Below are positions 1-64,000 of a stretch of 64,000 bases of DNA, piece after piece; the first letter of the stretch is position 1, and the number at the start of each line of letters is the position of its first letter. The notes below the pieces were generated by a model. It was not told the origin of the DNA and ran no database searches. It saw nothing but the letters and a program-made list of their open reading frames with translations. The translations under genes were made by a program, and so were the position numbers. Source of the DNA: a virus; the IMG/VR virus record IMGVR_UViG_3300037089_000505, positions 79,948 through 143,947 of that record; one strand, 5' to 3'.

Positions 1-2
1 AA

Positions 3-134
3 AGCGACAATCCTTTAGTAAATTTGCTACGCGAATGGGAATATGAAATGGCCAGCTTAGAACAACACGACTATGACGCTATGTGTAAAAAGACTGACCA
101 AGTTCTTGCGGAGTATAAGCAATGTCCAAAATGA
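3..134 (+). CDS. C-terminal end of an unrecognised gene cut by the window edge
   Basis: An open frame runs from the window edge to a TGA at 132-134 and gives about 43 acidic/polar residues ending EYKQCPK. Its stop overlaps the start of the next gene by 13 nt, the tight packing seen throughout this operon. No domain is recognisable in the visible part, and the true start lies outside the window. Confidence 0.6.
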   Translation, partial: SDNPLVNLLREWEYEMASLEQHDYDAMCKKTDQVLAEYKQCPK

Positions 135-340
135 AAGAACCCGAATTCCCCAAATGCAAAGTCACCATAGGTGTAGAATTCTTGGGTGACTATTTTGAAA
201 CTTGGGATGAAGAAATAGATTGGAATGACTTTTGTGATCAAGTCTATGACCTTTCGGCTGATGTAGAAGTTGAAGTAAGAGAGGCAGCTCAAAAGAGAAT
301 AGCCTTGAAAGATGCCCTAAAGAAAAAAGATGGCGACTAA
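122..340 (+). CDS. small acidic hypothetical protein (72 aa)
   Basis: The frame overlaps the previous gene's stop and the next gene's start, which argues for translational coupling. The product is acidic in the middle (WDEEIDWNDF) and ends in a lysine-rich tail. No family is recognised. Confidence 0.6.
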   Translation: MSKMKEPEFPKCKVTIGVEFLGDYFETWDEEIDWNDFCDQVYDLSADVEVEVREAAQKRIALKDALKKKDGD

Positions 341-515
341 AGAAGAAGTTTTAAAGCTACTCAAAGCAAAATCCAAAGTGATTATTGCCTGTCCAGAATG
401 CGGTTCAGATAAGATCAATCAATATCGTATGCCGACTGGACCAATCTGGTGCGAAGCGTGTGGACTAAGAGTTGAACAAAAAGAAAAGAACAATCCATTT
501 ATTACAAGGATATAA
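330..515 (+). CDS. small zinc-ribbon protein with an LLK leader
   Basis: The 61-residue product begins MATKEEVLKLLKAKS, the N-terminal helix pattern shared by about a dozen small proteins in this window (M-x-K-x-E-x-x-x-LLKG). It then has CPECGS (residues ~21-26) and WCEACG (~40-45), a CxxC...CxxC zinc ribbon. This suggests a nucleic-acid or protein interaction role; the function is unknown. Confidence 0.65.
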   Translation: MATKEEVLKLLKAKSKVIIACPECGSDKINQYRMPTGPIWCEACGLRVEQKEKNNPFITRI

Positions 516-516
516 A

Positions 517-981
517 ATGGTGTTAAAGTTTAGAATGTGGAATCCAACCACTAAAACAATGATTGATCTTAAAGCAATCACCCCCTTAGCCCTCGATTCT
601 AACTTGAAAGTAGATGGGATCTTTATTCCTTTCAACGGAATGCCCATCATGCAATATACGGGCATGACTGACAAGAACGGTAGAGAAATATATGACGGTG
701 ACATTCTAAGGAAAAGCGATCCTGAATATTGGGATCCAAAAGCTTGGGAAGGTTCAGATCTCTTCAGCCCACCAGACGAACATGATAAAAAACTATTTGG
801 TGGTGGAACTGGCTATGTAGAATCTTGTGCTTTTGGTTGGACAGTAATCGATATCAATTGTGGCGAGTGGGCCTTTAACGGTCCTGAGGGACCAGGGTGG
901 AATGGTTGGGATGTAGAGGTCATTGGCAACAGATACGAAAATCCTGAATTGATGGTGAAAAAAGATGGCCAGAAGATATAA
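517..981 (+). CDS. YopX-family protein
   Basis: The hallmarks of the YopX family, common in phages and of unknown function, are present: an early KFRMWN, a central MQYTGMTDKNGREIYDGDI block, and a late WDVEVIGNRYENPEL. The ATG at 517 has an AAGGA site about 7 nt upstream. An alternative TTG start at 472 would add a leader reading MNKKKRTIHLLQGYK. That resembles the LLKG leader of other small proteins here, notably the one starting at 15135, so the longer form is possible. Confidence 0.85.
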   Translation: MVLKFRMWNPTTKTMIDLKAITPLALDSNLKVDGIFIPFNGMPIMQYTGMTDKNGREIYDGDILRKSDPEYWDPKAWEGSDLFSPPDEHDKKLFGGGTGYVESCAFGWTVIDINCGEWAFNGPEGPGWNGWDVEVIGNRYENPELMVKKDGQKI

Positions 982-1279
982 GAGTTCAGAAGAGTGGAAA
1001 AAATTTGGCTTTGAGCCGACTGTTACTGGTTGGACGGATAGTCCTGAAGGGGCAATGCGATCTGATCCTAATGGAAAGTGGTTTCCAATTCACGTCCTTC
1101 AGGATTTTGCCGCCGCTGAATCTGATAGAGACGATATGGAAAAAATGTTATACTTACTAGTCAAGAGTCTTGAATCATGGTGGAGGCTTCCAAACGATAT
1201 GAGAAAGCTTGCCGACATAGAGCCTTTAATAATAACGGCATTGGATATAAAAGATGAGATGGATAAAAACTCTGTTTAG
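965..1279 (+). CDS. hypothetical protein (104 aa)
   Basis: Starts inside the tail of the YopX gene and overlaps the following frame, so it belongs to the same operon. It is Trp-rich at the N-terminus (SSEEWKKFGF, TGWTDSPEG). The second half is probably helical. No family is recognised. Confidence 0.6.
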   Translation: MARRYKSSEEWKKFGFEPTVTGWTDSPEGAMRSDPNGKWFPIHVLQDFAAAESDRDDMEKMLYLLVKSLESWWRLPNDMRKLADIEPLIITALDIKDEMDKNSV

Positions 1280-1697
1280 TTCAGTTGATGGTTCCTTAGC
1301 TAAAAAGCCAGAAGTAAAGATTGATCCTTCAAAGATTAAACTTTCTTCTACTGGCCAACTACGGTTTCCGTCATTGTCTGAACAGCTTAAAAAAGAAATA
1401 GAAAAGCTATCTGACAAGGATAAGAAATTATTCATTGATGTTGCCATACCAATTATAGCCAAACTCAGACGATTTAGCTACGAGAAAGCCTGTGTAGAAA
1501 CAGTCTGGGGTGAAAGCCTCTGGTTCAGTTTACATTTTGTTCCCGACATTACTGTTCATTTGCAAGTATACGTAAGGCCGCCTAAAAAAGTTTTGCGAAC
1601 TTTCTTTACTTTTTGGAAAGGCAAAATCATGTGGACAAATGGTTATGGTAAGATTGATGACTGTTTGGCCGATATTCAAGCGAACTTAAAGGAATAA
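1254..1697 (+). CDS. hypothetical protein (147 aa)
   Basis: Overlaps the preceding stop by 26 nt. The product has a charged, probably helical middle (SEQLKKEIEKLSDKDKK) followed by a beta-like hydrophobic C-terminal half rich in Trp and Phe. No catalytic motif or known domain is visible. Confidence 0.6.
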   Translation: MRWIKTLFSSVDGSLAKKPEVKIDPSKIKLSSTGQLRFPSLSEQLKKEIEKLSDKDKKLFIDVAIPIIAKLRRFSYEKACVETVWGESLWFSLHFVPDITVHLQVYVRPPKKVLRTFFTFWKGKIMWTNGYGKIDDCLADIQANLKE

Positions 1698-1698
1698 A

Positions 1699-2067
1699 AT
1701 GCTCCACGTAAAAACAGCTCTCAAAGAAAGCTCCATCCACGGCCTTGGATTGTTTGCGGCCGAGCCAATAAAGAAAGACACTTTAATATGGGAATTCAAT
1801 CCGTTGTTTGATAAAAGGATATATAACGGAATCCTAAACATGTTGCCCGCAGTGACTCAAGAATTTATCAAGCTATATGGTTTTTTGGATCTAGGTGGAT
1901 ATTGGATTTTATGTAGCGACAATGCTCGCTATATGAATCACTCAAATAATCCTACATGCGAAGATCGAAATCAAAAAGACTATGCCGCAAAAGATATTGA
2001 GATAGGCGAAGAGCTCACTTGCAACTATTACGTTTTTGATCGTTCGGTGAGTCATAGAAAAATATAA
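1699..2067 (+). CDS. SET-domain protein (protein lysine methyltransferase-like)
   Basis: Compact 122-residue SET domain. It has SSIHGLGLFA near residue 11, YMNHSNNPTCE near residue 77 (the NHS..P.C motif that binds AdoMet and forms part of the pseudoknot), and IGEELTCNYY near residue 103. No pre-SET or post-SET cysteine clusters follow. Family knowledge predicts AdoMet-dependent methylation of a lysine side chain; the target cannot be read from the sequence. It sits two bases after the previous stop. Confidence 0.8.
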   Translation: MLHVKTALKESSIHGLGLFAAEPIKKDTLIWEFNPLFDKRIYNGILNMLPAVTQEFIKLYGFLDLGGYWILCSDNARYMNHSNNPTCEDRNQKDYAAKDIEIGEELTCNYYVFDRSVSHRKI

Positions 2068-2076
2068 GGAGTTAAA

Positions 2077-2394
2077 ATGAAAAATTCAAAGAATCATTGG
2101 ACTGATGACGAAGGTTGGATGCATGATGATTTGACAAAGAGGCCGGGTAGTGTGGGTTATGCTATTGAAAAATACATGCGACAGATTACTTCAATAGATG
2201 ACGTAGATGAACTTAGAAAACTCTTTTTTGATGTAGTCATGGATCCAATAGAGATTCAGGGCACGAGCGAAGAGAAGAAGCAAGTCTATATGGAAAAGGC
2301 TAATAAGATTGACGATGTAGATGATTTGAGAGAGTTCATATTTGCTATTCATGGCCGAGCAAAAGATTACAAAAGAAAGCTGGCAAGAAAGTGA
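2077..2394 (+). CDS. hypothetical acidic helical protein (105 aa)
   Basis: Preceded by AAGGAG. The product contains two related segments, SIDDVDELRKLFFDVV and KIDDVDDLREFIFAIH, which look like an internal duplication of a helical unit. The function is unknown. Confidence 0.6.
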   Translation: MKNSKNHWTDDEGWMHDDLTKRPGSVGYAIEKYMRQITSIDDVDELRKLFFDVVMDPIEIQGTSEEKKQVYMEKANKIDDVDDLREFIFAIHGRAKDYKRKLARK

Positions 2395-2690
2395 CATTAG
2401 ACGCACAAGGTTTTAATCGGGAGCCGGGCTGGAGAACTTACACTCTAGTTGGACTTGACATCTTTTTAGGAGCAATCTTTATACTCCTAAAATGGTGTGG
2501 AATAATTAATTGGAGTTGGTTTATTGTGTTGCTACCCTTCTATTGGCTTCCGGCCATCTGCTTATTACTTCTTGCGATGGCCATGACAGCCATTCGGTTC
2601 GCCGACGCATATAGAGAAATAGAAAAGGTGGTGGCAAATGGAAAGACTAACGGCGGGACAACTAAAGAAAATTCTAGAAAGAGTCCCTGA
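2391..2690 (+). CDS. small membrane protein with two predicted TM helices
   Basis: ATG..TGA overlap with the upstream gene. Residues ~17-38 and ~43-67 form long hydrophobic stretches (LDIFLGAIFILL; FIVLLPFYWLPAICLLLL), followed by a polar tail. Probably an inner-membrane protein of the host-takeover gene set; no family is recognised. Confidence 0.65.
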   Translation: MTLDAQGFNREPGWRTYTLVGLDIFLGAIFILLKWCGIINWSWFIVLLPFYWLPAICLLLLAMAMTAIRFADAYREIEKVVANGKTNGGTTKENSRKSP

Positions 2691-2826
2691 TAACGCAGAT
2701 GTGGTCATTCGTGAAAGGGGTAAGGATCTTTTTATCAAATTGGCCTTCGCTTGGCAATATGAAAATAAGTGCGAAGCTTTGGTGTTAGTAGAGACAGAAA
2801 CATGCCCGTCTATACCAGATGTTTGA
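2638..2826 (+). CDS. small conserved phage protein (62 aa)
   Basis: Starts MERLTAGQLKKILERVPDNA, a pattern widely seen in short phage proteins (LTxGxLKxxLxxxPDDAxV). It overlaps the neighbours on both sides. The function is unknown. Confidence 0.6.
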   Translation: MERLTAGQLKKILERVPDNADVVIRERGKDLFIKLAFAWQYENKCEALVLVETETCPSIPDV

Positions 2827-3362
2827 AATGTCCCTTGGGACAATACCGCGAAGTAAATGGCTATAAAATCGTTTGGGGTGATGGTAATCTTTCGGCCCCT
2901 ATACTTATTATTGGGGAAGCACCCGGAGAATCGGAAGCAAAGCTTGGACGTCCCTTTGTTGGTAGATCGGGACAGTTCTTACGACACCGATTAGAGCCAT
3001 ATATTGAGTTTCCAAAAGGGTGCTTCATCTCTAACACTTGCCTATGTCGGCCTCCAGACAATCGTAAACCAACCATAGAAGAACAAACTTCTTGTTCTTC
3101 ACATATACACACCATGTTATTCACAATGCGACCAAAATTGATCATTACAGCGGTCAAAGTTGCATCAGATTATTTGAGCATACTTCTAGGTAGGTCATAC
3201 ACAATCTACTTGGCCGAAGCCGCTGAGCTAGAAGACTTAGTTTTTGTATGGTTGCCTATTTATCACCCGTCTTATGTAATGAGAGCCAAAGAGACGACGG
3301 CTACGTTTGAAAATACATTAAGATCATACGCAAAGCTATTCAAGAGTATAGGAGATTTCTAA
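2802..3362 (+). CDS. family 4-type uracil-DNA glycosylase
   Basis: Removes uracil from DNA as the first step of base excision repair. Motif A is GEAPGESEAKLGRPFVG (~residues 37-53) and motif B is HPSY near the C-terminus. The four cysteines expected for the 4Fe-4S cluster are present: CLKC at the start, then the Cys of CRPP and a second Cys after 15 intervening residues. The ATG at 2802 keeps the CxxC at residues ~7-10, as in family 4; a longer N-terminal extension is less likely. The stop overlaps the next start (TAATG). Confidence 0.9.
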   Translation: MPVYTRCLKCPLGQYREVNGYKIVWGDGNLSAPILIIGEAPGESEAKLGRPFVGRSGQFLRHRLEPYIEFPKGCFISNTCLCRPPDNRKPTIEEQTSCSSHIHTMLFTMRPKLIITAVKVASDYLSILLGRSYTIYLAEAAELEDLVFVWLPIYHPSYVMRAKETTATFENTLRSYAKLFKSIGDF

Positions 3363-3607
3363 TGAAGATAAGGATCTATAAGGTTGGAGAGCTATACGGT
3401 CTTCAAGTGAAAGATGGTTGGTTTGATTCTTGGCATTGCGGTTCTTGGATGATTCCACTAGCTGCAAGAACTGAAGAAGAAAAACAAGCTGGAAAGCATC
3501 CGACTGGTTTCAAGTCACCTGAAGAGGCTCAAGAGTGGGCTGAAGAACACCTTGGAATTAAGGTTGTAAAAGAGCTTAAAGTCAAGAGGGTGGAGCATGG
3601 CCACTAG
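3362..3607 (+). CDS. hypothetical protein (81 aa)
   Basis: Translationally coupled to the glycosylase through TAATG. The product starts with a short beta-like segment and a Trp-rich patch (DGWFDSWHCGSW) and ends with an EEAQEWAEEHLG helix. No family is recognised. Confidence 0.6.
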   Translation: MKIRIYKVGELYGLQVKDGWFDSWHCGSWMIPLAARTEEEKQAGKHPTGFKSPEEAQEWAEEHLGIKVVKELKVKRVEHGH

Positions 3608-3845
3608 AGGAGAGGGCCCTCTTAAAGAAGAATGGTATTCAATTTGCTCAATGCATCATGAGCGTGATGAAAATTGCGACATGTGCAATTGTGGGAAGTG
3701 GATAAACGTAGAAGAGCAGAAAAAAGAACACGAACTATTTGAGAGAAATCCAGAAGAGTGGAGAAGAATTCACGCCCGAGACAGATTAGAATTCTTCGAT
3801 TTTAAAACTGGTGAGAAGTTGAATCCCTTTCCGAATTTGAGGTGA
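3597..3845 (+). CDS. Cys/His-rich small protein
   Basis: Cysteines and histidines cluster as CSMHH and CDMCNCG (residues ~17-33), a possible metal site, followed by a charged helical tail. Overlaps the preceding gene by 11 nt. The function is unknown. Confidence 0.6.
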   Translation: MATRGEGPLKEEWYSICSMHHERDENCDMCNCGKWINVEEQKKEHELFERNPEEWRRIHARDRLEFFDFKTGEKLNPFPNLR

Positions 3846-3848
3846 AAG

Positions 3849-4361
3849 ATGATAGTTGAGAAGTGGCTCGAAAAAGATTGTGTTTGTATTGTCCATCAGC
3901 ACGACCAAATACCCAGCCTTGTTTGCGGCTATGTGGGTGTTGATGAAGAACATCCTCTTTACGGTGTTCGCTACGATGAAGAGTCGCTTATTCTTGAAAA
4001 AATGCTCAGACAATCTAAAGCATTTCGTAAAAAGCACGACGTGAAGGAAATGCTCAAGGATCGTAGCACAGACAACTGGGCTTATCCTATGGAAGATTTC
4101 TCTGCTACACCAGAAGGTTATTTTATTAAACATAGTATAAGCTTTGCTGATAAAGGTGATGTAGCTAACTTACGTGAATTCAATTGTCCCGCTATTTGGT
4201 TCTTTGGTTTTGATAGTGGCCACCCCGGCTATGAGTGGGAGAACGTAACCAAGCTAGATCTCCAAGCAAAAATCCATCGGCTTTGTTTTGAATTAGCCTA
4301 TGAGCTTGATCAAATCAAGTGGAACATATTACTTCCGAGTCAGGAATACAAACTACTATGA
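3849..4361 (+). CDS. hypothetical protein (170 aa)
   Basis: No catalytic signature is visible. Starts four bases after the previous stop and overlaps the next gene in ATGA. The C-terminal half contains aromatic-rich stretches (CPAIWFFGFDSGHPGYEW). Conserved phage protein of unknown function at best. Confidence 0.6.
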   Translation: MIVEKWLEKDCVCIVHQHDQIPSLVCGYVGVDEEHPLYGVRYDEESLILEKMLRQSKAFRKKHDVKEMLKDRSTDNWAYPMEDFSATPEGYFIKHSISFADKGDVANLREFNCPAIWFFGFDSGHPGYEWENVTKLDLQAKIHRLCFELAYELDQIKWNILLPSQEYKLL

Positions 4362-4588
4362 GAGCTATATATGAAATCGTTGAAGACATACCTGAAAAAC
4401 CTTTAGTGATTCGAGATATTGGTTGGCGAGACCATATGTCTGTGACTAACGATGCTGAAGCTGTAGTAGAAGATTTATGGAATAAGGGAAAACTATCTGA
4501 CAGACGCTTGTTCTATTATGATAGCGCAGGCGATTTAGATGAGCTTGTTCACATAGATGGTTCTTTTATAAGATTTCGACCAGGTTGA
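4358..4588 (+). CDS. hypothetical protein (76 aa)
   Basis: The ATGA overlap with the upstream stop fixes the start. The acidic product reads MRAIYEIVEDIPEKP at the start and contains DAEAVVEDLW. Unrecognised. Confidence 0.6.
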   Translation: MRAIYEIVEDIPEKPLVIRDIGWRDHMSVTNDAEAVVEDLWNKGKLSDRRLFYYDSAGDLDELVHIDGSFIRFRPG

Positions 4589-4600
4589 AAGGAGTTCTGA

Positions 4601-4942
4601 ATGAGGACGGTGTGTTTGGATTTTGATGGCGTCGTTCATAGCTACAAGAGCGGATGGAAAGGTTATTCGGTAATTCCTGATCCTCCAGTTCCCGGCGTCA
4701 AAGAAGCTATTGATGAGCTCCGTAAAACTTACATGGTCAAGATTTTTTCTACGCGTTGCAAGAAGGCTGAGGGCATCGCCGCCATTGAGAAGTATCTTGA
4801 GAAGTATGACATCAAGGTCAGTGCTATTTGCGAGAGCAAACCTTCAGCCTTCATTTACGTTGACGATCGCGGTTTTACATTCAACGGCGATTGGCCCGCA
4901 GCAGTCGCAGCAATCAAGGGCTTCAAGAGCTGGCTGGAATAG
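4601..4942 (+). CDS. HAD-superfamily phosphatase-like hydrolase
   Basis: Motif I is LDFDGVVHSY at the N-terminus (nucleophile Asp7, acid/base Asp9). The motif II-like IFSTRC, the KPSA lysine and the motif IV-like YVDDRG follow in order. At 113 residues with no cap domain it is a minimal HAD fold as found in many phages. The substrate cannot be inferred. It has its own AAGGAG site. Confidence 0.8.
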   Translation: MRTVCLDFDGVVHSYKSGWKGYSVIPDPPVPGVKEAIDELRKTYMVKIFSTRCKKAEGIAAIEKYLEKYDIKVSAICESKPSAFIYVDDRGFTFNGDWPAAVAAIKGFKSWLE

Positions 4943-4968
4943 GTTCGAGGAAGTCATAAGTTCTTTTT

Positions 4969-5826
4969 ATGTTTGCTCTCAAAGTAAATGACAGAAACTC
5001 CAAGGAGTCACAAGCTCTCGCCTATTACAACATGATGGATGGGGTGGGACTCCAATATTTTCGTAAAGCTGAAGAAGTCCCACCTGATGCTGTTCCTGCT
5101 GGTTCGGTAGAGTGGTTTCTTGAAGTCACAAGATGGAAAGTTATACCTGATTATTATCCAGAATTTCTCAGACCATATCTCGGCCGTAAAATATGGTGGA
5201 CAGACCAATGGCCGATGCATGGTGGGATCTTCGTCAAGCCAGCTGACAAGTATAAACGCTTCACAGGCAAAATAACTACTGGTGGATATCATGGCAAGAA
5301 GAAGGGCCCATACTGGTGCTCTGAGGTTGTAAGCTTCACCAATGAGTGGCGCTTCTATGTAGCGAATGGAAAGGTTCTATATATTGGTTGGTATTGTGGT
5401 CTTAACGACGATGCAATGCCACCCGATCTTAAAGTCGATTGGCCCCAAGACTATTGTGGTGCTGTAGATTTTGGGACCACACCTGAAGGCAAGCTACTTC
5501 TCATTGAAGCTAATGAACCATTTTCCTGCGGATGGTATGGTCACATTTCAGAGGGCCGCATTTATGGGAAGTGGTTAGAAATAGGCTACGAGTATATGAA
5601 GGAGAAAATGAAAAAGGGAACTGACGGCACTGCTGGTGCTTGGGCTTTAGAAAAAGGTGAAGACGGAAGAGTCTATATTAGCGCAGACGATCTTGGATTT
5701 TGGATCGAAGAAGCATTAAACTACACAGATGGTGCCGGAGCAAGTCTATCAGACGATGCTAAATCCAAATTACTCAAACATCTTTATGAGCGGATCAAAG
5801 AGATAGCAGAGAAGGCTGTTCTGTGA
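4969..5826 (+). CDS. ATP-grasp domain protein (R2K-like)
   Basis: A 285-residue protein with the ATP-grasp pattern of the small phage/bacterial R2K-type group: FVKPADKYKRFTG, SEVVSFTNEWRFYV, and a C-terminal GAVDFGTTPEGKLLLIEAN with the metal-binding E-x-N. Such enzymes ligate a carboxylate to an amine or thiol using ATP. In phages they are thought to make peptide-like tags or small metabolites, but the substrate is unknown. The extra C-terminal ~70 residues form a separate helical segment. The stop overlaps the Ogt-like gene by 4 nt. Confidence 0.75.
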   Translation: MFALKVNDRNSKESQALAYYNMMDGVGLQYFRKAEEVPPDAVPAGSVEWFLEVTRWKVIPDYYPEFLRPYLGRKIWWTDQWPMHGGIFVKPADKYKRFTGKITTGGYHGKKKGPYWCSEVVSFTNEWRFYVANGKVLYIGWYCGLNDDAMPPDLKVDWPQDYCGAVDFGTTPEGKLLLIEANEPFSCGWYGHISEGRIYGKWLEIGYEYMKEKMKKGTDGTAGAWALEKGEDGRVYISADDLGFWIEEALNYTDGAGASLSDDAKSKLLKHLYERIKEIAEKAVL

Positions 5827-6289
5827 AAATAAACTCTTACAAAGAACACCTCACATATACATTTATAGATAGCCCAGTAGGGCGTTTGCTACTCGCAGGA
5901 GACGATCGTGGTTTATGGCAATTAAGTTTCATGAGCACTAAACCAGATATTGGCGATGCGTGGTCTTTTTCAAAAAATGTTTTTCAGGGCACTCGATCAC
6001 AACTCAATGCATATTTTGCAGGAGACTTACATCAATTCGAAGAAATTCCTTTACATCTTGTAGGCACTGATTTCCAACTTGCTGTTTGGAATATTCTACT
6101 TTCTATTCCTTATGGGACGACATGGTCGTACAGCGATGTTGCCCGCGCGCTATAGGCAAAGACATCTATCCGGCCTTCAAGGCTTATCAAAAAGACGGAA
6201 CTACATTTCTCTATGATCACAAGTGGCAAAATCCAACAATCTATCAGGAACGACTCCCAGGGAGAAGTTTCGAAGGTATGGTAATATAA
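5823..6289 (+). pseudogene. truncated O6-alkylguanine-DNA methyltransferase (Ogt) lacking its active site
   Basis: Residues 1-110 match the N-terminal and helix-turn-helix part of Ogt: SPVGRLLLAGDDRG, then FQLAVWNILLSIPYGTTWSY and SDVARA. The frame stops at 6155, before the PCHR motif that carries the alkyl-accepting cysteine. In another frame RAIGK continues the Ogt reading, but the following ~40 residues (DIYPAFKAYQKDGTTF...) are not Ogt-like and end at 6289, just before the ligase gene. This suggests a deletion or recombination that joined the Ogt front to another gene's tail. Repair activity is not expected. Confidence 0.7.
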
Positions 6290-6292
6290 ACT

Positions 6293-7633
6293 ATGGACGA
6301 ACTTAAACAACTGAACAAACTGGTCACCGAACTCAACACCACGAACTCCACCACAGACAAAACTGAGATCCTGGCCAAGTATCCGGAATGCAAAAAACTC
6401 CTGAGCTGGACCTATGATCCCTTCATCCAGTTCTACGTCAGCTCGGACAACATTCTCAAGATGGAAAGCCAGATCAAACCCAACGGAGTTCATACCGACA
6501 TCTTCGGCCTCATGGCTGAACTCAACTCCAGAAAGTATACTGGCCACGATGCCATCGCCTACATCCTTCAGTTCATTTCCGAAAACAAGATTTACCGGGA
6601 TCTCATCCTCCGCATACTCGATCGGAACCTCAAGACTCGGGCCGATGCCAAACTCATCAACAAAGTTTGGCCGGGAACAGTCCCTTCTTTCGAAGTGGCT
6701 CTGGCCCACAAATACAACGACTTCAAACAGAAGGTGGATTTCACCAAAGACACTTGGTTCGCTTCCAGAAAACTGGACGGAGTCCGGGTCATCACGGTCA
6801 TCTCCTCAAACGGCGATATCAAATTTCTTTCCCGCAAAGGAAAAGAATTCACCACTCTGGACAATGTCCGCAAAGAGCTCCAGAAGAAACTCGAACCATA
6901 TCGCAATGACTTCGATTTCTTCAAGGGCGGCTTGGTTCTCGACGGAGAAATGTGCATCGTCAACCAGAACGGCGATGAAAACTTCACGGACATGATCAAG
7001 CTCATCCGCCGGAAGGACTACACGGTCGAACATCCCAAGTATAAGATCTTCGATATGATGCCTTTGGTAATCTTCGAAGAGAAAGAACCACCCAAAGGAA
7101 TTCGCAATATCAGGCTGACTCATCGAATCAATCTCATCAACCTCTTCAAAGATCAGGGCATCTTCAATGGGGGCATCTTGGACCCGGTGGAGCAGAGGAA
7201 GATCGGAACCGAGAAAGACCTCACTGACTTCATGGCTGAAGCCAATTCCAAGAATTGGGAAGGACTCATCCTCCGGAAGGATGTCCCCTACAAGGCCGGC
7301 CGCTCTTCGGATATGCTCAAGGTCAAGGAAATGCAGGACGATGAATTCGTGGTCCAGGACGTGGAGATGGGGCCCATCCGGATCATCAAGGGCGGCAAGG
7401 AAGTCACCGAGACAATGCTCTCCGCCATCAAGATCCCTTACAAAGGTAACGTGGTCTCGGTCGGATCTGGCTTCTCCATCCAGCAGAGACAGGAATTCTA
7501 CAAGGATCCTTCTAAGATCCTGGGCAAAACGGTCACCATCAAATACTTCGAGGAAACTATCAATGAGCAGGGGCTCTACTCCCTCCGGTTTCCGGTCCTC
7601 AAGACCATCTACGATGGAGACCGGGATGTTTAA
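6293..7633 (+). CDS. ATP-dependent DNA ligase (T4 gp30-like)
   Basis: Joins nicks in duplex DNA. Nucleotidyltransferase motif I is SRKLDGVR with catalytic Lys160. Motif III is LVLDGEM (~215-220), motif IV is NWEGLILRK and motif V is DMLKVK. At 446 residues it is the size of T4-type replication and repair ligases, with an N-terminal helical DNA-binding region before the catalytic core. The gene is clearly richer in G and C than its neighbours and uses mostly C/G-ending codons (ATC, CTC, TTC), which points to a separate origin or strong codon selection. Confidence 0.9.
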   Translation: MDELKQLNKLVTELNTTNSTTDKTEILAKYPECKKLLSWTYDPFIQFYVSSDNILKMESQIKPNGVHTDIFGLMAELNSRKYTGHDAIAYILQFISENKIYRDLILRILDRNLKTRADAKLINKVWPGTVPSFEVALAHKYNDFKQKVDFTKDTWFASRKLDGVRVITVISSNGDIKFLSRKGKEFTTLDNVRKELQKKLEPYRNDFDFFKGGLVLDGEMCIVNQNGDENFTDMIKLIRRKDYTVEHPKYKIFDMMPLVIFEEKEPPKGIRNIRLTHRINLINLFKDQGIFNGGILDPVEQRKIGTEKDLTDFMAEANSKNWEGLILRKDVPYKAGRSSDMLKVKEMQDDEFVVQDVEMGPIRIIKGGKEVTETMLSAIKIPYKGNVVSVGSGFSIQQRQEFYKDPSKILGKTVTIKYFEETINEQGLYSLRFPVLKTIYDGDRDV

Positions 7634-7769
7634 AGAAACTCTAAAAACAGTCCTTGCTATTTTTGCCATCGTAATAATGGCGGCGCTTCTCCTCTTTCTT
7701 CTTTGGACTGTTTTTCATCCAATCGACCGTTTTGTCGGGACAAAAATACAGGCAGTAGAAAATGTCTAA
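7626..7769 (+). CDS. small single-pass membrane protein (47 aa)
   Basis: The start overlaps the ligase stop; an in-frame ATG at 7614 would add four residues. One hydrophobic helix covers VLAIFAIVIMAALLLFLLW. The function is unknown. Confidence 0.55.
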   Translation: MFKETLKTVLAIFAIVIMAALLLFLLWTVFHPIDRFVGTKIQAVENV

Positions 7770-7881
7770 GGCAAAGCGATCTGAGCTCATCAAACTGATT
7801 GAGCGGGCAGTAATAGTTCAGGGCGTCACAAAGACTTGGCTTGAGGATGCGGTCCTCGTCTTAAAGAAGGAATCGAAATGA
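7762..7881 (+). CDS. 39-residue hypothetical protein
   Basis: A short frame bridged by overlaps on both sides (8 nt with the upstream gene, ATGA with the downstream gene). The continuous coupling is the main support. It reads as a single amphipathic helix (SELIKLIERAVI). Confidence 0.5.
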   Translation: MSKAKRSELIKLIERAVIVQGVTKTWLEDAVLVLKKESK

Positions 7882-8081
7882 AGATGAGAAATGGAATGGA
7901 AATCAAGGATCATATCAGTATCACTATGGACAAGGAAGAATATGAACAGGCAGCCGGGGTCGAGCTGACTGATCGGCAGTGGCAGTCGGTGGTCCGTAGG
8001 ATTCGGGATCCCAATCGGTCCGAGCTTTATAGCATCCTGAATCATATCACTGGCGTCATCAACGAAATGAGGAGGAAGTAA
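7878..8081 (+). CDS. hypothetical protein (67 aa)
   Basis: ATGA start and TAATG exit couplings. The product has a short helical core, ELTDRQWQSVVRRI. Unrecognised. Confidence 0.6.
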   Translation: MKMRNGMEIKDHISITMDKEEYEQAAGVELTDRQWQSVVRRIRDPNRSELYSILNHITGVINEMRRK

Positions 8082-8377
8082 TGGGGACTAGAACCAAGAT
8101 GCTTCGGCTCCAGAGAATGGGGCTGATGGAGGAAAGACGCCAGGATCGGCTCAGAGCATACTGGCTCGCCGAACGAGACCGCACTGAGAGAGAGCAGGGC
8201 TACGCAATGCACAAATTCTATGAAGATCAAGCGCAGAAGCGGCTCGCAGAGGAAAAGGCAAAGAGGTTGTCTACCCGCATTCGGAAGTGGTGGAATGGGC
8301 TCTTCTTCAAAGACGCCTCTATTCCTTGCGGCATCGGAATCGATCACAAAGAGGATATGCCTCCGGAGGGGAAATGA
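8081..8377 (+). CDS. basic helical hypothetical protein (98 aa)
   Basis: Very Arg/Glu-rich helix for residues 1-70, then a short hydrophobic/Trp segment. Coupled on both sides. A nucleic-acid-binding role is possible from composition only. Confidence 0.6.
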   Translation: MGTRTKMLRLQRMGLMEERRQDRLRAYWLAERDRTEREQGYAMHKFYEDQAQKRLAEEKAKRLSTRIRKWWNGLFFKDASIPCGIGIDHKEDMPPEGK

Positions 8378-8901
8378 CACTTTCAGACAAGATCTTCAGA
8401 TTCATAGCCGTCCTCATTGTCGTCGCTCTTTCTTTCGGCGGCGTCTTTTTTATCGACGGTCTCCTCACTGGAGATTGGCCGACCAAACACGATCCCAGTA
8501 TCACCTTCAACCTCATCGGCAGCCAGGTCTACACTTACCATTCGGTAGGTACTATTGTTATCAATCCTCATTTTACCGTAGAAGGAAGTGATAAGCCGGG
8601 AGTTCCTGCTATTCAATATAGCGACAAATATTGGTCAACCGATAAAGAACATCCCGAAAATGACAGTACGACTCTTCTCGTTTCTGACTCTGAAAAGGTA
8701 TTTATTCCTCGGCGTAATTACGTCTTGACTGACTCTAAGGGCAAAAGCTTTTATTCAAACGGACCTTTGGTTATCACGCCCAATGACGTCATAAATGGTC
8801 GAACAGCTCCGACCATTCGTTTTCAAGAGAAAGGCAAAAATCCGAACTACGCAGCCGTCTTTATTCTCAGAGGCAAAGCTTTTGTGGAGGTGGCAAAATG
8901 A
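8374..8901 (+). CDS. membrane-anchored extracytoplasmic protein
   Basis: ATGA overlap sets the start. Residues ~10-32 (FIAVLIVVALSFGGVFFIDGLL) act as an uncleaved signal anchor, and the remaining ~140 residues are beta-rich and polar. Probably exposed on the outer face of the inner membrane. No family is recognised. Confidence 0.65.
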   Translation: MTLSDKIFRFIAVLIVVALSFGGVFFIDGLLTGDWPTKHDPSITFNLIGSQVYTYHSVGTIVINPHFTVEGSDKPGVPAIQYSDKYWSTDKEHPENDSTTLLVSDSEKVFIPRRNYVLTDSKGKSFYSNGPLVITPNDVINGRTAPTIRFQEKGKNPNYAAVFILRGKAFVEVAK

Positions 8902-9116
8902 TGTTCTTAAAAATTCTTTGGGGCGTTGTAAAGATCGCCCTCATAGCACTACTCATAGCGCTAGCCGCAGTAGTATTCGTTGCCATCTTTGGCAGCCTAT
9001 CCTTTGTATGGTTTGCTGTTTTGGCGATCATCTACATCATACTGCTGATCACTGGCATAATTTTTCTTGTTCGGTGGTTGGCTGAAAAGGGCTGGTTCGA
9101 TGAGTTTCTTTTTTAA
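8898..9116 (+). CDS. small membrane protein with two TM helices
   Basis: Almost entirely hydrophobic (IALLIALAAVVFVAIFG; FAVLAIIYIILLITGIIFLV) with a short polar tail. Overlaps the upstream gene in ATGA. Confidence 0.6.
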   Translation: MMFLKILWGVVKIALIALLIALAAVVFVAIFGSLSFVWFAVLAIIYIILLITGIIFLVRWLAEKGWFDEFLF

Positions 9117-9129
9117 GAAAGGAAGGGAC

Positions 9130-9231
9130 ATGAAAGCTTTTTACTCGAATCACGAGAGCCGCATTTTGCACATTGCGGGGCTTGTAGCGATTGCTGTTAT
9201 ATTCATCGGTATCTTGGGACTCGTAATATGA
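9130..9231 (+). CDS. 33-residue single-pass membrane peptide
   Basis: A strong AAGGAAGGG ribosome site ends about 5 nt before the ATG at 9130. An in-frame ATG at 9100 would lengthen it by 10 residues. The C-terminal 18 residues (LVAIAVIFIGILGLVI) form one membrane helix. Confidence 0.55.
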   Translation: MKAFYSNHESRILHIAGLVAIAVIFIGILGLVI

Positions 9232-9404
9232 AAAGGCGCTACAGGATCTTTCTCGTAATTGTTATTTTGCTCACCTTGGGCAATATCTTCATGTTGGTCA
9301 TAAGCAATAATTGGCCAGGAAGAGTTTCCAGTATCATAGGATGCGCCGGCGGAACTGTAGCGGCAATAGCTTGTATTCGATTAATGAAGAGCGCAGTTGA
9401 CTGA
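9228..9404 (+). CDS. 58-residue small membrane protein
   Basis: ATGA overlap with the upstream peptide. Two hydrophobic segments (IFLVIVILLTLGNIFMLVI; a Gly/Ala-rich CAGGTVAAIACI) flank a short loop. The function is unknown. Confidence 0.55.
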   Translation: MKRRYRIFLVIVILLTLGNIFMLVISNNWPGRVSSIIGCAGGTVAAIACIRLMKSAVD

Positions 9405-9651
9405 TTTCTTTTTCAGAGAAAATCAATTAACGCTCCACAAATATTATCGCTTTCAGATTTCTAGATGGGAAGCTGATTGTAGAAAGTTAGCTGCATTTCG
9501 CATATGGAACTATAAGAAGACTGATCTTGCTGGATTTGGGTTTGTCCTTGAGTTACTTGGTTTGAACATCGTCCTTGAATTTTACGACAACAGGTATTGG
9601 GATCGCGAACACGACCGCTGGAAGAGGAATAAACATGAATCCGAATATTAA
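9397..9651 (+). CDS. hypothetical protein (84 aa), TTG start
   Basis: The frame opens with TTG at 9397, overlapping the previous stop. The aromatic-rich product contains FGFVLELLGLNIVLEFYD and WDREHDRW. Similar sequences occur as small phage proteins, but no function is known. Confidence 0.5.
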   Translation: MTDFFFRENQLTLHKYYRFQISRWEADCRKLAAFRIWNYKKTDLAGFGFVLELLGLNIVLEFYDNRYWDREHDRWKRNKHESEY

Positions 9652-9874
9652 ACCAGTCCTTGACGACGCAGCAAAACTGATCGACGCAGACTCTGGCGGA
9701 ATGAAGCTCATGGAGCTCTTGCCAGCTATTCTCGTGATTCATAGAAACATCGATCCTGATGACTTGATCGACGGGCTCAAATGCGATTCTCGTTTCAAGG
9801 TCTTTGAATACTATTGGCGGCTTGACGACAATACTTTGCGTCTCAAATATTTCGTGACCTTGACTTACAAATAG
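9635..9874 (+). CDS. hypothetical acidic protein (79 aa)
   Basis: The ATG lies inside the end of the previous gene, after GAAGAGG. The product resembles small helical domains with DPDDLIDGLKCD. Unrecognised. Confidence 0.55.
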   Translation: MNPNIKPVLDDAAKLIDADSGGMKLMELLPAILVIHRNIDPDDLIDGLKCDSRFKVFEYYWRLDDNTLRLKYFVTLTYK

Positions 9875-9882
9875 GAGAAACT

Positions 9883-10050
9883 ATGTCAAACTTGTTTTTT
9901 CAGCTTTTTTCCTTTTTCCTTTTTCTCTTCATTGTTGCTGTTGTCCTTTACTTGACGATAATGCTTTCAGCGATCTTTGCCGTAATTGTTCTTTGTGTTC
10001 TAGTTGTCATGTGCATTATTTATCCGATCTATCTTTGGTTTAAGAGGTAA
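9883..10050 (+). CDS. 55-residue hydrophobic membrane protein
   Basis: AGGAG site 6 nt upstream. Virtually the whole chain is hydrophobic (two likely TM helices) before an FKR end. Part of a run of small membrane proteins between 7.6 and 15.6 kb. Confidence 0.55.
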   Translation: MSNLFFQLFSFFLFLFIVAVVLYLTIMLSAIFAVIVLCVLVVMCIIYPIYLWFKR

Positions 10051-10052
10051 AA

Positions 10053-10472
10053 ATGGAGCAGCATCCAAGAAATCCATACGTAGCAGTAGACGCCATCATC
10101 CGGGTGAAAGGTGGCGCTAAAATCATTTGTATCAAGCGCAAGAACCCTCCATATGGTTTGGCTCTTCCTGGGGGTTTTGTCAATTACGGCGAAAGCGCCG
10201 AAGATGCAATCAAACGAGAAGTGATGGAAGAAGTCGGCGTCCGGTTAGATCTCCTGGCCCAGTTCCATACTTACTCGGCACCTGACAGGGATCCTCGTCA
10301 TCACACACTCAGCGTAGTATTCATCGCTTGGTCAGAGGATGAACCGAAAGCGGGAGACGACGCCGCTGAAGTCCTTCTTGTCAATACGCTTGATATTCCA
10401 AAGCTTGAGTTCGCTTTTGATCACGCAAAAATCCTAGAGGACTGGAGAGGACTCGGACAGTATCGACACTGA
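10053..10472 (+). CDS. Nudix hydrolase (ADP-ribose/NAD-type)
   Basis: Contains the full Nudix box: G-G-F-V-N-Y-G-E-S, then REVMEEVGV (G-x5-E-x7-R-E-U-x-E-E-x-G-U). It hydrolyses a nucleoside diphosphate linked to another moiety. The overall shape (PYGLALPGGF, 139 residues) is like ADP-ribose pyrophosphatases. The nicotinate phosphoribosyltransferase 3 kb downstream makes a role in NAD turnover plausible, but this is inference. Confidence 0.85.
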   Translation: MEQHPRNPYVAVDAIIRVKGGAKIICIKRKNPPYGLALPGGFVNYGESAEDAIKREVMEEVGVRLDLLAQFHTYSAPDRDPRHHTLSVVFIAWSEDEPKAGDDAAEVLLVNTLDIPKLEFAFDHAKILEDWRGLGQYRH

Positions 10473-10499
10473 TTTATTATAAAGGTAACGGAGGAAGCA

Positions 10500-10754
10500 A
10501 TGGTCAAAGATTTTTTCTGGAACCTGTTTTGGAAGCCGGTAAAGTCAAATCTGATACTGGCAGCTCTTTTCCTTGTAGAGATTTTCTGGTTTCTTGTCCT
10601 GGAATGGGAGCGATGGATCCACATCGCATTTCTCATCGGAACTGGCATTCTTTCAATCTACCTCAACGATGGCCGTTACTTCGTGGCGGCTGCCGGTGGG
10701 GCCACAGTCTACAGTCTCCTTTGGTTCAAGCTGGCCGTCTCGAAACGGTGGTAA
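10500..10754 (+). CDS. small membrane protein with three likely TM segments
   Basis: GGAGG ribosome site just upstream. Hydrophobic stretches at residues ~17-34, ~39-54 and ~60-76. The last gene before a clear intrinsic terminator. Confidence 0.6.
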   Translation: MVKDFFWNLFWKPVKSNLILAALFLVEIFWFLVLEWERWIHIAFLIGTGILSIYLNDGRYFVAAAGGATVYSLLWFKLAVSKRW

Positions 10755-10775
10755 ACTAGAGGCGGCAGAGATCTG

Positions 10776-10803
10776 GGCCGGTGGAAACACCGGCCTTCTT
10801 TTT
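10776..10803 (+). terminator. intrinsic terminator
   Basis: Perfect 8-bp stem GGCCGGTG/CACCGGCC with a GAAA tetraloop, followed by TTCTTTTT. It closes the operon that ends at 10754. Confidence 0.85.
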
Positions 10804-10819
10804 ACGAAAGGAAGCAGAG

Positions 10820-11011
10820 ATGGCTACCTTCTTACGTTTCATGGTTTTTATTGTCATGGGCGCTGGGGGTCTTTTCCTGGGCATCTTTTTAGTATATCTT
10901 GCCTGGACGTTTCTACCCTTGATACTTTCTATTTTCGCAACAGTCATAGCATTTGTGCTTTGGTGCTGGGGAGTAGTTGAAGTCGGGGCATGGGTCATAA
11001 TTTCGGCATAG
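10820..11011 (+). CDS. small membrane protein (63 aa)
   Basis: The AAAGGAAG ribosome site overlaps the T-tract end of the terminator. Two hydrophobic helices (FMVFIVMGAGGLFLGIFLVYL; LILSIFATVIAFVLWCW). Confidence 0.6.
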   Translation: MATFLRFMVFIVMGAGGLFLGIFLVYLAWTFLPLILSIFATVIAFVLWCWGVVEVGAWVIISA

Positions 11012-11019
11012 GAGAGACA

Positions 11020-11790
11020 ATGACTGATTCACTTGGCGATAGGATGAAAGGCAATTACGAAAACCGTTCTCGGTTTTACCTGACTCGAAGAACGCCTGTC
11101 ATCATTCGTGTAGATGGCCGAGCCTTTCACACTCTGACTCGCAACTGCGAAAAGCCCTTTGATGAGAGTTTGAGCAAATGCATGATCGAGACTACGATCG
11201 GACTCTGTGAAGAGATTCAAGGCGCAAAATGTGCCTACGTCCAAAGCGACGAGATCTCAATTCTGATTACCGATTATGATCGTCTTAGCTCTGGCGCCTG
11301 GTTCGACTACAACCTCCAGAAGATGGCTTCGGTCTCAGCTTCCATCGCCACTCTAGCTTTCGGTCTTTCTATAAGAAAAATCGCTGGCGATTGGAACGAT
11401 TGGAAAAGTCAAGCCAAAGCTACATTCGACTCTCGCGTTTTCAATATTCCGAGAGAAGAGGTGACCAACTATTTCGTTTGGAGACAGCAAGACTGGACTC
11501 GCAACAGCCTTGAAATGCTGGCTCGAGCCCACTATTCACACAAACAGCTGGACAAAAAGAATGGTGCAGCAATGCACGAGATGCTCCACGAGAGGGGCGT
11601 CAATTGGGCGGATCTCCCTGACAAGTGGAAGAATGGAAGTCTCATTGTCAAAGAGTCTATTCTCATAGACCTGAATCAGGACATGGTAGCTTCAAACATG
11701 CGGTCTGAGTGGAAGCCGAAAGATCCATGTCCCATTTTCAAGAACGACCGAGACGCTATCGAGAAGCTTCTCATACCTGAGGAGGTATAA
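11020..11790 (+). CDS. Thg1-like tRNA 5'-end repair polymerase
   Basis: A Thg1-superfamily nucleotidyltransferase adds nucleotides in the 3'-to-5' direction, to tRNA-His in eukaryotes or to damaged tRNA 5' ends in bacterial Thg1-like proteins. Visible motifs are PVIIRVDGRAFHTLTR (first metal-binding Asp) and QSDEISIL (second Asp/Glu pair), in the expected order and spacing in 256 residues. A GGAGAG site precedes ATG 11020; an upstream ATG at 10990 is less likely. The His tRNA at 58314 already encodes G-1, so a repair role fits better than G-1 addition. Confidence 0.88.
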   Translation: MTDSLGDRMKGNYENRSRFYLTRRTPVIIRVDGRAFHTLTRNCEKPFDESLSKCMIETTIGLCEEIQGAKCAYVQSDEISILITDYDRLSSGAWFDYNLQKMASVSASIATLAFGLSIRKIAGDWNDWKSQAKATFDSRVFNIPREEVTNYFVWRQQDWTRNSLEMLARAHYSHKQLDKKNGAAMHEMLHERGVNWADLPDKWKNGSLIVKESILIDLNQDMVASNMRSEWKPKDPCPIFKNDRDAIEKLLIPEEV

Positions 11791-11791
11791 C

Positions 11792-12004
11792 ATGTCAAAG
11801 AAAGAACTTGAACCGGTCGAGCTCATCGACATCACGATCAAGGCTTTCGCTCACGGAGCCCTCATTTTCGAGAAGAGCTACCGCAACATCCAATACACTC
11901 TCGACTATGATGATCAGCTCACTGAAATCCAGATCACTGATAGTCTCGGCAAGACAAAGACCCAGTCATTTTTCAACGTCGCCGTCATCGTCACAGAAGA
12001 CTGA
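11792..12004 (+). CDS. hypothetical protein (70 aa)
   Basis: One base after the Thg1 stop, with a GGAGG site. Beta-rich acidic protein; unrecognised. Confidence 0.55.
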   Translation: MSKKELEPVELIDITIKAFAHGALIFEKSYRNIQYTLDYDDQLTEIQITDSLGKTKTQSFFNVAVIVTED

Positions 12005-12005
12005 A

Positions 12006-12215
12006 ATGACTTTTGATTGGGTTAAAGGCGAGCCGCCGAAAGAATCAAATAAGAAATGGCTGATTGAAATTCGGCCAGAATTTTTCGGTGGTTCACAGAA
12101 GGATTCTGAATACATAGTCATTTCATGGAATCCCATAACACTTTACTATTTGGACTGGCTGGGACATGTAGTTGAGCCTTTCTATATCGCAAGACATGTA
12201 GAGTTGGAGGTCTAA
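12006..12215 (+). CDS. hypothetical protein (69 aa)
   Basis: Begins MTFDWVKGEPPKESNKKWLI, a pattern reminiscent of short DUF551-like phage/plasmid proteins (W..P...WLI). The assignment is weak. Flanking genes are one base away on each side. Confidence 0.55.
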   Translation: MTFDWVKGEPPKESNKKWLIEIRPEFFGGSQKDSEYIVISWNPITLYYLDWLGHVVEPFYIARHVELEV

Positions 12216-12216
12216 A

Positions 12217-12636
12217 ATGAAATGGCTTATGTATCGCGATCGCCATAGCTCTGGCGTCTCGCACTGGATTTATCGGCCACTCTACGTAGATAAGATCACA
12301 GACGATCTCAAAAAAGACTGTGAAGAAAGCATGCAGGAAAAGTCCAATGAATGGAATTGGTCTGATCACTTCCGAGGCATAGAGTGGAAAATCGTTGACA
12401 CTCGGCATGTCTCAATGAAAGCTATTGCAGCTACTTTGATCGGCATGAAACGATCGGTAAACTATCACAAGATTGCTATCAAAGACCTCAACGGTCAAAT
12501 CCCTCAGATCTTATCTCTACTGGATAACGGCAAGGGTCGCAAAACTGACCCTGATGATATCGAGCAGGCACGTCGAGACAAGCAGCGAGCCAAGAGCATG
12601 AGGGACTTTCAAAAGCGACAGGCGAAAGGAAAATAA
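12217..12636 (+). CDS. hypothetical basic protein (139 aa)
   Basis: Trp/His-rich first half and a strongly basic C-terminus (QARRDKQRAKSMRDFQKR), suggesting nucleic-acid contact. GGAGG site upstream. No family is recognised. Confidence 0.6.
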   Translation: MKWLMYRDRHSSGVSHWIYRPLYVDKITDDLKKDCEESMQEKSNEWNWSDHFRGIEWKIVDTRHVSMKAIAATLIGMKRSVNYHKIAIKDLNGQIPQILSLLDNGKGRKTDPDDIEQARRDKQRAKSMRDFQKRQAKGK

Positions 12637-12637
12637 C

Positions 12638-13036
12638 ATGGCAATATTCGGATGGATCCTTATAGCCCTTATCATTTTCTTTTTAGCCCTTTGGTTACCG
12701 AAGAACTTAGCCACTTATTTGGCAAAATCATGGTTTGAAAATAACTACCCAGATTGGGCTAATCTTCTCCCGTCCTATAATCGCATGTTCTGGAACCCTC
12801 GCCGATGGACAGTAATGTCGTGGTTGAGTTGGCTTCAGAAAAAATTGACCAAACAGCTTGCTGAAGTTGAAAAACAAATCAATCTTGCTGAAGTCATAAG
12901 CAAAGATCCCGAGTTTGCTTCACGACTTGTCAGCTCGGGTGTGTATGATCAAATCCAGCAATGGATCAAGTCTCCTGCAGGTCAAGAATTCAAGAAAGTC
13001 GTAGACGAAATCAACAAAAAGGGAAAAAATGACTAA
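12638..13036 (+). CDS. membrane-anchored protein (132 aa)
   Basis: The N-terminal 20 residues (FGWILIALIIFFLALWL) form a signal anchor. The rest is a soluble helical region. One base after the previous gene. Confidence 0.6.
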   Translation: MAIFGWILIALIIFFLALWLPKNLATYLAKSWFENNYPDWANLLPSYNRMFWNPRRWTVMSWLSWLQKKLTKQLAEVEKQINLAEVISKDPEFASRLVSSGVYDQIQQWIKSPAGQEFKKVVDEINKKGKND

Positions 13037-13238
13037 GATCATAAACTGGCTCTCTAAAAGAATTGATGAAATGAGCCAACAGGGCTATTGGTATTTTGTT
13101 CTCATAACTGCCTGGTGCATCGGCTGGATCATTGCCGATATTGCAACCGGTGGATGGCCTTGGGCTATTGGACTCGCAATCATCTATATACCCTTCGTGA
13201 TTGCTTTTTATAGAAAAATTCGCAAGAAGAAATCCTGA
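13029..13238 (+). CDS. small membrane protein (69 aa)
   Basis: Two TM segments (YWYFVLITAWCIGWIIADI; WAIGLAIIYIPFVIAFY) and a basic C-terminus. Overlaps the preceding gene by 8 nt. Confidence 0.6.
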   Translation: MTKIINWLSKRIDEMSQQGYWYFVLITAWCIGWIIADIATGGWPWAIGLAIIYIPFVIAFYRKIRKKKS

Positions 13239-13240
13239 GC

Positions 13241-13259
13241 TTCGACAAAACGATAGTAT
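13241..13259 (+). promoter_or_regulatory. class A promoter candidate (TTCGACAAA-N4-TAGTAT)
   Basis: Same layout as eight other sites in the window: TTCGA plus four bases, four spacer bases, then a -10-like hexamer. It lies 19 nt before the pncB start, in the gap after the preceding stop. Confidence 0.6.
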
Positions 13260-13277
13260 CAATCAAAGGAGAGCTAA

Positions 13278-14465
13278 ATGCCAATAACGCAGTCTCTGCT
13301 TAATACCGACCTTTATAAGCTGTCAATGGCTCAAGCGGCTCTTCATCAATTTCCTGGAGCAGAGGTTGAATATGCTTTTAAGTGTCGTAATAAAGCGCAT
13401 TGGACTCCAGAAATTGTAGCTGCTATCAACAAAGAAATAGACGATCTTTGCTCCCTACGATTTACACAAGAGGAGCTTGAATTTCTTTCCCGTATTCGGT
13501 ATCTCAAAAGAGACTTCCTTGATTTTTTGAGTCTCACACAATTGAATCGAAAGCATATCAAAGCATGGCTCGATGAAAATCAAGAACTTCAAATTCGTAT
13601 TAAAGGTAATTGGTTTTTGACTATCTTATTTGAAGTCCCCGTCCTTGCTATCGTCAATGAAATCTACAATCAATTCACCTATCCCAACGTTGGCCCATTT
13701 GTAGGTGGACGTGGTCGCCTTGAAGAAAAAGCAAAGCTGCTCAAAGCCTATCTTTCAAATGGAAATCTACTCTACTTTAGTGACTTTGGAACACGGCGAC
13801 GATACTCCTTCCATTGGCAAAAGGAAGTAGTCAAATTCTTGAAAGACGAATTTGGGCCGTCTGGAGTTTTCACTGGAACTTCAAACGTTCTTCTGGCAAA
13901 GACTTTCGGTCTCCGGCCTATTGGCACCATGGCCCACGAATGGATCCAGTGCGGTCAGGCAACTGGAGTCAGACTCATTGACTCGCAAAAAAGAATGCTT
14001 CAGGCCTGGGTAGACGAATACCGTGGCGACTTGGGCTATGCACTTTCAGATACACTCGGCACTGATGCTTTCGTCAAAGACTTCGACCAGTACTTTGCCA
14101 AGCTCTACGACGGAGTGAGACAAGACTCTGGTGATCCAATCGCTTGGGGGCACAGGATCATTCAGCACTACAAAAAATTGGGCGTTGACCCCAAGACAAA
14201 GTCGCTCATCTTTTCAGATTCATTGGATTTTCCAAAGGCCATCAATATCAATGAGACTTTCAAGAATCAAGCCAAAGTTTCATTCGGTATCGGCACTTAT
14301 CTGACCAATGATATTGAAGGAATTGAGCCACTCAACGTAGTAATCAAAGTGGTCAGGTGCAATGGCCAGCCGGTTGCAAAACTTTCTGACTCACCGGGCA
14401 AAGGCATGTGTGAGGATCAGGATCACGTCACATACCTCAAGAAGGTTTTTGGCATCAAGGAGTAA
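13278..14465 (+). CDS. pncB: nicotinate phosphoribosyltransferase
   Basis: Makes nicotinate mononucleotide from nicotinate and PRPP, the Preiss-Handler entry to NAD. The full bacterial PncB pattern is present: LLNTDLYKLSMAQA, FSDFGTRRRYSF, GTSNVLLA...IGTMAHEW, DGVRQDSGDP, and PVAKLSDSPGKGMCED. Length 395 matches the family (~400). AAAGGAG site and a class A promoter lie directly upstream. A phage copy would raise NAD during infection, possibly against NAD-depleting defences; that purpose is inferred. Confidence 0.92.
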   Translation: MPITQSLLNTDLYKLSMAQAALHQFPGAEVEYAFKCRNKAHWTPEIVAAINKEIDDLCSLRFTQEELEFLSRIRYLKRDFLDFLSLTQLNRKHIKAWLDENQELQIRIKGNWFLTILFEVPVLAIVNEIYNQFTYPNVGPFVGGRGRLEEKAKLLKAYLSNGNLLYFSDFGTRRRYSFHWQKEVVKFLKDEFGPSGVFTGTSNVLLAKTFGLRPIGTMAHEWIQCGQATGVRLIDSQKRMLQAWVDEYRGDLGYALSDTLGTDAFVKDFDQYFAKLYDGVRQDSGDPIAWGHRIIQHYKKLGVDPKTKSLIFSDSLDFPKAININETFKNQAKVSFGIGTYLTNDIEGIEPLNVVIKVVRCNGQPVAKLSDSPGKGMCEDQDHVTYLKKVFGIKE

Positions 14466-14468
14466 CAC

Positions 14469-14879
14469 ATGGTTATGCTTATTGGTCTCGGTCTTTTGTT
14501 TGCCGGCGGCTTTGTTTGGCTCTCCGTGACAAATGATAGGGCAAGTTTCGGGGAGATCGGCGTCCTGGTCATAATGGCAATAGCTATTGCCGGCTTTATC
14601 ACTATGGAAGTCTCGAAAGCAGTAAAGAGCCAGATCGTATCTGAGAAGATAAGTGTGACCATCCTCGATGACGACAAGGCTATCTTCCATGATAATGGCA
14701 AAGATATGGATATCAATACTACGAAGTTTGAAAGTATTGTGTTCACAGGCGACAAGCTCTTTGTCCAAAAGACTTCAAGAATGTATCCCAAAAATATTTG
14801 GCTTCTCGACATGACTTCGTCCAACTACGTTTTGATAATTCCAGAGGTGGCAACAAAATATGCTCCCAAAGGAGAATAG
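14469..14879 (+). CDS. membrane protein with cytoplasmic beta-rich domain
   Basis: Two N-terminal TM helices (LIGLGLLFAGGFVWLS; IGVLVIMAIAIAGFIT), then about 90 soluble residues. Three bases after pncB, so probably co-transcribed. Unrecognised. Confidence 0.6.
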   Translation: MVMLIGLGLLFAGGFVWLSVTNDRASFGEIGVLVIMAIAIAGFITMEVSKAVKSQIVSEKISVTILDDDKAIFHDNGKDMDINTTKFESIVFTGDKLFVQKTSRMYPKNIWLLDMTSSNYVLIIPEVATKYAPKGE

Positions 14880-14883
14880 AGAT

Positions 14884-15138
14884 ATGAGAGTCGGCGACAT
14901 GGTCAGAAACAGCAAAGAACAAAGACTTTATTGCGGATGTGGAATGTATCCATACGCTATAGTCATGTCCCTCGATCCCTTCATCTTGGTATCAGAGGAG
15001 ACTGATATGAGATGGGACCATGTTCTCAGAGAAGAGATGGACGAAATAGTTGGACGGGCAAAGACTTCCACTATTCTGCGATGTCTTTGCCGCCTTTCTC
15101 TAAAAGAAAAGATAAAATTTTTAAATTGGTCTAAATGA
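14884..15138 (+). CDS. hypothetical protein (84 aa)
   Basis: AAGGAG site. Begins MRVGDMVRNSKEQRLYCGCG, typical of short SH3-like phage proteins of the 'VGDxVR' type. The C-terminus is basic with two Cys. The function is unknown. Confidence 0.55.
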   Translation: MRVGDMVRNSKEQRLYCGCGMYPYAIVMSLDPFILVSEETDMRWDHVLREEMDEIVGRAKTSTILRCLCRLSLKEKIKFLNWSK

Positions 15139-15368
15139 ATAAGCGTAAGGTCATTCATCTTTTGAAAGGAGTACGCTACGCGAAGATAAGAGCTGATTTA
15201 TCGTTTTTGAATGGCGGTGAAATTCCTTACAAAAATCATTGGGGTAATTGGGTTTGGCGCGATCCTTCTGTACCAGAGGACAAAAATTGGGGCGGGCTAA
15301 AGCCTCCCAATAGTACTTGCATCCCAGTTCTCTATAATGGAATTTGGCACTGGAAACATTTTCTTTAA
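15135..15368 (+). CDS. LLKG-leader small protein without zinc cysteines
   Basis: Begins MNKRKVIHLLKGVRY, the same N-terminal leader as the Cys-rich family, but lacks the CxxC that normally follows. The remaining 60 residues are Trp/Pro-rich. Supports the idea that the leader is a separate module. ATGA overlap with the upstream gene. Confidence 0.6.
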   Translation: MNKRKVIHLLKGVRYAKIRADLSFLNGGEIPYKNHWGNWVWRDPSVPEDKNWGGLKPPNSTCIPVLYNGIWHWKHFL

Positions 15369-15378
15369 AGGAAACTCT

Positions 15379-15600
15379 ATGATAATTGCATTGAGCCTTT
15401 TTGCAGCTGTAGTAATAGTTGCACTTATTAGCTATGGGATCACATGGCTTAGTGATCTGTGGTGGAAACATGCAGTAAGTCGAATGCTTCACAAATTAGC
15501 CAAAAAATATTCAACAAAAGATCCTCACGTGCATGATGTCTTAGAAAAATTTGCCAAGGACTGGGATAAAGATCATTTGTTTGGTAAAGGAATAAAATGA
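15379..15600 (+). CDS. membrane protein (73 aa)
   Basis: AAAGGAAA site upstream. One N-terminal TM helix (IIALSLFAAVVIVALISYGI) followed by a charged His/Lys-rich helix. Confidence 0.6.
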   Translation: MIIALSLFAAVVIVALISYGITWLSDLWWKHAVSRMLHKLAKKYSTKDPHVHDVLEKFAKDWDKDHLFGKGIK

Positions 15601-15851
15601 AGCTTGAACAAATGTGTTCCTATAATAGCATGACTGGTATGTATCCAGATCATGTTTGGGGTGGGGAACCCCGATATGAAAAGGCACGGCGGGTACGATG
15701 CCCAACATGTGGGCGATCAATGATGGCCGCAGTACGTTATTGTCATGATGGCTGTTGCGCTTTTCAATGTATTCCGCCTCATAAGAAAAAGGGCTGGTGG
15801 AAAAAACCAAAACCCAAACCAGTTGAGCACAGACATCCGAGGAGAGTATGA
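15597..15851 (+). CDS. Cys-rich putative zinc-binding protein
   Basis: ATGA start. CPTCGRS and CHDGCCAFQC (residues ~35-57) could bind zinc, and the C-terminus is Lys/Pro/Trp-rich. Unrecognised. Confidence 0.6.
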   Translation: MKLEQMCSYNSMTGMYPDHVWGGEPRYEKARRVRCPTCGRSMMAAVRYCHDGCCAFQCIPPHKKKGWWKKPKPKPVEHRHPRRV

Positions 15852-16165
15852 AAAAATACGGCACAACTCCAGAGAAGACGCGAGAGATATGGCGTTCTAT
15901 CAATATCCGCAAAGTTCTCAAGAAACATATTGCTTGTCAAAGATGTGGTCTTTGTTGCAAAGCTGGAGTTTGTGGAGTTGGAAAAGAAGATAAAAATGGT
16001 CGATGTATTTTTCTTGTAAAACTAGAGGACAAATATTCTTGTAAACTCTACGCTCAAGGAAAAGTTGAAGGCGGCCGAATAGGCATAGGAAACGGTTGTG
16101 TTGTTCGAGCTTTGCCACGCGAGTTCTTCAGTTTTTATAGCGACAATTATGGGCCATTGCCATGA
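15848..16165 (+). CDS. YkgJ-like cysteine cluster protein
   Basis: Cysteines follow the YkgJ-type order: CQRCGLCCKAGVC, then GRCIFL, SCKLY and a later GNGC. YkgJ proteins are thought to hold a zinc or Fe-S cluster. Basic N-terminal helix. Coupled to both neighbours by 4-nt overlaps. Confidence 0.65.
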   Translation: MKKYGTTPEKTREIWRSINIRKVLKKHIACQRCGLCCKAGVCGVGKEDKNGRCIFLVKLEDKYSCKLYAQGKVEGGRIGIGNGCVVRALPREFFSFYSDNYGPLP

Positions 16166-16500
16166 TTAGTGAATTTCTTAAATTTTATGCGTCTCGGTTT
16201 CATCTCATAGATCTTCCGAATACAAGAAAACCTGGAGAAGAAGTTTATAAAGTAGACGATTGGTCTAAAGTAACGCCAGTTGATATTAAAGGAGATTACT
16301 TGGCAGTCTTTGCGGGCTTTGCCTATCCAAACGATACTGACTCTAGCCAGACAAATTTAATTCATATTAAAGAAGCATATGACCTTGTGGGGAATGGCGA
16401 GTGCGTTCGTATCATTTTGGATCCTGGTAAGATGAATAATTTTGCGACACTCGTAGAGGGTAGGGAAAAGACTTTGACTCTACTTAAACTTAAAAGCTGA
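16162..16500 (+). CDS. hypothetical protein (112 aa)
   Basis: ATGA overlap with the upstream stop. Mixed alpha/beta composition with no clear motif. Confidence 0.55.
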   Translation: MISEFLKFYASRFHLIDLPNTRKPGEEVYKVDDWSKVTPVDIKGDYLAVFAGFAYPNDTDSSQTNLIHIKEAYDLVGNGECVRIILDPGKMNNFATLVEGREKTLTLLKLKS

Positions 16501-16505
16501 TGGGC

Positions 16506-16524
16506 TTCGAAGTAAATCTATAAT
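16506..16524 (+). promoter_or_regulatory. class A promoter candidate (TTCGAAGTA-N4-TATAAT)
   Basis: The TATAAT ends 5 nt before the ATG at 16530, so transcription would begin at or near the start codon (leaderless). TTCGAAGTA is identical to the elements at 17013, 43134 and 50506. Confidence 0.7.
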
Positions 16525-16529
16525 CAATC

Positions 16530-16715
16530 ATGGCCAAATTCCGGGTCAGACTCAGAGCGAAAGTTCAACTTTCAACTGGGAAGAAATACTTAGACTTAGA
16601 GGATCTACTCGTTTTCTTCAAGTTAAGCAAAGAAGTCTGTTATGGTTTAACGGCTGATCAAGTTTACGATTACCTCATCAAAATTATGGAACGTTGGAAG
16701 GAAGAATCTCTATGA
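16530..16715 (+). CDS. hypothetical protein (61 aa)
   Basis: No Shine-Dalgarno precedes it; a TATAAT lies 5 nt upstream, which points to leaderless translation. Short basic/helical product. Confidence 0.55.
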   Translation: MAKFRVRLRAKVQLSTGKKYLDLEDLLVFFKLSKEVCYGLTADQVYDYLIKIMERWKEESL

Positions 16716-16903
16716 CAGAGCAAGAAGCAAATCAACTCGTTCGAGACTTATTTTCTGGTCTCACCTGCTATATTCGCAATATAGAAGTAGAAGCTATTTA
16801 TGGCGATTACGTTTTGGTACATCACAAAAGCCATCCCGAATGGTGTGGTCGAATGACGGGTCTGCAAACGAAGCATACCACGCTCTTGTTCACAAAGATA
16901 TGA
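16712..16903 (+). CDS. hypothetical protein (63 aa)
   Basis: ATGA overlap sets the start (MTEQEANQLVRDL). The centre is beta-like (YGDYVLVHHKSH). Unrecognised. Confidence 0.55.
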   Translation: MTEQEANQLVRDLFSGLTCYIRNIEVEAIYGDYVLVHHKSHPEWCGRMTGLQTKHTTLLFTKI

Positions 16904-17022
16904 AACGGGGTAGATCAATTAGCGCAGAACGCGAAGCAGTTCTTTACATTTCCGGACGGCTTAACAAAGAGAAACGAGCTCTAATTACCGAGAGAGTAAA
17001 GCAGCCTTTTGTTTCGAAGTAG
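16900..17022 (+). CDS. 40-residue basic protein
   Basis: ATGA overlap with the previous gene. Arg/Lys-rich helix (SAEREAVLYISGRL). The stop codon sits inside the TTTCGAAGTAG promoter element of the next gene. Confidence 0.5.
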   Translation: MKRGRSISAEREAVLYISGRLNKEKRALITERVKQPFVSK

Positions 17023-17031
17023 CTATATAAT
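17013..17031 (+). promoter_or_regulatory. class A promoter candidate (TTCGAAGTA-N4-TATAAT)
   Basis: Its TATAAT ends 6 nt before the ATG of the RNA ligase N-terminal gene at 17038, with no ribosome site between. Same spacing as the other class A elements. Confidence 0.7.
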
Positions 17032-17037
17032 TACTCT

Positions 17038-17616
17038 ATGGAACTCTTGAAATTCATCGACACCAATTCTGATTGGAAAGAAAAAATCCAAGCCGAACCT
17101 TTTTGTGTCAAGGTTGAGGAAGACGAACACTACGTCCTTCTGAAATACGATCAGATTCATTCTGACTTCAATATTCCCATGGTTCGGGAATGTCGGGGTA
17201 TCATCCTTACCAAAGACACTCATGAAGTGGTTTGCCATCCCTTCGACAAATTCGGCAACTATGGTGAGGGATACTGCCCAGAGATAGACTGGGCTACTGC
17301 TCGAGTTCAGTCCAAAATCGATGGCTGCTGTGATGCCGATGTTAAACTCATTACCAAAACCGGTGAAAAGGCTATAAAAGAAATCGTTGAGGGCGAAGAA
17401 GTCCTCACTTTCAATTTCGAAAAAGACCAACCAGAATTTAATGTTGTAAAGGCAACTTCCAAAAAATTCAACAACAACGATTGGTATGAAATAGAACTAG
17501 AAAATGACCAGAAAATAAAACTGACTGGTAATCATCGTGTTTGGGTAGAAAATCTGAAATGTTATCGCCAAGTAAAAGATCTGAAAGGCGATGAGGAGGA
17601 GGTTAAATTTATATGA
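17038..17616 (+). CDS. RNA ligase N-terminal fragment fused to an N-terminal split intein
   Basis: Residues 1-96 are the front of an ATP-dependent RNA ligase (Rnl1-like), reaching the active-site motif SKIDG with catalytic Lys93. At Cys97 an intein begins: CCDADVKLITKTGEK matches intein block A, and LTGNHRVWV matches block B with its conserved His. The frame stops after 96 intein residues, so this is a free N-intein half. The matching half lies at 19017. Splicing would join KIDG to SLIKVW and rebuild motif I. Extein codons look GC-richer than the intein part. Confidence 0.88.
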   Translation: MELLKFIDTNSDWKEKIQAEPFCVKVEEDEHYVLLKYDQIHSDFNIPMVRECRGIILTKDTHEVVCHPFDKFGNYGEGYCPEIDWATARVQSKIDGCCDADVKLITKTGEKAIKEIVEGEEVLTFNFEKDQPEFNVVKATSKKFNNNDWYEIELENDQKIKLTGNHRVWVENLKCYRQVKDLKGDEEEVKFI

Positions 17617-17996
17617 TTTTAAAAATAATTCTAACAGTAGTAATGTTAGTAGTTGCATTAGTAGTTGGATTTTTACTACCCAATAATATAAGCTTTTTAG
17701 GCTCGCTTATTTTATTGGTAGTATTCTATGTAGTCTATTTTGTTTTTATTAAGCCAGTTATAAAAATGATCGACAAAGAGCTTCATTCATTCGAGCGTAT
17801 AAGCAAAAAAATTATTGCAAAATATGGTACCCCAGATGAGCGAGGAATTTCTATTTTTCCAGAAGAAAAAATGAGAGACGTGGGAGTATTAGAAGAGATT
17901 ACGTGGACATGGCATAAAAAAGAGGGCGACTGGAAAGTCGTTTTTTATAGAGATAAAGATGGATGGGCAGATTATGATGATGCTGCAGAAAGTTAA
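17613..17996 (+). CDS. membrane protein gene inside the split-intein cassette
   Basis: ATGA overlap with the stop of the N-intein gene. Two long TM segments (IILTVVMLVVALVVGFLL; LILLVVFYVVYFVFI), then ~80 soluble residues with KKEGDWKVVFYRD. It is not part of known intein systems and seems to be cargo in the inserted DNA. The function is unknown. Confidence 0.65.
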   Translation: MILKIILTVVMLVVALVVGFLLPNNISFLGSLILLVVFYVVYFVFIKPVIKMIDKELHSFERISKKIIAKYGTPDERGISIFPEEKMRDVGVLEEITWTWHKKEGDWKVVFYRDKDGWADYDDAAES

Positions 17997-18026
17997 GCGT
18001 CCCATCAACTTTTCATTGAATTTGAC

Positions 18027-18035
18027 AAGATAACT
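18027..18035 (+). promoter_or_regulatory. class B upstream motif (AAGATAACT)
   Basis: Starts exactly 11 nt before the endonuclease ATG, as in seven other genes. TTTGACA directly precedes it. Confidence 0.6.
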
Positions 18036-18037
18036 CA

Positions 18038-19060
18038 ATGAGAAATATAAAAGAAAGTGTTTGTGTTTGCGGACAAAAAATTACAAACATATCAGCGATA
18101 AATCATAAAAGACATTGCCCGGTCTTTTTAAAATACCGTGATAAGTGTCTCACTAAAGAATTTATTCAAAAAGAATATATTGAAAAGGGTCGGTCTTTAG
18201 AAGAAATACACAGAGAGCTTTCGATCCCAAGAAAATATATTGAAAGCAAAGTTTTAGAGTTTGGTTTCCAATTAAGAAACATAAAACAATCTAAAGCAAC
18301 TCAATACACAAAGAACAAAACGATAGCGACTACTATTGATAGATACAGCGATGTAAATGTTTTGGGCAAGAATTCGCCAATTTACAATGAAAGAAATAAG
18401 ACAGTAAAGCAAAGGTATGGCGTAAATAACGTATTTCAGCTGGCTGCCGTGAAAGAACAAATCACCAATAGTCATCTTGAAAAATACGGCAAGAAAAGAA
18501 TTACTAATGGACAAAAAATATCAACAACGAGAAAAGAAAAATTTAAAGCAGGCGAATATAAATATTTCAGTAGAGCAATGTCAGAGACAGCCAAAAGCAC
18601 TTATAATAAATTAAGCGAAAAAGAAAAAGTAGACAAAATGGTTCATATGAGAAAGTTTATAGACGTGAATTCTTTTATGTCAAGACCAGAAGAGAAAGTG
18701 GCGTTGATATTAACAGAGCTTAAGATTGAATTTCAACATACACTTTTCATAGGTCCATTTTCTTACGATTTTCATATCAAACATACGCCCGTAGTAATTG
18801 AAGTTCAAGGAGATTATTGGCACGCTTCCCCAGACAGATATGAAGCTAAAGATTTACTTAGCAGACCGGGTAATAAGCTTGTTGAAGCTCAAGAGATATG
18901 GGTCAAAGATGCGGCTAAGAGGGCATACATCGAAAAATATGGATACAAAGTTTTTTACATTTGGGAACACGAACTCAAAGATTTGAAGAGTATCGAAGGT
19001 AGGTTAATATCTCTGTATGAAGAGCATAAAAATAAAAAGCATCAAGAAGATTACAAATAA
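18038..19060 (+). CDS. Vsr-like homing endonuclease between split-intein halves
   Basis: The C-terminal ~110 residues carry a Vsr/EDxHD-type nuclease fold: SRPEEKVALIL, FSYDFHIKH, VVIEVQGDYWHA, and a late KVFYIWEHEL. The middle has DNA-binding repeats of the 'RYGVNN.FQ...KE.I..' type, and the N-terminus has a Cys/His pair cluster. It cuts DNA to spread the cassette. Its 3' end overlaps the next gene by 44 nt. Endonucleases of this family are known from 'fractured genes', where split inteins flank a free-standing endonuclease gene. Confidence 0.85.
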   Translation: MRNIKESVCVCGQKITNISAINHKRHCPVFLKYRDKCLTKEFIQKEYIEKGRSLEEIHRELSIPRKYIESKVLEFGFQLRNIKQSKATQYTKNKTIATTIDRYSDVNVLGKNSPIYNERNKTVKQRYGVNNVFQLAAVKEQITNSHLEKYGKKRITNGQKISTTRKEKFKAGEYKYFSRAMSETAKSTYNKLSEKEKVDKMVHMRKFIDVNSFMSRPEEKVALILTELKIEFQHTLFIGPFSYDFHIKHTPVVIEVQGDYWHASPDRYEAKDLLSRPGNKLVEAQEIWVKDAAKRAYIEKYGYKVFYIWEHELKDLKSIEGRLISLYEEHKNKKHQEDYK

Positions 19061-19910
19061 CTCGAAGAGATATGATGTCCAAACTGACAACGGCAATTTC
19101 TTCGCGAATAATATCCTCGTCCACAACTCTCTCATCAAGGTTTGGTACCATAACTTCTGGCACGTCTCTTCCAACGGTATGATCGACGCTGGGTCTTGCG
19201 ATCTCTCTCTTCCGTTCGGAAGCTACAAGACGCTCGGCGATCTTTTCAGCCAGGCCTTTTTCTTCAAACACAAGAAGAGCTTGAATGATCTCAACAAGAA
19301 CTACACCTATATGTTCGAGCTCATCAGCCCCTACAATCGGGTAGTCATTCCTTACACCGAGATTGACATTTACCATATCGGCACCAGGGAAACGAAGACT
19401 GGAATAGAGCTTATCATTGATATCGGAATTCAGAGACCGAAAGAATTCAATCTTCATACTCTGGATGATGTAATCGCCGCGGCAAAAGTCCTCCCCTTCA
19501 ATGATGAAGGCTACGTGGTGGTTGACGGAAAATGGAATAGAGCGAAGATCAAGTCGCCAGCTTATGTCGCCGTCCATCATCTCAGGGGCGAAGGCAATCT
19601 TTCCTACAAGCGAGTCCTGGTCTTGATCATGTCCAATGAACATACTGAGTTTCTGAACTACTTCCCTGAGTATGTTGAAGTATTCGGTCAGGTAGAAAAG
19701 AAGTATAAAGACTACGTCGAGAAACTCCTTCAGTCTGCAACTGACGCAATTCAGTATAAGAGCTTGCCTCGAAAAGAATATGCCATGTGGGCAACCAAAC
19801 AGGTTGAGCCGGCCTTTCTTTTCCAACTCCTTGATGGAAGGATCAAGACGGCTGAGGAATACTTGGAACAGGTCGGGCCCGAAAAGGTTGCCAAGAAGTT
19901 GGGATACTAA
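19017..19910 (+). CDS. C-terminal split intein fused to RNA ligase C-terminal fragment
   Basis: The first 37 residues are a C-intein: KRYDVQTDNGNFFANNILVHN fits blocks F and G, ending His-Asn. Ser38 is the +1 nucleophile. The remaining ~260 residues continue the ligase from SLIKVWYHN through MFELISP (motif IIIa-like), DEGYVVVDG (motif IV-like) and AKIKSP (motif V-like). Together with the protein from 17038 it would give a ~356-residue Rnl1-type enzyme after trans-splicing. Confidence 0.88.
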   Translation: MKSIKIKSIKKITNNSKRYDVQTDNGNFFANNILVHNSLIKVWYHNFWHVSSNGMIDAGSCDLSLPFGSYKTLGDLFSQAFFFKHKKSLNDLNKNYTYMFELISPYNRVVIPYTEIDIYHIGTRETKTGIELIIDIGIQRPKEFNLHTLDDVIAAAKVLPFNDEGYVVVDGKWNRAKIKSPAYVAVHHLRGEGNLSYKRVLVLIMSNEHTEFLNYFPEYVEVFGQVEKKYKDYVEKLLQSATDAIQYKSLPRKEYAMWATKQVEPAFLFQLLDGRIKTAEEYLEQVGPEKVAKKLGY

Positions 19911-20140
19911 TGCTGAGCAAATTTCATACATTCATCTTGAAGCACTTTTTTAAAATATTAGTGCTGATGATGTCTATCTTTGGTATTGCAATTGGTCTTG
20001 GGTTGAACTACTTTTTCGGCCTCTCGCTTTTCGTATGTATTTGTTCAGGTGTAGTTCTCGGACCACACTTGACTTTCGTGATTTTATTTGCTATCTTTCT
20101 TTTGCCATATACTCAGGGTAAACTTAAACCTAACGCATAA
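19910..20140 (+). CDS. small membrane protein (76 aa)
   Basis: TAATG overlap with the ligase fragment. Two to three hydrophobic helices (ILVLMMSIFGIAIGLGL; LTFVILFAIFLL). Confidence 0.6.
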   Translation: MLSKFHTFILKHFFKILVLMMSIFGIAIGLGLNYFFGLSLFVCICSGVVLGPHLTFVILFAIFLLPYTQGKLKPNA

Positions 20141-20159
20141 TTGAAGGAGAGGTAAACAA

Positions 20160-20987
20160 ATGATTCCTGGTATCCCCCTTCATCATATTTTCGATTGGTT
20201 CTTTCAACCTGTCAAAGAGTCGCCTGAAGACGACGATATGCTCTACTACATGCACATTTCAAATCCCAAATATAAGACGCCCACCAATCTGGCCAAGCTT
20301 TGGGACGACCTCTGGAATGTAGTTTGGCATCGCAATTTCGGAACATATGGACGGTTCACTCACGATCTTTATTGGGGGACTCGTTATCTCCTTCAAAGAA
20401 TTTTCAGAGCTGATCACACTCCTGACATTGAGCTTTTTGATATGATCTATCCTATGACCAAGAGGATTCTACCCAAGCTCAAGGCCTTCAGAAGGTATGC
20501 TGGCGAACACGGTCATGGTTACCCTACATACTTTTGCGATTGGGCGCCCACCAAGCACGACCCCAAGTACGGCGGAATAGGCATGACCAAAGCTCAATAT
20601 GACAAAGCTAAGAAAGAAGGAAAGTTCGCCGGCGGAGGACCTAAAGCTTGGCTCAAGACCATTGATGAAATGATTTTCGGTTTTGAACGGATTCTCTGCT
20701 ACGACAACATCAAAACCAAAGAAGCTGAGGTTTTCCTCAAGAAATATCATCTCCCTAACATTTGGGCTAAGACCGCCAAAAATCGCCACATGTCCTATTA
20801 CTATAGGAGCAAGAGTGGCAACTTCATGAGCTCTGGTGCTCCCATCAAGAAGAGCGAAGAGAAGAAATACACTTTCTTGGGCAAACATACCTATTATCAT
20901 AACTACGACGCAGAGAATAAAATCTACGAAAGGGCACAGAAGGGTTTGGATCTTTTTGCTAAGCACTTCTTGTCGCTATGGGATTGA
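20160..20987 (+). CDS. hypothetical protein (275 aa)
   Basis: GGAGAGG site upstream. Rich in Tyr, Trp, His and Lys (HDLYWGTRYLLQRIF; HYHNYDAENK type runs). It resembles conserved phage proteins of unknown function with no recognisable catalytic motif. Confidence 0.65.
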   Translation: MIPGIPLHHIFDWFFQPVKESPEDDDMLYYMHISNPKYKTPTNLAKLWDDLWNVVWHRNFGTYGRFTHDLYWGTRYLLQRIFRADHTPDIELFDMIYPMTKRILPKLKAFRRYAGEHGHGYPTYFCDWAPTKHDPKYGGIGMTKAQYDKAKKEGKFAGGGPKAWLKTIDEMIFGFERILCYDNIKTKEAEVFLKKYHLPNIWAKTAKNRHMSYYYRSKSGNFMSSGAPIKKSEEKKYTFLGKHTYYHNYDAENKIYERAQKGLDLFAKHFLSLWD

Positions 20988-21196
20988 CCGAGTCAGCAAA
21001 GAAATTTACTCTTCATCTCCTCAAGGGTCATATTTGTTCTAACTGCAAATATGGTATAATTCATAACAGCTACCAAATGCGGGAAGGCAGACGTGTTCCG
21101 GGGTGGACGTGGTGTGTAACCAATAATATGGATGTAGATCCAAGCGATAGTTGTAAACGATATGACAGGAAAGAAAGAGATACTCCGCCTCCTTAA
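20978..21196 (+). CDS. LLKG-leader CxxC small protein
   Basis: Pattern: leader FTLHLLKGHICSNCKYG, then WTWC and CKRYDRKERDTPPP at the end. First of three tandem paralogs whose C-terminal (C-x-RYDRKER) and N-terminal (KKE-LRLLK) parts overlap in DNA. Four cysteines could bind one zinc. Confidence 0.7.
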   Translation: MGLTESAKKFTLHLLKGHICSNCKYGIIHNSYQMREGRRVPGWTWCVTNNMDVDPSDSCKRYDRKERDTPPP

Positions 21197-21425
21197 AGGT
21201 TGTAGTTGCGAAAATTGTCGCTTTTCTTTTGGACAAGAAAAGACAACTGTAAAAATTCCCTATGAACACGATCGTTCAATAGGCGGTAGAAAGAATGTTA
21301 CATCTTGGATTTGGTATTGCAATAATAAATTTCAACATCGAGATCTTGACAAAGTAGTTTGCATAGAACCTACTGAATATTGTGAAAGATATGACAGAAA
21401 AGAAAGAAACACTCCGTCTTCTTAA
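21162..21425 (+). CDS. LLKG-leader CxxC small protein
   Basis: MTGKKEILRLLKGCSCENC leader plus CxxC, later WYCNN and YCERYDRKERNTPSS. Nearly the same C-terminal signature as its upstream neighbour. Overlaps both neighbours by ~35 nt. Confidence 0.7.
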   Translation: MTGKKEILRLLKGCSCENCRFSFGQEKTTVKIPYEHDRSIGGRKNVTSWIWYCNNKFQHRDLDKVVCIEPTEYCERYDRKERNTPSS

Positions 21426-21636
21426 AGATCATTCTTGTCTCACCTGTAAATTTAGTTGGAAGTCTAAAGGAGTTCTTGTTCCTTTTTATGGTGACACTGG
21501 AATACCAATGCCTACTCCACGAATTTGTGATTACGATAACATAGTGATTCACCGTCCTCAAGGTAGAGAATATGCAATGACTAAAGAAGTAAACGATTTA
21601 TACTACTGTCCTTTATATGAAAAGCTTCGTGGCTAA
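21391..21636 (+). CDS. LLKG-leader CxxC small protein
   Basis: MTEKKETLRLLKDHSCLTC, then ICDYDN and YYCPLYEKL: the four-cysteine layout again. An in-frame ATG at 21382 exists, but the family alignment supports 21391. Confidence 0.7.
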   Translation: MTEKKETLRLLKDHSCLTCKFSWKSKGVLVPFYGDTGIPMPTPRICDYDNIVIHRPQGREYAMTKEVNDLYYCPLYEKLRG

Positions 21637-21644
21637 CATATATT
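21626..21644 (+). promoter_or_regulatory. class A promoter candidate (TTCGTGGCT-N4-TATATT)
   Basis: The hexamer ends 6 nt before the ATG at 21651. Spacing is identical to the other class A sites, and no ribosome site lies between. Confidence 0.6.
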
Positions 21645-21650
21645 AAACAC

Positions 21651-21890
21651 ATGGCTATTACATTAGGCATCATTGCTATACTCTATTTAGCAGGTGGCAT
21701 CACTTTCGGTATGATCTTTGATCGTGAAGCCGAAAACTTTTGCGACCTCTTCGAAGGCACTGCTGGTCGTTTCATGAATTGGATTTTCTGGGCTCATAAC
21801 GGTGGCACCTATTTGGTCTTCATCGGACTTGCTACTATGATATGGCCCATCTCGGCTATACTCACAGCTATTTGTTATTTCAGAGCATAG
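21651..21890 (+). CDS. small membrane protein, paralog of the next gene
   Basis: An N-terminal TM (LGIIAILYLAGGITFGMIF), an acidic loop and a C-terminal TM (ATMIWPISAILTAICYF). The same layout as the gene at 21900 suggests tandem duplication. Confidence 0.65.
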   Translation: MAITLGIIAILYLAGGITFGMIFDREAENFCDLFEGTAGRFMNWIFWAHNGGTYLVFIGLATMIWPISAILTAICYFRA

Positions 21891-21899
21891 GAGAAAACA

Positions 21900-22148
21900 A
21901 TGATTGCTATCGTTATTTTGGCTACAATCATCTATCTCTTTATCGGCTTTGTTGGAGTCATCTACTTGAACGAGGAAGAAATTCTTGACGGTGTCATCGA
22001 CGATGAAGACAGCGTCTTTTCTTGGATTTTGAGCTGGCTCATCTATACGACTCCGATCATCAAGTGGGCTTTCTATTTTTTACTTGCTTTGATCTGGCCT
22101 ATCGGAGCTGTGGTGGCGGCAATCATTTATCTGTCATACATCGTCTAA
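21900..22148 (+). CDS. small membrane protein, paralog of the previous gene
   Basis: TM-acidic loop-TM like its neighbour (LIWPIGAVVAAIIYL versus MIWPISAILTAICYF). GGAG site upstream. Confidence 0.65.
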   Translation: MIAIVILATIIYLFIGFVGVIYLNEEEILDGVIDDEDSVFSWILSWLIYTTPIIKWAFYFLLALIWPIGAVVAAIIYLSYIV

Positions 22149-22157
22149 GGAGATCAA

Positions 22158-22367
22158 ATGGACGACCTAATCAAAGCTCTTCAAATCATGCGGAAGTATT
22201 GTAAAAACGAATACGCTCCGTGTTCTTGTGAACACGATATTCTCTACGTCAATTGCGTGGATCCCGCTAACGTTTCTGAGGAAGACATAAAGGCACTCGA
22301 TGAATTGGGGTTCAGTCCGAATTCTTCTTGGCCAGCATTCTATTCTTTCAGATTCGGATCCTGCTAA
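22158..22367 (+). CDS. small conserved phage protein
   Basis: Recognisable phage pattern: CEHDILYVNCVDPANVSEED, then ALDELGF and a final FYSFRFGSC. Such 65-75 residue proteins occur in many phages; the function is unknown. AAGGAG site. Confidence 0.65.
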   Translation: MDDLIKALQIMRKYCKNEYAPCSCEHDILYVNCVDPANVSEEDIKALDELGFSPNSSWPAFYSFRFGSC

Positions 22368-22377
22368 GGAAAAACAT

Positions 22378-23682
22378 ATGGAACTTAAAGGAAAATACGC
22401 TAACGCAATCGTCTACAACGACTTAGTCGAGGCTACCTGTATCTCGCAGATTCTTGGCCTGTTAAACCATCCTCTGTCTGAAAACTCCAACCCTCGCTTC
22501 ATGCCAGATTTGCACGCGGGAAAAGGCTGTGTCATCGGCTATACTGCTATTCTTCCGCCTGATGGAAAGGTAGTTCCTAACCTCATCGGTGTAGATAAGG
22601 GATGTGGCGTCTATACCATTTGCCTTGGATTCTTGGCCGATATCGGCGAAAAGTTTGACAAGCTTGACAGGTTCATTCGCAACGAAATTCCTTCCGGGTT
22701 CAAGAGCAACGAACGAACCAATCAGGATCTGGAGGAAATTTTCCGAAAGGGACTTGCGAGCAATGGTCTTTATGCAAACATCCGTGATTTCGATGTCGCC
22801 CTTAAGGAAGTGTGCAAGCGTCAGGATCAGAGCTATGATGCGGTAATGAGACAGATTGGAACTCTCGGCGGTGGAAATCACTTCATTGAAGTTGGACTCG
22901 ACGAAGAGAATCGTCTTTGGCTGACGATCCACTCTGGCTCGAGACACTTCGGAAACATCAGCTGTCTCTTCCATCAGAAAAAGGCACAGAACAAATACCT
23001 CGGTCTCGATGATGAAACCTTCCGAGCAAAGGTGGAGGAAATCAAACGGACCAAGCACGGTAAAGGTATTGAAGCAGCAATTCAGAGACTCCGTTCAGAA
23101 GCCCGGAAGGGTGGCAAGAAACCCAACGGTCTTGAGTGGTTAGAGGGCAAAGATCGCGAAACTTACATTCACGACTTGAAAGTTGCTCAGTTGTATGCAA
23201 AACTCAATCGCCATACGATGGCCTACGCTATTGTGAACGGCTTCTACAAGCTGGACATTTTCAGCCTGAAGAGAATTGAGTCTGTCCACAACTACATCAA
23301 CTTCGAAGATAACATCGTTCGAAAGGGCGCGATCTCTGCTCATATCGGAGAAGAGGTTGTCATTCCCTTCAACATGAGAGACGGTTTGATCATTGGAATT
23401 GGAAAAGGAAATCCTGACTGGAACTTTTCTGCACCGCACGGGTCTGGAAGGAAGATGTCTCGTTCGGCCGCAAAAGGCCTGGACCTTGCTCATTTCGAGA
23501 AAGTTATGAAGGATGCGGGTATCTGGTCTACTTCAATAGGTAAAGACACACTCGATGAATCGCCCATGGCCTACAAGAACACTGAAGACATTGTGGCTCT
23601 TTTAGGGCCGACTGTAGAAATTAAGCATCGCGTGAAGCCAATCTACAATTTCAAGTCTGGCAAAGAAGAGGAAAGAGAATAA
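22378..23682 (+). CDS. rtcB: RtcB family RNA ligase
   Basis: Joins 2',3'-cyclic phosphate or 3'-phosphate RNA ends to 5'-OH ends using GTP and Mn. All signature blocks appear in order: DLHAGKGCVIG, GVDKGCGV (metal Asp/Cys), LGGGNHFIEV, HSGSRHFG, VHNYI, and APHGSGRKMSR with the guanylylated His. Length 434 is typical. In Archaea and animals RtcB seals tRNA exons after intron removal; in bacteria and phages it repairs cleaved tRNA. This is notable given the interrupted tRNA genes in the window. Confidence 0.93.
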   Translation: MELKGKYANAIVYNDLVEATCISQILGLLNHPLSENSNPRFMPDLHAGKGCVIGYTAILPPDGKVVPNLIGVDKGCGVYTICLGFLADIGEKFDKLDRFIRNEIPSGFKSNERTNQDLEEIFRKGLASNGLYANIRDFDVALKEVCKRQDQSYDAVMRQIGTLGGGNHFIEVGLDEENRLWLTIHSGSRHFGNISCLFHQKKAQNKYLGLDDETFRAKVEEIKRTKHGKGIEAAIQRLRSEARKGGKKPNGLEWLEGKDRETYIHDLKVAQLYAKLNRHTMAYAIVNGFYKLDIFSLKRIESVHNYINFEDNIVRKGAISAHIGEEVVIPFNMRDGLIIGIGKGNPDWNFSAPHGSGRKMSRSAAKGLDLAHFEKVMKDAGIWSTSIGKDTLDESPMAYKNTEDIVALLGPTVEIKHRVKPIYNFKSGKEEERE

Positions 23683-24017
23683 TGGTAATTACTTTGAATT
23701 TTGCAAGCGCGAAAGATTTGATGAGCTGGCATCATCACAAGCAGAACGTCAAGTTGTTCAAGCGGACACGAAGTTTTCAGGTGACAGGTTCTGATGGCCT
23801 GTACTACGGTTATATCACAGGCGTTCTTGATGGAGTTAGAGCTGCCAATCGGGATGTATATTTCAAGATCCCAGACGGAGCAAATATAAAAACTATTGGC
23901 AGTATAGTCGACGAGTTCATTACTAGGAACAAAGAAAACATCGACGAAAACGAATCAGCAGCATCTGTCGTCATTGCAGCGTTACAGGAGAAGTGGCCAC
24001 ACGTAGGAGGGAAATAA
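23682..24017 (+). CDS. hypothetical protein (111 aa)
   Basis: TAATG coupling to rtcB and to the next gene. Basic N-terminal half with HHHK. Unrecognised; co-expression with rtcB is its only clue. Confidence 0.6.
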   Translation: MVITLNFASAKDLMSWHHHKQNVKLFKRTRSFQVTGSDGLYYGYITGVLDGVRAANRDVYFKIPDGANIKTIGSIVDEFITRNKENIDENESAASVVIAALQEKWPHVGGK

Positions 24018-24217
24018 TGAACTCTATGAGATTGGCTAATGGCGTAGAAATCAAATTTCTTGACGAGCCTGAGGGTAGGTTTATTTGCATTGCCGACCTG
24101 ATTGTTGGTATCGAACGAGCTGAAAAAACTATGATGGAAAAACCATTCAACACTTGGGTTCAGAAAACTACCAAAGGTTTTATCGACAATCTCAAGCTCA
24201 TAAGAGATGTGAAATGA
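24017..24217 (+). CDS. hypothetical protein (66 aa)
   Basis: GGAGGG site and TAATG overlap. Helical C-terminus; unrecognised. Confidence 0.55.
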   Translation: MNSMRLANGVEIKFLDEPEGRFICIADLIVGIERAEKTMMEKPFNTWVQKTTKGFIDNLKLIRDVK

Positions 24218-24276
24218 CCAAAGAAATTCGCCATGCTCTTGAAGTATTCAAAGAAAGGCTGGTAAAGAATGGATGA
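24214..24276 (+). CDS. possible 20-residue peptide
   Basis: ATGA start on the previous stop and an 8-nt overlap with the next start. Reads as one basic helix (TKEIRHALEVFKERLV). It may be just a coupling element. Confidence 0.35.
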   Translation: MTKEIRHALEVFKERLVKNG

Positions 24277-24511
24277 TAGAACACTTGAGAAGACAGTAAA
24301 CCTCATGCTCACTCTTTACCATTGCTTAGACTGTGGCCTCAATGGTAACGATTGGGAAGAGTTCAAGAAGCTGAAGGCTGAATTTATGGGTCAAGCGGCT
24401 GATTCACTTTTTTTCAAATGCCCTAAGTGTGGTAACAAATGGGCTACAGTCAATCTCAACATTCTTGACAAACAAAGAAAAGAAAAGGAAGCGGCAAAGG
24501 CAAAGGAATGA
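24269..24511 (+). CDS. zinc-ribbon small protein (80 aa)
   Basis: CLDCG at residues ~19-23 and CPKCGN at ~51-56 form a zinc ribbon, followed by a Lys/Glu/Ala-rich tail. Coupled to the next gene by ATGA. Confidence 0.65.
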   Translation: MDDRTLEKTVNLMLTLYHCLDCGLNGNDWEEFKKLKAEFMGQAADSLFFKCPKCGNKWATVNLNILDKQRKEKEAAKAKE

Positions 24512-25014
24512 GTTGGCGAAAGATTGTAGTAGACGGAGAAGCTTATCGCTGGAAGTGCGGCGGTTCTAATGTTTCCATCCGTAACGAAAAAACTGGCAAA
24601 GGTGTCAATATTGCTATTACAGAGCTGAAGCCGATATCACCCGAAGACGTTGAAGAAATGCATTGGCACAACTTCAATGGTGGTATTACGCCTTCTGATG
24701 TTCATGCTTATATCAACGGCAATCTTCGTAGAGAGGAGCTTGGAATCGACACTATCAAAATTCTACAGGATATTTACTACGAAAAAGTACCTGCGGCATA
24801 CGCAGGTGGAACTTTGACAGTCAAAGATCACGACAAGCTTCTCATGTTTAATGTAGGAAAGGGTTCTTCAGACGAAGAAAATTGTTGGATTGCCCTCAAT
24901 TACGTCAAGAACAAGAATTCTAATTGCGCTTTTTGGGATCAAGCTGTCAGCACTTTACGACTGACGCCTGGCTTTAAGAAGATTGCCACAAAGGCAATGC
25001 TCAAGAGTTTCTAA
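24508..25014 (+). CDS. hypothetical protein (168 aa)
   Basis: ATGA start. Early cysteine (WKCGGS) and a mixed fold; no motif is recognised. Confidence 0.6.
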   Translation: MSWRKIVVDGEAYRWKCGGSNVSIRNEKTGKGVNIAITELKPISPEDVEEMHWHNFNGGITPSDVHAYINGNLRREELGIDTIKILQDIYYEKVPAAYAGGTLTVKDHDKLLMFNVGKGSSDEENCWIALNYVKNKNSNCAFWDQAVSTLRLTPGFKKIATKAMLKSF

Positions 25015-25042
25015 TACTGCATACTTTTTGAAAGGAGAGAAT

Positions 25043-25441
25043 ATGAAGCTGTTGAAGGTTTTCGCAATTCTTTTGGTGGTACTGGCTTTTGCTTCATGCG
25101 GTCAGGGGCAGAAGTTTGTCGACCACACAGTGGATGTCGATACGGCGTTTGGAAACTACGAGTGGTTCCACACTACCTATCAGGACATTCAAGCCATGTC
25201 CCCGAAAATCAAACTCGCTTATGATATGTATCAGGACAAAACGGTGTCTGGGGACACTAAGACAAACTACCAGACGAATTACACCGGCTTGGTGAACATC
25301 CTGAACAACTACGTGGCTGAGTACAACGCCAAGTCCTCCATGTGGAACAGAAGTCTTTTCAAGGACAAGAAATTGCCCTACAAAATCAAGGTAACAGTCA
25401 CCGGTGGTGATGTCAGATTCTCAGATCCAGACGAACAGTAA
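25043..25441 (+). CDS. secreted lipoprotein (132 aa)
   Basis: A signal peptide (KVFAILLVVLAF) ends in a lipobox-like FASC, so the mature protein would be lipidated at Cys20. The remainder is polar and Tyr/Asn-rich. AAAGGAGAG site. Phage lipoproteins often act in exclusion or surface change; that is inference only. Confidence 0.7.
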   Translation: MKLLKVFAILLVVLAFASCGQGQKFVDHTVDVDTAFGNYEWFHTTYQDIQAMSPKIKLAYDMYQDKTVSGDTKTNYQTNYTGLVNILNNYVAEYNAKSSMWNRSLFKDKKLPYKIKVTVTGGDVRFSDPDEQ

Positions 25442-25451
25442 AGGAGATCGT

Positions 25452-26021
25452 ATGAAGAAATTGCTTAGTGTCTTGGCATTCCTCGCGGTCGTAGCTGCAT
25501 TTGGGGCGGCCGAAGGTACGCCCGAGTCTTCAATGGCAAAGGGCCAGGCGGCGAAAGAGACCACAATGAAGGCTCTGATTCGCGCTGTGCCAGTCCCCGA
25601 GCTGAAGAACGCTCAGGAGCGCATGATGATCGCCCGCCGAGCTCTCATGTTCGACAAGCCCCACGTGGTCGGCTATGTTTACATTTTCATCGCCGGCACA
25701 TCGACGCCCCTGGGATACTACGTAGTGGATGGAAAGGTTGCCTCGCTGAAGAGCTACCTTGTTCCACAGCAGCGCATTACCGACGAAGCCGTCATTAACG
25801 GTCAGCTGCAGCATGTCAGTGGTTACTACATTGTAGACGACGCTGATATCGATGGAACTTACGGCGACAATATTGATGGAGTCTTTTTCTTCACCGATAA
25901 TGGGGTCTATGTCGAGCTTCCCACTAACGGCCCAGTTGGATACACTTACTCCACCCAGCCGCTTCCAATTCGCGTTCCGAAGCTTACTGTTCAGTACGCT
26001 GTTCCCGATAAGCCACAGTAA
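25452..26021 (+). CDS. secreted conserved hypothetical protein
   Basis: A signal peptide (LLSVLAFLAVVAAFGAA) is followed by a conserved region I recognise from many phage and metagenome proteins: a YVYIF...GYYVVDGKVASLKSYL stretch, then DGTYG, then a VFFFTDNGVYVEL segment. The function is unknown. AAAGGAG site; last gene before a terminator. Confidence 0.7.
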   Translation: MKKLLSVLAFLAVVAAFGAAEGTPESSMAKGQAAKETTMKALIRAVPVPELKNAQERMMIARRALMFDKPHVVGYVYIFIAGTSTPLGYYVVDGKVASLKSYLVPQQRITDEAVINGQLQHVSGYYIVDDADIDGTYGDNIDGVFFFTDNGVYVELPTNGPVGYTYSTQPLPIRVPKLTVQYAVPDKPQ

Positions 26022-26037
26022 GCCAAGAGTCCTCCAA

Positions 26038-26065
26038 GGGGCCCTGTGAATGGGCCCCTCTTTTG
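26038..26065 (+). terminator. intrinsic terminator
   Basis: 7-bp GGGGCCC/GGGCCCC stem with a 7-nt loop, followed by TCTTTTG. Confidence 0.85.
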
Positions 26066-26076
26066 TTTCCTAAAGC

Positions 26077-26095
26077 ATCGACATTGAGTTATTAT
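26077..26095 (+). promoter_or_regulatory. class A promoter candidate (ATCGACATT-N4-TATTAT)
   Basis: Lies just after the terminator and before the next operon, with the standard class A spacing. Confidence 0.6.
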
Positions 26096-26117
26096 GTATC
26101 TAAGGAGACAAAAGGCA

Positions 26118-26444
26118 ATGGTGTTTTATGGCATAGCTTTTATCTTGAGCTTCTTCATCGATGCATCTATTGAGTTCAGTGGGCACTTCCCCATCATCAT
26201 GGTTGCTATCTTCATTACTTTGATGATTTTGGGATTTCGCCGAGACTGGAGAATCAACGAGGTCAAAGGTAGCTGGCAGGTTTATGCCTTATTCATCATA
26301 CCGACTTTCCTTGTCATGATCATGGCTCCTTACCTTTGTACAGTCACTGCTTTTCTCATCGCTACAACAATGACCATTACTCACATCATCACTCAGCACA
26401 CCGATCGGCTTCGGTTCGATCAGGCGGCGGAAAAGAGGAGCTAA
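26118..26444 (+). CDS. membrane protein with 3-4 TM helices
   Basis: The chosen ATG lies 10 nt after AAGGAG; an earlier in-frame ATG at 26094 overlaps the promoter hexamer. Hydrophobic stretches include GIAFILSFFIDASI, IIMVAIFITLMILGF and LFIIPTFLVMIMAPYL. The function is unknown. Confidence 0.65.
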   Translation: MVFYGIAFILSFFIDASIEFSGHFPIIMVAIFITLMILGFRRDWRINEVKGSWQVYALFIIPTFLVMIMAPYLCTVTAFLIATTMTITHIITQHTDRLRFDQAAEKRS

Positions 26445-26813
26445 GTGGAACTCCTATTTATTTACAAAGATACCTTTTGGAAGATCTGGCTCCGCCTGGG
26501 CTACCTTCTATATCTGGTAGACCGTCTGATAGAGAAACTCTTTGACCTGACGACCAAGATAGGCTGGTTCAAAATTGCTGGTTTCATTCGGACCTATGGT
26601 ACAGGCAGCATGGATCCATCAACTAGAGCGTCAGCCTGGGCTGATACTGTGATTGATGTCCGAGACGAAGGGGAAAATTGGCTACTCTGGAGATGCTATT
26701 TTGGCTGGACGCTTTTCAAAGAGACCTTGATCTCTTATTTTCAAAGACGTCCTGCACTACCCCCAACAACTACTGTACTTACTGAAGAAGAAATTCGGCA
26801 ACTCTTAAGCTAA
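26445..26813 (+). CDS. hypothetical protein (122 aa), GTG start
   Basis: The GTG at 26445 directly follows the upstream stop and has a GAGGAG site. Trp-rich, probably membrane-associated (FWKIWLRLGYLLYLVDRL). Unrecognised. Confidence 0.6.
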   Translation: MELLFIYKDTFWKIWLRLGYLLYLVDRLIEKLFDLTTKIGWFKIAGFIRTYGTGSMDPSTRASAWADTVIDVRDEGENWLLWRCYFGWTLFKETLISYFQRRPALPPTTTVLTEEEIRQLLS

Positions 26814-26840
26814 ATGCATATTTTATGAGAGGAGAGGTGG

Positions 26841-26987
26841 ATGGCAAAGAACAAAGATAAGACGTGTGATAATTGTAGTTTCAAACACACGACTCACGAA
26901 CACTGCCGCCATGGGGAGTTCATCAACCCAATTCCGGAAGCGCGGATTTGTGACAGCTGGATCATCAAAGAGGAGGCGGCAAAATGA
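26841..26987 (+). CDS. 48-residue Cys/His small protein
   Basis: Layout CDNCSFKHTTHEHC...ICDSW: four cysteines with a terminal C-x-W, as in the LLKG/CxxC proteins but without their leader. GGAGAGG site; ATGA overlap with the next gene. Confidence 0.6.
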   Translation: MAKNKDKTCDNCSFKHTTHEHCRHGEFINPIPEARICDSWIIKEEAAK

Positions 26988-27316
26988 TGAAAATCATCGG
27001 TCTCACGCTTTTGGGCTTTATTGTGCTCTTGGGCTTTGTATGGATTGCTGAAGGCAACGACTTTTTCATGTACAAAGTCTTTGCTCCAGCCCAGGCCGCA
27101 GTAGAGCGTCAAACTTTCGAGCAAACCAAGTCTTACAATCAAGGCATGATCCAGACGCTGCGAAGCGAACAACTTCAGTATGAAAACGGCGATGATAAGA
27201 CCAAAGATATGGTCGCGGCCTACGTCTGGGGCCAGTATGCCGACTATAATCAGGACATGCTTCCTGGAGATTTAAAGAACTTCATGAGTGAAGTTCATAG
27301 CCGTCTTAAGAAATAG
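26984..27316 (+). CDS. membrane-anchored helical protein
   Basis: An N-terminal TM (GLTLLGFIVLLGFVWI) and a Gln/Glu-rich helix ending DMLPGDLKNFM. Similar layouts occur in phage proteins of unknown function. Confidence 0.65.
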   Translation: MMKIIGLTLLGFIVLLGFVWIAEGNDFFMYKVFAPAQAAVERQTFEQTKSYNQGMIQTLRSEQLQYENGDDKTKDMVAAYVWGQYADYNQDMLPGDLKNFMSEVHSRLKK

Positions 27317-27324
27317 GAGGACGT

Positions 27325-27888
27325 ATGAAGAGAGTTTTGTTTGTGCTTCTGACTGCTTCCCTTGTCTTTTTCCTTTTCGCTTGTGCGGATGAGACACCCT
27401 CAGCCGACAAGACCCAACGGGTGAGACAGGAACAGATCCAGCAAGAAGGCGTAGCACAGGTCGGGATGCCGGCTATTACTTCGTTTTTCGAAGCGAAGCA
27501 ACTGAAGCGCATCTACGAGATTCGTGATCACGGCTTTGACGGATCGGGGCCTATGCACACCTATACCTACACGGAGAACATGATACCGACTATCGTTCAC
27601 GGTCATACTGCGATGGGCGGCAAGTTTACTTTCATGTTCGACTCGGTTGGCTATGGATTCCCGTACGCCACTCAATTCTCAAACCCTTCAAAGCTAGAAA
27701 GGGTTTACAATGCCAGCGCTTATTATTTTGTCATGCCTCAGGCAGAACCGAATCTTTTGTTCACGCCGAGCGCAGCAGCTGGTACTTGGGTCCTCGTAGC
27801 AGACCCTACGGGCAAGTCTAAAGAGCTGATGCCTATCTACTGCGAGCCCAATGTCCTGGTTGTCCCTTTCAAGCTTCCGCTTGATTGA
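27325..27888 (+). CDS. secreted lipoprotein (187 aa)
   Basis: Signal peptide VLFVLLTASLVFFLFAC with lipobox LFAC (Cys20). The mature part has the phage-type 'SNPSKLERVYNASAYYFVMP' and PNLLF segments seen in conserved hypothetical proteins. AGGAGG site; last gene before a terminator. Confidence 0.7.
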   Translation: MKRVLFVLLTASLVFFLFACADETPSADKTQRVRQEQIQQEGVAQVGMPAITSFFEAKQLKRIYEIRDHGFDGSGPMHTYTYTENMIPTIVHGHTAMGGKFTFMFDSVGYGFPYATQFSNPSKLERVYNASAYYFVMPQAEPNLLFTPSAAAGTWVLVADPTGKSKELMPIYCEPNVLVVPFKLPLD

Positions 27889-27899
27889 TCTAACTACAC

Positions 27900-27932
27900 G
27901 GGGCTCTCTAACCGAGAGCCCCTCATTGTTTT
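27900..27932 (+). terminator. intrinsic terminator
   Basis: 9-bp GGGGCTCTC/GAGAGCCCC stem with a 5-nt loop, then TCATTGTTTT. Confidence 0.8.
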
Positions 27933-27945
27933 AATAGGAGTCTAC

Positions 27946-29085
27946 ATGGTAACTACAAATCAATTACAGGATCTAGCCAAAGAACATGGTACACCTTTGT
28001 TTATCGTTGATCACGACGAAATTCGTGAAAACTTCAAAATGTTTAGGGGGTGTCTTCCGCGAGTAAGGCCATTCTTTGCCATCAAGGCCAACTCTGATCC
28101 TGGTATTGTGCATACTCTTTTTCAAGAAGGTGCTGACTTCGATGTAGCCTCGCTACCAGAATTCAAAATCGTCTACGAGAACATAAAAGATTTGTCATGC
28201 AAAGAGCGCCACGATTGGGTCCACGATAAGGTCATTTACAGCAACACAATCAAAACTCCCTCAACTCTTCAAAAACTTGACGGCTACAAGCCGTTGGTCA
28301 CATTTGACAACAGCGATGAAATCCACAAAATCAAAGAGTACGCCCCGAACGCAAGGTTACTCTTGAGGCTTTGTGTTCCAAATCGTGGAGCTATGGTTGA
28401 GCTTTCTTCTAAGTTTGGGGCAAATCCAGACGAGGCAATTGATCTTATCTTCAAAGCCGTTAGTCTCGGTTTGGTAGTCGAAGGTATCAGCTTTCACGTT
28501 GGAAGTCAAACAAGCGACTTCAGCAACTATATAAACGCCCTGACACTAACTGATCATGTCTTTCAAGAGGCCAAGAAATGGGGATACTCTGGAATGCACG
28601 TGGTAGATATAGGAGGGGGCTTCCCTGCTGCTTACGACGACACTGTCAAACCACTTTGTGAATTATCGAGAACAATCAATACAGAATTGGCTTATCGCTT
28701 TGGCATGGACGTCCAGATCATTGCAGAACCTGGTAGGTTCATGGTCGCTTCAGCATGTTATGCTGTTTCAGAGGTCATCGGAGTTGCAACTCGTAACGGA
28801 AAGAAATGCTACTACGTCAATGACGGAGTCTATCATACTTATTCGGGGAAGATCTTTGATCATTGTCATTATCACATGAAGGCTTTCAAAGAAGGTCCTT
28901 CACAAATCAGTACGGTTTACGGACCTTGCTGCGATGCCCTCGACATGATTTCAAATGGGGATAGTCTGCCAGAATTGTTCAGGGGAGATCTTCTGTATAG
29001 CGACATGGTTGGAGCTTATACGACCGCTTCAGCTACACACTTCAACGGATTTCCGCCAGCAAAGATTGTTCACATCAATCAGTAA
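27946..29085 (+). CDS. ornithine/lysine/diaminopimelate-type decarboxylase (PLP, fold III)
   Basis: PLP-dependent alanine-racemase-fold decarboxylase. PFFAIKAN carries the PLP lysine (~Lys47). SFHVGSQ, VVDIGGGFP and AEPGRFM bind cofactor phosphate. YGPCCDALD carries the catalytic Cys and Asp, and YTTASATHFNGF closes the site. At 379 residues and with this motif set it is closest to eukaryote-type/short bacterial ornithine decarboxylases, giving putrescine. Exact substrate is uncertain. A ribosome site follows the terminator directly. Confidence 0.85.
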   Translation: MVTTNQLQDLAKEHGTPLFIVDHDEIRENFKMFRGCLPRVRPFFAIKANSDPGIVHTLFQEGADFDVASLPEFKIVYENIKDLSCKERHDWVHDKVIYSNTIKTPSTLQKLDGYKPLVTFDNSDEIHKIKEYAPNARLLLRLCVPNRGAMVELSSKFGANPDEAIDLIFKAVSLGLVVEGISFHVGSQTSDFSNYINALTLTDHVFQEAKKWGYSGMHVVDIGGGFPAAYDDTVKPLCELSRTINTELAYRFGMDVQIIAEPGRFMVASACYAVSEVIGVATRNGKKCYYVNDGVYHTYSGKIFDHCHYHMKAFKEGPSQISTVYGPCCDALDMISNGDSLPELFRGDLLYSDMVGAYTTASATHFNGFPPAKIVHINQ

Positions 29086-29088
29086 AAG

Positions 29089-29691
29089 TTATCGATTAGG
29101 ATTATCGTACCAATCAGCAACGGCAGAGTAAGCCTTGTCAATCTTTCGTAGTTGTTTTTTATCCCACTTAGTGATGCCTAATTTTTTAGCAGCTTTATAC
29201 CAATCCATACTTACTAATCCATATTTTATGTTAATATAAAGATTGCTTTCGAGTTCCGTAAATTCTCCAGATAGAGTTGGATCCTTATATTCGTCTTCTA
29301 TGTCGTAGGCATCACCATCAGCGCCATAACTGTATCGAAAATAATCTATATCATCATCACCATGAATATGTTTCTCGTATAGATTTTCTGTCGACATCCC
29401 GTCTAAAATGTCTTCTAAGAAATCGCGGTGGGCCGATTCATCCCAATCACTACCATTGCCAAAAATAGGAGTGTCTTTACCATTTAACATAGCGAGAAAA
29501 ATTGTTGCACCATGTCTTCTGATAAAGCTCTTCATATTTGTAGGCATATCTGGCGCGCCCTTAACTTCAAAACTTGGTCTACCTTTAAACTTTAATTTTT
29601 CTTCGCCTAATATGACTCTGATAAAAAAATGTTTGGTGAGGCTGTTGGCGGGGTAAAACCAAGGCGCTAACGGTAAATCTTTTAATTGCAT
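29089..29691 (-). CDS. hypothetical protein (200 aa)
   Basis: Last gene of a four-gene minus-strand block. Acidic centre (HGDDDIDYF; YDIEDEYKD) between a basic N-terminal and a helical C-terminal region. Its start overlaps the upstream stop by 1 nt. Unrecognised. Confidence 0.6.
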   Translation of the reverse strand: MQLKDLPLAPWFYPANSLTKHFFIRVILGEEKLKFKGRPSFEVKGAPDMPTNMKSFIRRHGATIFLAMLNGKDTPIFGNGSDWDESAHRDFLEDILDGMSTENLYEKHIHGDDDIDYFRYSYGADGDAYDIEDEYKDPTLSGEFTELESNLYINIKYGLVSMDWYKAAKKLGITKWDKKQLRKIDKAYSAVADWYDNPNR

Positions 29692-29960
29692 TATTTTTTC
29701 TTCTTTCTATTGTTTAAATAACGATTAAATATCTCTCGAGTTACTCTAGCCCAATCGTCTTCTGGTAAGTCGAACAACTCTTGTTCTATGTCTTCAACAG
29801 TATCGTTATAGAAGAACTCACTGTGTTCGCGCACAGGGTCGACACCTATCATTTTTGCTATTTGCGTTAATTGTCCATTAGTTAAATTTCTCAACGCCTC
29901 TTTGACGGCATCTTCAAAATTCTCGAAGATGCCTTTTATCTCATAACGATCGTTGTTCAT
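29691..29960 (-). CDS. hypothetical protein (89 aa)
   Basis: Minus-strand block, contiguous with neighbours. Helical, with GQLTQIAKMIGVDP and a basic end (NNRKKKK). Unrecognised. Confidence 0.6.
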   Translation of the reverse strand: MNNDRYEIKGIFENFEDAVKEALRNLTNGQLTQIAKMIGVDPVREHSEFFYNDTVEDIEQELFDLPEDDWARVTREIFNRYLNNRKKKK

Positions 29961-30407
29961 TTAGTCTTGGTTAGGAGCTCCAGACGGTTTTGCTTTATTG
30001 ATTATAGGAGCCCGAGCAGGAGCAGGATTTCTAGCAATTCTTTTTGCTTCTATTTCATGTTGCTGACCTTTAGCTTGTGCTTCTTTAGCAGCCAAATCTG
30101 CACCCTTTTCTTTCTGTTGAGTTGCAGCACCAACTTTTTGTTGATAGTTCGCGTCTACAACCTTAAATAATATTTCATCAGCTTTGTCTATTGGTATTTC
30201 TTGTTTTGCAAACTCAGCTTTTAGTTTATCTACGCCCTTATAACCTTCCATATTTGCCAGCCATTGAGCAGCATATTGATTAGCAGCTGCTTGACCCTTA
30301 GCTTGAACTAATTTGGCATACTGAGCTTTGAAGCCAGCCCAATCTCTTACTATCATGGGCAAGTTCCTTTCATTTAAAGGTTTTTCAATTGCATCATTTA
30401 ATTTCAT
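29961..30407 (-). CDS. hypothetical Ala/Gln/Lys-rich protein (148 aa)
   Basis: Low-complexity helical middle (AAKEAQAKGQQHEIEAK) and a Pro/Ala-rich basic tail (NPAPARAPIINKAKP). It looks like an internal or scaffold-type phage protein, but that is composition only. Confidence 0.6.
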   Translation of the reverse strand: MKLNDAIEKPLNERNLPMIVRDWAGFKAQYAKLVQAKGQAAANQYAAQWLANMEGYKGVDKLKAEFAKQEIPIDKADEILFKVVDANYQQKVGAATQQKEKGADLAAKEAQAKGQQHEIEAKRIARNPAPARAPIINKAKPSGAPNQD

Positions 30408-30410
30408 ATT

Positions 30411-30647
30411 TCATCCTCGTTTATTTAAGTTGAATGCGGGCTTTTTTAGTTTACTTACCCTATCATACCATTCTTTAAGTTCCTCTTCACCGACAGAATA
30501 TTCATCTCCGCCTCGAGGAGTGACATGGTATAAATTACCAACTTTCTTTACTTTGTTACCCTCTTTCTCTAGTGCTTTTATAACATCCGCCATATTTACA
30601 GCCTCAAAGTTTTCAGTCAAAAAATTAGCCCATTCCTTTAAAGTCAT
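30411..30647 (-). CDS. hypothetical protein (78 aa)
   Basis: First gene of the minus-strand block, with AGAGGAGAAG upstream. It contains NMADVIKALEKEGNKVKKVG then HVTPRGG, a fold resembling small HicA/HTH-like domains. The similarity is weak. AAGATAAGT occurs ~30 nt upstream on the same strand. Confidence 0.6.
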   Translation of the reverse strand: MTLKEWANFLTENFEAVNMADVIKALEKEGNKVKKVGNLYHVTPRGGDEYSVGEEELKEWYDRVSKLKKPAFNLNKRG

Positions 30648-30694
30648 ACTCTTCTCCTCTTATACTTATCTTTCGTTTGGCATACTTAAATCAA

Positions 30695-31261
30695 ATGACC
30701 ATTTTCATAGACCAAGACAACGTATTGAATAAATTCATTGATAATTGTGTGGTTTATATTAACAGACTATACAATTTTGATATAAAATTCACCGAGGAAG
30801 ATTGTAAGAATTGGGATGTATTTAAACAGATATTCCCATTTGCCTCTGAAAAATTCACAAATGAGATGGCCGAAAGAGTATTTAGTGCAACTGGCTTTTG
30901 GTCTACAATGAAAATCAAAGACAGCGCTGCTGAAGTCATGCAAAAACTAATAAACGATGGGCATGAAGTTTTTATTGCTACTATGCCCTGGGAAACGGCA
31001 AGAAATTGTATATCTGAAAAAATATCTTGGGTTGAAGAAAACTTACCCTTCTTCAGAACAAAAAACATAATCACCTGTCCTAATAAAAAATTTCTCACTG
31101 GCGATGTCATTTTAGACGATGCCCCACATATTATAGAAAATACACCACATTGTAAATATAGAATTATTTATGATTATCCATACAATCAAAATGTAGAAGC
31201 TAGCTTTCGTATTAAAAGCTGGAATGAAGCTTACTCAGTCATAAGCAACTTAGAACGATAA
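30695..31261 (+). CDS. 5'(3')-deoxyribonucleotidase-like HAD enzyme
   Basis: HAD nucleotidase of the NT5C type: IFIDQDNVLNKF at the start (catalytic Asp residues), FIATMPWETARN (motif II region) and a Lys/LTGDVILDDAPH late motif. Expected to dephosphorylate deoxynucleoside monophosphates and so tune dNTP pools. The second motif I position reads DQDNV rather than the common DMDGV. Confidence 0.8.
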   Translation: MTIFIDQDNVLNKFIDNCVVYINRLYNFDIKFTEEDCKNWDVFKQIFPFASEKFTNEMAERVFSATGFWSTMKIKDSAAEVMQKLINDGHEVFIATMPWETARNCISEKISWVEENLPFFRTKNIITCPNKKFLTGDVILDDAPHIIENTPHCKYRIIYDYPYNQNVEASFRIKSWNEAYSVISNLER

Positions 31262-31284
31262 GTTAACTTCAAGAGGTATTAATA

Positions 31285-31641
31285 TTGAGGCTCAGTAGTA
31301 GTCGGGACAATATAGCTGTTGATATTCAAGCGAAAATTTTTAACAAACATAATGTATGGTCACTCATCTTTAAGCCCACAGAAGGTCTGAAATTTATTAC
31401 AAGTGATTCCTTTACAAGCGGTAAGGATCTATATCAGAACATGACGCGTAATGTTATAGATAAAATTCAACCTTTTGGTGCGACCCTGAAGGAAACTTTT
31501 GTCCTTATTGAAGATGAAAAAATAAAATTAGATAGAGACAATGCTGAAAAATATATGAACAAAATTATCAAAGAAGATTTAACAATAGTTTTTCGAATCA
31601 TGATAAATAATAAGAACTATGAGTATCAAGTTAATTCATAG
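31285..31641 (+). CDS. hypothetical protein (118 aa), TTG start
   Basis: Opens with TTG at 31285 after AAGAGG. Beta-rich start and a lysine-rich helical end. Unrecognised. Confidence 0.5.
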   Translation: MRLSSSRDNIAVDIQAKIFNKHNVWSLIFKPTEGLKFITSDSFTSGKDLYQNMTRNVIDKIQPFGATLKETFVLIEDEKIKLDRDNAEKYMNKIIKEDLTIVFRIMINNKNYEYQVNS

Positions 31642-31650
31642 AGGTGCTAT

Positions 31651-31971
31651 ATGAAGTTAAATAAATTGTTTGAAATGCACGACGAAGAGCTTGATGAGAA
31701 AACTCGAAAAAAGATAGCTAAGTTATTCCCAGCAGCATGGAAAAAGGCCCCAGCTAAATTTCATGCAGAAGTTAAAAAAGAATATGACGGAGCCGATTTA
31801 TCAACTGATATAGATCCAGACGATATTGACAATGAAGATGGACCTATTGAAATAATGACTTCACCGGCTAATCCTCCTGAAACGGTAAATGATGATGATA
31901 CAGATGTAGCCGTTGAGGTCGAATTTGAGAATGGAGTGTTAACCGTAATTGGTTGGCGAATAATGAGTTGA
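31651..31971 (+). CDS. acidic hypothetical protein (106 aa)
   Basis: A helical N-terminus (KKIAKLFPAAWKKAPAKF) then a strongly acidic stretch (STDIDPDDIDNEDGP). GAGG site 6 nt upstream. Confidence 0.6.
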   Translation: MKLNKLFEMHDEELDEKTRKKIAKLFPAAWKKAPAKFHAEVKKEYDGADLSTDIDPDDIDNEDGPIEIMTSPANPPETVNDDDTDVAVEVEFENGVLTVIGWRIMS

Positions 31972-32219
31972 TTTATTATTTTACATCAAGCGACGAAAAA
32001 TTAACTAAAGACACGTGGGACATTTGGTCATTTTTTATTTCGTTCAAAAAAGAGAGACCAGTTGTTGGATCAAAAGGAATAATCTTTCGGTACAACGATG
32101 ACCTCTGTGAAGTAGAAGAATTAGTTTCTGGAGCTGAACTAATGCCGATACCTTTCTTGACTGAAGAAATGAAACACGCATTTATAGATGGATGCTTCAA
32201 AGCATTTAGAAGGGGATAA
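31953..32219 (+). CDS. small protein of the IYY/'KxIF' group (88 aa), TTG start
   Basis: TTG start overlapping the upstream gene. LIYYFTSSDEK...DIWSFFISFKK is like the MIYYYN...IEFLVTF and MIYYHKS starts of proteins at 39231 and 46247. The C-terminus ends in a FIDGCFKAF helix, as in other members of this group. Confidence 0.5.
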   Translation: MANNELIYYFTSSDEKLTKDTWDIWSFFISFKKERPVVGSKGIIFRYNDDLCEVEELVSGAELMPIPFLTEEMKHAFIDGCFKAFRRG

Positions 32220-32220
32220 T

Positions 32221-32421
32221 ATGGAAGAAATGGAAGCTAGAGAATTAGCAAAACAGCGCAATCTTAAACGTGCCGCTAAAAGATACGAACAAAACAAAAT
32301 GGCAATAGAAAAAGCCAACGAAGATTTACAAAGACGCATATCTAAAAGAACATTAGAGATATTAGATTCAAGTATGAAAAATTTTAAGAAAGGTAAAGTG
32401 AGTGATCCCATTGACATTTAG
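32221..32421 (+). CDS. basic coiled helical protein (66 aa)
   Basis: AAGGGG site upstream. Entirely charged helix (ARELAKQRNLKRAAKRYEQN). The TAG stop shares its G with the first base of the tmRNA. Confidence 0.55.
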   Translation: MEEMEARELAKQRNLKRAAKRYEQNKMAIEKANEDLQRRISKRTLEILDSSMKNFKKGKVSDPIDI

Positions 32422-32773
32422 GGGACGTTAAGGTTTCGACTGGAATTGGTTCGGTCTTGGATCGCAAGTAGAGTGCTAAACTCTTAAATTAGCAAAAACA
32501 CAACTGCCGAAAATTTTGACGCAGATTTTGCTCTGGCTGCTTAAACAGTCCTCGCACGGGTCTTCAGAGTCTAGTCTCCAACATCTGAATTAACCTGAAA
32601 CAAATCGAGACTTACTTATAGATGATTTCGTTACATCTCTAAGAAAACTATAACGAATTTGATAAAGAGCAGAAGTTGGCTCTTAACTCTTTATCGAGAA
32701 AACAATACCAACTAAACTTGTAGAAGTTCTTGATCAGCATTCCAACACGCGGGTCCGACTCCCGCCGTCTCCA
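32421..32773 (+). ncRNA. ssrA: tmRNA (transfer-messenger RNA)
   Basis: The 5' end GGGGACGTTAAGGTTTCGAC and 3' end GTCCGACTCCCGCCGTCTCC pair as the tRNA-like acceptor (GGGGACG with CGTCTCC) and T-arm. An internal reading frame at ~32494-32544 encodes a tag ending DFALAA then TAA, the classical protease tag; the visible tag is about KNTTAENFDADFALAA. Stalled ribosomes would be rescued and the product tagged for proteolysis. The 3' CCA is not encoded after the discriminator A. Phage-encoded tmRNA is rare but known from large phages. Confidence 0.92.
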
Positions 32774-32849
32774 TAAAGAAGATAAAATATTATCTCTTCT
32801 TGAAATTAGAAAGTGTCTAAAGATAAAATACACGAGGTAAAAAATAAAC

Positions 32850-33029
32850 ATGCAAATAGGCGATGTAGTTTTATTAAAAAGCGACATGAGACACGCTATG
32901 ACAATTGGTTTGAAGTCTAAAGATTATGAAGGATATTGGTGGTGCTACTTTTGGCCACTTGATGGCAGTACAGTAGCGCATATTCAATTACCTGAATCAG
33001 TACTAATACTAGTAAAACCGAATAAATAA
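32850..33029 (+). CDS. 59-residue hypothetical protein
   Basis: CGAGG site. Begins MQIGDVVLLKSDMRHAMTIG, a small beta-barrel (SH3/Tudor-like 'GDxVxLKS') pattern seen in phage proteins. Sits between tmRNA and the terminator. Confidence 0.6.
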   Translation: MQIGDVVLLKSDMRHAMTIGLKSKDYEGYWWCYFWPLDGSTVAHIQLPESVLILVKPNK

Positions 33030-33078
33030 AAAAGCTTAATTAAAAATGTTGTAAATCAATAAGTCTTATAAGCGCAGG

Positions 33079-33110
33079 GACCCTGGCAACAGGGTCTTTG
33101 CCTTTGTTTA
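33079..33110 (+). terminator. intrinsic terminator (weak T tract)
   Basis: 7-bp GACCCTG/CAGGGTC stem with a GCAA tetraloop, then TTTGCCTTTGTTT. The T tract is interrupted, so efficiency is uncertain. Confidence 0.7.
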
Positions 33111-33170
33111 AAGGAGGGTATTTATTGTCAATTGAATTTCTGTGTTAATTTAAATTATGTAGGAGGAAAA

Positions 33171-33176
33171 ATGTAA
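33171..33176 (+). promoter_or_regulatory. start-stop element ATGTAA directly before the RNR start
   Basis: AGGAGG at 33161-33166 is ideally spaced for ATG 33171, which is followed at once by TAA and then by the RNR ATG at 33177. A start-stop frame could hold an initiating ribosome and meter RNR translation. This is an inference. Confidence 0.5.
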
Positions 33177-35519
33177 ATGCCCTGGATTTGGAATCAACCC
33201 ATAAGCAAAGATGTATTTGATATTAAATATAAGTTTCACAGAGAATCTGTAGAACAGGTTTTCGATGATATATCTACCGTTGTTTCAACGGTAGAAAAAC
33301 CAGAAAAAAGAGAGGAGGTTAAAAAACTATTTTATGATACGATGATAGCTGGACGATTTATTCCAGCTGGTAGAATTTTGGCAAATGCTTGGCCGAAAAG
33401 TAAAATCAAAAACTTTATGAATTGTTTTACAATCGGAATTCAAGACGACATGAATGCCATATATGATTCCTTGAAAGAGGACGCTAAGATTAGTAAAGTA
33501 GGCGGGGGAGTTGGATTTGATATCTCACCGCTGAGACCGAAAGGAACTCCGCTTTCTGTAGGCGGAGAAGCTTCAGGCCCAATTTCATTTTTGAGAATTT
33601 TTGATGCTTCAGCAAAAATAATAATGACGGGTGGAGCTAGACGAGCCGCTCATATAGCCCTCTTAGCAGTAGACCATCCGGACGTTGAAGATTTTATTAC
33701 CTGTAAACAAGGTGATAAGAATCGTGCCCTCACTCAGTTTAACATTTCTGTAAAGATTACCAATAAATTCATAGATGCTGTCGAGAAAGATTTAGATTGG
33801 GACTTAGTGTTTGATGGCAAAAAGTACAAGACGGTCAAAGCAAAATATTTATATGACTTGATGGTCAAGAATGCTTATACTAATAACGAACCAGGCATGT
33901 TCAATGTTGATACAATCAACTTCTATAACAATGGCTGGTGGATTTTTGAGATTCACGAGTGCAATCCTTGTGGCGAGATTTCTATGGAAAAATATTCTTC
34001 TTGTAATCTTGCGTCACTAAATCTTACTACCTACATACTAGAAGCTTTTACACCAAAGGCTTCATTTGATTTTGATCTGTTCAAAAAAGATGCTGCAATG
34101 GGAATCAGATTTTTGGATGACGTATTAGATGCCGCCGACTATCCGTTACCAAAAATAGCCGAACGCATGATGCAGACTCGGCGAATTGGTTTGGGGATTA
34201 CTGGACTTGGGGATGCCTTCGCTATGATGGGCATGAAATATGGAAGCGAAGAATCAAAGAAGCTGACAAAGAAAATTGCTACAGTCTTTAGGAATGCCTC
34301 ATATGAAACTTCGGTAGGACTTGCTGCTGAAAAGGGTATGTTCACAGTTTGCGATAAAGAAAAGATTCTCCAATCTAATTTTGTTAAGAAGTTACCTGAA
34401 GCTATTCAAGAAGGAATTAAGCAATACGGCCTCAGAAACATAGCTTGTAATGCTATTGCGCCGACAGGTACAATTTCTTTGACCTTTGGCCAAAACTGTT
34501 CGTCGGGTATTGAACCCATCTTTTCCTTTGAATATAATCGACGCGTTCGCACAAAGAATGATCCAGATGTATATACTGAACAAAAAGTTATGGACTATGC
34601 GTGGCGCCTATGGACCGAGCAGAATAGTCATAGCAAAGAAGCGATTATCAACGCTTTGAAAGAAGAACCAAAACCCAAAGATGTATCAGCTCAAGCTTGG
34701 GAACCTCGCCGAGATCTGACTGATGTCGTGAAACATCCAGAGTTCTTTGTAACTACTAAAGACGTATCGGCCAAAGACTCAATAGATATACAAGCAATCT
34801 TCCAAGAGTATATTGATCAAAGTATTTCTAAGACTCTAAATCTTGCTCCAGGGACTACGTTTGAAGAGTATAAGGATCTTTTCATGTACGCTTACAAGAA
34901 AGGCCTTAAAGGGTTCACTACGTTCAATCCAGAAGGTTCTATGAAAGGTATTCTAGAGTACAATGAACCAGTTGAAACTAAAGATTCTGATTATGTAGTA
35001 AGACGTAACGCTCCTAAGCGTCCTGACGAGCTTGAATGCGACATACACCAAGTAACAGTTAAAGGGCAAAAGATCGTAGTCTTAGTTGGAAAACATAAAG
35101 GCTCTTTATATGAGATTTTTGCCGACGATGATCAATCTAATAAAATTGACATCAAGTATGACAAAGGCATCATAAGAAAAATAAGTCGTGGACGTTATGA
35201 TCTTATTGTCAAGAACGGCGAAGAGAAGCTCATAGTAGAAAATTTGAGTAAAAACTTTGGTGGAACCTACGGCGTGTTGGCTAGACTTGTTTCTATGTCA
35301 TTGAGGCATGGGACGCCGCTGCAATTCGTAGTAGACCAACTTGGAAAATCAAACGAGTTCGTTGGATTTGAAAAATCAGTATCACGTGTTCTTAAGAAAT
35401 ATATTAAAGACGGCGAGAAGGTCATGACTGGTGAAGTTTGTCCTGAGTGTGGAAACGAACTACAATTCAAAGAAGGTTGCGTAAGCTGTCCTAATTGCTC
35501 TTGGAGTCGATGTTTATAA
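33177..35519 (+). CDS. nrdJ: class II (B12-dependent) ribonucleotide reductase
   Basis: Reduces ribonucleotides to deoxynucleotides using adenosylcobalamin. Key regions: MNCFTIGI (first redox Cys), KVGGGVGFDIS, NPCGEIS (active-site Cys and Glu), APTGTISL and CSSGIEP, then a C-terminal zinc ribbon CPECGN...CVSCPNCSW ending in a redox Cys. At 780 residues this is the long NrdJ type with an extra C-terminal domain (~residues 600-750). No partner small subunit is present, as expected for class II. It needs cobalamin from the host. Confidence 0.93.
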   Translation: MPWIWNQPISKDVFDIKYKFHRESVEQVFDDISTVVSTVEKPEKREEVKKLFYDTMIAGRFIPAGRILANAWPKSKIKNFMNCFTIGIQDDMNAIYDSLKEDAKISKVGGGVGFDISPLRPKGTPLSVGGEASGPISFLRIFDASAKIIMTGGARRAAHIALLAVDHPDVEDFITCKQGDKNRALTQFNISVKITNKFIDAVEKDLDWDLVFDGKKYKTVKAKYLYDLMVKNAYTNNEPGMFNVDTINFYNNGWWIFEIHECNPCGEISMEKYSSCNLASLNLTTYILEAFTPKASFDFDLFKKDAAMGIRFLDDVLDAADYPLPKIAERMMQTRRIGLGITGLGDAFAMMGMKYGSEESKKLTKKIATVFRNASYETSVGLAAEKGMFTVCDKEKILQSNFVKKLPEAIQEGIKQYGLRNIACNAIAPTGTISLTFGQNCSSGIEPIFSFEYNRRVRTKNDPDVYTEQKVMDYAWRLWTEQNSHSKEAIINALKEEPKPKDVSAQAWEPRRDLTDVVKHPEFFVTTKDVSAKDSIDIQAIFQEYIDQSISKTLNLAPGTTFEEYKDLFMYAYKKGLKGFTTFNPEGSMKGILEYNEPVETKDSDYVVRRNAPKRPDELECDIHQVTVKGQKIVVLVGKHKGSLYEIFADDDQSNKIDIKYDKGIIRKISRGRYDLIVKNGEEKLIVENLSKNFGGTYGVLARLVSMSLRHGTPLQFVVDQLGKSNEFVGFEKSVSRVLKKYIKDGEKVMTGEVCPECGNELQFKEGCVSCPNCSWSRCL

Positions 35520-35523
35520 GCTC

Positions 35524-35532
35524 AAGATAATT
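35524..35532 (+). promoter_or_regulatory. class B upstream motif (AAGATAATT)
   Basis: Starts 11 nt before the ATG at 35535; there is no Shine-Dalgarno. Same geometry as the sites at 36249, 39220, 45200, 51864, 58435 and 63616. Confidence 0.65.
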
Positions 35533-35534
35533 AC

Positions 35535-35960
35535 ATGAAAGACACGAAGGCCATGAAGCCTGTTCCTCTAATTGGCGATCATTGGCGATCAACTTATGGC
35601 CTATTGTTTGAATCTATTTTCGCTGGCGATCCAGACGCAGAATTCGAAAATAGTCGAGAGGATCTTAAGAAAGGCAAACTCCGCTTTGATTTAGTATTGA
35701 CCACCGGAATATTGCGAGAGTTAAAGTCGGCAATCAAGAAAGTAGATTCCGATTTCAAATGCATTAACAAAACTGGCGAGATTGCTTATACTACTATAGA
35801 TCTTAAAAAGAACTTACTCTATACACAACTATTCACAGACAAGACTGCTTATGCTGATCCTGACGACTATAATTACGGCAACCAAGATTGGTACGCTGAA
35901 ATTGGAATCAATCTTAGCTCAGGTTCTATAGTAGATTTCAATGTGAGTTATGATACATGA
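35535..35960 (+). CDS. hypothetical protein (141 aa)
   Basis: Start supported by the class B motif. Acidic, beta-rich C-terminal half (IDLKKNLLYTQLF). Overlaps the next gene in ATGA. Unrecognised. Confidence 0.6.
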   Translation: MKDTKAMKPVPLIGDHWRSTYGLLFESIFAGDPDAEFENSREDLKKGKLRFDLVLTTGILRELKSAIKKVDSDFKCINKTGEIAYTTIDLKKNLLYTQLFTDKTAYADPDDYNYGNQDWYAEIGINLSSGSIVDFNVSYDT

Positions 35961-36244
35961 ACGTCTTGACTTTACAACAAAATGAGAGCTATTATTCAAA
36001 AAGCTTAAAGTGGTTCTTTACAGTAGTACGAAAAGAGCCGCTCGAAGTCCTAACCTTTTACTTTGATGATTATCCAAGAAACAGCGGATGGGATATAAAA
36101 CCCTTGAAAAAGTTACCAGGACTTCTAAGTGAAGTCATACGAAAATCTAATAACACTTTTCTTAAAGCTGCTAATAAAGACTGTGAAAGAATAGTCAAAC
36201 AGATATTTAGATCTAAGAATTTCACTTACGGCGAAGAATACTAA
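35957..36244 (+). CDS. small protein of the C-terminal 'KxIF' group
   Basis: ATGA start. Contains FTVVRKEPLEVLTFYFDDYP and ends CERIVKQIFRSKNF. The 'IVKQIF' helix recurs near the C-terminus of about ten neighbours, suggesting a paralogous set. Confidence 0.55.
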   Translation: MNVLTLQQNESYYSKSLKWFFTVVRKEPLEVLTFYFDDYPRNSGWDIKPLKKLPGLLSEVIRKSNNTFLKAANKDCERIVKQIFRSKNFTYGEEY

Positions 36245-36248
36245 ACTC

Positions 36249-36257
36249 AAGATAACT
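36249..36257 (+). promoter_or_regulatory. class B upstream motif (AAGATAACT)
   Basis: Starts 11 nt before ATG 36260, directly after the upstream stop codon. Confidence 0.65.
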
Positions 36258-36259
36258 AC

Positions 36260-36604
36260 ATGAACTTCCAACACTTACTCAAAGACTCAATATTTACGCG
36301 TCCAATAATTCGCTGGGTCTTTGAAAAAGATAAACTTAAGTGGGCTGCAACTATTTCTAGTGTAGAAAAAGCATGCCCATTAATGTGGGCTGCTATAGAT
36401 GAAGTGTTGCCACATGTAACACGTCGAGTAAAAGAAACATTAAAATCTACTACCAATCTTTTTGCAAGTAGTGTTGGCGACAATTTATGGCTTAGTTTTT
36501 CAAAGCCCAAACAATCGGCATTCGATAGTAAAATAAGTTTTTCTTCTCCAGCTATAACTTTCGTAATAGACAAAAACTTTGATGTGTCGGCGAGAATACC
36601 TTGA
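36260..36604 (+). CDS. hypothetical protein (114 aa)
   Basis: Start supported by the class B motif. Helical first half with IIRWVFEKDKLKW, beta-like second half. Overlaps the next gene's TTG. Confidence 0.55.
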   Translation: MNFQHLLKDSIFTRPIIRWVFEKDKLKWAATISSVEKACPLMWAAIDEVLPHVTRRVKETLKSTTNLFASSVGDNLWLSFSKPKQSAFDSKISFSSPAITFVIDKNFDVSARIP

Positions 36605-37026
36605 TAGAATATAGACAAAAAGGTTTACCAACTTACAGATATTATTTTATCAAAGATGTTTTCGAAAAAGAAGAAGACATAGTTGAGCGCTGGGATAAAG
36701 ATATAAAGCTTAAGCTTGATGGATATACAACTGAATGGATTTTGAAAATTAATAGACACAAGACTAACTATTCTAAGTTGTCCATAACACTCGCTCGAAC
36801 TTTCTACAACGAACATCAGATATATACTAATTTAGAAATAGGTCTTTACAGAGATGGTTTTCATATAACACTTGTAGATCTTAACGATACAGAGTTACGA
36901 AAATACCTATTTGGAGATATAAACAGGTCTACTGCATGGACACAAGAAGTGGCTAAAGTTGCTCTGATAGCTAATGAAATAACAACTGAGATTAAGAAAT
37001 TCATCGGCGAGAAAAATAAAGAATGA
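36601..37026 (+). CDS. hypothetical protein (141 aa), TTG start
   Basis: TTGA overlap with the previous stop. Alternating beta strands followed by a C-terminal helix (IANEITTEIKKFIGEKNKE). Unrecognised. Confidence 0.5.
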   Translation: MIEYRQKGLPTYRYYFIKDVFEKEEDIVERWDKDIKLKLDGYTTEWILKINRHKTNYSKLSITLARTFYNEHQIYTNLEIGLYRDGFHITLVDLNDTELRKYLFGDINRSTAWTQEVAKVALIANEITTEIKKFIGEKNKE

Positions 37027-37256
37027 AAATTCATGACAGCCGAGACAATAACGATTACATAGTCAGTCTCGATTTTGTAGGCAATGCAGCCACTCTAAAA
37101 TGGGATTCGTTTGCAGCCAAGGAGACTGCTCCTACAGATCAAAAGTTTTTCCTACATGATCTATTCTCTGAACTAAGAGCAGGTGAGACTACCATAATTT
37201 CAATTAATATTTTTGAACGCAGATTTTTGATTAAGAAGATTTGGGAAATGGAATGA
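37023..37256 (+). CDS. small 'KxIF'-group protein (77 aa)
   Basis: ATGA start. Ends FLIKKIWEME, the shared C-terminal helix pattern. Beta-rich N-terminus with ATLKWDSF. Confidence 0.55.
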   Translation: MKIHDSRDNNDYIVSLDFVGNAATLKWDSFAAKETAPTDQKFFLHDLFSELRAGETTIISINIFERRFLIKKIWEME

Positions 37257-37645
37257 AGCTTAAAATTTGGCAATATCCAGACGACTTTGACCAAGAAAAT
37301 TTACCTCGGAGCAAATGGAAGTATGATTACTTTATAACAGGCTTGGACAAAATTATTTCCCGTAATGCCATGCCGCGTATGATGCCAGTACATCTTTGGT
37401 ACAACTACCATGAAGAGAAATGGAATATTCAATTTTGTCAAAGAGCCTATAAAGTTGAACTAATAGTAAAACCAGAATTTAAATCAGAGATAAAACAATT
37501 GAAAGGTCTACCAGAAGAAGTTAGTTTCTTCTATAGGATTCTAATTTTGTTTGCTTTTGTCCATAACGATTATGAAGAAGTCCACAAAATTAGAGAGAAA
37601 TACTTTGGCAACAATGATACTACACTTATGAAAAGCGACGAATGA
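37253..37645 (+). CDS. hypothetical protein (130 aa)
   Basis: The ATGA overlap chooses ATG 37253 over 37241. Contains LWYNYHEEKWNIQFCQR in the middle. Part of the same small-protein run; unrecognised. Confidence 0.55.
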   Translation: MKLKIWQYPDDFDQENLPRSKWKYDYFITGLDKIISRNAMPRMMPVHLWYNYHEEKWNIQFCQRAYKVELIVKPEFKSEIKQLKGLPEEVSFFYRILILFAFVHNDYEEVHKIREKYFGNNDTTLMKSDE

Positions 37646-37646
37646 T

Positions 37647-37880
37647 ATGTGGATACAACGACGTGAGACTAATTATATCGCTGACGTCTATTTCAAACAT
37701 TCTTGGAAAGACAAGGTTACAGTCATGTGGACCAGCACAGGAACTGATCCAAAAGAACATGTTTGGACAATGACGTTTGATGAATTTGTATTGAACTACT
37801 TAAAGCATGCTAAACTAATAACACACGACACTAGCGCTGAAGACTATTTTGTTATAAAGAGCATCTTTCACAAAAGATAA
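37647..37880 (+). CDS. small 'KxIF'-group protein (77 aa)
   Basis: One base after the previous stop. Ends DYFVIKSIFHKR, matching the group signature. The N-terminal strands read YIADVYFKHSW and VTVMWTS. Confidence 0.55.
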   Translation: MWIQRRETNYIADVYFKHSWKDKVTVMWTSTGTDPKEHVWTMTFDEFVLNYLKHAKLITHDTSAEDYFVIKSIFHKR

Positions 37881-37890
37881 TCTAATGGGG

Positions 37891-38169
37891 ATGATCTGGT
37901 ATAAAAGAGCTGTTAGTTATAATGTACAAGTAGGAACTGGCGGTGCGGCTGTTCACTATTTATTGTATAAGGAAACTCCTCCAACATTAAAAACTATCAG
38001 ATTTGAATCTGGTGCAGAAGAACGTTATGCAGGCCAGAAAACTGGACTAACGACTTGGAAGGTTACTCCCGTCCTAGCTGGTAAATTAACACTAGCTGAC
38101 GATCCGCCAAAAATAGACGAAGAAGATTGCAGAAAATTTTTTCGTTGGATTTGGTGGGCTGACTTATGA
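37891..38169 (+). CDS. small 'KxIF'-group-like protein
   Basis: GGGG site just before ATG 37891; an in-frame ATG at 37885 adds two residues. Ends CRKFFRWIWWADL. Overlaps the next start in ATGA. Confidence 0.5.
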   Translation: MIWYKRAVSYNVQVGTGGAAVHYLLYKETPPTLKTIRFESGAEERYAGQKTGLTTWKVTPVLAGKLTLADDPPKIDEEDCRKFFRWIWWADL

Positions 38170-38378
38170 AGTTAAAACTATTAAAAGGAGCAACGGCCAA
38201 GTTTACTATAAACTTTAGTTCTGATGAAGTTGTTTTAAGGTGGTCAAGTGGCAGCGAGGGTTGGATTAACACTACGATAATGCTCAAACAGTACTTGACT
38301 CAAGATTTTAAAGTTTTAGAAGTAAGTGAAACAGAAGCTCGTTATTTAATTAAATCAGCATTCTCGTTAATCAACTAA
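38166..38378 (+). CDS. small 'KxIF'-group protein (70 aa)
   Basis: ATGA start. Begins MKLKLLKGAT and ends EARYLIKSAFSLIN. Core strands KFTINFSSDEVVLRW resemble ATLKWDSF of the 37023 product. Confidence 0.55.
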   Translation: MKLKLLKGATAKFTINFSSDEVVLRWSSGSEGWINTTIMLKQYLTQDFKVLEVSETEARYLIKSAFSLIN

Positions 38379-38385
38379 AGATAAT

Positions 38386-38404
38386 TTCGACACACATATA
38401 TACT
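38386..38404 (+). promoter_or_regulatory. class A promoter candidate (TTCGACACA-N4-TATACT)
   Basis: Standard class A spacing, 22 nt before the HNH gene. Preceded directly by AAAGATAAT, so both motif types touch here. Confidence 0.6.
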
Positions 38405-38426
38405 ATACACAAGGTGGTAACGTATC

Positions 38427-39053
38427 ATGGCTGACGTTTTAGCGCAGAGAGTCCTTGTGCTTAACAAGGGCTACAATCCAATCAGAATCATCAGCGTGCG
38501 CGAAGCGTTCATAAAACTCTACGCAGAAGTCGCTGAAGTAGTCACCGTCGAAGAAGGTAACTACTGCAACTATGATTTCAACTCTTGGGCAGAAGTCTCT
38601 GAGTTGAAAGAAAAGTTGGAAGATCTTGGAGAGCTCGATGATGTAGTCTACACTGCTAGATTCATACTCATCGTGCCCAGGATCATCAGACTTCTGGCTT
38701 ATGACAAGGTTCCAAAGAGGACGCTCAAGCTGACCCGAAAAAACATTTACGCACGAGACTTGAGTACTTGTCAGTATTGCGGTAAGGAGTTACCAACTGA
38801 AGACTTGAATCTCGACCACGTCATGCCAAAGTCTCAAGGTGGTCAGGCGACTTGGACAAACCTTGTTTGTTCTTGTATCGTTTGTAACACTAAGAAAGCA
38901 GGCAGGAGTCCGAAGGAAGCTCACATGAAATTGATCAAGCTTCCGGTCGAGCCAAAGTATAATCCAATGCTCCAGGTCCACATCGAGAGCGAGAAGTATG
39001 GTGCCTGGAAGAGCTTCATCAGCGAAGCTTATTGGACCACTGAATTGCATTAG
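38427..39053 (+). CDS. HNH endonuclease (208 aa)
   Basis: HNH core: CQYCGKELP, then LNLDHVMPKSQGG and TWTNLVCSCIVCNTKK, with two CxxC pairs holding a structural zinc. The N-terminal ~110 residues match the common bacterial/phage HNH protein layout (VLVLNKGYNPIRIISVREAF). May be a homing or DNA-processing nuclease. GGTGG site upstream. Confidence 0.85.
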   Translation: MADVLAQRVLVLNKGYNPIRIISVREAFIKLYAEVAEVVTVEEGNYCNYDFNSWAEVSELKEKLEDLGELDDVVYTARFILIVPRIIRLLAYDKVPKRTLKLTRKNIYARDLSTCQYCGKELPTEDLNLDHVMPKSQGGQATWTNLVCSCIVCNTKKAGRSPKEAHMKLIKLPVEPKYNPMLQVHIESEKYGAWKSFISEAYWTTELH

Positions 39054-39060
39054 GGAAGAC

Positions 39061-39124
39061 AGCGGGAAGATAAAATCTCTTAAAGAGATAATGAAGCATC
39101 GGTTTGCTATTCAATCTTCCCGCT
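39061..39124 (+). other. long stem enclosing a small hairpin
   Basis: AGCGGGAAGAT at 39061-39071 pairs perfectly with ATCTTCCCGCT at 39114-39124 (11 bp). Inside, ATCTCT/AGAGAT forms a second hairpin. There is no T tract. It lies between the HNH gene and tRNA-Thr and may be a processing or mRNA-end structure. Confidence 0.55.
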
Positions 39125-39138
39125 AATTCTCCATATAC

Positions 39139-39211
39139 GCCGGCTTAGCTTATTTGGCAAAGCGCCTGATCCGTAATCAGGAGAGGCCCGGTTCGAGCCC
39201 GGGAGTCGGCT
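39139..39211 (+). tRNA. tRNA-Thr(CGT), C33 variant
   Basis: Full cloverleaf: acceptor GCCGGCT/AGTCGGC, D-stem GCTT/AAGC, anticodon arm CCTGA-TCCGTAA-TCAGG, T-arm CCCGG-TTCGAGC-CCGGG. Position 33 is C where nearly all tRNAs have T. Discriminator is T; CCA is not encoded. Confidence 0.88.
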
Positions 39212-39219
39212 TTCTACAC

Positions 39220-39228
39220 AAGATAATT
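39220..39228 (+). promoter_or_regulatory. class B upstream motif (AAGATAATT)
   Basis: Starts 11 nt before ATG 39231, only 9 nt after tRNA-Thr. Confidence 0.65.
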
Positions 39229-39230
39229 AA

Positions 39231-39500
39231 ATGATCTACTATTACAATAGGGGCGCATCGCACGGCACTGGCGTCGATAAAGGCAAACACTGGATAGAGT
39301 TTTTAGTGACGTTCGACGGGGGCATGGGTGGTACTGAACTTACTCAGCAAGAATTAATCAAAGAAGTATTTAGTTACGCTCAGCGCGGATATATAATAGA
39401 ACTAAACATATCAAAAAGTTTTTTGATACAACAGCAAGCTAAAAGTCAAGGCCTTAAGTATGTAGATCTTAAATTGGAAAAAATGTGTGACTTACTATAG
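39231..39500 (+). CDS. small IYYY-group protein (89 aa)
   Basis: Class B motif directly upstream. Begins MIYYYNRGASHGTG and has WIEFLVTFDGG. It shares the start pattern with proteins at 31953 and 46247. Confidence 0.55.
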   Translation: MIYYYNRGASHGTGVDKGKHWIEFLVTFDGGMGGTELTQQELIKEVFSYAQRGYIIELNISKSFLIQQQAKSQGLKYVDLKLEKMCDLL

Positions 39501-39669
39501 AGAATTTTGGACAGAAGGCAATAAACATATAGCTGATTTTTATGCTACCTATGGAGAGGCGCCAAATATTTTTGCAGCTTTAAGCGAACAGAAATTCATA
39601 CGGAGAATATTTAAATACGCTGCTGATGGTATGATCCTTCGACTTCATATTGATGACAGGCTAAAATGA
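39487..39669 (+). CDS. small hypothetical protein (60 aa), GTG start
   Basis: GTG start overlapping the previous gene by 14 nt. Begins MTYYREFWTEGNKHIADFYA and has a KFIRRIF helix, so it is probably another member of the same group. Confidence 0.5.
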   Translation: MTYYREFWTEGNKHIADFYATYGEAPNIFAALSEQKFIRRIFKYAADGMILRLHIDDRLK

Positions 39670-39980
39670 AAATGGTTAAATCATTTACTTGGTTCGGTAA
39701 TAAACTTTTCAGGGTCTTTCTCTATAAACGCATATCTGCTACTACAAAAGCAAAAGCTATTTGGGCAGAAAGGAATTTTTTGGGTTGGGAAAAGGGTGAA
39801 TTACTTCACACAAAGTATGGTTGGAGTTTAGAGTATCATTCTACGGGACAAGGACCGGGCTCTATACATAAACATATTTCCTTAAACTCAGTAGAGCTAC
39901 CAACAGAGACGCTTCCGAAGCTAAAAGAAATTTCTTGTCAAAACTTAATGAAGCAAATTTTTGAATGGGAGTGGCAATGA
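39666..39980 (+). CDS. small 'KxIF'-group protein (104 aa)
   Basis: ATGA start. Trp-rich core and C-terminal NLMKQIFEWEWQ. Confidence 0.55.
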   Translation: MKMVKSFTWFGNKLFRVFLYKRISATTKAKAIWAERNFLGWEKGELLHTKYGWSLEYHSTGQGPGSIHKHISLNSVELPTETLPKLKEISCQNLMKQIFEWEWQ

Positions 39981-40285
39981 AATTCACAAGAATGGACCCA
40001 CAATATTATAGTAAAAATATTTTTGCTTTTAACTATGGGGAGTATAAGACTGGACAGGGCTTGGCCGCCTATTATGACTATGATCTTCCGAGCCGCAATA
40101 AATGGTCTTGGGGTATAATGATGTCCCATAATGAGTTAACTAAAAATAATTTATTGCCGCCAATTAAATATGATGAAATACCCAGTCAAGCCCTTCATAG
40201 TTTGATAGTAGACTTATTTACTTTACCAAAAATAAAATTTAATCCGGCTCAAGATCCTGTCCATAGTAAATTTGAATGGTCTTAG
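39977..40285 (+). CDS. small 'KxIF'-group-like protein (102 aa)
   Basis: ATGA overlap selects ATG 39977. Tyr-rich start (PQYYSKNIFAFNYGEY) and LHSLIVDLF helix. Unrecognised. Confidence 0.55.
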   Translation: MKFTRMDPQYYSKNIFAFNYGEYKTGQGLAAYYDYDLPSRNKWSWGIMMSHNELTKNNLLPPIKYDEIPSQALHSLIVDLFTLPKIKFNPAQDPVHSKFEWS

Positions 40286-40292
40286 CGAAATT

Positions 40293-40490
40293 ATGAAAGT
40301 GGCCTACGGAAAATATAGCAAATGGTATAAGCCCAGCGACCACATGGTTATTGGTTGCTCAACAAAAGAAAAGTCCATATTGATTCTTCCGAGTCTTTTA
40401 GATATAACTTGGTATATAGCTAGTATAAAAGAATATCAGATGTTAATAAAAAATATATTTGAGGCCATAAAAATAGAGAACAAAACTTAG
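40293..40490 (+). CDS. small 'KxIF'-group protein (65 aa)
   Basis: ATG 7 nt after the previous stop. Ends QMLIKNIFEAIKIENKT. Last member of the run from 35.9 kb. Confidence 0.5.
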   Translation: MKVAYGKYSKWYKPSDHMVIGCSTKEKSILILPSLLDITWYIASIKEYQMLIKNIFEAIKIENKT

Positions 40491-40491
40491 T

Positions 40492-40510
40492 TTCGATCAC
40501 AAGATAAATT
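40492..40510 (+). promoter_or_regulatory. class A-like promoter candidate (TTCGATCAC-N4-TAAATT)
   Basis: Class A spacing holds, and an AAGATAAAT string (class B-like) is embedded. It lies 4 nt before the ATG at 40515. Confidence 0.5.
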
Positions 40511-40514
40511 ACCA

Positions 40515-40589
40515 ATGAAAGGCATAGATATGTATATGAATCAGTCGCTCGCAACATTCCAACAGACCCAAACTACAGATACTGTTTGA
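40515..40589 (+). CDS. possible 24-residue peptide
   Basis: Short frame between a promoter-like element and a strong terminator (MKGIDMYMNQSLATFQQTQT...). The isolated unit suggests a real short transcript; whether it is translated is open. Confidence 0.4.
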   Translation: MKGIDMYMNQSLATFQQTQTTDTV

Positions 40590-40613
40590 ACTTTTGCGGG
40601 GAGTGCGTAATAC

Positions 40614-40641
40614 AGACTTCCCAAAGTGGAAGTCTTTTTTG
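40614..40641 (+). terminator. intrinsic terminator
   Basis: 8-bp AGACTTCC/GGAAGTCT stem, 6-nt loop, then TTTTTG. Confidence 0.85.
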
Positions 40642-40654
40642 TTGAAGGTGGCAT

Positions 40655-40858
40655 ATGAGGAGGAAAAAGAAAAGGATTCAGCGTTGGAGACAGAATTCTT
40701 GCGAAGGCAAGGTTGACTTCAAATCTATCGAGACGGCGGAGAAAGCAGCAGCCAGGTTGAATGAAAAGAAGAACAGACCTGGATATCATGAATTAGAAGC
40801 TTACCAATGTTCCTTCTGTAAAGGATGGCATATTGGTAAAAAGTATACGCCGGCGTAG
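40655..40858 (+). CDS. small Cys-containing conserved protein (67 aa)
   Basis: Known short pattern: helical AEKAAARLNEKKN, then YQCSFCKGWHIGKK, common in phage and bacterial proteins of unknown function. Its TAG stop is formed by bases 8-10 of the following tRNA. GAGGA site at the start. Confidence 0.65.
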   Translation: MRRKKKRIQRWRQNSCEGKVDFKSIETAEKAAARLNEKKNRPGYHELEAYQCSFCKGWHIGKKYTPA

Positions 40859-40920
40859 CTCAATGGCAGAGCGGTACCTTTGTAAGGTAAGGGTTGGGGG
40901 TTCAAGTCCCTCCGTCGGCT
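40849..40920 (+). tRNA. tRNA-Thr(TGT)
   Basis: Acceptor GCCGGCG/CGTCGGC, D-stem GCTC/GAGC, anticodon loop TTTGTAA, T-arm GGGGG-TTCAAGT-CCCTC. Discriminator T as in the other Thr tRNA. Its first bases overlap the end of the upstream gene. Confidence 0.88.
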
Positions 40921-40927
40921 TAAACAT

Positions 40928-41000
40928 AGAGCCGTAGTGTATCGGTTTAGCACGCGAGACCGTCAATCTCGAAGGGCGGGTTCAACTCCCGTCGGTTCTG
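40928..41000 (+). tRNA. tRNA-Asp(GTC), C33 variant
   Basis: Acceptor AGAGCCG/CGGTTCT, anticodon arm CGAGA-CCGTCAA-TCTCG, T-loop TTCAACT, discriminator G. Position 33 is C. Confidence 0.87.
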
Positions 41001-41001
41001 T

Positions 41002-41610
41002 ATGAGAAAATTATTTCTTGTTTTGTTTTTATTCGTAGCTGCTCTTTCATTTGCTAATAAGAGCTGGTATGTAGATCAGAATGGAACTGGCATAGGAAAC
41101 TGTGGACCGGCAACGGTAGCTATGATGATTTCTTATACAGAACACGTTCGCATTCCAGTACAAGTAATTCGGGAAGAGATAGGATATACAAGAGATGATG
41201 GCAGTACAGATCTTGAAGAGTTATCAGGTGTTCTTGAGCGTCATAAAATTCGTTATTCTAAAACAGAAATAAAGACGAAGGTTGATTTGGATGAGCTTTT
41301 GGAAACTCATCACATAGTTTTAGTTGACGTAGATATGAGCTATATCCCTAATAAGAGCAACTATGATAAAGGTCACTACTTGATTCTGTCTAGCTATAGT
41401 GAAGGGACTTATGAGGCTCAAGATCCTCTTAATGGATCTGATGTTCATTACAACGCTGATGCAATATGGTCAGCTATGAAAACGAGAGAAGTACTTGTAA
41501 CTGGTAATGGAAGACTGCCACTAGTAGGTTTTGGATTTATTACCCAAATACTATTAGTCATCGACATTAGTGCTATCGTAGTTCCGAAGAAAATTATTTT
41601 GCCGTGTTAG
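41002..41610 (+). CDS. secreted C39-like cysteine peptidase
   Basis: A signal peptide (KLFLVLFLFVAALSFA) is followed by WYVDQNGTGIGNCGPATVAM with the catalytic Cys, later GHYLILSS (His) and DPLNG (Asp/Asn): the papain-like peptidase C39-like family. A periplasmic or cell-surface role is likely. It begins one base after tRNA-Asp without a ribosome site and ends inside the next tRNA, whose bases 8-10 supply its TAG stop. Confidence 0.75.
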   Translation: MRKLFLVLFLFVAALSFANKSWYVDQNGTGIGNCGPATVAMMISYTEHVRIPVQVIREEIGYTRDDGSTDLEELSGVLERHKIRYSKTEIKTKVDLDELLETHHIVLVDVDMSYIPNKSNYDKGHYLILSSYSEGTYEAQDPLNGSDVHYNADAIWSAMKTREVLVTGNGRLPLVGFGFITQILLVIDISAIVVPKKIILPC

Positions 41611-41702
41611 CTCAGTTGGTAGCAGCGTTTCCTTGGAGAATGCTTTTTTAAGAGAGCACTGTCCTAAGGAAAAGGTCCCCAGTTCAATTCTGGGACACGG
41701 CT
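41601..41702 (+). tRNA. tRNA with a 28-nt hairpin insert in the anticodon loop (probably Thr GGT)
   Basis: All arms are canonical except the anticodon loop: acceptor GCCGTGT/ACACGGC, anticodon stem TTTCC/GGAAA, 5-nt variable loop, T-arm CCCAG-TTCAATT-CTGGG. The loop from 41633 to 41667 is 35 nt instead of 7. It contains a 7-bp hairpin (41641-41647 with 41652-41658), and GGA near the 5' side can pair with TCC near the 3' side. Removing 28 nt could leave loop TTGGTAA (Thr), TTCCTAA (Arg) or Ser anticodons. The short variable loop and T discriminator favour Thr. Confidence 0.8.
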
Positions 41703-41875
41703 CTCGTCTCGACACATAGACGCATGGGTAAAACTCGAGTCAAGACCCAAGTATTCTAAAGTCTAATAGAGCAGCTTTCTAGAAAGCTATCGAGTACTTA
41801 ATTAGACATTAGCTGAACGATATCGCATTGCGATAGTAGGCGAAGTATTCAATGGCAAAGCGGTAAAGGTGCGAC
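41703..41875 (+). other. structured non-coding leader before the BMP gene
   Basis: No gene. Several perfect stems are visible: GTCTAAT/ATTAGAC enclosing AGCTTT/AAAGCT, and TATCGC/GCGATA. GGGT/ACCC encloses an ACTCGAGT palindrome. Might be a processed RNA or a set of degenerate tRNA-like folds. Confidence 0.5.
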
Positions 41876-41899
41876 AGCCGGGAGAGACCGGCTTTATTT
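41876..41899 (+). terminator. probable terminator or attenuator hairpin
   Basis: AGCCGG/CCGGCT stem with a GAGAGA loop, then TTATTT. It lies ~45 nt upstream of the BMP gene start, so it may end the tRNA transcript or attenuate the BMP gene. Confidence 0.6.
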
Positions 41900-41946
41900 G
41901 GAATCATTGCTCGTTGAGCAAAAGTAATATTTATAGAGGAGTTAAA

Positions 41947-43143
41947 ATGAAAAGATTCAAGAATCTGTTCTTGTTTTTGGCTGTTCTTGTATTAGCGTCA
42001 GCTAGTGCTTGGGCGATGCCAGCGGCAGGTAAGACTCTTACCATCGGATTGGTACTGGTCGGACCTTACAATGATCTAGGATGGAGTCAGGCAAATTATG
42101 ATGGCGTTCAATACGTCGTCAAGAATGTTCCTGGAGTTCAGTTCATTTATATTGACAAGGCTAATCCAGCAGACAGGCCGGGAACGACAGTGTCTCAACT
42201 AGCTGAAAGTTTGGTTGCAAAGGGCGCGAAGCTAATTATCTTCAGCTCAGATGATATGGGTGATGAGGCAGTTAAGTTTGCTACAGCGCATCCTGATATT
42301 TTCGTTGTTATGACTTCTGGTAGCCAGGTATGGAATGCTGGAAAAACCTATCAGAACCTACCGAACATGATTAACATCATGGGTCGTATGGAATTTGGCA
42401 AGATGATCGCAGGAGTTGCCGCCGCCATGACGACAAAGACTGGTAAAATTGGTTACCTCGGACCACTTATCAATGATGAAACGAGGCGATTGTGTTCTTC
42501 AGTATATCTTGGAGCCAAGTACGCTTGGACAAATTACTTGAAGAAAGATGCTGCTAAGCTTCAATTCAAGGTAACTTGGATTGGATTCTGGTTTAACATT
42601 CCGGGTATCACTTCAGATCCCTCACAAGTGGCCGATGCATTTTTCAATGATGGTTACGACGTGGTAGTTTCTGGTATTGATACTAGCGAAGTTGTTACAG
42701 AGGCAGCAAAGTTTACGGCTCAAGGCAAGAAAGTTTTCGCAATTCCTTACGATTACTCAAGCGCCTTCGCCGCTTCACCTGAGGTTAATTTGGGCGTTCC
42801 TTATTTTAATTGGGGTCCTGCTTATGTAGTAGCTGCAAAAGCTGCAATGGGTGGTTCTTGGGTTTCCCACTTTGAGTGGAACTCCCCCGACTGGAAGAAT
42901 GTTAACAACCCTGATACATCAGCGGTTGGTTTCAACAAGGGCAAGGCACTTTCACCTAAGGCTTCGGCTGCAGTTGATAAGTTTCTTTCCGAACTTGCAT
43001 CAGGACTTAACCTATGGAAAGGTCCTATGAAGCTTCAAGATGGTAAGACCTACTTGGTCGATGACCAGAAGGCAACAGATCAGCAGATCTGGTATTTGCC
43101 TCAACTCTTGGAAAATATGCAAGGACAGAGCGTTTCGAAGTAG
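41947..43143 (+). CDS. BMP/PnrA-family periplasmic solute-binding protein
   Basis: A signal peptide (FLFLAVLVLASASAWA) and a ~375-residue two-lobe binding protein of the basic membrane protein (BMP) group: KTLTIGLVLVGPYNDLGWSQ at the start, then KGAKLIIFSSDDMG, KTGKIGYLGPL and GYDVVVSGIDTSE. BMP proteins bind purine nucleosides or related ligands for ABC importers. No lipobox Cys is present, unlike most BMP lipoproteins, and no permease genes follow. A viral copy is unusual. GAGGAG site at 41936. Confidence 0.85.
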   Translation: MKRFKNLFLFLAVLVLASASAWAMPAAGKTLTIGLVLVGPYNDLGWSQANYDGVQYVVKNVPGVQFIYIDKANPADRPGTTVSQLAESLVAKGAKLIIFSSDDMGDEAVKFATAHPDIFVVMTSGSQVWNAGKTYQNLPNMINIMGRMEFGKMIAGVAAAMTTKTGKIGYLGPLINDETRRLCSSVYLGAKYAWTNYLKKDAAKLQFKVTWIGFWFNIPGITSDPSQVADAFFNDGYDVVVSGIDTSEVVTEAAKFTAQGKKVFAIPYDYSSAFAASPEVNLGVPYFNWGPAYVVAAKAAMGGSWVSHFEWNSPDWKNVNNPDTSAVGFNKGKALSPKASAAVDKFLSELASGLNLWKGPMKLQDGKTYLVDDQKATDQQIWYLPQLLENMQGQSVSK

Positions 43144-43152
43144 TATTACAAT
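43134..43152 (+). promoter_or_regulatory. class A-like element (TTCGAAGTA-N4-TACAAT) at the BMP stop codon
   Basis: Same string and spacing as the class A promoters, here overlapping the TAG stop and just before a terminator. A start point would fall inside the terminator stem, so activity is doubtful. Confidence 0.4.
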
Positions 43153-43154
43153 TA

Positions 43155-43179
43155 GAGGGCAAGGCTTCTTGCCCTCTTT
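43155..43179 (+). terminator. intrinsic terminator
   Basis: 9-bp GAGGGCAAG/CTTGCCCTC stem with a GCTT loop and a short T tract. Confidence 0.8.
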
Positions 43180-43182
43180 CAC

Positions 43183-43256
43183 TCGCCCTTGGCCAAGTGG
43201 ATTAAGGCAGAAGACTTTGGATCTTCTATGCGCAGGTTCGAATCCTGCAGGGCGAA
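43183..43256 (+). tRNA. tRNA-Gln(TTG)
   Basis: Acceptor TCGCCCT/AGGGCGA, anticodon arm GAAGA-CTTTGGA-TCTTC, T-arm GCAGG-TTCGAAT-CCTGC, discriminator A. U1-A72 is typical of Gln. Confidence 0.9.
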
Positions 43257-43265
43257 TATTTACAC

Positions 43266-43340
43266 TGTCCCGTAGCTTAGCTGGCCGAAAGCGTCTGTCT
43301 CTGGAACAGAAGAGCCTCCGTTCAAATCGGAGCGGGACAA
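43266..43340 (+). tRNA. tRNA-Gln(CTG)
   Basis: Acceptor TGTCCCG/CGGGACA, anticodon arm TCTGT-CTCTGGA-ACAGA, T-arm CTCCG-TTCAAAT-CGGAG, discriminator A. Confidence 0.9.
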
Positions 43341-43354
43341 AAAGAAAGGGAAAC

Positions 43355-43771
43355 ATGGAACTAATAATTTCAATCGGTCTCCCCGGCTCTGGCAAATCTA
43401 CTTACTATCGCACAGCGCTTGCGAAAAGTCACACACAAATCTCCAAGGATCTAATGAGCGGCTCTCCAACTAGAAAAAATCAGATTCAGATTGACATGAT
43501 TACTCAATCTCTAACTAAAGGATTGAATGCAGTAATCGACAATACTAGTGTCACAGCTGAAGTTCGGAGGCCTTTAATTGAGCTCGGCCACAAACTTGGC
43601 GCAAAGGTAATTGCGTATTACTTTCCGACTTCAGTCAAAGATTGTATTGCTCGCAATGCTCAGCGAACGGGTAGGGCTAAAGTACCAAATGTGGCTATCT
43701 ACACTATGGCAAAGAAGCTTCAAGGGCCAACAAAAGCTGAAGGCTTTGACGACATAATTACGATCAATTGA
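43355..43771 (+). CDS. polynucleotide-kinase-like P-loop protein
   Basis: GLPGSGKSTYY at residues ~8-18 is a Walker A loop of the T4 Pnkp kinase-domain type. VIDNTSVTAEVRRPL carries the Walker B-like Asp. The rest (KVIAYYFPTSVKDCIARNAQR, then a lid Arg pair) matches small phage/bacterial AAA kinases. It would phosphorylate 5'-OH ends of nucleic acid, feeding the RNA or DNA ligases. There is no phosphatase domain. AAAGGGAAA site. Confidence 0.8.
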   Translation: MELIISIGLPGSGKSTYYRTALAKSHTQISKDLMSGSPTRKNQIQIDMITQSLTKGLNAVIDNTSVTAEVRRPLIELGHKLGAKVIAYYFPTSVKDCIARNAQRTGRAKVPNVAIYTMAKKLQGPTKAEGFDDIITIN

Positions 43772-43778
43772 GGCATCT

Positions 43779-44042
43779 ATGAATGAAACTGATCATCCTA
43801 TTTTTCAAAGCTTGACTGATTTTAATTGGTATAAGTCTTCGCTAGACGTTGCCAGTCGTTACCATTTCCGCCACCGTGGAGAGCCTAAGAAATATCCTTG
43901 CAAGCTTCTTCACTCCGAATTTGATTCAGATTCTAACGGACCTGACGGTTATAATCATTCTTTCATTTACTTACAGGAAGTCAAGTGTCCGATGTGTGAA
44001 CACAAAGAGTTTGTGTGGCCACAAATTGAGGACGAAACATGA
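43779..44042 (+). CDS. hypothetical protein with CxxC (87 aa)
   Basis: Contains HFRHRG, YPCKLLH and a late CPMCEH, which may form a zinc site. Overlaps the next gene in ATGA. Confidence 0.6.
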   Translation: MNETDHPIFQSLTDFNWYKSSLDVASRYHFRHRGEPKKYPCKLLHSEFDSDSNGPDGYNHSFIYLQEVKCPMCEHKEFVWPQIEDET

Positions 44043-44569
44043 ACCAAGAAAATACAAAAAAGCTTTTAGATCGATTCAATTTCTTTCAGCCCACTATGCA
44101 TAATCCAAGAAGATTTTGGGGCTTTGAATGCGGAGACGGTTGGTTTGAGTTGATTTGGAAGCTATGTGAAGATTTAGATGAAATGCGAAAGCATTTAATC
44201 ATTATTCCAGAAGATCCATTTCAGGCTCTTCAAGTCAAAGAAAAATTCGGCGGATTAAGATTTTACATCAATGGGTGTAGCAATGACATGTTCCAGCGAA
44301 TTCTCAAAGCTGAACATGATTCTTTTTCAATTTGTGAAAATTGCGGAAAGGCAGGCGAGCTCAGACCGGGCGGATGGGTTAAAACTCTTTGTGATGAATG
44401 CTGCGAAGCTCGCTATGTAGAAGATTGTAGCATGTGTCATTTGTGCCATGATCCAAACGAAGAAACTATTCAAGCTATTCAAGAAGCTCGTGGAAGCGAA
44501 AATATTTCTCCCGAGCCATTAGAGCCTATTGAAAAACTACTTGAGGACTATGATAAGAGGAATCCATGA
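44039..44569 (+). CDS. conserved phage zinc protein (176 aa)
   Basis: Recognisable phage pattern: WFELIWKLCEDL...VKEKFGGLRFY, followed by CENCGKAGELRPGGW and TLCDECC. Another Cys cluster (CSMCHLCH) follows. Widespread in phages; function unknown. ATGA start and exit. Confidence 0.75.
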   Translation: MNQENTKKLLDRFNFFQPTMHNPRRFWGFECGDGWFELIWKLCEDLDEMRKHLIIIPEDPFQALQVKEKFGGLRFYINGCSNDMFQRILKAEHDSFSICENCGKAGELRPGGWVKTLCDECCEARYVEDCSMCHLCHDPNEETIQAIQEARGSENISPEPLEPIEKLLEDYDKRNP

Positions 44570-44868
44570 TCTTAGCGTTTAAACTAACAATGCCTGGTTC
44601 GCCAAGTTGGAATGGAAAATGGAGCGGCGAAGGTCGACTCTATGCACGAACTCGAACAGTCACAAAGAAAAAAGGCGAAGAGGTTTTGGGCGGATCTGAC
44701 AAGAAATTCTTCGGCTATCGCTGGTCTGATGGTTGGTTTGCTAGTGTTGAAGTTGAACAAGTGAACAGCAACGAAAAAAGAAAACTCACAAAAGATTCAG
44801 TTGGATTTGCTAGCTATGATTGGATGATAGATTCAATTCTAACTCACGGCAAAATCTTAGCCTCTTAG
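44566..44868 (+). CDS. hypothetical protein (100 aa)
   Basis: ATGA start. Begins ILAFKLTMPGSPSWNGKWSG, resembling small phage proteins of unknown function. Confidence 0.6.
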   Translation: MILAFKLTMPGSPSWNGKWSGEGRLYARTRTVTKKKGEEVLGGSDKKFFGYRWSDGWFASVEVEQVNSNEKRKLTKDSVGFASYDWMIDSILTHGKILAS

Positions 44869-44935
44869 CTTTTTCAAAAACGTACCAAACATTGGCAGTA
44901 AAGACGCAAAGATAAAAGCGAAGGAGGGACCGCTA

Positions 44936-45148
44936 ATGAGTGATTTCAATGTTGAAGATGATCTAGTATATAAGGTGTCCGATGGCGACCCAGATACTGA
45001 CGACAGCGATGATTTGGATCCATCCGATTTTCCTGATTTCGACATTCCAGATGATTTTGATCCCGATGATGACGATGCTTTCGATGACGACAACGTCCTT
45101 GATGATTTTGAGGATGACGATATCGACATCGATATAGACGAGCAGTAA
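44936..45148 (+). CDS. hyperacidic protein (70 aa)
   Basis: More than half of the residues are Asp or Glu (DDSDDLDPSDFPDFDIPDDF and similar), with no lysine beyond the first 15 residues. GGAGGG site and its own terminator. DNA-mimic proteins (for example anti-restriction proteins) look like this, but so do disordered acidic tails; function unknown. Confidence 0.7.
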   Translation: MSDFNVEDDLVYKVSDGDPDTDDSDDLDPSDFPDFDIPDDFDPDDDDAFDDDNVLDDFEDDDIDIDIDEQ

Positions 45149-45162
45149 AAACAAAACAATTG

Positions 45163-45187
45163 GCCAGCTTTGTCGCTGGCTTTTTTG
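45163..45187 (+). terminator. intrinsic terminator
   Basis: GCCAGC/GCTGGC stem with a 6-nt loop, then TTTTTTGT. Confidence 0.85.
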
Positions 45188-45199
45188 TGTGTAGTAAGA

Positions 45200-45208
45200 A
45201 AGATAATT
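45200..45208 (+). promoter_or_regulatory. class B upstream motif (AAGATAATT)
   Basis: 11 nt before ATG 45211, directly after the terminator, which is the expected place for a promoter. Confidence 0.7.
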
Positions 45209-45210
45209 CT

Positions 45211-45492
45211 ATGGCAAGAGCAGTAAAGAGATTAGTCGTCGGTCAACAATATATAGATAAATCGCCAAGTGTACCAAAGGCCTTTTTCTTAATAAAAGTT
45301 AAATATATTGATAAACGTACTCGCCGACCAGCTATAAGTCGATTAGCTAAAATAACTCGTAAAGGTGTCACTTCAGACATATACCCTTTGAGTGGCGGCT
45401 ATGAGTTTCAAGATGACGCTCATACCAAACGCACATACAACAAACATGAGTTCATCAAATTCATTTACAAAAAAATAGATACGGAGTTTTAA
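45211..45492 (+). CDS. basic hypothetical protein (93 aa)
   Basis: Start fixed by the class B motif. Very basic, beta-rich (AFFLIKVKYIDKRTRRP). Unrecognised. Confidence 0.6.
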   Translation: MARAVKRLVVGQQYIDKSPSVPKAFFLIKVKYIDKRTRRPAISRLAKITRKGVTSDIYPLSGGYEFQDDAHTKRTYNKHEFIKFIYKKIDTEF

Positions 45493-45493
45493 T

Positions 45494-45925
45494 ATGAAGA
45501 AGCTATTATTAACCTTAGCCTTATTATTAGTAGCAGCAATAAGTTTTGCTACTTCAACTGTTACCGACTGGAGCAAATATTGGACTAATAGACTCACTAC
45601 TGTCGGCGTAGTAGCTGGCGTAACTAAAGTCAATGCGTTATATTTAGTGAACTTTGTAGGAACACCAACAAATAACGAACTTAGAATAATAGTAACCTGT
45701 AGTGATCCTACTGTTGTGTTTACTAAGTATGATAATATAGCTATATCAGCCGCTATCATAAAGAATTTGAGTGCCATCAAAACATATAATGGATTGACAA
45801 CAATATACATAGTCACTTTTCCTTACACGAGAGCTATGTTTGTCAAAGATTTATTAGCACCACCGAAGAAACAAAATTTAATGAGTATAACGGTATTAAA
45901 AGATGAAACCCAAAAAAAGAAATAA
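45494..45925 (+). CDS. secreted hypothetical protein (143 aa)
   Basis: Signal peptide KLLLTLALLLVAAISFA, then ~120 mature residues rich in Thr/Val. One base after the previous stop. Confidence 0.65.
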   Translation: MKKLLLTLALLLVAAISFATSTVTDWSKYWTNRLTTVGVVAGVTKVNALYLVNFVGTPTNNELRIIVTCSDPTVVFTKYDNIAISAAIIKNLSAIKTYNGLTTIYIVTFPYTRAMFVKDLLAPPKKQNLMSITVLKDETQKKK

Positions 45926-46250
45926 TACTCGAAAACCTCGAACGACACTACCAGCAGCACCAGTCATTGTTCAACTTCAACAACCGCCAGCTCTCATTGA
46001 AGAAAAAAAGTCTCCTCTTAGAAATTTATTTGAAAAGTGGATTGCTCCTCTTATCTTAGCAATTATTGTGGCAGCTGTTAGCTACACATTTTTAGATCGA
46101 CTAACTAAAGTTGAAAATATTCTGGCCGATTTACAAAAAACTGTAACTGAATTAGATACTAGTTATTCCAAAGACTCTGAAACTAAAGGGTCGATGGCTG
46201 CTGACGTTAAGCAATTAGATAGATGTTGGCATCTTGAAGGACGAAGATGA
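45903..46250 (+). CDS. single-pass membrane protein with coiled tail
   Basis: Basic Pro-rich N-terminus, TM helix (WIAPLILAIIVAAVSYTFL), then a heptad-like tail (VENILADLQKTVTELD). A layout like phage inner-membrane accessory proteins; not assigned. Overlaps neighbours on both sides. Confidence 0.6.
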   Translation: MKPKKRNNTRKPRTTLPAAPVIVQLQQPPALIEEKKSPLRNLFEKWIAPLILAIIVAAVSYTFLDRLTKVENILADLQKTVTELDTSYSKDSETKGSMAADVKQLDRCWHLEGRR

Positions 46251-46519
46251 TTTATTACCACAAGAGCGATAAAGAATGGTATGAAACATGGGCGTGGCCG
46301 AAAGCTGACGTTCAAATTTATGTAGAAACACTAGGCCACGTGAGTGCTTCATTTAAGCGTTCTCTTATTATTGATGAATGGAATTATGAATATATAGTTT
46401 CTCACTTTGATTATGAAGAAGAACGTTTCGTTCAAGCCGCTGATCATCAATTAGAAACACTTGTTAAAATGATCTTCAATCCAAAATGGACTATCGAAGA
46501 TCAAAGACCCGCAAAATAG
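46247..46519 (+). CDS. small IYY/'KxIF'-group protein (90 aa)
   Basis: ATGA start. Begins MIYYHKSDKEWYETW and contains LVKMIFNPKW near the C-terminus: both group signatures in one protein. Confidence 0.55.
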   Translation: MIYYHKSDKEWYETWAWPKADVQIYVETLGHVSASFKRSLIIDEWNYEYIVSHFDYEEERFVQAADHQLETLVKMIFNPKWTIEDQRPAK

Positions 46520-46550
46520 CATATTTTATTTCATTAAGGAAGTAATATAA

Positions 46551-47459
46551 ATGTCGACTAATATACCTGTAATTAACGTCAAAGGAAAAACTTTACCTGA
46601 AGCTTATGAAAAAGCAATCATGGCTCTTTATGATAATGGTTGCCGTATGAAGACTCAATATGATAATCCAGATTCGCCACCTTCAATAGATGCTACTGCC
46701 AACATCACAATTGAAGATCCCGAGGCTGAGCCCATGATTTATAAATTCTTTCCGGGCGGAATTGAAGACCTTCATGAATACGTGATTGAACTTCAGGGAG
46801 CTAAAAATCATTGGGTCAGGGCTATGGACGATCCAAATGACAAACGATGGGAATATACTTACAATCAAAGGTTGACTAAGTGGGGCGAGTGGAAAGAAAA
46901 GTCGGGCCAGATGACGCCCACATATACTGCAAAAGCATTTGAACAAAATGGTCCAATTAATCAAATCAAGTTAGCTGTCAAGAAATTGATCGAAACGCCA
47001 CATTCGCGAAGAGTTCAAGCAATCACTTGGATGCCTTTTATAGATAATGAAGTAAGTGATCCGCCATGTCTACAGTCGATGTGGTTTAGAATGCTCAAAG
47101 AAGATGATGTTTATTACCTTAACTCTAATATTCGATTTAGAAGTAATGACGCGTGGGGAGCTGCATTTCTAAACATGTTTGGTCTCACTATGTTCATTCG
47201 AAAGGAAGTAGCCAATCCAATTGCAGTTGGTCTAAACGCAACTGTAAAACTAGGAAGAATCAATTGGCAAGCTGATAGTTTTCACATATATGGAAAAGAC
47301 ATTAAAGGCGTAGAGCAAAAATTGCTTCCAAGACTCTCCCCCTATAGTTTTAATGATAGAGTTTGGAACTTTAATGATCCTATAGTGCAAGATATCTGGA
47401 AAGACGCTAAAGATGAAGTTTTGAACAAAATAAAAGAATACGACAAAACTCACCAATGA
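46551..47459 (+). CDS. thyA: thymidylate synthase
   Basis: Converts dUMP to dTMP. HSRRVQAITWMP (phosphate-binding Arg pair), DPPCLQSMWFRM (nucleophilic Cys), RFRSNDAWGAAFLNMFGL and WQADSFHIYGKD are ThyA-fold motifs, in the divergent form seen in phages and archaea. AAGGAAG site. The last bases overlap a GIY-YIG endonuclease gene by 4 nt. Confidence 0.88.
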   Translation: MSTNIPVINVKGKTLPEAYEKAIMALYDNGCRMKTQYDNPDSPPSIDATANITIEDPEAEPMIYKFFPGGIEDLHEYVIELQGAKNHWVRAMDDPNDKRWEYTYNQRLTKWGEWKEKSGQMTPTYTAKAFEQNGPINQIKLAVKKLIETPHSRRVQAITWMPFIDNEVSDPPCLQSMWFRMLKEDDVYYLNSNIRFRSNDAWGAAFLNMFGLTMFIRKEVANPIAVGLNATVKLGRINWQADSFHIYGKDIKGVEQKLLPRLSPYSFNDRVWNFNDPIVQDIWKDAKDEVLNKIKEYDKTHQ

Positions 47460-48109
47460 CAGGAATTTATATACTAACAAACAAAATAAACAATAAAAAA
47501 TACGTGGGACAAAGTGTAAATATAGACCTAAGAAATAAACGACACCATAAGGACTCTATAATCGATCGGGCAGTCAGGAAGTATGGTCGCATTAATTTTT
47601 CAATAGAAAAATTTGCTTGCTCTGAAAATAACTTAGATTGGTTAGAAAAAGAGTGGATTAAATACTTAGATTGTTTAATACCAAAAGGCTATAATATTCT
47701 TGAGGGCGGCCAAAATAATAAACACCATCTTACAAAAAATCAGAAAGAAAATTTAAGCTTAAAATTAAAAGGCGTAAGAAAATCAGAAATTACTCGGCTG
47801 TCAATGAAAGAAAATCATGCCGATTTTTCGGGAGAGAAAAACCCTATGTTTGGTAAAAAACAATCTGAAAAAACAAAAAGTGAGATTAGAGAAAAGAACA
47901 AAGACAAAACTTTTTCTAATGAAGCTCTTTCAAAAATGAGCGTCTCTGCAAAAGTTCGGACCAAAAGATCTTCAAGAGATGAAAAAGGTAGATATTGCCA
48001 AAAGCCAATAGAAATTATAGCTAAAACACCAGGGGCCATTAGGAAGATTGAATATTCTGGCTCAGCCGCAGTTGAGGTAGAAACCTTTGGCAACCAAGGA
48101 ACTAACTAA
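47456..48109 (+). CDS. GIY-YIG homing endonuclease
   Basis: GIYILTNKINNKKYVGQS at the N-terminus is the GIY-YIG core, with RHHKDS and a Glu in the LEKEWI helix. NUMOD3-type DNA-binding repeats follow (GEKNPMFGKKQSEKTKSEI). Directly abuts the thyA gene; thymidylate synthase genes are classical homing targets. Confidence 0.88.
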   Translation: MTGIYILTNKINNKKYVGQSVNIDLRNKRHHKDSIIDRAVRKYGRINFSIEKFACSENNLDWLEKEWIKYLDCLIPKGYNILEGGQNNKHHLTKNQKENLSLKLKGVRKSEITRLSMKENHADFSGEKNPMFGKKQSEKTKSEIREKNKDKTFSNEALSKMSVSAKVRTKRSSRDEKGRYCQKPIEIIAKTPGAIRKIEYSGSAAVEVETFGNQGTN

Positions 48110-48473
48110 ACGACTTCTTAGGGGTCTAGGTACTTGTGAGAGCTGTAAGTTCGGTATTAAAATAGAGTTTTGGACTAACATAAAATGGCCAGCTCATTCA
48201 AACCCAGGTAATTGGAAAATAGAAAAAGACGGTTATTCTTGTCTTAAGAAAGAGAGCCCAGAAATTGATAGAATCTTTTGTGAGACAGAGTGGGAAAAAC
48301 ACGACATTGAACCTTCAAAAGAATTTATGGGAGCATCTTCAAATGAGAGGTATGCAATAAGAACTACGTTTAATCGCAATCTTTTAAACCAAAGAAGGTT
48401 CTGTAAAAGAATTGATGACCTTAGGTATAGTGCTCACGATTATCTTAAATGGAAAGAAGAAAATGACAATTAA
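48087..48473 (+). CDS. LLKG-leader CxxC protein (128 aa)
   Basis: MATKELTKRLLRGLGTCESC plus later YSCLK and FCKRID: the same leader and cysteine layout as the 21-kb and 55-kb family members, with a longer insert. Confidence 0.65.
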   Translation: MATKELTKRLLRGLGTCESCKFGIKIEFWTNIKWPAHSNPGNWKIEKDGYSCLKKESPEIDRIFCETEWEKHDIEPSKEFMGASSNERYAIRTTFNRNLLNQRRFCKRIDDLRYSAHDYLKWKEENDN

Positions 48474-48783
48474 TGATTTTCTATTTGAAGTAAAAAATGC
48501 ACTTAATAAGTTAAACGACGAAGATAAAGACTACATAAAGTCTACTAAAGATGGCGGCGAATTACACTTCAGTCTTGGAATGTGGCTTCGAAATAATTGG
48601 AACTTATGGCGTGGTGGCCCAATGGTAGATTTCTTTAAAGAGCATGGAATTTGGCATGCCGACGACATGAGCGCAATTATACTTTGTTCCTATACGCGAA
48701 TGCTTAAGAACGAAGATGTAAAATTTGAGGAACAAGTCCAATTCTATAAAGACTATTGGGCTAAAAATAAGGTACAAGAATAA
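48463..48783 (+). CDS. DUF6794-like protein (106 aa)
   Basis: The phrase LHFSLGMWLRNNWNLWRGG and the IWHADDMSAIIL block are typical of a small domain common in phages and bacteria (DUF6794 as I recall it). Function unknown. ATG overlaps the upstream gene. Confidence 0.7.
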   Translation: MTINDFLFEVKNALNKLNDEDKDYIKSTKDGGELHFSLGMWLRNNWNLWRGGPMVDFFKEHGIWHADDMSAIILCSYTRMLKNEDVKFEEQVQFYKDYWAKNKVQE

Positions 48784-48993
48784 ATGACTCTACAAGAAGC
48801 AGAAAGATTTGTCGGCAAAGAAGTCAACTATATGAATTTGACTGGCGTCTTACAAAGAGTAAGCGAATTAAATAACACCCAGATGATTCTTGGTTATACT
48901 GATAATGGCATTGTAATCAACATAGTTCTTTATAGGTGCAAAGATGAAAAGGGTGATTGGGTAGACATCGAACAACTACCAAAGGAAGCATAA
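48784..48993 (+). CDS. hypothetical protein (69 aa)
   Basis: Starts at the base after the previous stop. Beta-rich (VNYMNLTGVLQRV; GIVINIVLYRC). TAATG exit coupling. Confidence 0.55.
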   Translation: MTLQEAERFVGKEVNYMNLTGVLQRVSELNNTQMILGYTDNGIVINIVLYRCKDEKGDWVDIEQLPKEA

Positions 48994-49316
48994 TGGACTT
49001 TAATAAATTTCCCGTAAGCAAAGAACCATTTACGAAAACATTTACTGATGAGCAAAAAATAGATTGGCCAGAAAATTTGAGTGCTCGATTAAAGAGTTGG
49101 ATGATTCTTCTTATGCAGTCAAAAGCTGATGAACTAGGCATCACTGAAGATAATTTAGACTTCATGTATATGTTTAAGCTCGAAGATAATTACGGCGTCA
49201 TTGCACGTTGGAGAAAGACACCAGACAGACCAATTACAGTCAAGATGCCATTTGATTTGATCAAGACGGCTTATAGTTGGAAATTGACAATAGAAGAATA
49301 TTTTTCGCCAGTCTAA
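48993..49316 (+). CDS. hypothetical protein (107 aa)
   Basis: TAATG start after GGAAG. Helical; contains RLKSWMILLMQSKADELG. Unrecognised. Confidence 0.55.
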   Translation: MDFNKFPVSKEPFTKTFTDEQKIDWPENLSARLKSWMILLMQSKADELGITEDNLDFMYMFKLEDNYGVIARWRKTPDRPITVKMPFDLIKTAYSWKLTIEEYFSPV

Positions 49317-49321
49317 TAACT

Positions 49322-49579
49322 CTATTCACTACCATGTTTTCCGCCGCCGAATATAATGTCTATTAATTTAAGCTTAGCGTAGCGTGGAATTTTGCTTGAG
49401 GAATTTATAAATTTTACAGCAGGGTTGTTGCCAAGGCTATCTACGTCGTGCCCGCCGCCACTAAAACCACCATCTGCATAATAAGCAACAAAATAATAGC
49501 CAAAGTCTTTTGTATCTATACCATAGCCCGGACTTTGGATGCCATTATCGGTTTGCCATCCATAAATAAAGAGTCTCAT
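49322..49579 (-). CDS. hypothetical Gly/Tyr-rich protein (85 aa)
   Basis: Single minus-strand gene, 5 nt from the end of its neighbour. Gly/Asp/Tyr-rich (YYADGGFSGGGHDVD). A class B motif sits on the same strand 12 nt before its ATG. Confidence 0.55.
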   Translation of the reverse strand: MRLFIYGWQTDNGIQSPGYGIDTKDFGYYFVAYYADGGFSGGGHDVDSLGNNPAVKFINSSSKIPRYAKLKLIDIIFGGGKHGSE

Positions 49580-49582
49580 TTT

Positions 49583-49591
49583 AATTATCTT
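49583..49591 (-). promoter_or_regulatory. class B upstream motif (AAGATAATT), minus strand
   Basis: 12 nt before the minus-strand ATG at 49579. Shares a 30-bp divergent region with a plus-strand TATAAT at 49598. Confidence 0.65.
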
Positions 49592-49597
49592 TGCATA

Positions 49598-49603
49598 TAT
49601 AAT
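49598..49603 (+). promoter_or_regulatory. TATAAT 6 nt before ATG 49610 (leaderless promoter candidate)
   Basis: TATAAT followed by CCTGTT and ATG; no ribosome site fits. A TTCGA element is not seen upstream. Confidence 0.5.
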
Positions 49604-49609
49604 CCTGTT

Positions 49610-49882
49610 ATGACTCCTATTGAAAATGAAGTTTATGTAATAGATGTGTTGAAAGCAGCTAAACTATTGGGGAAAGAAGGAACGCCTAAAGTGGCTCAAC
49701 TATTTTTCCTCTACAAAGATTTTAAAGATGGCGATTTCGTTTTCAAGGAGAAAGAGGCAGATAAAAAGATATATGAAGTTAGAGTAACACCTGATCAACT
49801 TCAAAAACTCATTAAACTTAAAGCAATATCCAAAGCAGAAAAAGGACCAGATAGAACGAAAACACTTCTATCACTAATGTAA
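49610..49882 (+). CDS. hypothetical protein (90 aa)
   Basis: Start set by the TATAAT geometry. Lys/Glu-rich with VIDVLKAAKLLGKEG. Unrecognised. Confidence 0.55.
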   Translation: MTPIENEVYVIDVLKAAKLLGKEGTPKVAQLFFLYKDFKDGDFVFKEKEADKKIYEVRVTPDQLQKLIKLKAISKAEKGPDRTKTLLSLM

Positions 49883-49902
49883 CAAAGAAAAGGAGAAAGA
49901 CA

Positions 49903-50091
49903 ATGATAACGATTCCAGAATTGATCAAGAAAGACAGAGAGGTTAAGAGGACCCCAATCGGCAAGATCGCAATCCGCGATTTGGTTGGTAACAAGAAAAG
50001 GGTTTTCGGTGGTGGCAAAATTACAATCGAGTCACTAATTCGCAAAGAAGGCCGTGAGCCAGGCGGTGAACCATACGGTTATAAGATCTAG
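49903..50091 (+). CDS. basic hypothetical protein (62 aa)
   Basis: AAGGAGAAAG site. Contains two related segments, ITIPELIKKDREV and ITIESLIRKEGRE, suggesting an internal duplication. Confidence 0.6.
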   Translation: MITIPELIKKDREVKRTPIGKIAIRDLVGNKKRVFGGGKITIESLIRKEGREPGGEPYGYKI

Positions 50092-50101
50092 CCTGATGGT
50101 A

Positions 50102-50144
50102 ATTGTGGTCGCTTCTCTCAAGATAACTAAGAAGCGACCACAAT
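50102..50144 (+). repeat. perfect 15-bp inverted repeat with a class B motif in its loop
   Basis: 50102-50116 and 50130-50144 are exact reverse complements (core GTGGTCGCTTCT). The 13-nt loop is CTCAAGATAACTA and carries AAGATAACT. It could be a hairpin terminator-like structure, or an operator flanking a promoter for the gene at 50158. Confidence 0.75.
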
Positions 50145-50157
50145 AGAGAGGACACTA

Positions 50158-50460
50158 ATGACACAGGATATGTATAATTTACTTAAGCAGATAGACGAAG
50201 AGACCAAGCCCACTGGCAAAAAGAAATTGAACGAGGCTAAAGGCGGCGATCCTAGAAAAATAGCAAAGAAGATTTTTATAGAATTAATGGATCCCGATAT
50301 TGTCGAGGGCGGAATGGAAAACATGGAAGACAATCTAGACGATGTGATGGTTGGAAGCGATCCAAATAGTCCAGAAAGCTCAGCGCTTCGAAAAGAAGTT
50401 AAGAAAGCCATAATGGACTATATTAAACAGACCAAAGCTTTTATAAAAACTTTGAAATAA
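50158..50460 (+). CDS. hypothetical acidic/basic protein (100 aa)
   Basis: GAGAGGAC site. Helical N-terminus (NLLKQIDEETKPTGKKKLNE), acidic middle (MENMEDNLDDVM), helical Lys-rich end. Small proteins like this occur in large phages; function unknown. Confidence 0.6.
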   Translation: MTQDMYNLLKQIDEETKPTGKKKLNEAKGGDPRKIAKKIFIELMDPDIVEGGMENMEDNLDDVMVGSDPNSPESSALRKEVKKAIMDYIKQTKAFIKTLK

Positions 50461-50505
50461 TTTCTAACTTATCCGCATAAGTAATAAGATAAAACAAACA
50501 CAAGT

Positions 50506-50524
50506 TTCGAAGTAGAGTTATACT
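50506..50524 (+). promoter_or_regulatory. class A promoter candidate (TTCGAAGTA-N4-TATACT)
   Basis: Same string and spacing as at 16506 and 17013. Drives the short unit 50545-50690, which ends in a strong terminator. Confidence 0.65.
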
Positions 50525-50544
50525 TCAAACTGAAGAAGGAGCAA

Positions 50545-50622
50545 ATGACAAAACTTTCTTGGCCGATCAGACACCCCATATACCCAGTAGCAGCCTTTAA
50601 TTATGAAGGAGAAGGTGTGTAG
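50545..50622 (+). CDS. 25-residue peptide in its own transcription unit
   Basis: GAAGGAG site 5 nt before the ATG, a class A promoter ~20 nt upstream, a terminator directly downstream. The peptide reads MTKLSWPIRHPIYPVAAFNY and five more residues. The complete unit argues for a real gene. Confidence 0.6.
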   Translation: MTKLSWPIRHPIYPVAAFNYEGEGV

Positions 50623-50650
50623 CAGGCGCGGCTGACTTTGTCACTTGGAA

Positions 50651-50690
50651 AGCCCCCTGCTAGGTTCAAACCTGGTAGAGGGCTTTTTTA
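50651..50690 (+). terminator. strong intrinsic terminator
   Basis: 14-position stem from AGCCC to GGGCT with one mismatch, a TTCAAA loop and six T residues. Confidence 0.85.
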
Positions 50691-50899
50691 TTGCCCGGAA
50701 ATCGGGGAGAAGTTAAGGCCTGGTCAATCAATGAGAATGACCTGAGAGCCGCTTTATTGACAAACAGTGAACTTAGGCCAGAGGCACGGTAAAACGGAGT
50801 CGTTACCTAATTCACTCATATCGTATTCCTAAAGGGAATACGGCTAGACAATTAGTAATTAATCAGGGGCTCAGTGCACTAGACTGGGTCCCTTCTATT
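50691..50899 (+). other. structured non-coding stretch
   Basis: No gene. Hairpins include GGTCA/TGACC, AGTGAA (50766) with TTCACT (50811) enclosing GGTAA/TTACC, CGTATTCC/GGAATACG at 50822-50842, and an 11-bp terminator-like stem at 50865-50893 followed by TCTATTC. It might encode a small RNA ending just before tRNA-Pro. Confidence 0.5.
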
Positions 50900-50971
50900 C
50901 AGGGTGTGGCCTAGTGGTAAGGCGCGACGTTCGGGACGTCGACATCGGTGGTCCGAATCCACTCACCCTGA
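50900..50971 (+). tRNA. tRNA-Pro(CGG)
   Basis: Acceptor CAGGGTG/CACCCTG (C1-G72 as in bacterial Pro), anticodon arm CGACG-TTCGGGA-CGTCG, T-arm GGTGG-TCCGAAT-CCACT. The T-loop begins TCC instead of TTC. Confidence 0.85.
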
Positions 50972-50975
50972 CTTT

Positions 50976-51050
50976 CGGGATGTAGACCAGTTGGTAGGTC
51001 GCCTGCGTTGGAAGCAGGACGTCGCGGCGGTCCGAATCCGCCCATCCCGA
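50976..51050 (+). tRNA. tRNA-Pro(TGG)
   Basis: Acceptor CGGGATG/CATCCCG, D-stem GACC/GGTC, anticodon arm CCTGC-GTTGGAA-GCAGG, T-arm GGCGG-TCCGAAT-CCGCC, 7-nt variable loop. A second Pro(TGG) lies at 55066. Confidence 0.82.
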
Positions 51051-51082
51051 AATCGAGACTCAAGCTTTCGACTCGAACCCGC

Positions 51083-51091
51083 AAGATAATT
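51083..51091 (+). promoter_or_regulatory. class B motif (AAGATAATT) with a leader
   Basis: Here the motif is 22 nt before the ATG at 51105, and a TAGGAG ribosome site lies between, unlike the 11-nt cases. Confidence 0.5.
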
Positions 51092-51104
51092 TTAGGAGTC
51101 GAAA

Positions 51105-51482
51105 ATGAGTCAAACAAAAGATAAGCATCACGAATATATGGTTGAACGTCTCAAAGATGTCGAAGCTCGTAATAGAAGAAATAAGATACATAATGAAAGA
51201 AGACGCGAATTAAAACAATGGTTTTTTGATTATAAGAGTAAACTGAAATGTATCAAGTGTGGCGAAAATCCACATCCTGTTGCTATGGATTTTCATCATC
51301 CAAATCGCGATAATGAAAAAGGAATTTACAAACTGAAAATTCGCTCAGATAGAACAGAACTTCTAAAAGAGCTTAGTAAATGTATCCCAGTCTGCGCCAA
51401 TTGTCATAGAATAATACATTGGGAAGACAAAACACTAGGTAGAAGTCGTAAGAACTTAATGGTCCCATCGAATATCAGCTAG
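51105..51482 (+). CDS. HNH endonuclease (125 aa)
   Basis: CIKCGENPHPVAMDFHHPN and CIPVCANCHRIIHWED form an HNH/zinc-finger nuclease of the small homing type. The N-terminal half is a basic helix. It lies between tRNA-Pro and the next tRNA, a typical insertion site for mobile endonucleases. Confidence 0.82.
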   Translation: MSQTKDKHHEYMVERLKDVEARNRRNKIHNERRRELKQWFFDYKSKLKCIKCGENPHPVAMDFHHPNRDNEKGIYKLKIRSDRTELLKELSKCIPVCANCHRIIHWEDKTLGRSRKNLMVPSNIS

Positions 51483-51698
51483 TTCGCCAGCCCTTCAAGT
51501 TGGAGAAGGCGGGTCGGCACCGCCTGGGACTATACATGCTGCTGAACGGTTCGAAAAGACATTGAACGTTATGGCCCGCTTATTTAAAAGCCGTCTATAA
51601 AATCAGTCTCCTGCTCTATCCCCTAGTCAGCCGAAGGGCTTCTTAGGCCTCTCAGGTCATGAGCAAGGATGGTTCTAGATAAGTAAGTAGCATTTCTT
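51483..51698 (+). other. structured non-coding stretch between HNH gene and tRNA-Tyr
   Basis: No gene. AGGCGG/CCGCCT (51507, 51520), a GCGGG...CCCGC closing helix, an AACG-TTC...GAACGTT hairpin (51545-51570) and AGCC-GAAG-GGCT followed by TCTT are visible. Could be a degenerate tRNA array or a small RNA. Confidence 0.45.
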
Positions 51699-51783
51699 GG
51701 GAGAGCGGCGAAGTTGGAGAGTCGCGGGAGTCCGTAAAATTCTTGCCGTTCGGCTGAGTCGGGTTCGAATCCCACCTCTCCCA
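51699..51783 (+). tRNA. tRNA-Tyr(GTA), class II, C33 variant
   Basis: Acceptor GGGAGAG/CTCTCCC, D-stem GCGA/TCGC, anticodon loop CCGTAAA, long variable arm with GCCG-TT-CGGC, discriminator A. The T-stem fits GTGGG/CCCAC only with one bulged C, so it may be imperfect. Confidence 0.75.
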
Positions 51784-51791
51784 TATTTCAT

Positions 51792-51859
51792 GCGTCGGTG
51801 GGTGAGTGGTCAATGCCGGCCGTAACCCGGCTGCCTCGAGCGGAGTTGGGTTCTCCAAT
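51792..51859 (+). pseudogene. truncated tRNA-like remnant
   Basis: Begins GCGTCGGT like the tRNA at 52198 and has an anticodon-type stem GCCGG/CCGGC with GTA in the loop, then a partial T-arm. The 3' acceptor strand is missing where the next gene's class B motif begins. Confidence 0.5.
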
Positions 51860-51863
51860 ATAC

Positions 51864-51872
51864 AAGATAATA
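51864..51872 (+). promoter_or_regulatory. class B upstream motif (AAGATAATA)
   Basis: 11 nt before ATG 51875, no ribosome site. Confidence 0.6.
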
Positions 51873-51874
51873 TT

Positions 51875-52207
51875 ATGAAAATGAAATTTGAAGATTTAAA
51901 GACAGGCCAAATTGGCCATGCTACTTATGGGCAGTTATCTTATTATTTGTATGTCAAACAGAAAACTGCTAACTCTGTGTTAATCTGGACTAACTTCAGA
52001 GACGCACTCAAAAAGAATACGCCGCCTAACTTATTACCACCAGCAATGTTGAGTAGTCCAAAACCAACAAAATTCATTTACGAATTGAATAATAACGAAT
52101 GGCATCAAAGCTATTTTATTACATTCAAGCCTTCTAAGTCGATTAAGAAACTAATCATTGATATTTGGGAAGATCCACCAGATGGTCTTTCTCTCCTGCG
52201 TCGGTAG
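51875..52207 (+). CDS. hypothetical protein (110 aa)
   Basis: Start set by the class B motif. Tyr/Lys-rich with FEDLKTGQIGHATYG. Its TAG stop is formed by bases 8-10 of the downstream tRNA. Confidence 0.6.
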   Translation: MKMKFEDLKTGQIGHATYGQLSYYLYVKQKTANSVLIWTNFRDALKKNTPPNLLPPAMLSSPKPTKFIYELNNNEWHQSYFITFKPSKSIKKLIIDIWEDPPDGLSLLRR

Positions 52208-52279
52208 TGTAGCGGCGAGCACAAGTGCCTGTAAAGCACCCACAAAGAAACACCGTTGGTTCGAGTCCAACCCGGCGCA
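52198..52279 (+). tRNA. tRNA-Tyr-like (GTA)
   Basis: Acceptor GCGTCGG/CCGGCGC, D-stem GTG/CAC, anticodon arm GTGC-CTGTAAA-GCAC, T-arm GTTGG-TTCGAGT-CCAAC. The ~14-nt variable region is A-rich and has no clear stem, unusual for Tyr. A second GTA tRNA at 51699 makes it redundant. Confidence 0.75.
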
Positions 52280-52307
52280 TACTTAAAAGTGAGAATATTA
52301 AAAACTT

Positions 52308-52380
52308 CCGGCGGCAGCTTAGGTGGTCAAGCAACGGTCTGAAGAACCGAAGAGCGCCCGTTCAAATCGGGCCCGCCGGA
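52308..52380 (+). tRNA. tRNA-Phe(GAA)
   Basis: Acceptor CCGGCGG/CCGCCGG, anticodon loop CTGAAGA, T-arm GCCCG-TTCAAAT-CGGGC, discriminator A. Confidence 0.88.
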
Positions 52381-52385
52381 CTTAC

Positions 52386-53162
52386 ATGAGAAAATATTTA
52401 AGACAAAAGAAAGAGTGCTCAACTTGTCATCGACTGATTAGTTTGTCAAATTTTGAAAGACACGTTCATACAAATAAAGTTCACATTCACTTAGATGCAT
52501 CTTGGCTCAAAGAGAGTGGTCTTTATTCATGTCCTTACTGTCAAAAAGAATTTGTGAAAAAGGGTATTTCAACTCACATTTGGAAAAATCATGGAGAAGG
52601 CATAGATAAGTCGCCTATAACTAAAGGTAGTGGTTTTGAACCTTGGAACAAAGGTCAAACTAAAGAGACTAATAAGAAAATAGCTGAATATAGTCAGACA
52701 TTAAAAGATTTTATTAAAACGAATGGTCATACTTGGCTAGGGCGACATCTCGAAGAAGAACACAAACAAAAAATTAGTAAGAAGCTTTCAATAAACAACA
52801 AAGGTGGTCGCTGTAGTTGGTTTGAGGTTGAAGGACAAAAAGTTCAAGGCACATGGGAAAAGAATTTAGCTGAACACATGACAAAGTTAAAAATTACTTG
52901 GCAAAAACTAAAAGTGAATAACTATACTTTGAAATTCATAGACGATGAAAATAAAGTGAGAAGTTATACGCCAGATTTCCTTATCGAAAATACACACCTA
53001 CTTGAAGTCAAAGGTTTTTGGTGGGGAGATGATGAAAGAAAAATGCAGCTCGTTTTAGAACAAACAGTAACTAAAATTCTCGTTATAAGAAAACAAAAAT
53101 ATAAGGACCTTCTAAAAATTGAAAATAGAGAAGTTTTCTTAAGCTTTTTGCTGTCGGACTAA
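52386..53162 (+). CDS. homing endonuclease-like protein (PDDEXK type with zinc fingers)
   Basis: Six bases after tRNA-Phe. N-terminal zinc fingers (CSTCHRLISLSNFERHVH; CPYCQKEFVKKGISTHIWKNH), a NUMOD-like LEEEHKQKISKKLS helix, then SYTPDFLIENTHLLEVKGF, the PD-(D/E)xK nuclease core. Related in layout to the protein at 58446. Probably mobile and targeting tRNA-region DNA. Confidence 0.75.
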   Translation: MRKYLRQKKECSTCHRLISLSNFERHVHTNKVHIHLDASWLKESGLYSCPYCQKEFVKKGISTHIWKNHGEGIDKSPITKGSGFEPWNKGQTKETNKKIAEYSQTLKDFIKTNGHTWLGRHLEEEHKQKISKKLSINNKGGRCSWFEVEGQKVQGTWEKNLAEHMTKLKITWQKLKVNNYTLKFIDDENKVRSYTPDFLIENTHLLEVKGFWWGDDERKMQLVLEQTVTKILVIRKQKYKDLLKIENREVFLSFLLSD

Positions 53163-53171
53163 GGAACAAAA

Positions 53172-53729
53172 TTGTATACAAACAATATTGATGACTGGAT
53201 GGCTGTATCAGATCTTGAATTAGATTACTTATATGAGACAGCCAAAACTATGGACTCTATTGTTGAAATAGGATCTTATAGAGGGCGAAGCACAGACGCC
53301 TTACTAAATGGTTGCAAAGGCACTGTATATGCAATAGATCCTTTTATAATTCCCACAGTAGGTCCTAACGCAAATAGTTATGAGATATTCGTAAAGAATG
53401 TAGGTCACTATCCAAATCTTAAAGTGCTCAAGATGCAAAGCCAAAGTGCATTAGCCCACTTTATGGATCAATCCGTCGATATGGTTTTTATTGATGGATG
53501 CCACATTTTTTCCGAGTGTCGATTTGACATTACACATTGGTTGCCCAAAACTCGTAAGTTAATTTGTGGGCACGACTATTACCCAGAATCTTTCCGCGAA
53601 ACAATGTCACAGACGCTTCCACTATGGCGTTATACTATACAAGTAAGTCAAGCAGTGAATAGTGTATTCAACCCTACAGAAGTAAATTTACCAGTCGGGA
53701 CAATTTGGGCAGTTAAACTTGGAAAGTGA
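53172..53729 (+). CDS. class I SAM-dependent methyltransferase
   Basis: TTG start after AAGGAAC. SIVEIGSYRGRSTDAL is the AdoMet-binding loop (motif I). VYAIDPF is motif II, and VDMVFIDGCH plus KLICGHDYY complete a Methyltransf_24-type fold. The substrate is unknown. Adjacent to a radical SAM gene, so both may act on one small molecule or glycan. Confidence 0.75.
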   Translation: MYTNNIDDWMAVSDLELDYLYETAKTMDSIVEIGSYRGRSTDALLNGCKGTVYAIDPFIIPTVGPNANSYEIFVKNVGHYPNLKVLKMQSQSALAHFMDQSVDMVFIDGCHIFSECRFDITHWLPKTRKLICGHDYYPESFRETMSQTLPLWRYTIQVSQAVNSVFNPTEVNLPVGTIWAVKLGK

Positions 53730-53735
53730 GCTTAT

Positions 53736-55046
53736 ATGGCATTTGATGTAATCCTTATCGTTGGAAGTAGAGTTATGAACAACGATTACGGACACACACT
53801 TCCTATTGGGGCAATCTACAATAAGCTATTAAACAAATGTGATATGAAAGTGTGTAACGTCGAAGATGGCAGCAGTAAAATTCCTGAAGCTAAATTTTAT
53901 GGCATATCGGCTTATTACCATGAATGGGACAGAACTCAGAAAATTATTGAAAAATTGAAATCAAAATATCCTAAATCAACTGTTATTGTTGGGGGATGTT
54001 TTGCAACAGCTTTTCCAGAAATGATCCTTGAGTGTTCTTTTGTTGATTATGTGTGTCTTGGTGAAGGCGCATTTACCATGGAAAAATTGGTATTGAAAAA
54101 TATACCGCCGGAGTCTATACCAAATATTCAATCGAGGACAAAAAAAGGAATTTTGGATATATACGAAATAGCTGATTGTTCGAACATCATCAGAGAAAAC
54201 ATAAAAGGCACTTGGAGAAATGTATGGCTACCCACAATGAGAGGATGTCCTTTCAAATGTTCTTATTGTAGTGCATCCGCATCAGAGTTTATGTCAAGAA
54301 ATTTTTTCTATCCGATTAACCAAATAGAAAAGGATGTAGAGTTTCTATCACAAAATCAAGAAAATTTTCAACACGTATTTTTCACTTCAGCCAATGGATG
54401 GTTACCAAGTCTTGATAGTTTCGTAAGATCCGTTTTAGATTTATTTGTTAAATATAAAGTATATGTTCCTATCTGTTTTATGATAAGACCAGAATGTTGT
54501 GTACACAGTAAATTTCGAAAATTACTTAGCGACTATTCTAGTCTAAGATTTGGGCTATACACCGGAGTTGAAAATTTTGACGATAAAATACTTGCTGATT
54601 TCAATAAGGGTTACACAGCACAACGAGTCTATAGCTGGTTAACTGAAATAGCAAAATACGATAACGTTGATATGTTAATGGTAAATTTAATTGTAGATAC
54701 TCCAAAAGAAAATGCTGAGTCTATTCAAATAAACAAATATTGGGTGCAGAAAATTTACAAAGACATCTTTAATAAAGAAGAGTATCTCCCGAAGAACTAT
54801 GCTTTTTCGAGTGCTACTTCGATTATTCCTTTACCTGGAACAAAATACTTTGGATATCAAAAGACAAACATTTATATTGGACTTCAAAGACTTCCAGACG
54901 ACGAAAATGAGAAGAGAAAGAACATTCATTTTGGACTTCAACGAATCATCAATGAAGAAAACGAAAAGAGAAAAAACTTGATTTTATCAAAAGGAATTTC
55001 ATCAAAAATGTTGTTAATTCAGCGGGAGAAAAACCTCATGATATAA
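53736..55046 (+). CDS. B12-binding radical SAM protein
   Basis: The N-terminal ~130 residues form a B12-binding-like domain (VIVGGCFATAFPEM; VDYVCLGEGAFTME). MRGCPFKCSYCSA (CxxxCxxC) binds the radical SAM 4Fe-4S cluster. The layout is that of class B radical SAM enzymes (often methyltransferases). The end has a tandem repeat, IGLQRLPDDENEKRKN and FGLQRIINEENEKRKN (~residues 380-418). The pathway is unknown. Confidence 0.8.
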   Translation: MAFDVILIVGSRVMNNDYGHTLPIGAIYNKLLNKCDMKVCNVEDGSSKIPEAKFYGISAYYHEWDRTQKIIEKLKSKYPKSTVIVGGCFATAFPEMILECSFVDYVCLGEGAFTMEKLVLKNIPPESIPNIQSRTKKGILDIYEIADCSNIIRENIKGTWRNVWLPTMRGCPFKCSYCSASASEFMSRNFFYPINQIEKDVEFLSQNQENFQHVFFTSANGWLPSLDSFVRSVLDLFVKYKVYVPICFMIRPECCVHSKFRKLLSDYSSLRFGLYTGVENFDDKILADFNKGYTAQRVYSWLTEIAKYDNVDMLMVNLIVDTPKENAESIQINKYWVQKIYKDIFNKEEYLPKNYAFSSATSIIPLPGTKYFGYQKTNIYIGLQRLPDDENEKRKNIHFGLQRIINEENEKRKNLILSKGISSKMLLIQREKNLMI

Positions 55047-55065
55047 TTCGCATATTTCTTTCTTT

Positions 55066-55138
55066 CGGGGTGTAGCCCAGTGGCTAAGGCGCTTGGTTTG
55101 GGACCAAGAAATCGGCGGTTCAAATCCGCCCACCCCGA
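55066..55138 (+). tRNA. tRNA-Pro(TGG)
   Basis: Textbook Pro: acceptor CGGGGTG/CACCCCG, anticodon arm CTTGG-TTTGGGA-CCAAG, T-arm GGCGG-TTCAAAT-CCGCC, discriminator A. Confidence 0.9.
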
Positions 55139-55140
55139 CA

Positions 55141-55305
55141 ATGGATAAACGAGAGGTCATTGAACTACTGAAATATCCACGATGTAAAAATTGCTATCTA
55201 TATGACAAACATGGAATAGTAACGACCGGCCTTAACCGAACAATATGTTATGAGCGGTCGCCCGATGAACCAGCTTGTAATCATTGGTGGGACAAAAATG
55301 GATAA
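55141..55305 (+). CDS. LLK-leader CxxC small protein (54 aa)
   Basis: Two bases after tRNA-Pro. MDKREVIELLKYPRCKNC leader, then TICYERS and ACNHWWDKNG. First of six tandem family members at 55.1-56.7 kb. Confidence 0.7.
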   Translation: MDKREVIELLKYPRCKNCYLYDKHGIVTTGLNRTICYERSPDEPACNHWWDKNG

Positions 55306-55460
55306 GCGGAAAATTATTGACCTATTAAAATCTCACACTTGCGACAATTGCTACTATCACTCTATTCATTGCCATTATTTACAGTTACTCGGAGGCACCT
55401 GAGCGCGGTAGAGAATTACCACCAGAACATATTTGTATTCATTGGTCTAAAGATGGATAA
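55298..55460 (+). pseudogene. frameshifted LLK-leader CxxC gene
   Basis: MDKRKIIDLLKSHTCDNCYY starts a normal family member, but this frame stops at 55402. The +1 frame from about 55360 gives YSEAPERGRELPPEHICIHW, the expected C-terminal part ending SKDG like the upstream paralog's WDKNG. A one-base indel, real or a sequencing error, splits the gene. Confidence 0.65.
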
Positions 55461-55677
55461 ACGAGAAGTTATTGATTTACTAAAGCCTCATATCTGTGAA
55501 AACTGTTATTTTTACGGTTTTGTGTCTTATCGCAAGGATGTCGATCCCACGCCTTGGTGTGGCGGAAGTGCTTTTCATGTTAATCATCCTATACCTAAAA
55601 GTCATACTTGCTCTAAATGGTCAACTGAAACAATGATCAAAGCTATTGATAGGCAACTCAATGAATCTAACAAATAA
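55453..55677 (+). CDS. LLK-leader CxxC small protein (74 aa)
   Basis: MDKREVIDLLKPHICENCYF leader, WCGGS and HTCSKW cysteines. ATG lies in the end of the frameshifted neighbour. Confidence 0.7.
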   Translation: MDKREVIDLLKPHICENCYFYGFVSYRKDVDPTPWCGGSAFHVNHPIPKSHTCSKWSTETMIKAIDRQLNESNK

Positions 55678-55933
55678 TAAAGAAACTACTCTCGGCCTTT
55701 TACGCGGAGGATGCTGCTACGATTGTAAGCATTGCGTAACCGATGTAGATCCCAAGACTGATTCTTACTTTGCCTATTGCGACTTGAGACCTTCTATTCA
55801 CTTTCCTGAAAGGCAAAACTTACCAGACGTCATACATAGATCCTGTAGAAAATTTGTGAAATACCCAATGTTGCAACATGCAACTACGCAAATTAAGTTA
55901 AGCGAAGCATTGATTGACTTATTCAAAATATGA
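55661..55933 (+). CDS. LLRG-leader CxxC small protein (90 aa)
   Basis: ETTLGLLRGGCCYDCKHC leader, later YCDLR and SCRKF. Overlaps both neighbours. Confidence 0.7.
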   Translation: MNLTNNKETTLGLLRGGCCYDCKHCVTDVDPKTDSYFAYCDLRPSIHFPERQNLPDVIHRSCRKFVKYPMLQHATTQIKLSEALIDLFKI

Positions 55934-56076
55934 CCAAAAAAGAAACAACTAAGTCAGCACTAAAAGGCTATATTTGTCTTTGGTGCCTCAATCTTTTTAA
56001 TAGAACTAAAGCTGAATGCATACGCGAATTAGAATATGGACATCGCTGCATACATATCCGAATGGAAATGAAATGA
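55930..56076 (+). CDS. LKG-leader CxxC small protein (48 aa)
   Basis: MTKKETTKSALKGYICLWC, then AECIRE and HRCIHI: the shortest family member with all four cysteines. ATGA start and exit. Confidence 0.65.
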   Translation: MTKKETTKSALKGYICLWCLNLFNRTKAECIRELEYGHRCIHIRMEMK

Positions 56077-56294
56077 CTAAAAAAGAAATAACGAAGTCAG
56101 TCCTAAGCAATAACGTTTGCGTTGAATGTGCCAGAAAGTTAAAGTCAAAAATCAACGCTGATGTAAAGTATGGGTGGATTTGCGTACACTCAGTCAAGCA
56201 ATCATCATTCGTTCGAACAGTACATGCTGTTGCGGAACAAAATGCCAAAGCAGGTAGAGTTTTTCCACCATTATCCTGGAGTAAAGATGACTAA
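56073..56294 (+). CDS. LLKG-leader family protein (73 aa)
   Basis: MTKKEITKSVLSNNVCVEC leader nearly identical to its neighbour, then WICVHS. The second half is different (VRTVHAVAEQNAKAG) and lacks the final Cys. Confidence 0.65.
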   Translation: MTKKEITKSVLSNNVCVECARKLKSKINADVKYGWICVHSVKQSSFVRTVHAVAEQNAKAGRVFPPLSWSKDD

Positions 56295-56664
56295 AGAAGA
56301 AGTCATTAAAATGCTCAAGACGTTCACACCACTAGAAAGAGCATTAGAGTTTGAAAAACTCTTTCTTTTAGAGTGCTCTAAGTTGAACGTCAAACCAATG
56401 TATTCTAAGCCGATAATTTGTGGGGATGGCTCCTTCATGATTGAGGTTTACTACGGCAAACAAGGTGCTTGGAATAGTAAACGATTGGGATTTGATTTTG
56501 AACCAGATGGTGGAAATTTCTTTTGGTATATTGGTCGAGGTCGTTTCAAACACTCTGATTTTCGAGGTGATGGTCATATAGAAGACTTGAGTCTACCAAG
56601 ACTATTGAAGCTATTTTACAAAGAAGCTCTTTGGAGGCAACTCACAATAGGTAATCACTACTGA
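56287..56664 (+). CDS. protein with the LLK leader but no CxxC (125 aa)
   Basis: MTKEEVIKMLKTFTP leader followed by an unrelated ~110-residue domain (FMIEVYYGKQGAWNSKRLG; GRFKHSDFRGDG). Supports a detachable leader. Confidence 0.6.
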   Translation: MTKEEVIKMLKTFTPLERALEFEKLFLLECSKLNVKPMYSKPIICGDGSFMIEVYYGKQGAWNSKRLGFDFEPDGGNFFWYIGRGRFKHSDFRGDGHIEDLSLPRLLKLFYKEALWRQLTIGNHY

Positions 56665-56678
56665 GCATAGTTCTTAAT

Positions 56679-56834
56679 ATGACATACAAGATCAAGTTGA
56701 TGAAACGCTTTAACATCAGTGAAGGCGATATTGAAAATCCTTTTCTTTGGCTTTCCCTTGAAGAGGAATTCAACTTCGTTCCGTTTCATGATCTTGAACT
56801 TACATGGGGCAACTTAGTGATAGAGTTGACGTAG
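56679..56834 (+). CDS. hypothetical protein (51 aa)
   Basis: TTAATATG context without a ribosome site. Acidic with NPFLWLSLEEEFNF. Weakly supported. Confidence 0.45.
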   Translation: MTYKIKLMKRFNISEGDIENPFLWLSLEEEFNFVPFHDLELTWGNLVIELT

Positions 56835-56952
56835 TATCTTACGATCTAAAGTGTGATTTATTTACTGTCACACTACGCCCAGATACAATTACATATATGA
56901 CTCCTCTCGAGCAAAGAATCAAGCCTTATACACTTAGAGGTTGGAAAAAGAT

Positions 56953-57408
56953 ATGACGCACCAAGAAGAAATAGAATCCACCGAAAGAGCCAAAAGGTGG
57001 CTTCTGGGCCGTCTCAAGAAAATCGACAAACCAGTTTCCCTCATGAAGCTAGAACAAAATGGTCTACCAGAAGATGTTGAGTCGACTACCCTTCACAGAT
57101 GCTTCTGGTATCTCTTGGAAGATAGACTCATTAAGTTGACTGATGAGAATTTAGTCTACATCACTGAAAAAGGAAAACGTCAAACTCCAGATGAAGAAGA
57201 TGTCATGGGCTATGCGGAGCTTGCAAAATGTCCACCTGGGAAAAAGAAAGCTAGAGATTATGCGATCCACGGCCTCATGACAGACGGGGCTCATCATAAG
57301 CAATGGATCCTTGAGCAAATCCTTATTGCTCTTGGCTATGATTTAGAAGAAATTCACGAACAATTACATAATGTAGATTACGATTGGGAGCCGGGCATCC
57401 CGCCGTAA
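56953..57408 (+). CDS. putative winged-helix protein (151 aa)
   Basis: RAKRWLLGRLKKIDKPVSLMKLE... with a following LYITEKGKR-like strand (VYITEKGKR) is a winged-helix pattern, so a transcriptional role is possible. The C-terminal helical region (WILEQILIALGYDLEEIHEQ) could dimerise. No exact family. Confidence 0.55.
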   Translation: MTHQEEIESTERAKRWLLGRLKKIDKPVSLMKLEQNGLPEDVESTTLHRCFWYLLEDRLIKLTDENLVYITEKGKRQTPDEEDVMGYAELAKCPPGKKKARDYAIHGLMTDGAHHKQWILEQILIALGYDLEEIHEQLHNVDYDWEPGIPP

Positions 57409-57415
57409 AATATTT

Positions 57416-57541
57416 GGGAGTGTAGCTTAGAGTGCATAGTAAGGGCGCTACAGCATTGATCACACTACTGTAGAAGAGCTACTATGACGGCAGAGCGGTC
57501 TCTAACCGGGGCGAACGCTGGTTCGAATCCAGCCACTTCCG
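57416..57541 (+). tRNA. tRNA with a ~57-nt structured insert in the D-loop (anticodon probably TCT, Arg)
   Basis: Acceptor GGGAGTG/CACTTCC, D-stem GCTT/GAGC and T-arm GCTGG-TTCGAAT-CCAGC frame a tRNA. Between the D-stem halves lies an insert with CATAGTA (57435) pairing TACTATG (57480), and inside it CTACAG (57448) pairing CTGTAG (57468). The anticodon arm is weak (CGG-TCTCTAA-CCG, 3 bp) and would read TCT with C33. Could be a processed precursor or a decaying gene. Confidence 0.6.
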
Positions 57542-57639
57542 CGATCTTAACAGGAGGTAGAGTAATGCCACCGCCTAGTTGAAATTTTTATTGTTATGTG
57601 AACTAATTATGATTTAAGCCGAAATGATAGTAGGTGAGA

Positions 57640-57677
57640 CCTTGTCCCATACCTTTTTATGGGACAAGGTTTTATTT
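57640..57677 (+). terminator. intrinsic terminator
   Basis: 11-bp CCTTGTCCCAT/ATGGGACAAGG stem, T-rich loop, then TTTTATTTT. Ends the tRNA transcript. A five-codon frame (MPPPS) with an AGGAGG site lies upstream at 57563. Confidence 0.85.
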
Positions 57678-57690
57678 TCAGGAGAACAAA

Positions 57691-57846
57691 ATGCTTATTG
57701 GGGCTTGTAATTGCGAATCTTGTAATGCTTATTATGAGATGCAAAAAAGACTATATGAGAATGAAAAGAAAAATGAAGCCATAAGGCTTTCTCTTCAAAA
57801 AAAGAAAAAACTTTCAGCTCGGAAAAAGAAACATGACAATACGTAG
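57691..57846 (+). CDS. small basic protein with CxxC (51 aa)
   Basis: CNCESCNAYYEM near the start and a Lys-rich coiled end. CAGGAG site after the terminator. Overlaps the next gene by 14 nt. Confidence 0.55.
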   Translation: MLIGACNCESCNAYYEMQKRLYENEKKNEAIRLSLQKKKKLSARKKKHDNT

Positions 57847-58306
57847 CACAGTTTTTCCAAGTGATATAGAGAAGGTCAGAGCAATTCTTCAATCGACAAA
57901 CTTCTTTCGGCCAGACGAAATCAAAATAGCAGAAGAGCTCGTAGAAGACGCAGAGAAATACTCACAGTCTGGGTATCATTTTTTCTTCGCCGAAGAAGAC
58001 AAAGAGATGATAGGGTTTACCTGCTATGGTCCTATTGCTTGCACGCTTAGTAGCTTTGATCTTTTTTGGATAGCAGTATCTAGCTCTTCTCAAAACAAGG
58101 GCGTTGGCAAACAATTACTTAAGATCACTGAAGACGCTATTAAAGAAGCATCCAAAGGAACTCGAGTATATATTGAAACTTCAATGAAGGAACTTTACGA
58201 ATCGACAAGAAGTTTCTATGTTAAACAAGGCTATAGAACAGTATCAGTCATATACGATTTCTATGCACCGGGCGACGACAAAGTCACTTACGAAAAAATC
58301 CTTTAA
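57833..58306 (+). CDS. GNAT-family N-acetyltransferase
   Basis: Acetyl-CoA loop QNKGVGKQLLKI (R/Q-x-x-G-x-G/A) at ~residues 86-97, preceded by strand LFWIAVSSS and followed by YIETS and SFYVKQGYR, the standard GNAT order. The acceptor is unknown. Confidence 0.85.
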   Translation: MTIRSTVFPSDIEKVRAILQSTNFFRPDEIKIAEELVEDAEKYSQSGYHFFFAEEDKEMIGFTCYGPIACTLSSFDLFWIAVSSSSQNKGVGKQLLKITEDAIKEASKGTRVYIETSMKELYESTRSFYVKQGYRTVSVIYDFYAPGDDKVTYEKIL

Positions 58307-58313
58307 TCACATG

Positions 58314-58385
58314 GTGGATATGGCCTATCGGTTGGGCGCCAGACTGTGGATCTGGTCCAGGCGGGTTCAACTCCCGCTATCCACC
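58314..58385 (+). tRNA. tRNA-His(GTG)
   Basis: Acceptor GTGGATA/TATCCAC, anticodon arm CCAGA-CTGTGGA-TCTGG, T-arm GCGGG-TTCAACT-CCCGC, discriminator C. The base before (58313) is G, so G-1 is genome-encoded as in bacteria. Confidence 0.9.
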
Positions 58386-58434
58386 CAAATTATTCTACTA
58401 CTCTTGGGAACTGCATTTTTACTCTGAACTAAGA

Positions 58435-58443
58435 AAGATAATT
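58435..58443 (+). promoter_or_regulatory. class B upstream motif (AAGATAATT)
   Basis: 11 nt before ATG 58446. Confidence 0.65.
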
Positions 58444-58445
58444 TT

Positions 58446-59249
58446 ATGAAAAAAGTAAAATACATTTGCGATGGATGCGGTGTAGAAAAAGAAACTCAAA
58501 TAGGGCATCTCAAAGAAAACGAAAAAAGACATAATGGGAAAATATATTGTATTTCTTGTTCAGCCAAACTTAGCGCTATAGAAAAACATAAGAAGCTTAA
58601 TAAACATCCCCGACTAAAAAATAAATGGAAAAATTCGATAAAGAAAGCTTCGCATAAACGAAAGTCGTTTGCAATCTGTGAAAAATGTGGAAGAAAATTA
58701 TCTTCAAATCAAAAAAATCAACACTTCGTAACATGTGATGGTAATCCAATTCCTAAGAAAAAGAGACACGAAAAACTAAACGGCAAAACAGTTTGGAATA
58801 AAGGGCTTACTTGCGAAACAGATGAAAGAGTTTTAAAAGGAACTATAAATGCTAAGGCTGCGTGGCGGAAAGCTTATGAAAATGGAACGTTCATACCATA
58901 CAGAGCCAAAAACAATTCATTCTTTCGAGGTAAATGTGGTTGGCATAAAACTTGGAATGGTAAAGACGTATTCTATCGAAGTTTATTGGAAAAGAATTAT
59001 TACATAGTCCTTGATAATCAGAAAGTTGATTATGATGTTGAAAATCTTAGAATCAAATACTTTCATCCTAAGCTTAATAGAATTCGATTTGCTATTCCAG
59101 ATATTTATATTCCGTCTACTAATACTATAGTAGAAATAAAACATAAAAATACATTAGACGTAGATATAATGAAGATTAAGAAAATAGCATATATAAACGA
59201 GGGATACAACTTTAAACTTATTTTAGAAGGTAAAGAAATACCTTTTTAA
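58446..59249 (+). CDS. homing endonuclease-like protein (PDDEXK type)
   Basis: Zinc fingers at the N-terminus (CDGCGVEKE...CISCS; CEKCGRKLS), NUMOD-like helices, then FAIPDIYIPSTNTIVEIKHK with the nuclease Asp, Glu and Lys. It sits between tRNA-His and tRNA-Asn, and its C-terminal part parallels the protein at 52386. Confidence 0.75.
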   Translation: MKKVKYICDGCGVEKETQIGHLKENEKRHNGKIYCISCSAKLSAIEKHKKLNKHPRLKNKWKNSIKKASHKRKSFAICEKCGRKLSSNQKNQHFVTCDGNPIPKKKRHEKLNGKTVWNKGLTCETDERVLKGTINAKAAWRKAYENGTFIPYRAKNNSFFRGKCGWHKTWNGKDVFYRSLLEKNYYIVLDNQKVDYDVENLRIKYFHPKLNRIRFAIPDIYIPSTNTIVEIKHKNTLDVDIMKIKKIAYINEGYNFKLILEGKEIPF

Positions 59250-59256
59250 AACACAT

Positions 59257-59328
59257 TCCTTCTTGGTGAAATAGGCATCACAGTAGACTGTTAATCTATT
59301 ATTCCCAGTTCGAGTCTGGGGGAAGGAG
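59257..59328 (+). tRNA. tRNA-Asn(GTT)
   Basis: Acceptor TCCTTCT/GGAAGGA, D-stem GTG/CAC, anticodon arm GTAGA-CTGTTAA-TCTAT, T-arm CCCAG-TTCGAGT-CTGGG, discriminator G. Confidence 0.88.
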
Positions 59329-59332
59329 CTAA

Positions 59333-59413
59333 GGCTCTATAAGTAGGCGACCCAACGCTACATAAAGAGTTGTTAATTCTCGTGTATTAATTAGATAAGT
59401 AAAGGTAGAGCCA
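59333..59413 (+). other. tRNA-like fold with an Asn-type anticodon arm and no normal T-arm
   Basis: GGCTCTA (59333) pairs TAGAGCC (59406). GTAG/CTAC makes a D-like stem, and AGAG-TTGTTAA-TTCT an anticodon arm reading GTT. The 24 nt before the 3' strand have no T-loop consensus. Confidence 0.5.
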
Positions 59414-59437
59414 CTTACAGATATGAGGAGGCTAACT

Positions 59438-59467
59438 ATGTTAGGCTACTACTTCATATCATTGTAG
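59438..59467 (+). CDS. possible 9-residue leader peptide
   Basis: AGGAGG sits 7 nt before ATG in an otherwise gene-free stretch; the peptide is MLGYYFISL. Followed ~80 nt later by a terminator, so a leader/attenuator is conceivable. Confidence 0.3.
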   Translation: MLGYYFISL

Positions 59468-59545
59468 TGGCCTTACAAATTATGGCGTATACTACAATGA
59501 TTGTGGCGTATGTCGTAGTTGCAAGACACTACAGATAAGGCGCCT

Positions 59546-59573
59546 GAGCCTGGGAAGTTCAGGCTCTTTATCT
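59546..59573 (+). terminator. terminator-like hairpin
   Basis: GAGCCTG/CAGGCTC stem with a 7-nt loop, then TTTATCT. Confidence 0.6.
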
Positions 59574-59574
59574 A

Positions 59575-59663
59575 ACTGACGGAGATGGGTTTCTCCGCCC
59601 GATATGGCGAAGGCAGTTCGAGTCTGCCTCTGGTTAAACTGGGTTCGAGGCCCAGCGTCAGTT
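59575..59663 (+). other. tRNA-like element with two T-arm-like hairpins
   Basis: ACTGACG/CGTCAGT closes an 89-nt fold. Inside are GGAGA/TCTCC, CGCC/GGCG, GGCAG-TTCGAGT-CTGCC and a canonical T-arm CTGGG-TTCGAGG-CCCAG. One arm more than a tRNA; if GGCAG...CTGCC is the anticodon arm it would read CGA. Confidence 0.5.
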
Positions 59664-59668
59664 ATATC

Positions 59669-59770
59669 GTTGAGTGCCTAATGATGACTCTGAATCTACA
59701 TTATATCGCCGAAAGGACTTTAAATAGCCACAGCTTAATTCTGTTGGTTTTGCAAGTAGGTGGCCTCAAC
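59669..59770 (+). other. weak tRNA-like fold
   Basis: GTTGAG (59669) pairs CTCAAC (59765). Inside, ACAG-CTTAATT-CTGT looks like an anticodon arm reading TAA. No D- or T-arm consensus. Low support. Confidence 0.35.
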
Positions 59771-59796
59771 ATTTTCACATACTTATCTCTAGTAAT

Positions 59797-59868
59797 GCGG
59801 TATTGGCCGAACGGTAAGGTGGTAGACCTCCAATCTACTCTTCGTGGGTTCAACTCCCACATACCGCT
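59797..59868 (+). tRNA. tRNA-Gly(TCC), C33 variant
   Basis: Acceptor GCGGTAT/ATACCGC, anticodon arm GTAGA-CCTCCAA-TCTAC, T-arm GTGGG-TTCAACT-CCCAC. Position 33 is C. Confidence 0.88.
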
Positions 59869-59876
59869 TGAGTTAT

Positions 59877-59994
59877 TAGACTTTGGAACCAGGCTCATAA
59901 CCTGGGCTGAAAGGTCCGCTATCCCGAGAGGGGGTCTATTTAATTAGAGACAATCGGTGCGACTCCGATAGGTAAGTAAGTGAGCCAAAGTCTA
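59877..59994 (+). other. tRNA-like element with a CAT-type anticodon arm
   Basis: A 10-bp closing helix TAGACTTTGG/CCAAAGTCTA encloses CCAGG-CTCATAA-CCTGG (Met/Ile2-like anticodon arm), CCC-GAGA-GGG, and ATCGG-TGCGACT-CCGAT (T-arm-like). No D-arm is found and spacing is not tRNA-like. Confidence 0.5.
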
Positions 59995-60039
59995 GTAACT
60001 TTTCTTTATGCCTCTAAGCTAACTATATGGAGGCAACAC

Positions 60040-60231
60040 ATGACAGAGAACTTAGAAGTATTTTTAGTTTTGAAAGACGGGACGACTATTAAGATTAGTG
60101 GCGAGGCTTCTGTTCTCGTCGTCGAAGAAAATGGAAAGCCTTTATCTACAATAGAAGAATGGTTTAAGAATGCTAACCCTGGCGATATGCGAATTGAAAA
60201 AGACGCTAAGGTAGCACTGAAGAAACTATGA
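60040..60231 (+). CDS. hypothetical protein (63 aa), paralog of the next gene
   Basis: GGAGG site. LEVFLVLKDGTTIKISGEASVLV resembles LTIFIRLKDGTDIMFKGETQIVL of the following gene, indicating tandem duplication. Confidence 0.6.
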   Translation: MTENLEVFLVLKDGTTIKISGEASVLVVEENGKPLSTIEEWFKNANPGDMRIEKDAKVALKKL

Positions 60232-60350
60232 AAGACAATCTAACCATCTTTATACGCTTAAAAGATGGAACAGACATCATGTTTAAGGGCGAAACACAAA
60301 TCGTTTTAGGTAAAGAAAATGACGGTAGTTTACTTAAAGCAGAATTTTAA
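60228..60350 (+). CDS. hypothetical protein (40 aa), paralog of the previous gene
   Basis: ATGA start; a shorter copy of the same beta-type domain with KDGTDIMFKGE. Confidence 0.55.
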   Translation: MKDNLTIFIRLKDGTDIMFKGETQIVLGKENDGSLLKAEF

Positions 60351-60393
60351 TTTATGGCAATGATGAGTTATCAGTTTCTTTACATCATATTGA

Positions 60394-60687
60394 TTAAACT
60401 ACATCAATCCAATGATTGAAGAGCTCGCCATCTAAGTAAGCAGTTACTCTAAATTTGTAATCTATTGGGAAGCTACCTACAGTAGCACAAAAACCAGTTA
60501 TATGAATTAGATCATCTATAGTTACCCATACTCTTTTGTCAACTTTCTTGTCGAGGTAATTGCTCAATTTATTGGCAAGTTCAACACTTTTAAGCTCGCC
60601 ACCAGCACCAGGCCTAGTATCGAAAATAGTCAACATCAATTTATGTTTATCAGTTATTTTTGAAACGACTTCTTTGAGTATGTTCAT
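60394..60687 (-). CDS. hypothetical protein (97 aa)
   Basis: Second gene of a minus-strand pair, 4-nt overlap with the first. Mixed alpha/beta, ends FNHWIDVV. Unrecognised. Confidence 0.55.
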   Translation of the reverse strand: MNILKEVVSKITDKHKLMLTIFDTRPGAGGELKSVELANKLSNYLDKKVDKRVWVTIDDLIHITGFCATVGSFPIDYKFRVTAYLDGELFNHWIDVV

Positions 60688-60992
60688 CCTACGCGCTCAT
60701 CAAATATGTTACCTTGGAAGTCAATCATTACTTGAAAATCTTTGTCACCATCATCGCCCCAAGTTCCGGTGACGGCCATGTAATCATCCTGTATCTCAAA
60801 GAAGAAATCATTAGGCACATCTATTTCATAGCCTTTAGATCTGAAGAATATTTTAAGCTTCTTGGAAAGTGAAGTGCTTACTAGATCATCATCTTCTATA
60901 TAATCATTTGAGCCAAAAATGATTTTGATGAATTTTCGCTTTTTAGTTTCATCAAGTTCGTTAAGTCTTAAATCTGTGAAGGTTATTCTCAT
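60684..60992 (-). CDS. hypothetical protein (102 aa)
   Basis: First gene of the minus-strand pair, with a class B motif 12 nt before its ATG. Lys/Asp-rich (KKLKIFFRSKGYEIDVPND). Unrecognised. Confidence 0.55.
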   Translation of the reverse strand: MRITFTDLRLNELDETKKRKFIKIIFGSNDYIEDDDLVSTSLSKKLKIFFRSKGYEIDVPNDFFFEIQDDYMAVTGTWGDDGDKDFQVMIDFQGNIFDERVG

Positions 60993-60995
60993 CTA

Positions 60996-61004
60996 AGTTA
61001 TCTT
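60996..61004 (-). promoter_or_regulatory. class B upstream motif (AAGATAACT), minus strand
   Basis: 12 nt before the minus-strand ATG at 60992, no ribosome site. Confidence 0.6.
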
Positions 61005-61033
61005 TCGAGATAGACTTAGTATCAACTAAACAT

Positions 61034-61119
61034 TGTGGTATAGCTCAGCCTGGTCAGAGCGGCCGCCTGTTAAGCGGAAGGCCGAAAGGTTCACGGGGGT
61101 TCGAATCCCTCTACCACAG
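61034..61119 (+). tRNA. tRNA-Asn(GTT) with a hairpin in the variable loop
   Basis: Acceptor TGTGGTA/TACCACA, D-stem GCTC/GAGC, anticodon arm CCGC-CTGTTAA-GCGG, T-arm GGGGG-TTCGAAT-CCCTC, discriminator G. The variable region is 16 nt (AGGCCGAAAGGTTCAC) with a GGCC-GAAA-GGTT hairpin; Asn tRNAs normally have 4-5 nt here. Confidence 0.8.
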
Positions 61120-61138
61120 CGAAGAAGGAGCTTTTGTT

Positions 61139-61786
61139 ATGATTGAGTATCCATCAATAATCAATAGTTCAAAAGCTCCACGTAAGCCAATGATAGCTTT
61201 TGAAAAAATCGATGGCAGCAATATCCGCATTAAATGGACACACAAAAGGGGCTTTGACCTTTTTGGTAGCCGGCAACAGTTGCTTGACTCTAGTCATCCT
61301 AGTCTGGGCGGAGTAGTCCAGATCTTCAACGAGCGCTACAAAGATGCTCTTGAGGAAACTTTCAGACATGAGTATGGGAAAGAGAATGAGATCATTGTCT
61401 TCGGCGAATACTTTGGACCCAGCTCTTTCGCCGGAATACATAGCGATCCAATTTCAGCAATGAATTTCTATCTGTTTGATATCCTTTTTGTAAAAAAGAG
61501 CTACACAGAATTTCTTTTGCCACAAGATCTCGTCAAGATCTTCCCCAAATTCGAAAGATTTGGGATGCCTGTACCAAGAGTTGTCTATGAGGGGAACCTC
61601 ACTGATGATTTTATCAGACGGGTCCGCGAAAATGAATTCAATTTGAATGAGGGCGTCGTCTGCAAAGGCACTCAACGTCTTGGATCTTTCCGTGGCAAAG
61701 TCTGGATGTGCAAAATCAAAACGAACGCCTATCTTCAACGTCTCAAAACTAGATTCCAGGAGGACTGGAACAAGTATTACGAATAG
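61139..61786 (+). CDS. ATP-dependent RNA ligase (Rnl2-like)
   Basis: Motif I is AFEKIDGSNIRIKW (catalytic Lys ~23). GEYFGPSSFAG is motif III/IIIa, LNEGVVCKG motif IV and WMCKIKT motif V. At 215 residues it is a minimal nucleotidyltransferase domain with little beyond the core. Seals 3'-OH/5'-PO4 RNA nicks. GAAGGAG site follows tRNA-Asn directly. Confidence 0.88.
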   Translation: MIEYPSIINSSKAPRKPMIAFEKIDGSNIRIKWTHKRGFDLFGSRQQLLDSSHPSLGGVVQIFNERYKDALEETFRHEYGKENEIIVFGEYFGPSSFAGIHSDPISAMNFYLFDILFVKKSYTEFLLPQDLVKIFPKFERFGMPVPRVVYEGNLTDDFIRRVRENEFNLNEGVVCKGTQRLGSFRGKVWMCKIKTNAYLQRLKTRFQEDWNKYYE

Positions 61787-61799
61787 CATAATTGATCTT

Positions 61800-62177
61800 A
61801 TGCCCAAGTTCATAGTTGAATTAGAATTAGATGGATACACAGATAAAGAAGAAATGACGAAAGCTTGCAAAATCTTTATAGAAGATCAGCTTAACTTTTC
61901 TGCTTCATCCGTTAAGGTTGAACGATTTGAATTAGACCACTGTGCAAAATGCGGGAGAGTAATGGACTTGGTTCTTACTTGTCCATTATGCGGTGAGCAC
62001 ATGCCAGACCTAAAGAAACGAAAAAAACACAAGCAACAAGATACTGCCACTAGTTTTTGTCCGAAGTGCTGTCGTTATTTTACTCCTCAAGGATACAAGA
62101 CACACGCAAAAACTTGTAAAGCAATTCGTCCTAGAACAGCAGCAGAAATCGATGGCATACCCGATTGTTTTGGATAA
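61800..62177 (+). CDS. zinc-finger protein (125 aa)
   Basis: CAKCGRVMDLVLTCPLCGEHM forms a CxxC...CxxC ribbon, and FCPKCCRYFTPQGYKTHAKTC a C2HC finger. Basic; probably nucleic-acid binding. CATAAT lies 7 nt before the ATG, a leaderless-type start. Confidence 0.65.
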   Translation: MPKFIVELELDGYTDKEEMTKACKIFIEDQLNFSASSVKVERFELDHCAKCGRVMDLVLTCPLCGEHMPDLKKRKKHKQQDTATSFCPKCCRYFTPQGYKTHAKTCKAIRPRTAAEIDGIPDCFG

Positions 62178-62181
62178 GAAA

Positions 62182-62550
62182 ATGAAACTTAGAATTGGAA
62201 CTAATAACAATTTTTATTGGGTAGAGCAAAGACGCTGGTATGGTAGCTGGAAGCTTTGTCATGTTTATCCAGGACGTGATCTATTTGAATCAGGCCAACG
62301 TTGGCCTAATATCCGTTTTTACGAAACTTCTAGAAGCAAAGATCATTTTGAGTCTCATGAAGCAGCATTAAAATACTCAGAAGTATGGTGGCTGACTTTT
62401 TCTTTTGCAGCCCAGAAACTTCGAAGAATAGAAAACATGAAAAGGGGCAATAAGATAAGCCGTCTCAATTACGAAACGTTTTCTACACCCTTTTTCAGAA
62501 AACAAATAACTATCGACAATTTGAAGGAGAAAGCAAATGGACATTTTTGA
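62182..62550 (+). CDS. hypothetical protein (122 aa)
   Basis: Chosen ATG follows GGATAAG; an in-frame ATG at 62152 overlaps the upstream gene. Trp/Arg-rich (NFYWVEQRRWYGSWKLC). Unrecognised. Confidence 0.55.
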   Translation: MKLRIGTNNNFYWVEQRRWYGSWKLCHVYPGRDLFESGQRWPNIRFYETSRSKDHFESHEAALKYSEVWWLTFSFAAQKLRRIENMKRGNKISRLNYETFSTPFFRKQITIDNLKEKANGHF

Positions 62551-62734
62551 GGCAGCAAAACTTCTTGATCAGCAGATCAATCCAGCTGGTTGCGACAAGA
62601 GATACGTAATTGGCATTGGCGATGGTGAACTCTTCATCTATTACCATGACCATAGATCGGCTTTCTTAAAAGAGACAACTGAGATCGAAGGTATCCCAGT
62701 TCGGCACAAATACGCTGGAAGAATGATGGGATAG
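62537..62734 (+). CDS. hypothetical protein (65 aa)
   Basis: AAGGAG site. Begins MDIFEAAKLLDQQINPAG and has GIGDGELFIYYHD. Small conserved-type phage protein. Confidence 0.6.
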   Translation: MDIFEAAKLLDQQINPAGCDKRYVIGIGDGELFIYYHDHRSAFLKETTEIEGIPVRHKYAGRMMG

Positions 62735-62800
62735 ATAGATTTGAAGATTTGAACCCCAGACGAAAGATAAATACATTATCTGATATGGGGGTTCAAATCT

Positions 62801-63361
62801 ATGATTTGCGAAAATTGCAGCAAAGATTTCTCTGAAGATTGGCGAATAGGTAAAAAGAGAGGACTATTACGGTTCTGCTCTTCACGATGTGCAAAGCGTC
62901 GAAAACAAACTGATGCGATTAGAGAGGCAAAAAGTAAAGCTAGCAAAGCTGCTTGGAAAAGAGGTGTCTATAAAAATCAATACAATCACACTTTTTCAAA
63001 AGCAGACAGAAAAAAGGGCATTGATACTTGTATAGAAAAAGCTAAAACAAGAAACGCAGAACTATTAGCCACTCATCAATATGAAAAAATGAGCAATGAG
63101 GTTAGAAGACGATTTATCCTCGACGAAGTTAATCATGCCTGTGAGTCATGTCATAATTCAGAGTGGCTTGGAAAACCAATATGGTTAGAAATACATCACA
63201 AGGATGATGATAATACGAACAATAAACGCGACAATCTTTTAGTTCTTTGTCCAAATTGTCATTCAGCAATAGATGAGAAATATAGGTTTAGAGGGCGAAG
63301 TAGAAAAAAGACCGAAAGTAGCTCAGTTTGGCTTAGAGCATCTGCCTTATCGGAAGCATAG
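62801..63361 (+). CDS. HNH homing endonuclease (186 aa)
   Basis: N-terminal zinc motif CENCSKDF...CSSRC, then CESCHNSEWLGKPIWLEIHH and NLLVLCPNCHS, the HNH core. The C-terminal 16 codons run into the interrupted tRNA-Ile gene, and its TAG stop lies in the tRNA insert. A free-standing endonuclease abutting an interrupted tRNA suggests it moves with, or targets, that locus. Confidence 0.82.
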   Translation: MICENCSKDFSEDWRIGKKRGLLRFCSSRCAKRRKQTDAIREAKSKASKAAWKRGVYKNQYNHTFSKADRKKGIDTCIEKAKTRNAELLATHQYEKMSNEVRRRFILDEVNHACESCHNSEWLGKPIWLEIHHKDDDNTNNKRDNLLVLCPNCHSAIDEKYRFRGRSRKKTESSSVWLRASALSEA

Positions 63362-63414
63362 GTTGAGTGCTTCAGATAAGCAGGGGGTCGGTGGTTCAAA
63401 TCCACCCTTTCGGA
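63312..63414 (+). tRNA. tRNA-Ile with a 27-nt hairpin insert in the anticodon loop
   Basis: Canonical otherwise: acceptor CCGAAAG/CTTTCGG, D-stem GCTC/GAGC, anticodon stem TCTGC/GCAGG, variable GGGTC, T-arm GGTGG-TTCAAAT-CCACC. The loop (63346-63379) is 34 nt. CTTATC pairs GATAAG and inside it GAAGCA pairs TGCTTC. Removing 27 nt leaves CTGATAA (anticodon GAT) or CTTATAA (TAT), both Ile. Confidence 0.85.
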
Positions 63415-63417
63415 TAC

Positions 63418-63488
63418 CTTCGAGTGGTTTAACGGTAGAACACTTTTTTCACACGAAAGACGTGGCAGTTCAACTCTGTCCTCGAAGA
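63418..63488 (+). tRNA. tRNA-Val(CAC), unusual stem
   Basis: Acceptor CTTCGAG/CTCGAAG, D-stem GTTT/GAAC, anticodon arm CTTTT-TTCACAC-GAAAG, T-arm GGCAG-TTCAACT-CTGTC. The A/T-rich anticodon stem leaves some doubt about the exact anticodon (TTC, Glu, is the alternative). Confidence 0.7.
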
Positions 63489-63491
63489 AGG

Positions 63492-63562
63492 CCCCAAATA
63501 ATTTAACGGAAGAATATCTGTTCGACATACAGGAGGAAGTAGTTCAACTCTACTTTTGGGGA
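63492..63562 (+). tRNA. tRNA-Val(GAC), C33 variant
   Basis: Acceptor CCCCAAA/TTTGGGG, D-stem ATTT/GAAT, anticodon arm TCTGT-TCGACAT-ACAGG, T-arm AGTAG-TTCAACT-CTACT. D-arm closely resembles that of the preceding tRNA. Confidence 0.75.
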
Positions 63563-63567
63563 TATTA

Positions 63568-63611
63568 GACGGAAGGTTCAACTCCTTCTTCGAAGAAAGA
63601 TTTCGTCCGTC
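63568..63611 (+). other. tRNA remnant or hairpin
   Basis: GACGGA/TCCGTC encloses GAAGG-TTCAACT-CCTTC, a T-arm-like hairpin, and a TTCTTCGAAGAA palindrome. No complete tRNA. Confidence 0.4.
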
Positions 63612-63615
63612 AGTA

Positions 63616-63624
63616 AAGATAATT
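63616..63624 (+). promoter_or_regulatory. class B upstream motif (AAGATAATT)
   Basis: 11 nt before ATG 63627; no ribosome site. Confidence 0.65.
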
Positions 63625-63626
63625 CA

Positions 63627-64000
63627 ATGAACGAATTTACTAACGGATTCATTGGTCTATTTGGCCAACTTAAGAAGGACCTCATAACTGAGGCTTTTTC
63701 AAACTTTGAATATGCTCTTCCCGACGACCCTGAAAAAATGCTGTATGACTTCTATTTTCTTACATGGGCCGGCAGTTTAGAAACATCCGATATTAAATTC
63801 AACTACGCCATAAAAGATGCCAAAGACACTATAGTAGAGTCGCTAACTAAGCACATGTTGGCAGCCGTCAAGTTTTCAATGCTTGCTGAAGTTCTCGTTT
63901 ATATGAGTATAGACGTTAAACTCTCATCTGATGCAAAGGCCTTCTTTCAACTTTGGAATGAGAATTGTAGAAAAAATAAAGTTCAGAAAGATGAATCGCC
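63627..64000 (+). CDS. hypothetical protein, cut by the window end
   Basis: At least 124 residues, helical and acidic (MLYDFYFLTWAGSLETSD; MLAEVLVYMSIDVKLS). Start fixed by the class B motif. Unrecognised. Confidence 0.6.
   Translation, partial: MNEFTNGFIGLFGQLKKDLITEAFSNFEYALPDDPEKMLYDFYFLTWAGSLETSDIKFNYAIKDAKDTIVESLTKHMLAAVKFSMLAEVLVYMSIDVKLSSDAKAFFQLWNENCRKNKVQKDES

What the first reader, a model, noticed from the sequence alone, without database searches (positions are those of the whole stretch)
63312..63414. Second tRNA (Ile) interrupted at the same place by a 27-nt hairpin
An independent tRNA with perfect acceptor, D, variable and T arms has a 34-nt anticodon loop. The insert extends the stem (CTTATC/GATAAG, then GAAGCA/TGCTTC). 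Insert length and location match the Thr case, while its sequence differs. Two cases argue for a mechanism rather than decay. An HNH endonuclease gene runs into it.
Basis: partly seen in the sequence, partly recalled or inferred. Interest (0 to 1): 0.9.

Follow-up and report, generated by a model that had tools for sequence, protein, structure and literature searches.

The report
Hairpin mini-intron in phage tRNA-Ile
A large bacterial virus carries transfer-RNA genes interrupted beside or within the anticodon by a 27-28-base hairpin, and unrelated viruses carry the same kind of insert in other tRNAs with the folds preserved, which points to an overlooked type of small, non-self-splicing intron in viruses of bacteria.

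Summary
At 63312-63414 a well-formed tRNA (Rfam 53 bits) has a 34-nt anticodon loop: a 7-nt Ile(UAU) loop plus 27 nt. A second tRNA, 41601-41703, best read as Thr(GGU), has a 28-nt insert. This is not decay. Scans of IMG/VR found the same kind of 25-29-nt hairpin insert in about a dozen unrelated phage tRNAs (Arg UCU, Ile UAU, Thr, Leu). T4-like Aeromonas phages (Aeh1, PX29, Ah1 and others) carry it in tRNA-Arg, where it had been annotated as tRNA-Glu or tRNA-Lys, or missed. Phage phiAS5 has the uninterrupted tRNA-Arg(UCU) at the same locus, which places the insert exactly between U36 and A37. Both tRNA body and hairpin show compensatory changes. One Arg-specific pattern had a single hit in 84,980 cellular genomes, in an archaeon. 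No archaeal-type splicing endonuclease was found in 11 phage records. Most carriers encode T4-type RNA ligases; few encode RtcB. Most likely this is a mini-intron cut as double-stranded RNA (2-nt 3' overhangs, RNase III-like geometry) and sealed by a phage RNA ligase. Splicing itself is not shown. Prior art: tRNA introns of unknown kind were reported in Lak megaphages in 2019.

The parts
63312..63414 (+). tRNA-Ile(UAU)-type gene with interrupted anticodon loop
   Evidence: Rfam RF00005 53.2 bits; ARAGORN with introns; stems counted
63346..63350 (+). 5' half of the anticodon loop, C32-U36 (CTTAT)
   Evidence: sequence; 36|37 register taken from the phiAS5 empty allele of the Arg case, not proven for Ile
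63351..63377 (+). 27-nt hairpin insert (in 36|37 register); apical loop about 63360-63366
   Evidence: folds
63378..63379 (+). 3' half of the anticodon loop, A37 A38
   Evidence: sequence
41601..41702 (+). second interrupted tRNA, best read as Thr(GGU)
   Evidence: ARAGORN with introns; fold; U73, G1-C72 and C2-G71 as in the two other Thr tRNAs of the window
41637..41664 (+). 28-nt hairpin insert of the Thr tRNA (35|36 register)
   Evidence: geometry
62801..63361 (+). HNH-type endonuclease ORF overlapping the first 50 nt of the Ile tRNA
   Evidence: ORF list; weak HNH_2 / HNH_3 / HNH matches below curated cut-offs plus CxxC...LEIHHKDDDNTNN...NL..LCPNCH motif
61139..61786 (+). Rnl2-like RNA ligase, candidate sealing enzyme
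   Evidence: Pfam PF09414, E 5e-16
17038..17616 (+). N part of T4 Rnl1-like RNA ligase plus N part of an intein
   Evidence: Pfam PF09511 and PF14890, both below curated cut-offs; BLASTP to Rnl1 of another carrier, E 2e-8
19017..19910 (+). C part of the intein plus C part of the Rnl1-like ligase
   Evidence: Pfam PF14890, below cut-off; BLASTP to PX29 Rnl1, E 5e-7
22300..23682 (+). RtcB ligase, alternative sealing enzyme
   Evidence: Pfam PF01139, E 1.5e-56
43040..43771 (+). AAA_33 P-loop kinase, possible polynucleotide-kinase-like protein
   Evidence: Pfam PF13671, E 6e-16

Best explanation
The 27-nt insert is a mini-intron in a functional tRNA-Ile(UAU) gene. In the precursor the anticodon pairs with the intron, so the anticodon stem becomes one long hairpin. 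A double-strand-specific endonuclease of RNase III type (host or phage) makes a staggered cut after U36 and before A37 and releases the hairpin. The resulting 3'-OH and 5'-P ends, with a 2-nt 3' overhang, are sealed by a phage RNA ligase (Rnl1 or Rnl2 type; RtcB in a few phages after end repair) to give a normal CUUAUAA loop. Shown by sequence comparison: the insert, its recurrence, the exact insertion point in tRNA-Arg, and selection on the tRNA body and the hairpin. Inferred: that the insert is removed, the endonuclease, and the ligase.
For: Recurrence: an anticodon-blind scan for 23-28-nt inserts found the same architecture in L030, L094, L243, L244 (Arg UCU), L097/L241 (Ile UAU) and L375 (Thr UGU), with further hairpin inserts in L201 and L376. 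An Arg-specific scan added L245, L303, the L306 group, the L308 group, L318 and L347. Relatives of the window phage carry it in tRNA-Leu(UAA) and another tRNA. Empty allele: phiAS5 has plain tRNA-Arg(UCU), loop CTTCTAA, at the locus where Aeh1, PX29, Ah1, avDM12, AsFcp_1/2/4 and phiWae14 carry inserts. Covariation: 95.5% of cells paired, 17 pairs with changes on both sides, 0/500 shuffles as high; slid structures give 1-5. Gap filling: in the fetched tRNA clusters of PX29, G007 and G008 no other Arg tRNA was seen; the window has no other Ile or Thr(GGU). Geometry: the cut pair that gives the expected anticodon leaves a 2-nt 3' overhang in 13 of 15 arms, although the register differs (36|37 in most, 35|36 in window Thr and L376). 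Ligases: Rnl1 and/or Rnl2 type in G000, G001, G002, G003, G006, G007, G010. One cellular hit of one Arg pattern in 84,980 genomes.
Against: No RNA data. No endonuclease identified. Two carriers (G008, G009, possibly incomplete contigs) show neither PF09414 nor PF09511. Two of 15 arms (Leu of G001, and G002) give a 1-nt offset. The Arg and Ile scans imposed CTTCT...AGAA or CTTAT...ATAA, so the first 4 intron pairs and part of the geometry are built in for those; only the synteny-found Aeromonas loci and the anticodon-blind scan are free of that. For Ile the three possible registers give one product, so the 2-nt register is chosen, not observed. RNA ligases are common in large phages anyway (5 of 20 control contigs), and G001 and G002 were found through the ligase.
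Confidence: 0.6

Rival explanations
1. The insert is an intron, but removal is archaeal/eukaryal-like: an endonuclease leaves 2',3'-cyclic phosphate and 5'-OH ends that RtcB, or Pnkp plus Rnl1, joins.
For: RtcB is encoded in the window phage and in G003/G004; T4 Pnkp/Rnl1 repair anticodon-loop breaks of this end type (PMC3400036).
Against: No tRNA_int_endo (PF01974) in 11 records while it was found in 4 archaeal controls; RtcB found in only 2 of 10 carrier records, which look like the same phage; no bulge-helix-bulge in the folds.
Confidence: 0.15
2. The insert stays in. The RNA is a tRNA-like molecule with an enlarged anticodon arm, used as a decoy for anticodon nucleases or another regulator rather than in decoding.
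For: The hairpin itself is under selection; host defences cut anticodon loops and phage tRNAs evade them (PMC10264068, title and abstract; read no further).
Against: An uninterrupted functional allele exists at the same site; the interrupted gene is the only Arg or Ile gene seen in several phages; the joined product is a proper 7-nt loop with an anticodon that fits the body (Arg, Ile, Thr, Leu).
Confidence: 0.13
3. A dead or decaying gene hit by a small palindromic insertion.
For: Phage tRNA clusters hold defective-looking copies, for example 57416-57541 and the weak match at 51699-51783 in the window.
Against: Same architecture and narrow length range in unrelated phages; acceptor, D and T stems 100% paired with compensatory changes across the Aeromonas phages; acceptor, T and anticodon stems intact in both window cases.
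Confidence: 0.05
4. Primarily a selfish or protective insert tied to homing endonucleases: an adjacent free-standing nuclease cuts uninterrupted tRNA genes at the anticodon arm and the insert makes the site resistant and is co-copied. This is compatible with splicing but puts selection on DNA.
For: HNH ORF runs into the Ile tRNA; in phiWae14 a 246-aa ORF with only sub-threshold domain matches sits directly behind the interrupted tRNA; Ah1/avDM12 and Aeh1 have near-identical inserts in diverged tRNA bodies.
Against: Most carriers inspected have no such neighbour annotated at the tRNA; does not by itself explain why tRNA body and hairpin keep their folds.
Confidence: 0.07

Closest known systems
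tRNA introns of Lak megaphages (Devoto et al. 2019, PMC6784885)
   Same: Introns of unclassified kind in phage tRNAs, 1-4 per genome, alleles with and without; one intron itself looks like a tRNA. No splicing mechanism is mentioned in the main text searched.
   Different: A hairpin class with 25-29 nt, position 36|37, anticodon-intron pairing and covariation is not described in the passages I could read (supplement not readable here).
Archaeal and eukaryal protein-spliced tRNA introns (EndA/SEN; PMC4090602)
   Same: Short insert in the anticodon loop, intron pairs with the anticodon.
   Different: Canonical site is one nucleotide 3' of the anticodon (37|38); needs bulge-helix-bulge and EndA-type endonuclease; neither seen here.
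Bacterial group I introns in tRNA anticodon loops (PMC3984707, PMC4090602)
   Same: Interrupt bacterial or phage genes, some in the tRNA anticodon region, often with homing endonucleases.
   Different: Group I introns are hundreds of nt with a catalytic core; 27 nt cannot hold one and no Rfam intron family matched.
T4 Pnkp/Rnl1 tRNA repair after PrrC cleavage (PMC3400036)
   Same: Phage ligase seals a break in a tRNA anticodon loop.
   Different: There host tRNA damage is repaired; here a phage pre-tRNA would be the intended substrate.
Haloarchaeal virus HGTV-1 Rnl2 ligases (PMC8651126)
   Same: Virus with many tRNAs and Rnl2-type ligases suggested to act in tRNA intron removal.
   Different: Archaeal virus, where a host EndA would be available (inference); the phages here infect bacteria where the host is known (Aeromonas).

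Membership tests
tRNA (RF00005) | Covariance-model match with all stems | tested here: met
   53.2 bits, full length; stems paired
Group I intron | Catalytic core / Rfam match | tested here: not met
   Insert is 27 nt; no intron family in cmscan
Archaeal/eukaryal tRNA intron (EndA-dependent) | Bulge-helix-bulge at the exon-intron junctions | tested here: not met
   Folds show a C32 bulge and a continuous 4-5-bp or longer helix, no pair of 3-nt bulges
Archaeal/eukaryal tRNA intron (EndA-dependent) | EndA-type endonuclease encoded | tested here: not met
   PF01974 absent from 11 phage records, present in 4 archaeal controls; hosts not examined
Phage tRNA intron as in Lak phages | Same tRNA known with and without the insert | tested here: met
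   Arg(UCU): phiAS5 empty, eight Aeromonas phages filled. For the window Ile itself no empty allele was found
Spliced tRNA intron (any kind) | Joined mature tRNA in RNA | not testable with these tools
   No transcript data available
RNase III substrate | Staggered cut leaving 2-nt 3' overhangs at the required junctions | tested here: inconclusive
   Geometry fits in 13 of 15 arms, partly built in by the Arg/Ile search patterns; cleavage untested

The most novel reading that the evidence does not exclude
Bacterial viruses have their own protein-based tRNA splicing, independent of EndA: hairpin mini-introns excised by an RNase III-type cut and sealed by phage Rnl1/Rnl2 ligases. Alongside it are two further insert types seen here, introns that are themselves mini-tRNAs ending in CCA (removable by RNase P and 3' tRNA processing) and a 42-49-nt structured insert in the anticodon stem. 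Phage RNA ligases would then be splicing enzymes as well as repair enzymes.
Probability: 0.35. Interest if true: 0.95.

Novelty: new variant of a known kind. Interest (0 to 1): 0.8.

Why it matters
tRNA introns in bacteria and their viruses are generally taken to be self-splicing group I introns. A recurrent, conserved mini-intron class in phages would mean protein-based tRNA splicing in bacterial cells. It would give phage RNA ligases a second natural role, and standard gene finders mislabel or miss such tRNAs (Aeh1 tRNA 'Glu', PX29 tRNA 'Lys', Ah1 none). Because Aeh1, Ah1 and PX29 are isolated phages, the question can be tested directly.

Tried and rejected
RNA ligase next to the tRNA in Aeromonas phages: rejected, the gene annotated 'RNA ligase' (57B) is an Acb1 homologue (PF23474, E 1e-35). 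RtcB as common factor: absent from most carriers. EndA-like endonuclease: none. Group I intron: none. Close relative of the window phage with an empty Ile allele: not found; BLASTN to INPHARED gave only a short match in a tRNA-Met of MT835997, and the ligase search gave two distant relatives with uninterrupted Ile(tat) genes elsewhere. ARAGORN intron calls needed filtering: long variable arms and tandem tRNAs produce false introns. Ligase enrichment: 5 of 7 carriers not found through the ligase (one of them the window phage itself) against 5 of 20 control contigs for PF09414, suggestive only.

Full report
What is there. The window is 79948-143947 of a 143,947-bp virus record and ends at the contig end. 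The gene at 63312-63414 is a good tRNA by covariance model (53.2 bits) that ARAGORN sees only when introns are allowed. Its anticodon loop is CTTATCGGAAGCATAGGTTGAGTGCTTCAGATAA, 34 nt. Removing 27 nt gives CTTATAA, anticodon UAU, for any split from 34|35 to 36|37. The arm folds as stem, bulged C32, UUAUC/GAUAA, a G.A mismatch, a 7-bp helix and a 7-nt loop; the whole RNA folds far better than shuffles (z -4.5). Its D stem is imperfect.

Is it a one-off? Pattern scans of IMG/VR say no. An anticodon-blind scan for tRNAs with 23-28-nt inserts in the loop left, after requiring paired acceptor, T and anticodon stems, nine distinct cases including the window's: Arg(UCU) in L030, L094, L243, L244; Ile(UAU) in L097/L241; Thr(UGU) in L375; and L201 and L376. 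Seven of the nine have the C32 bulge and a helix between anticodon and insert, which this scan did not impose. An Arg-specific scan without a D-arm requirement added several more. The two distant relatives found by the window's RNA ligase carry inserts in tRNA-Leu(UAA) (28 nt) and in another tRNA (24 nt). The Arg pattern (with D arm) had one match in 84,980 bacterial and archaeal species genomes, in an archaeon. That scan covers one anticodon only, so absence from bacteria is shown for that pattern, not in general.

Isolated phages and an empty allele. L347, L030 and L318 are Aeromonas phages Aeh1, PX29 and Ah1 (100% matches). The tRNA lies behind gene 57B and is annotated tRNA-Glu in Aeh1 and a two-piece tRNA-Lys in PX29, and is not annotated in Ah1. 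The 2006 genome paper lists Glu UUC among its predicted tRNAs, reports no group I introns in these genomes and does not mention this insert in the passages searched (PMC1524935). In phiAS5 the same locus has an ordinary tRNA-Arg(UCU), loop CTTCTAA, with a body very similar to PX29. The insert therefore sits exactly between U36 and A37 in tRNA-Arg. For the window Ile this register is by analogy.

Selection. Among the Aeromonas tRNAs, 95.5% of the cells of the full structure are paired, 17 pairs have changes on both sides, and no shuffle of 500 reaches this; slid structures give 1-5. Acceptor, D and T stems are 100% paired. Within the insert, columns 39/64, 40/63, 42/61, 43/60, 44/59 and 46/57 change on both sides. 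The shuffle test ignores relatedness, but the slid control keeps it. So both the tRNA and the hairpin are kept. In the fetched clusters of PX29, G007 and G008 no other Arg tRNA was seen, and the window has no other Ile tRNA; G003, G009 and G010 do have further tRNAs for the same amino acid or codon box.

How it may work. Self-splicing is excluded by size. EndA-type splicing finds no enzyme and no bulge-helix-bulge. In 13 of 15 arms, the pair of cuts that yields the expected anticodon is offset by two base pairs with 3' overhangs, the product geometry of RNase III, and this holds for 36|37 and for the two 35|36 cases; the Leu and G002 cases give one. For Arg and Ile part of this follows from the search pattern, and for Ile the register is not unique, so it is a lead. 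RNase III leaves 5'-P and 3'-OH, the substrates of Rnl1/Rnl2 ligases (established knowledge; ligase substrates in PMC7824862). Such ligases occur in G000, G001, G002, G003, G006, G007 and G010 but not detectably in G008 and G009. Control contigs: 5 of 20 for PF09414. The window phage has an Rnl2-like ligase 1.5 kb from the tRNA, an Rnl1-like gene interrupted by an intein directly after the KxDG motif with the two halves in separate ORFs, and RtcB.

Relation to known work. Phage tRNA introns as such are not new: Lak megaphages were reported in 2019 to have 1-4 tRNA introns each, called enigmatic, one of which looks like a tRNA (PMC6784885). I could not read that supplement. What is new here, as far as the searched library shows, is the hairpin class with its fixed position, length and anticodon pairing, the covariation, the empty allele, and its presence in isolated T4-like phages. 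Ten paper searches of open-access texts are not proof of absence.

Verdict. Observation confirmed; 'mechanism not decay' supported; splicing likely but not shown; enzyme assignment open.

Noticed in passing
L127:8073-8216, L001:135-258, L004:2659-2780, L009:4219-4339, L019:4213-4366: Phage tRNAs whose anticodon-loop insert is itself a mini-tRNA: 7-bp acceptor plus T arm ending in NCCA (44-77 nt); removal gives proper loops (Asn GUU, Ile UAU, Arg UCU). L008:4972-5124 holds what reads as a full tRNA-Phe. Resembles the tRNA-in-intron of Lak phages.
   Followed up: partly
L273:676-1205, L286:1273-1398, L288:6012-6139, L028:1800-2355, L016, L051, L077, L116: Another insert class: about 42-49 nt inside the 5' strand of the anticodon stem, with a variable-stem hairpin (loop starting CUG/CUU) followed by CAGCAA or CUGCAA, up to four adjacent tRNAs in one phage; loop CUG could pair with CAG.
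   Followed up: partly
window 17038-19910: T4 Rnl1-like ligase split by an intein right after KIDG (N part 17038-17616, C part 19017-19910 beginning ...HN|SLIK), with a REase-like ORF 18038-19060 between them.
   Followed up: partly
window 57416-57541: tRNA-like gene with a hairpin of about 52 nt in the D loop (Rfam 33.8 bits); anticodon arm poor.
   Followed up: no
L351:2555-3049 (Aeromonas phage Aeh1 gene 57B): Annotated 'RNA ligase' in RefSeq but matches Acb1 anti-CBASS protein (PF23474, E 1e-35).
   Followed up: yes
L359:3082-3822 (phiWae14): 246-aa ORF without clear domain directly behind the interrupted tRNA-Arg; only sub-threshold zinc-ribbon and DUF7487 matches; DUF7487 also weakly matched by window ORF 18038-19060.
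   Followed up: no
window 10990-11790: Thg1-like tRNA 5'-end polymerase encoded in the phage (PF04446, E 2e-28).
   Followed up: no
window 51699-51783: Weak tRNA match (27 bits, below cut-off) followed by another tRNA-like stretch; may be a degraded pair.
   Followed up: no
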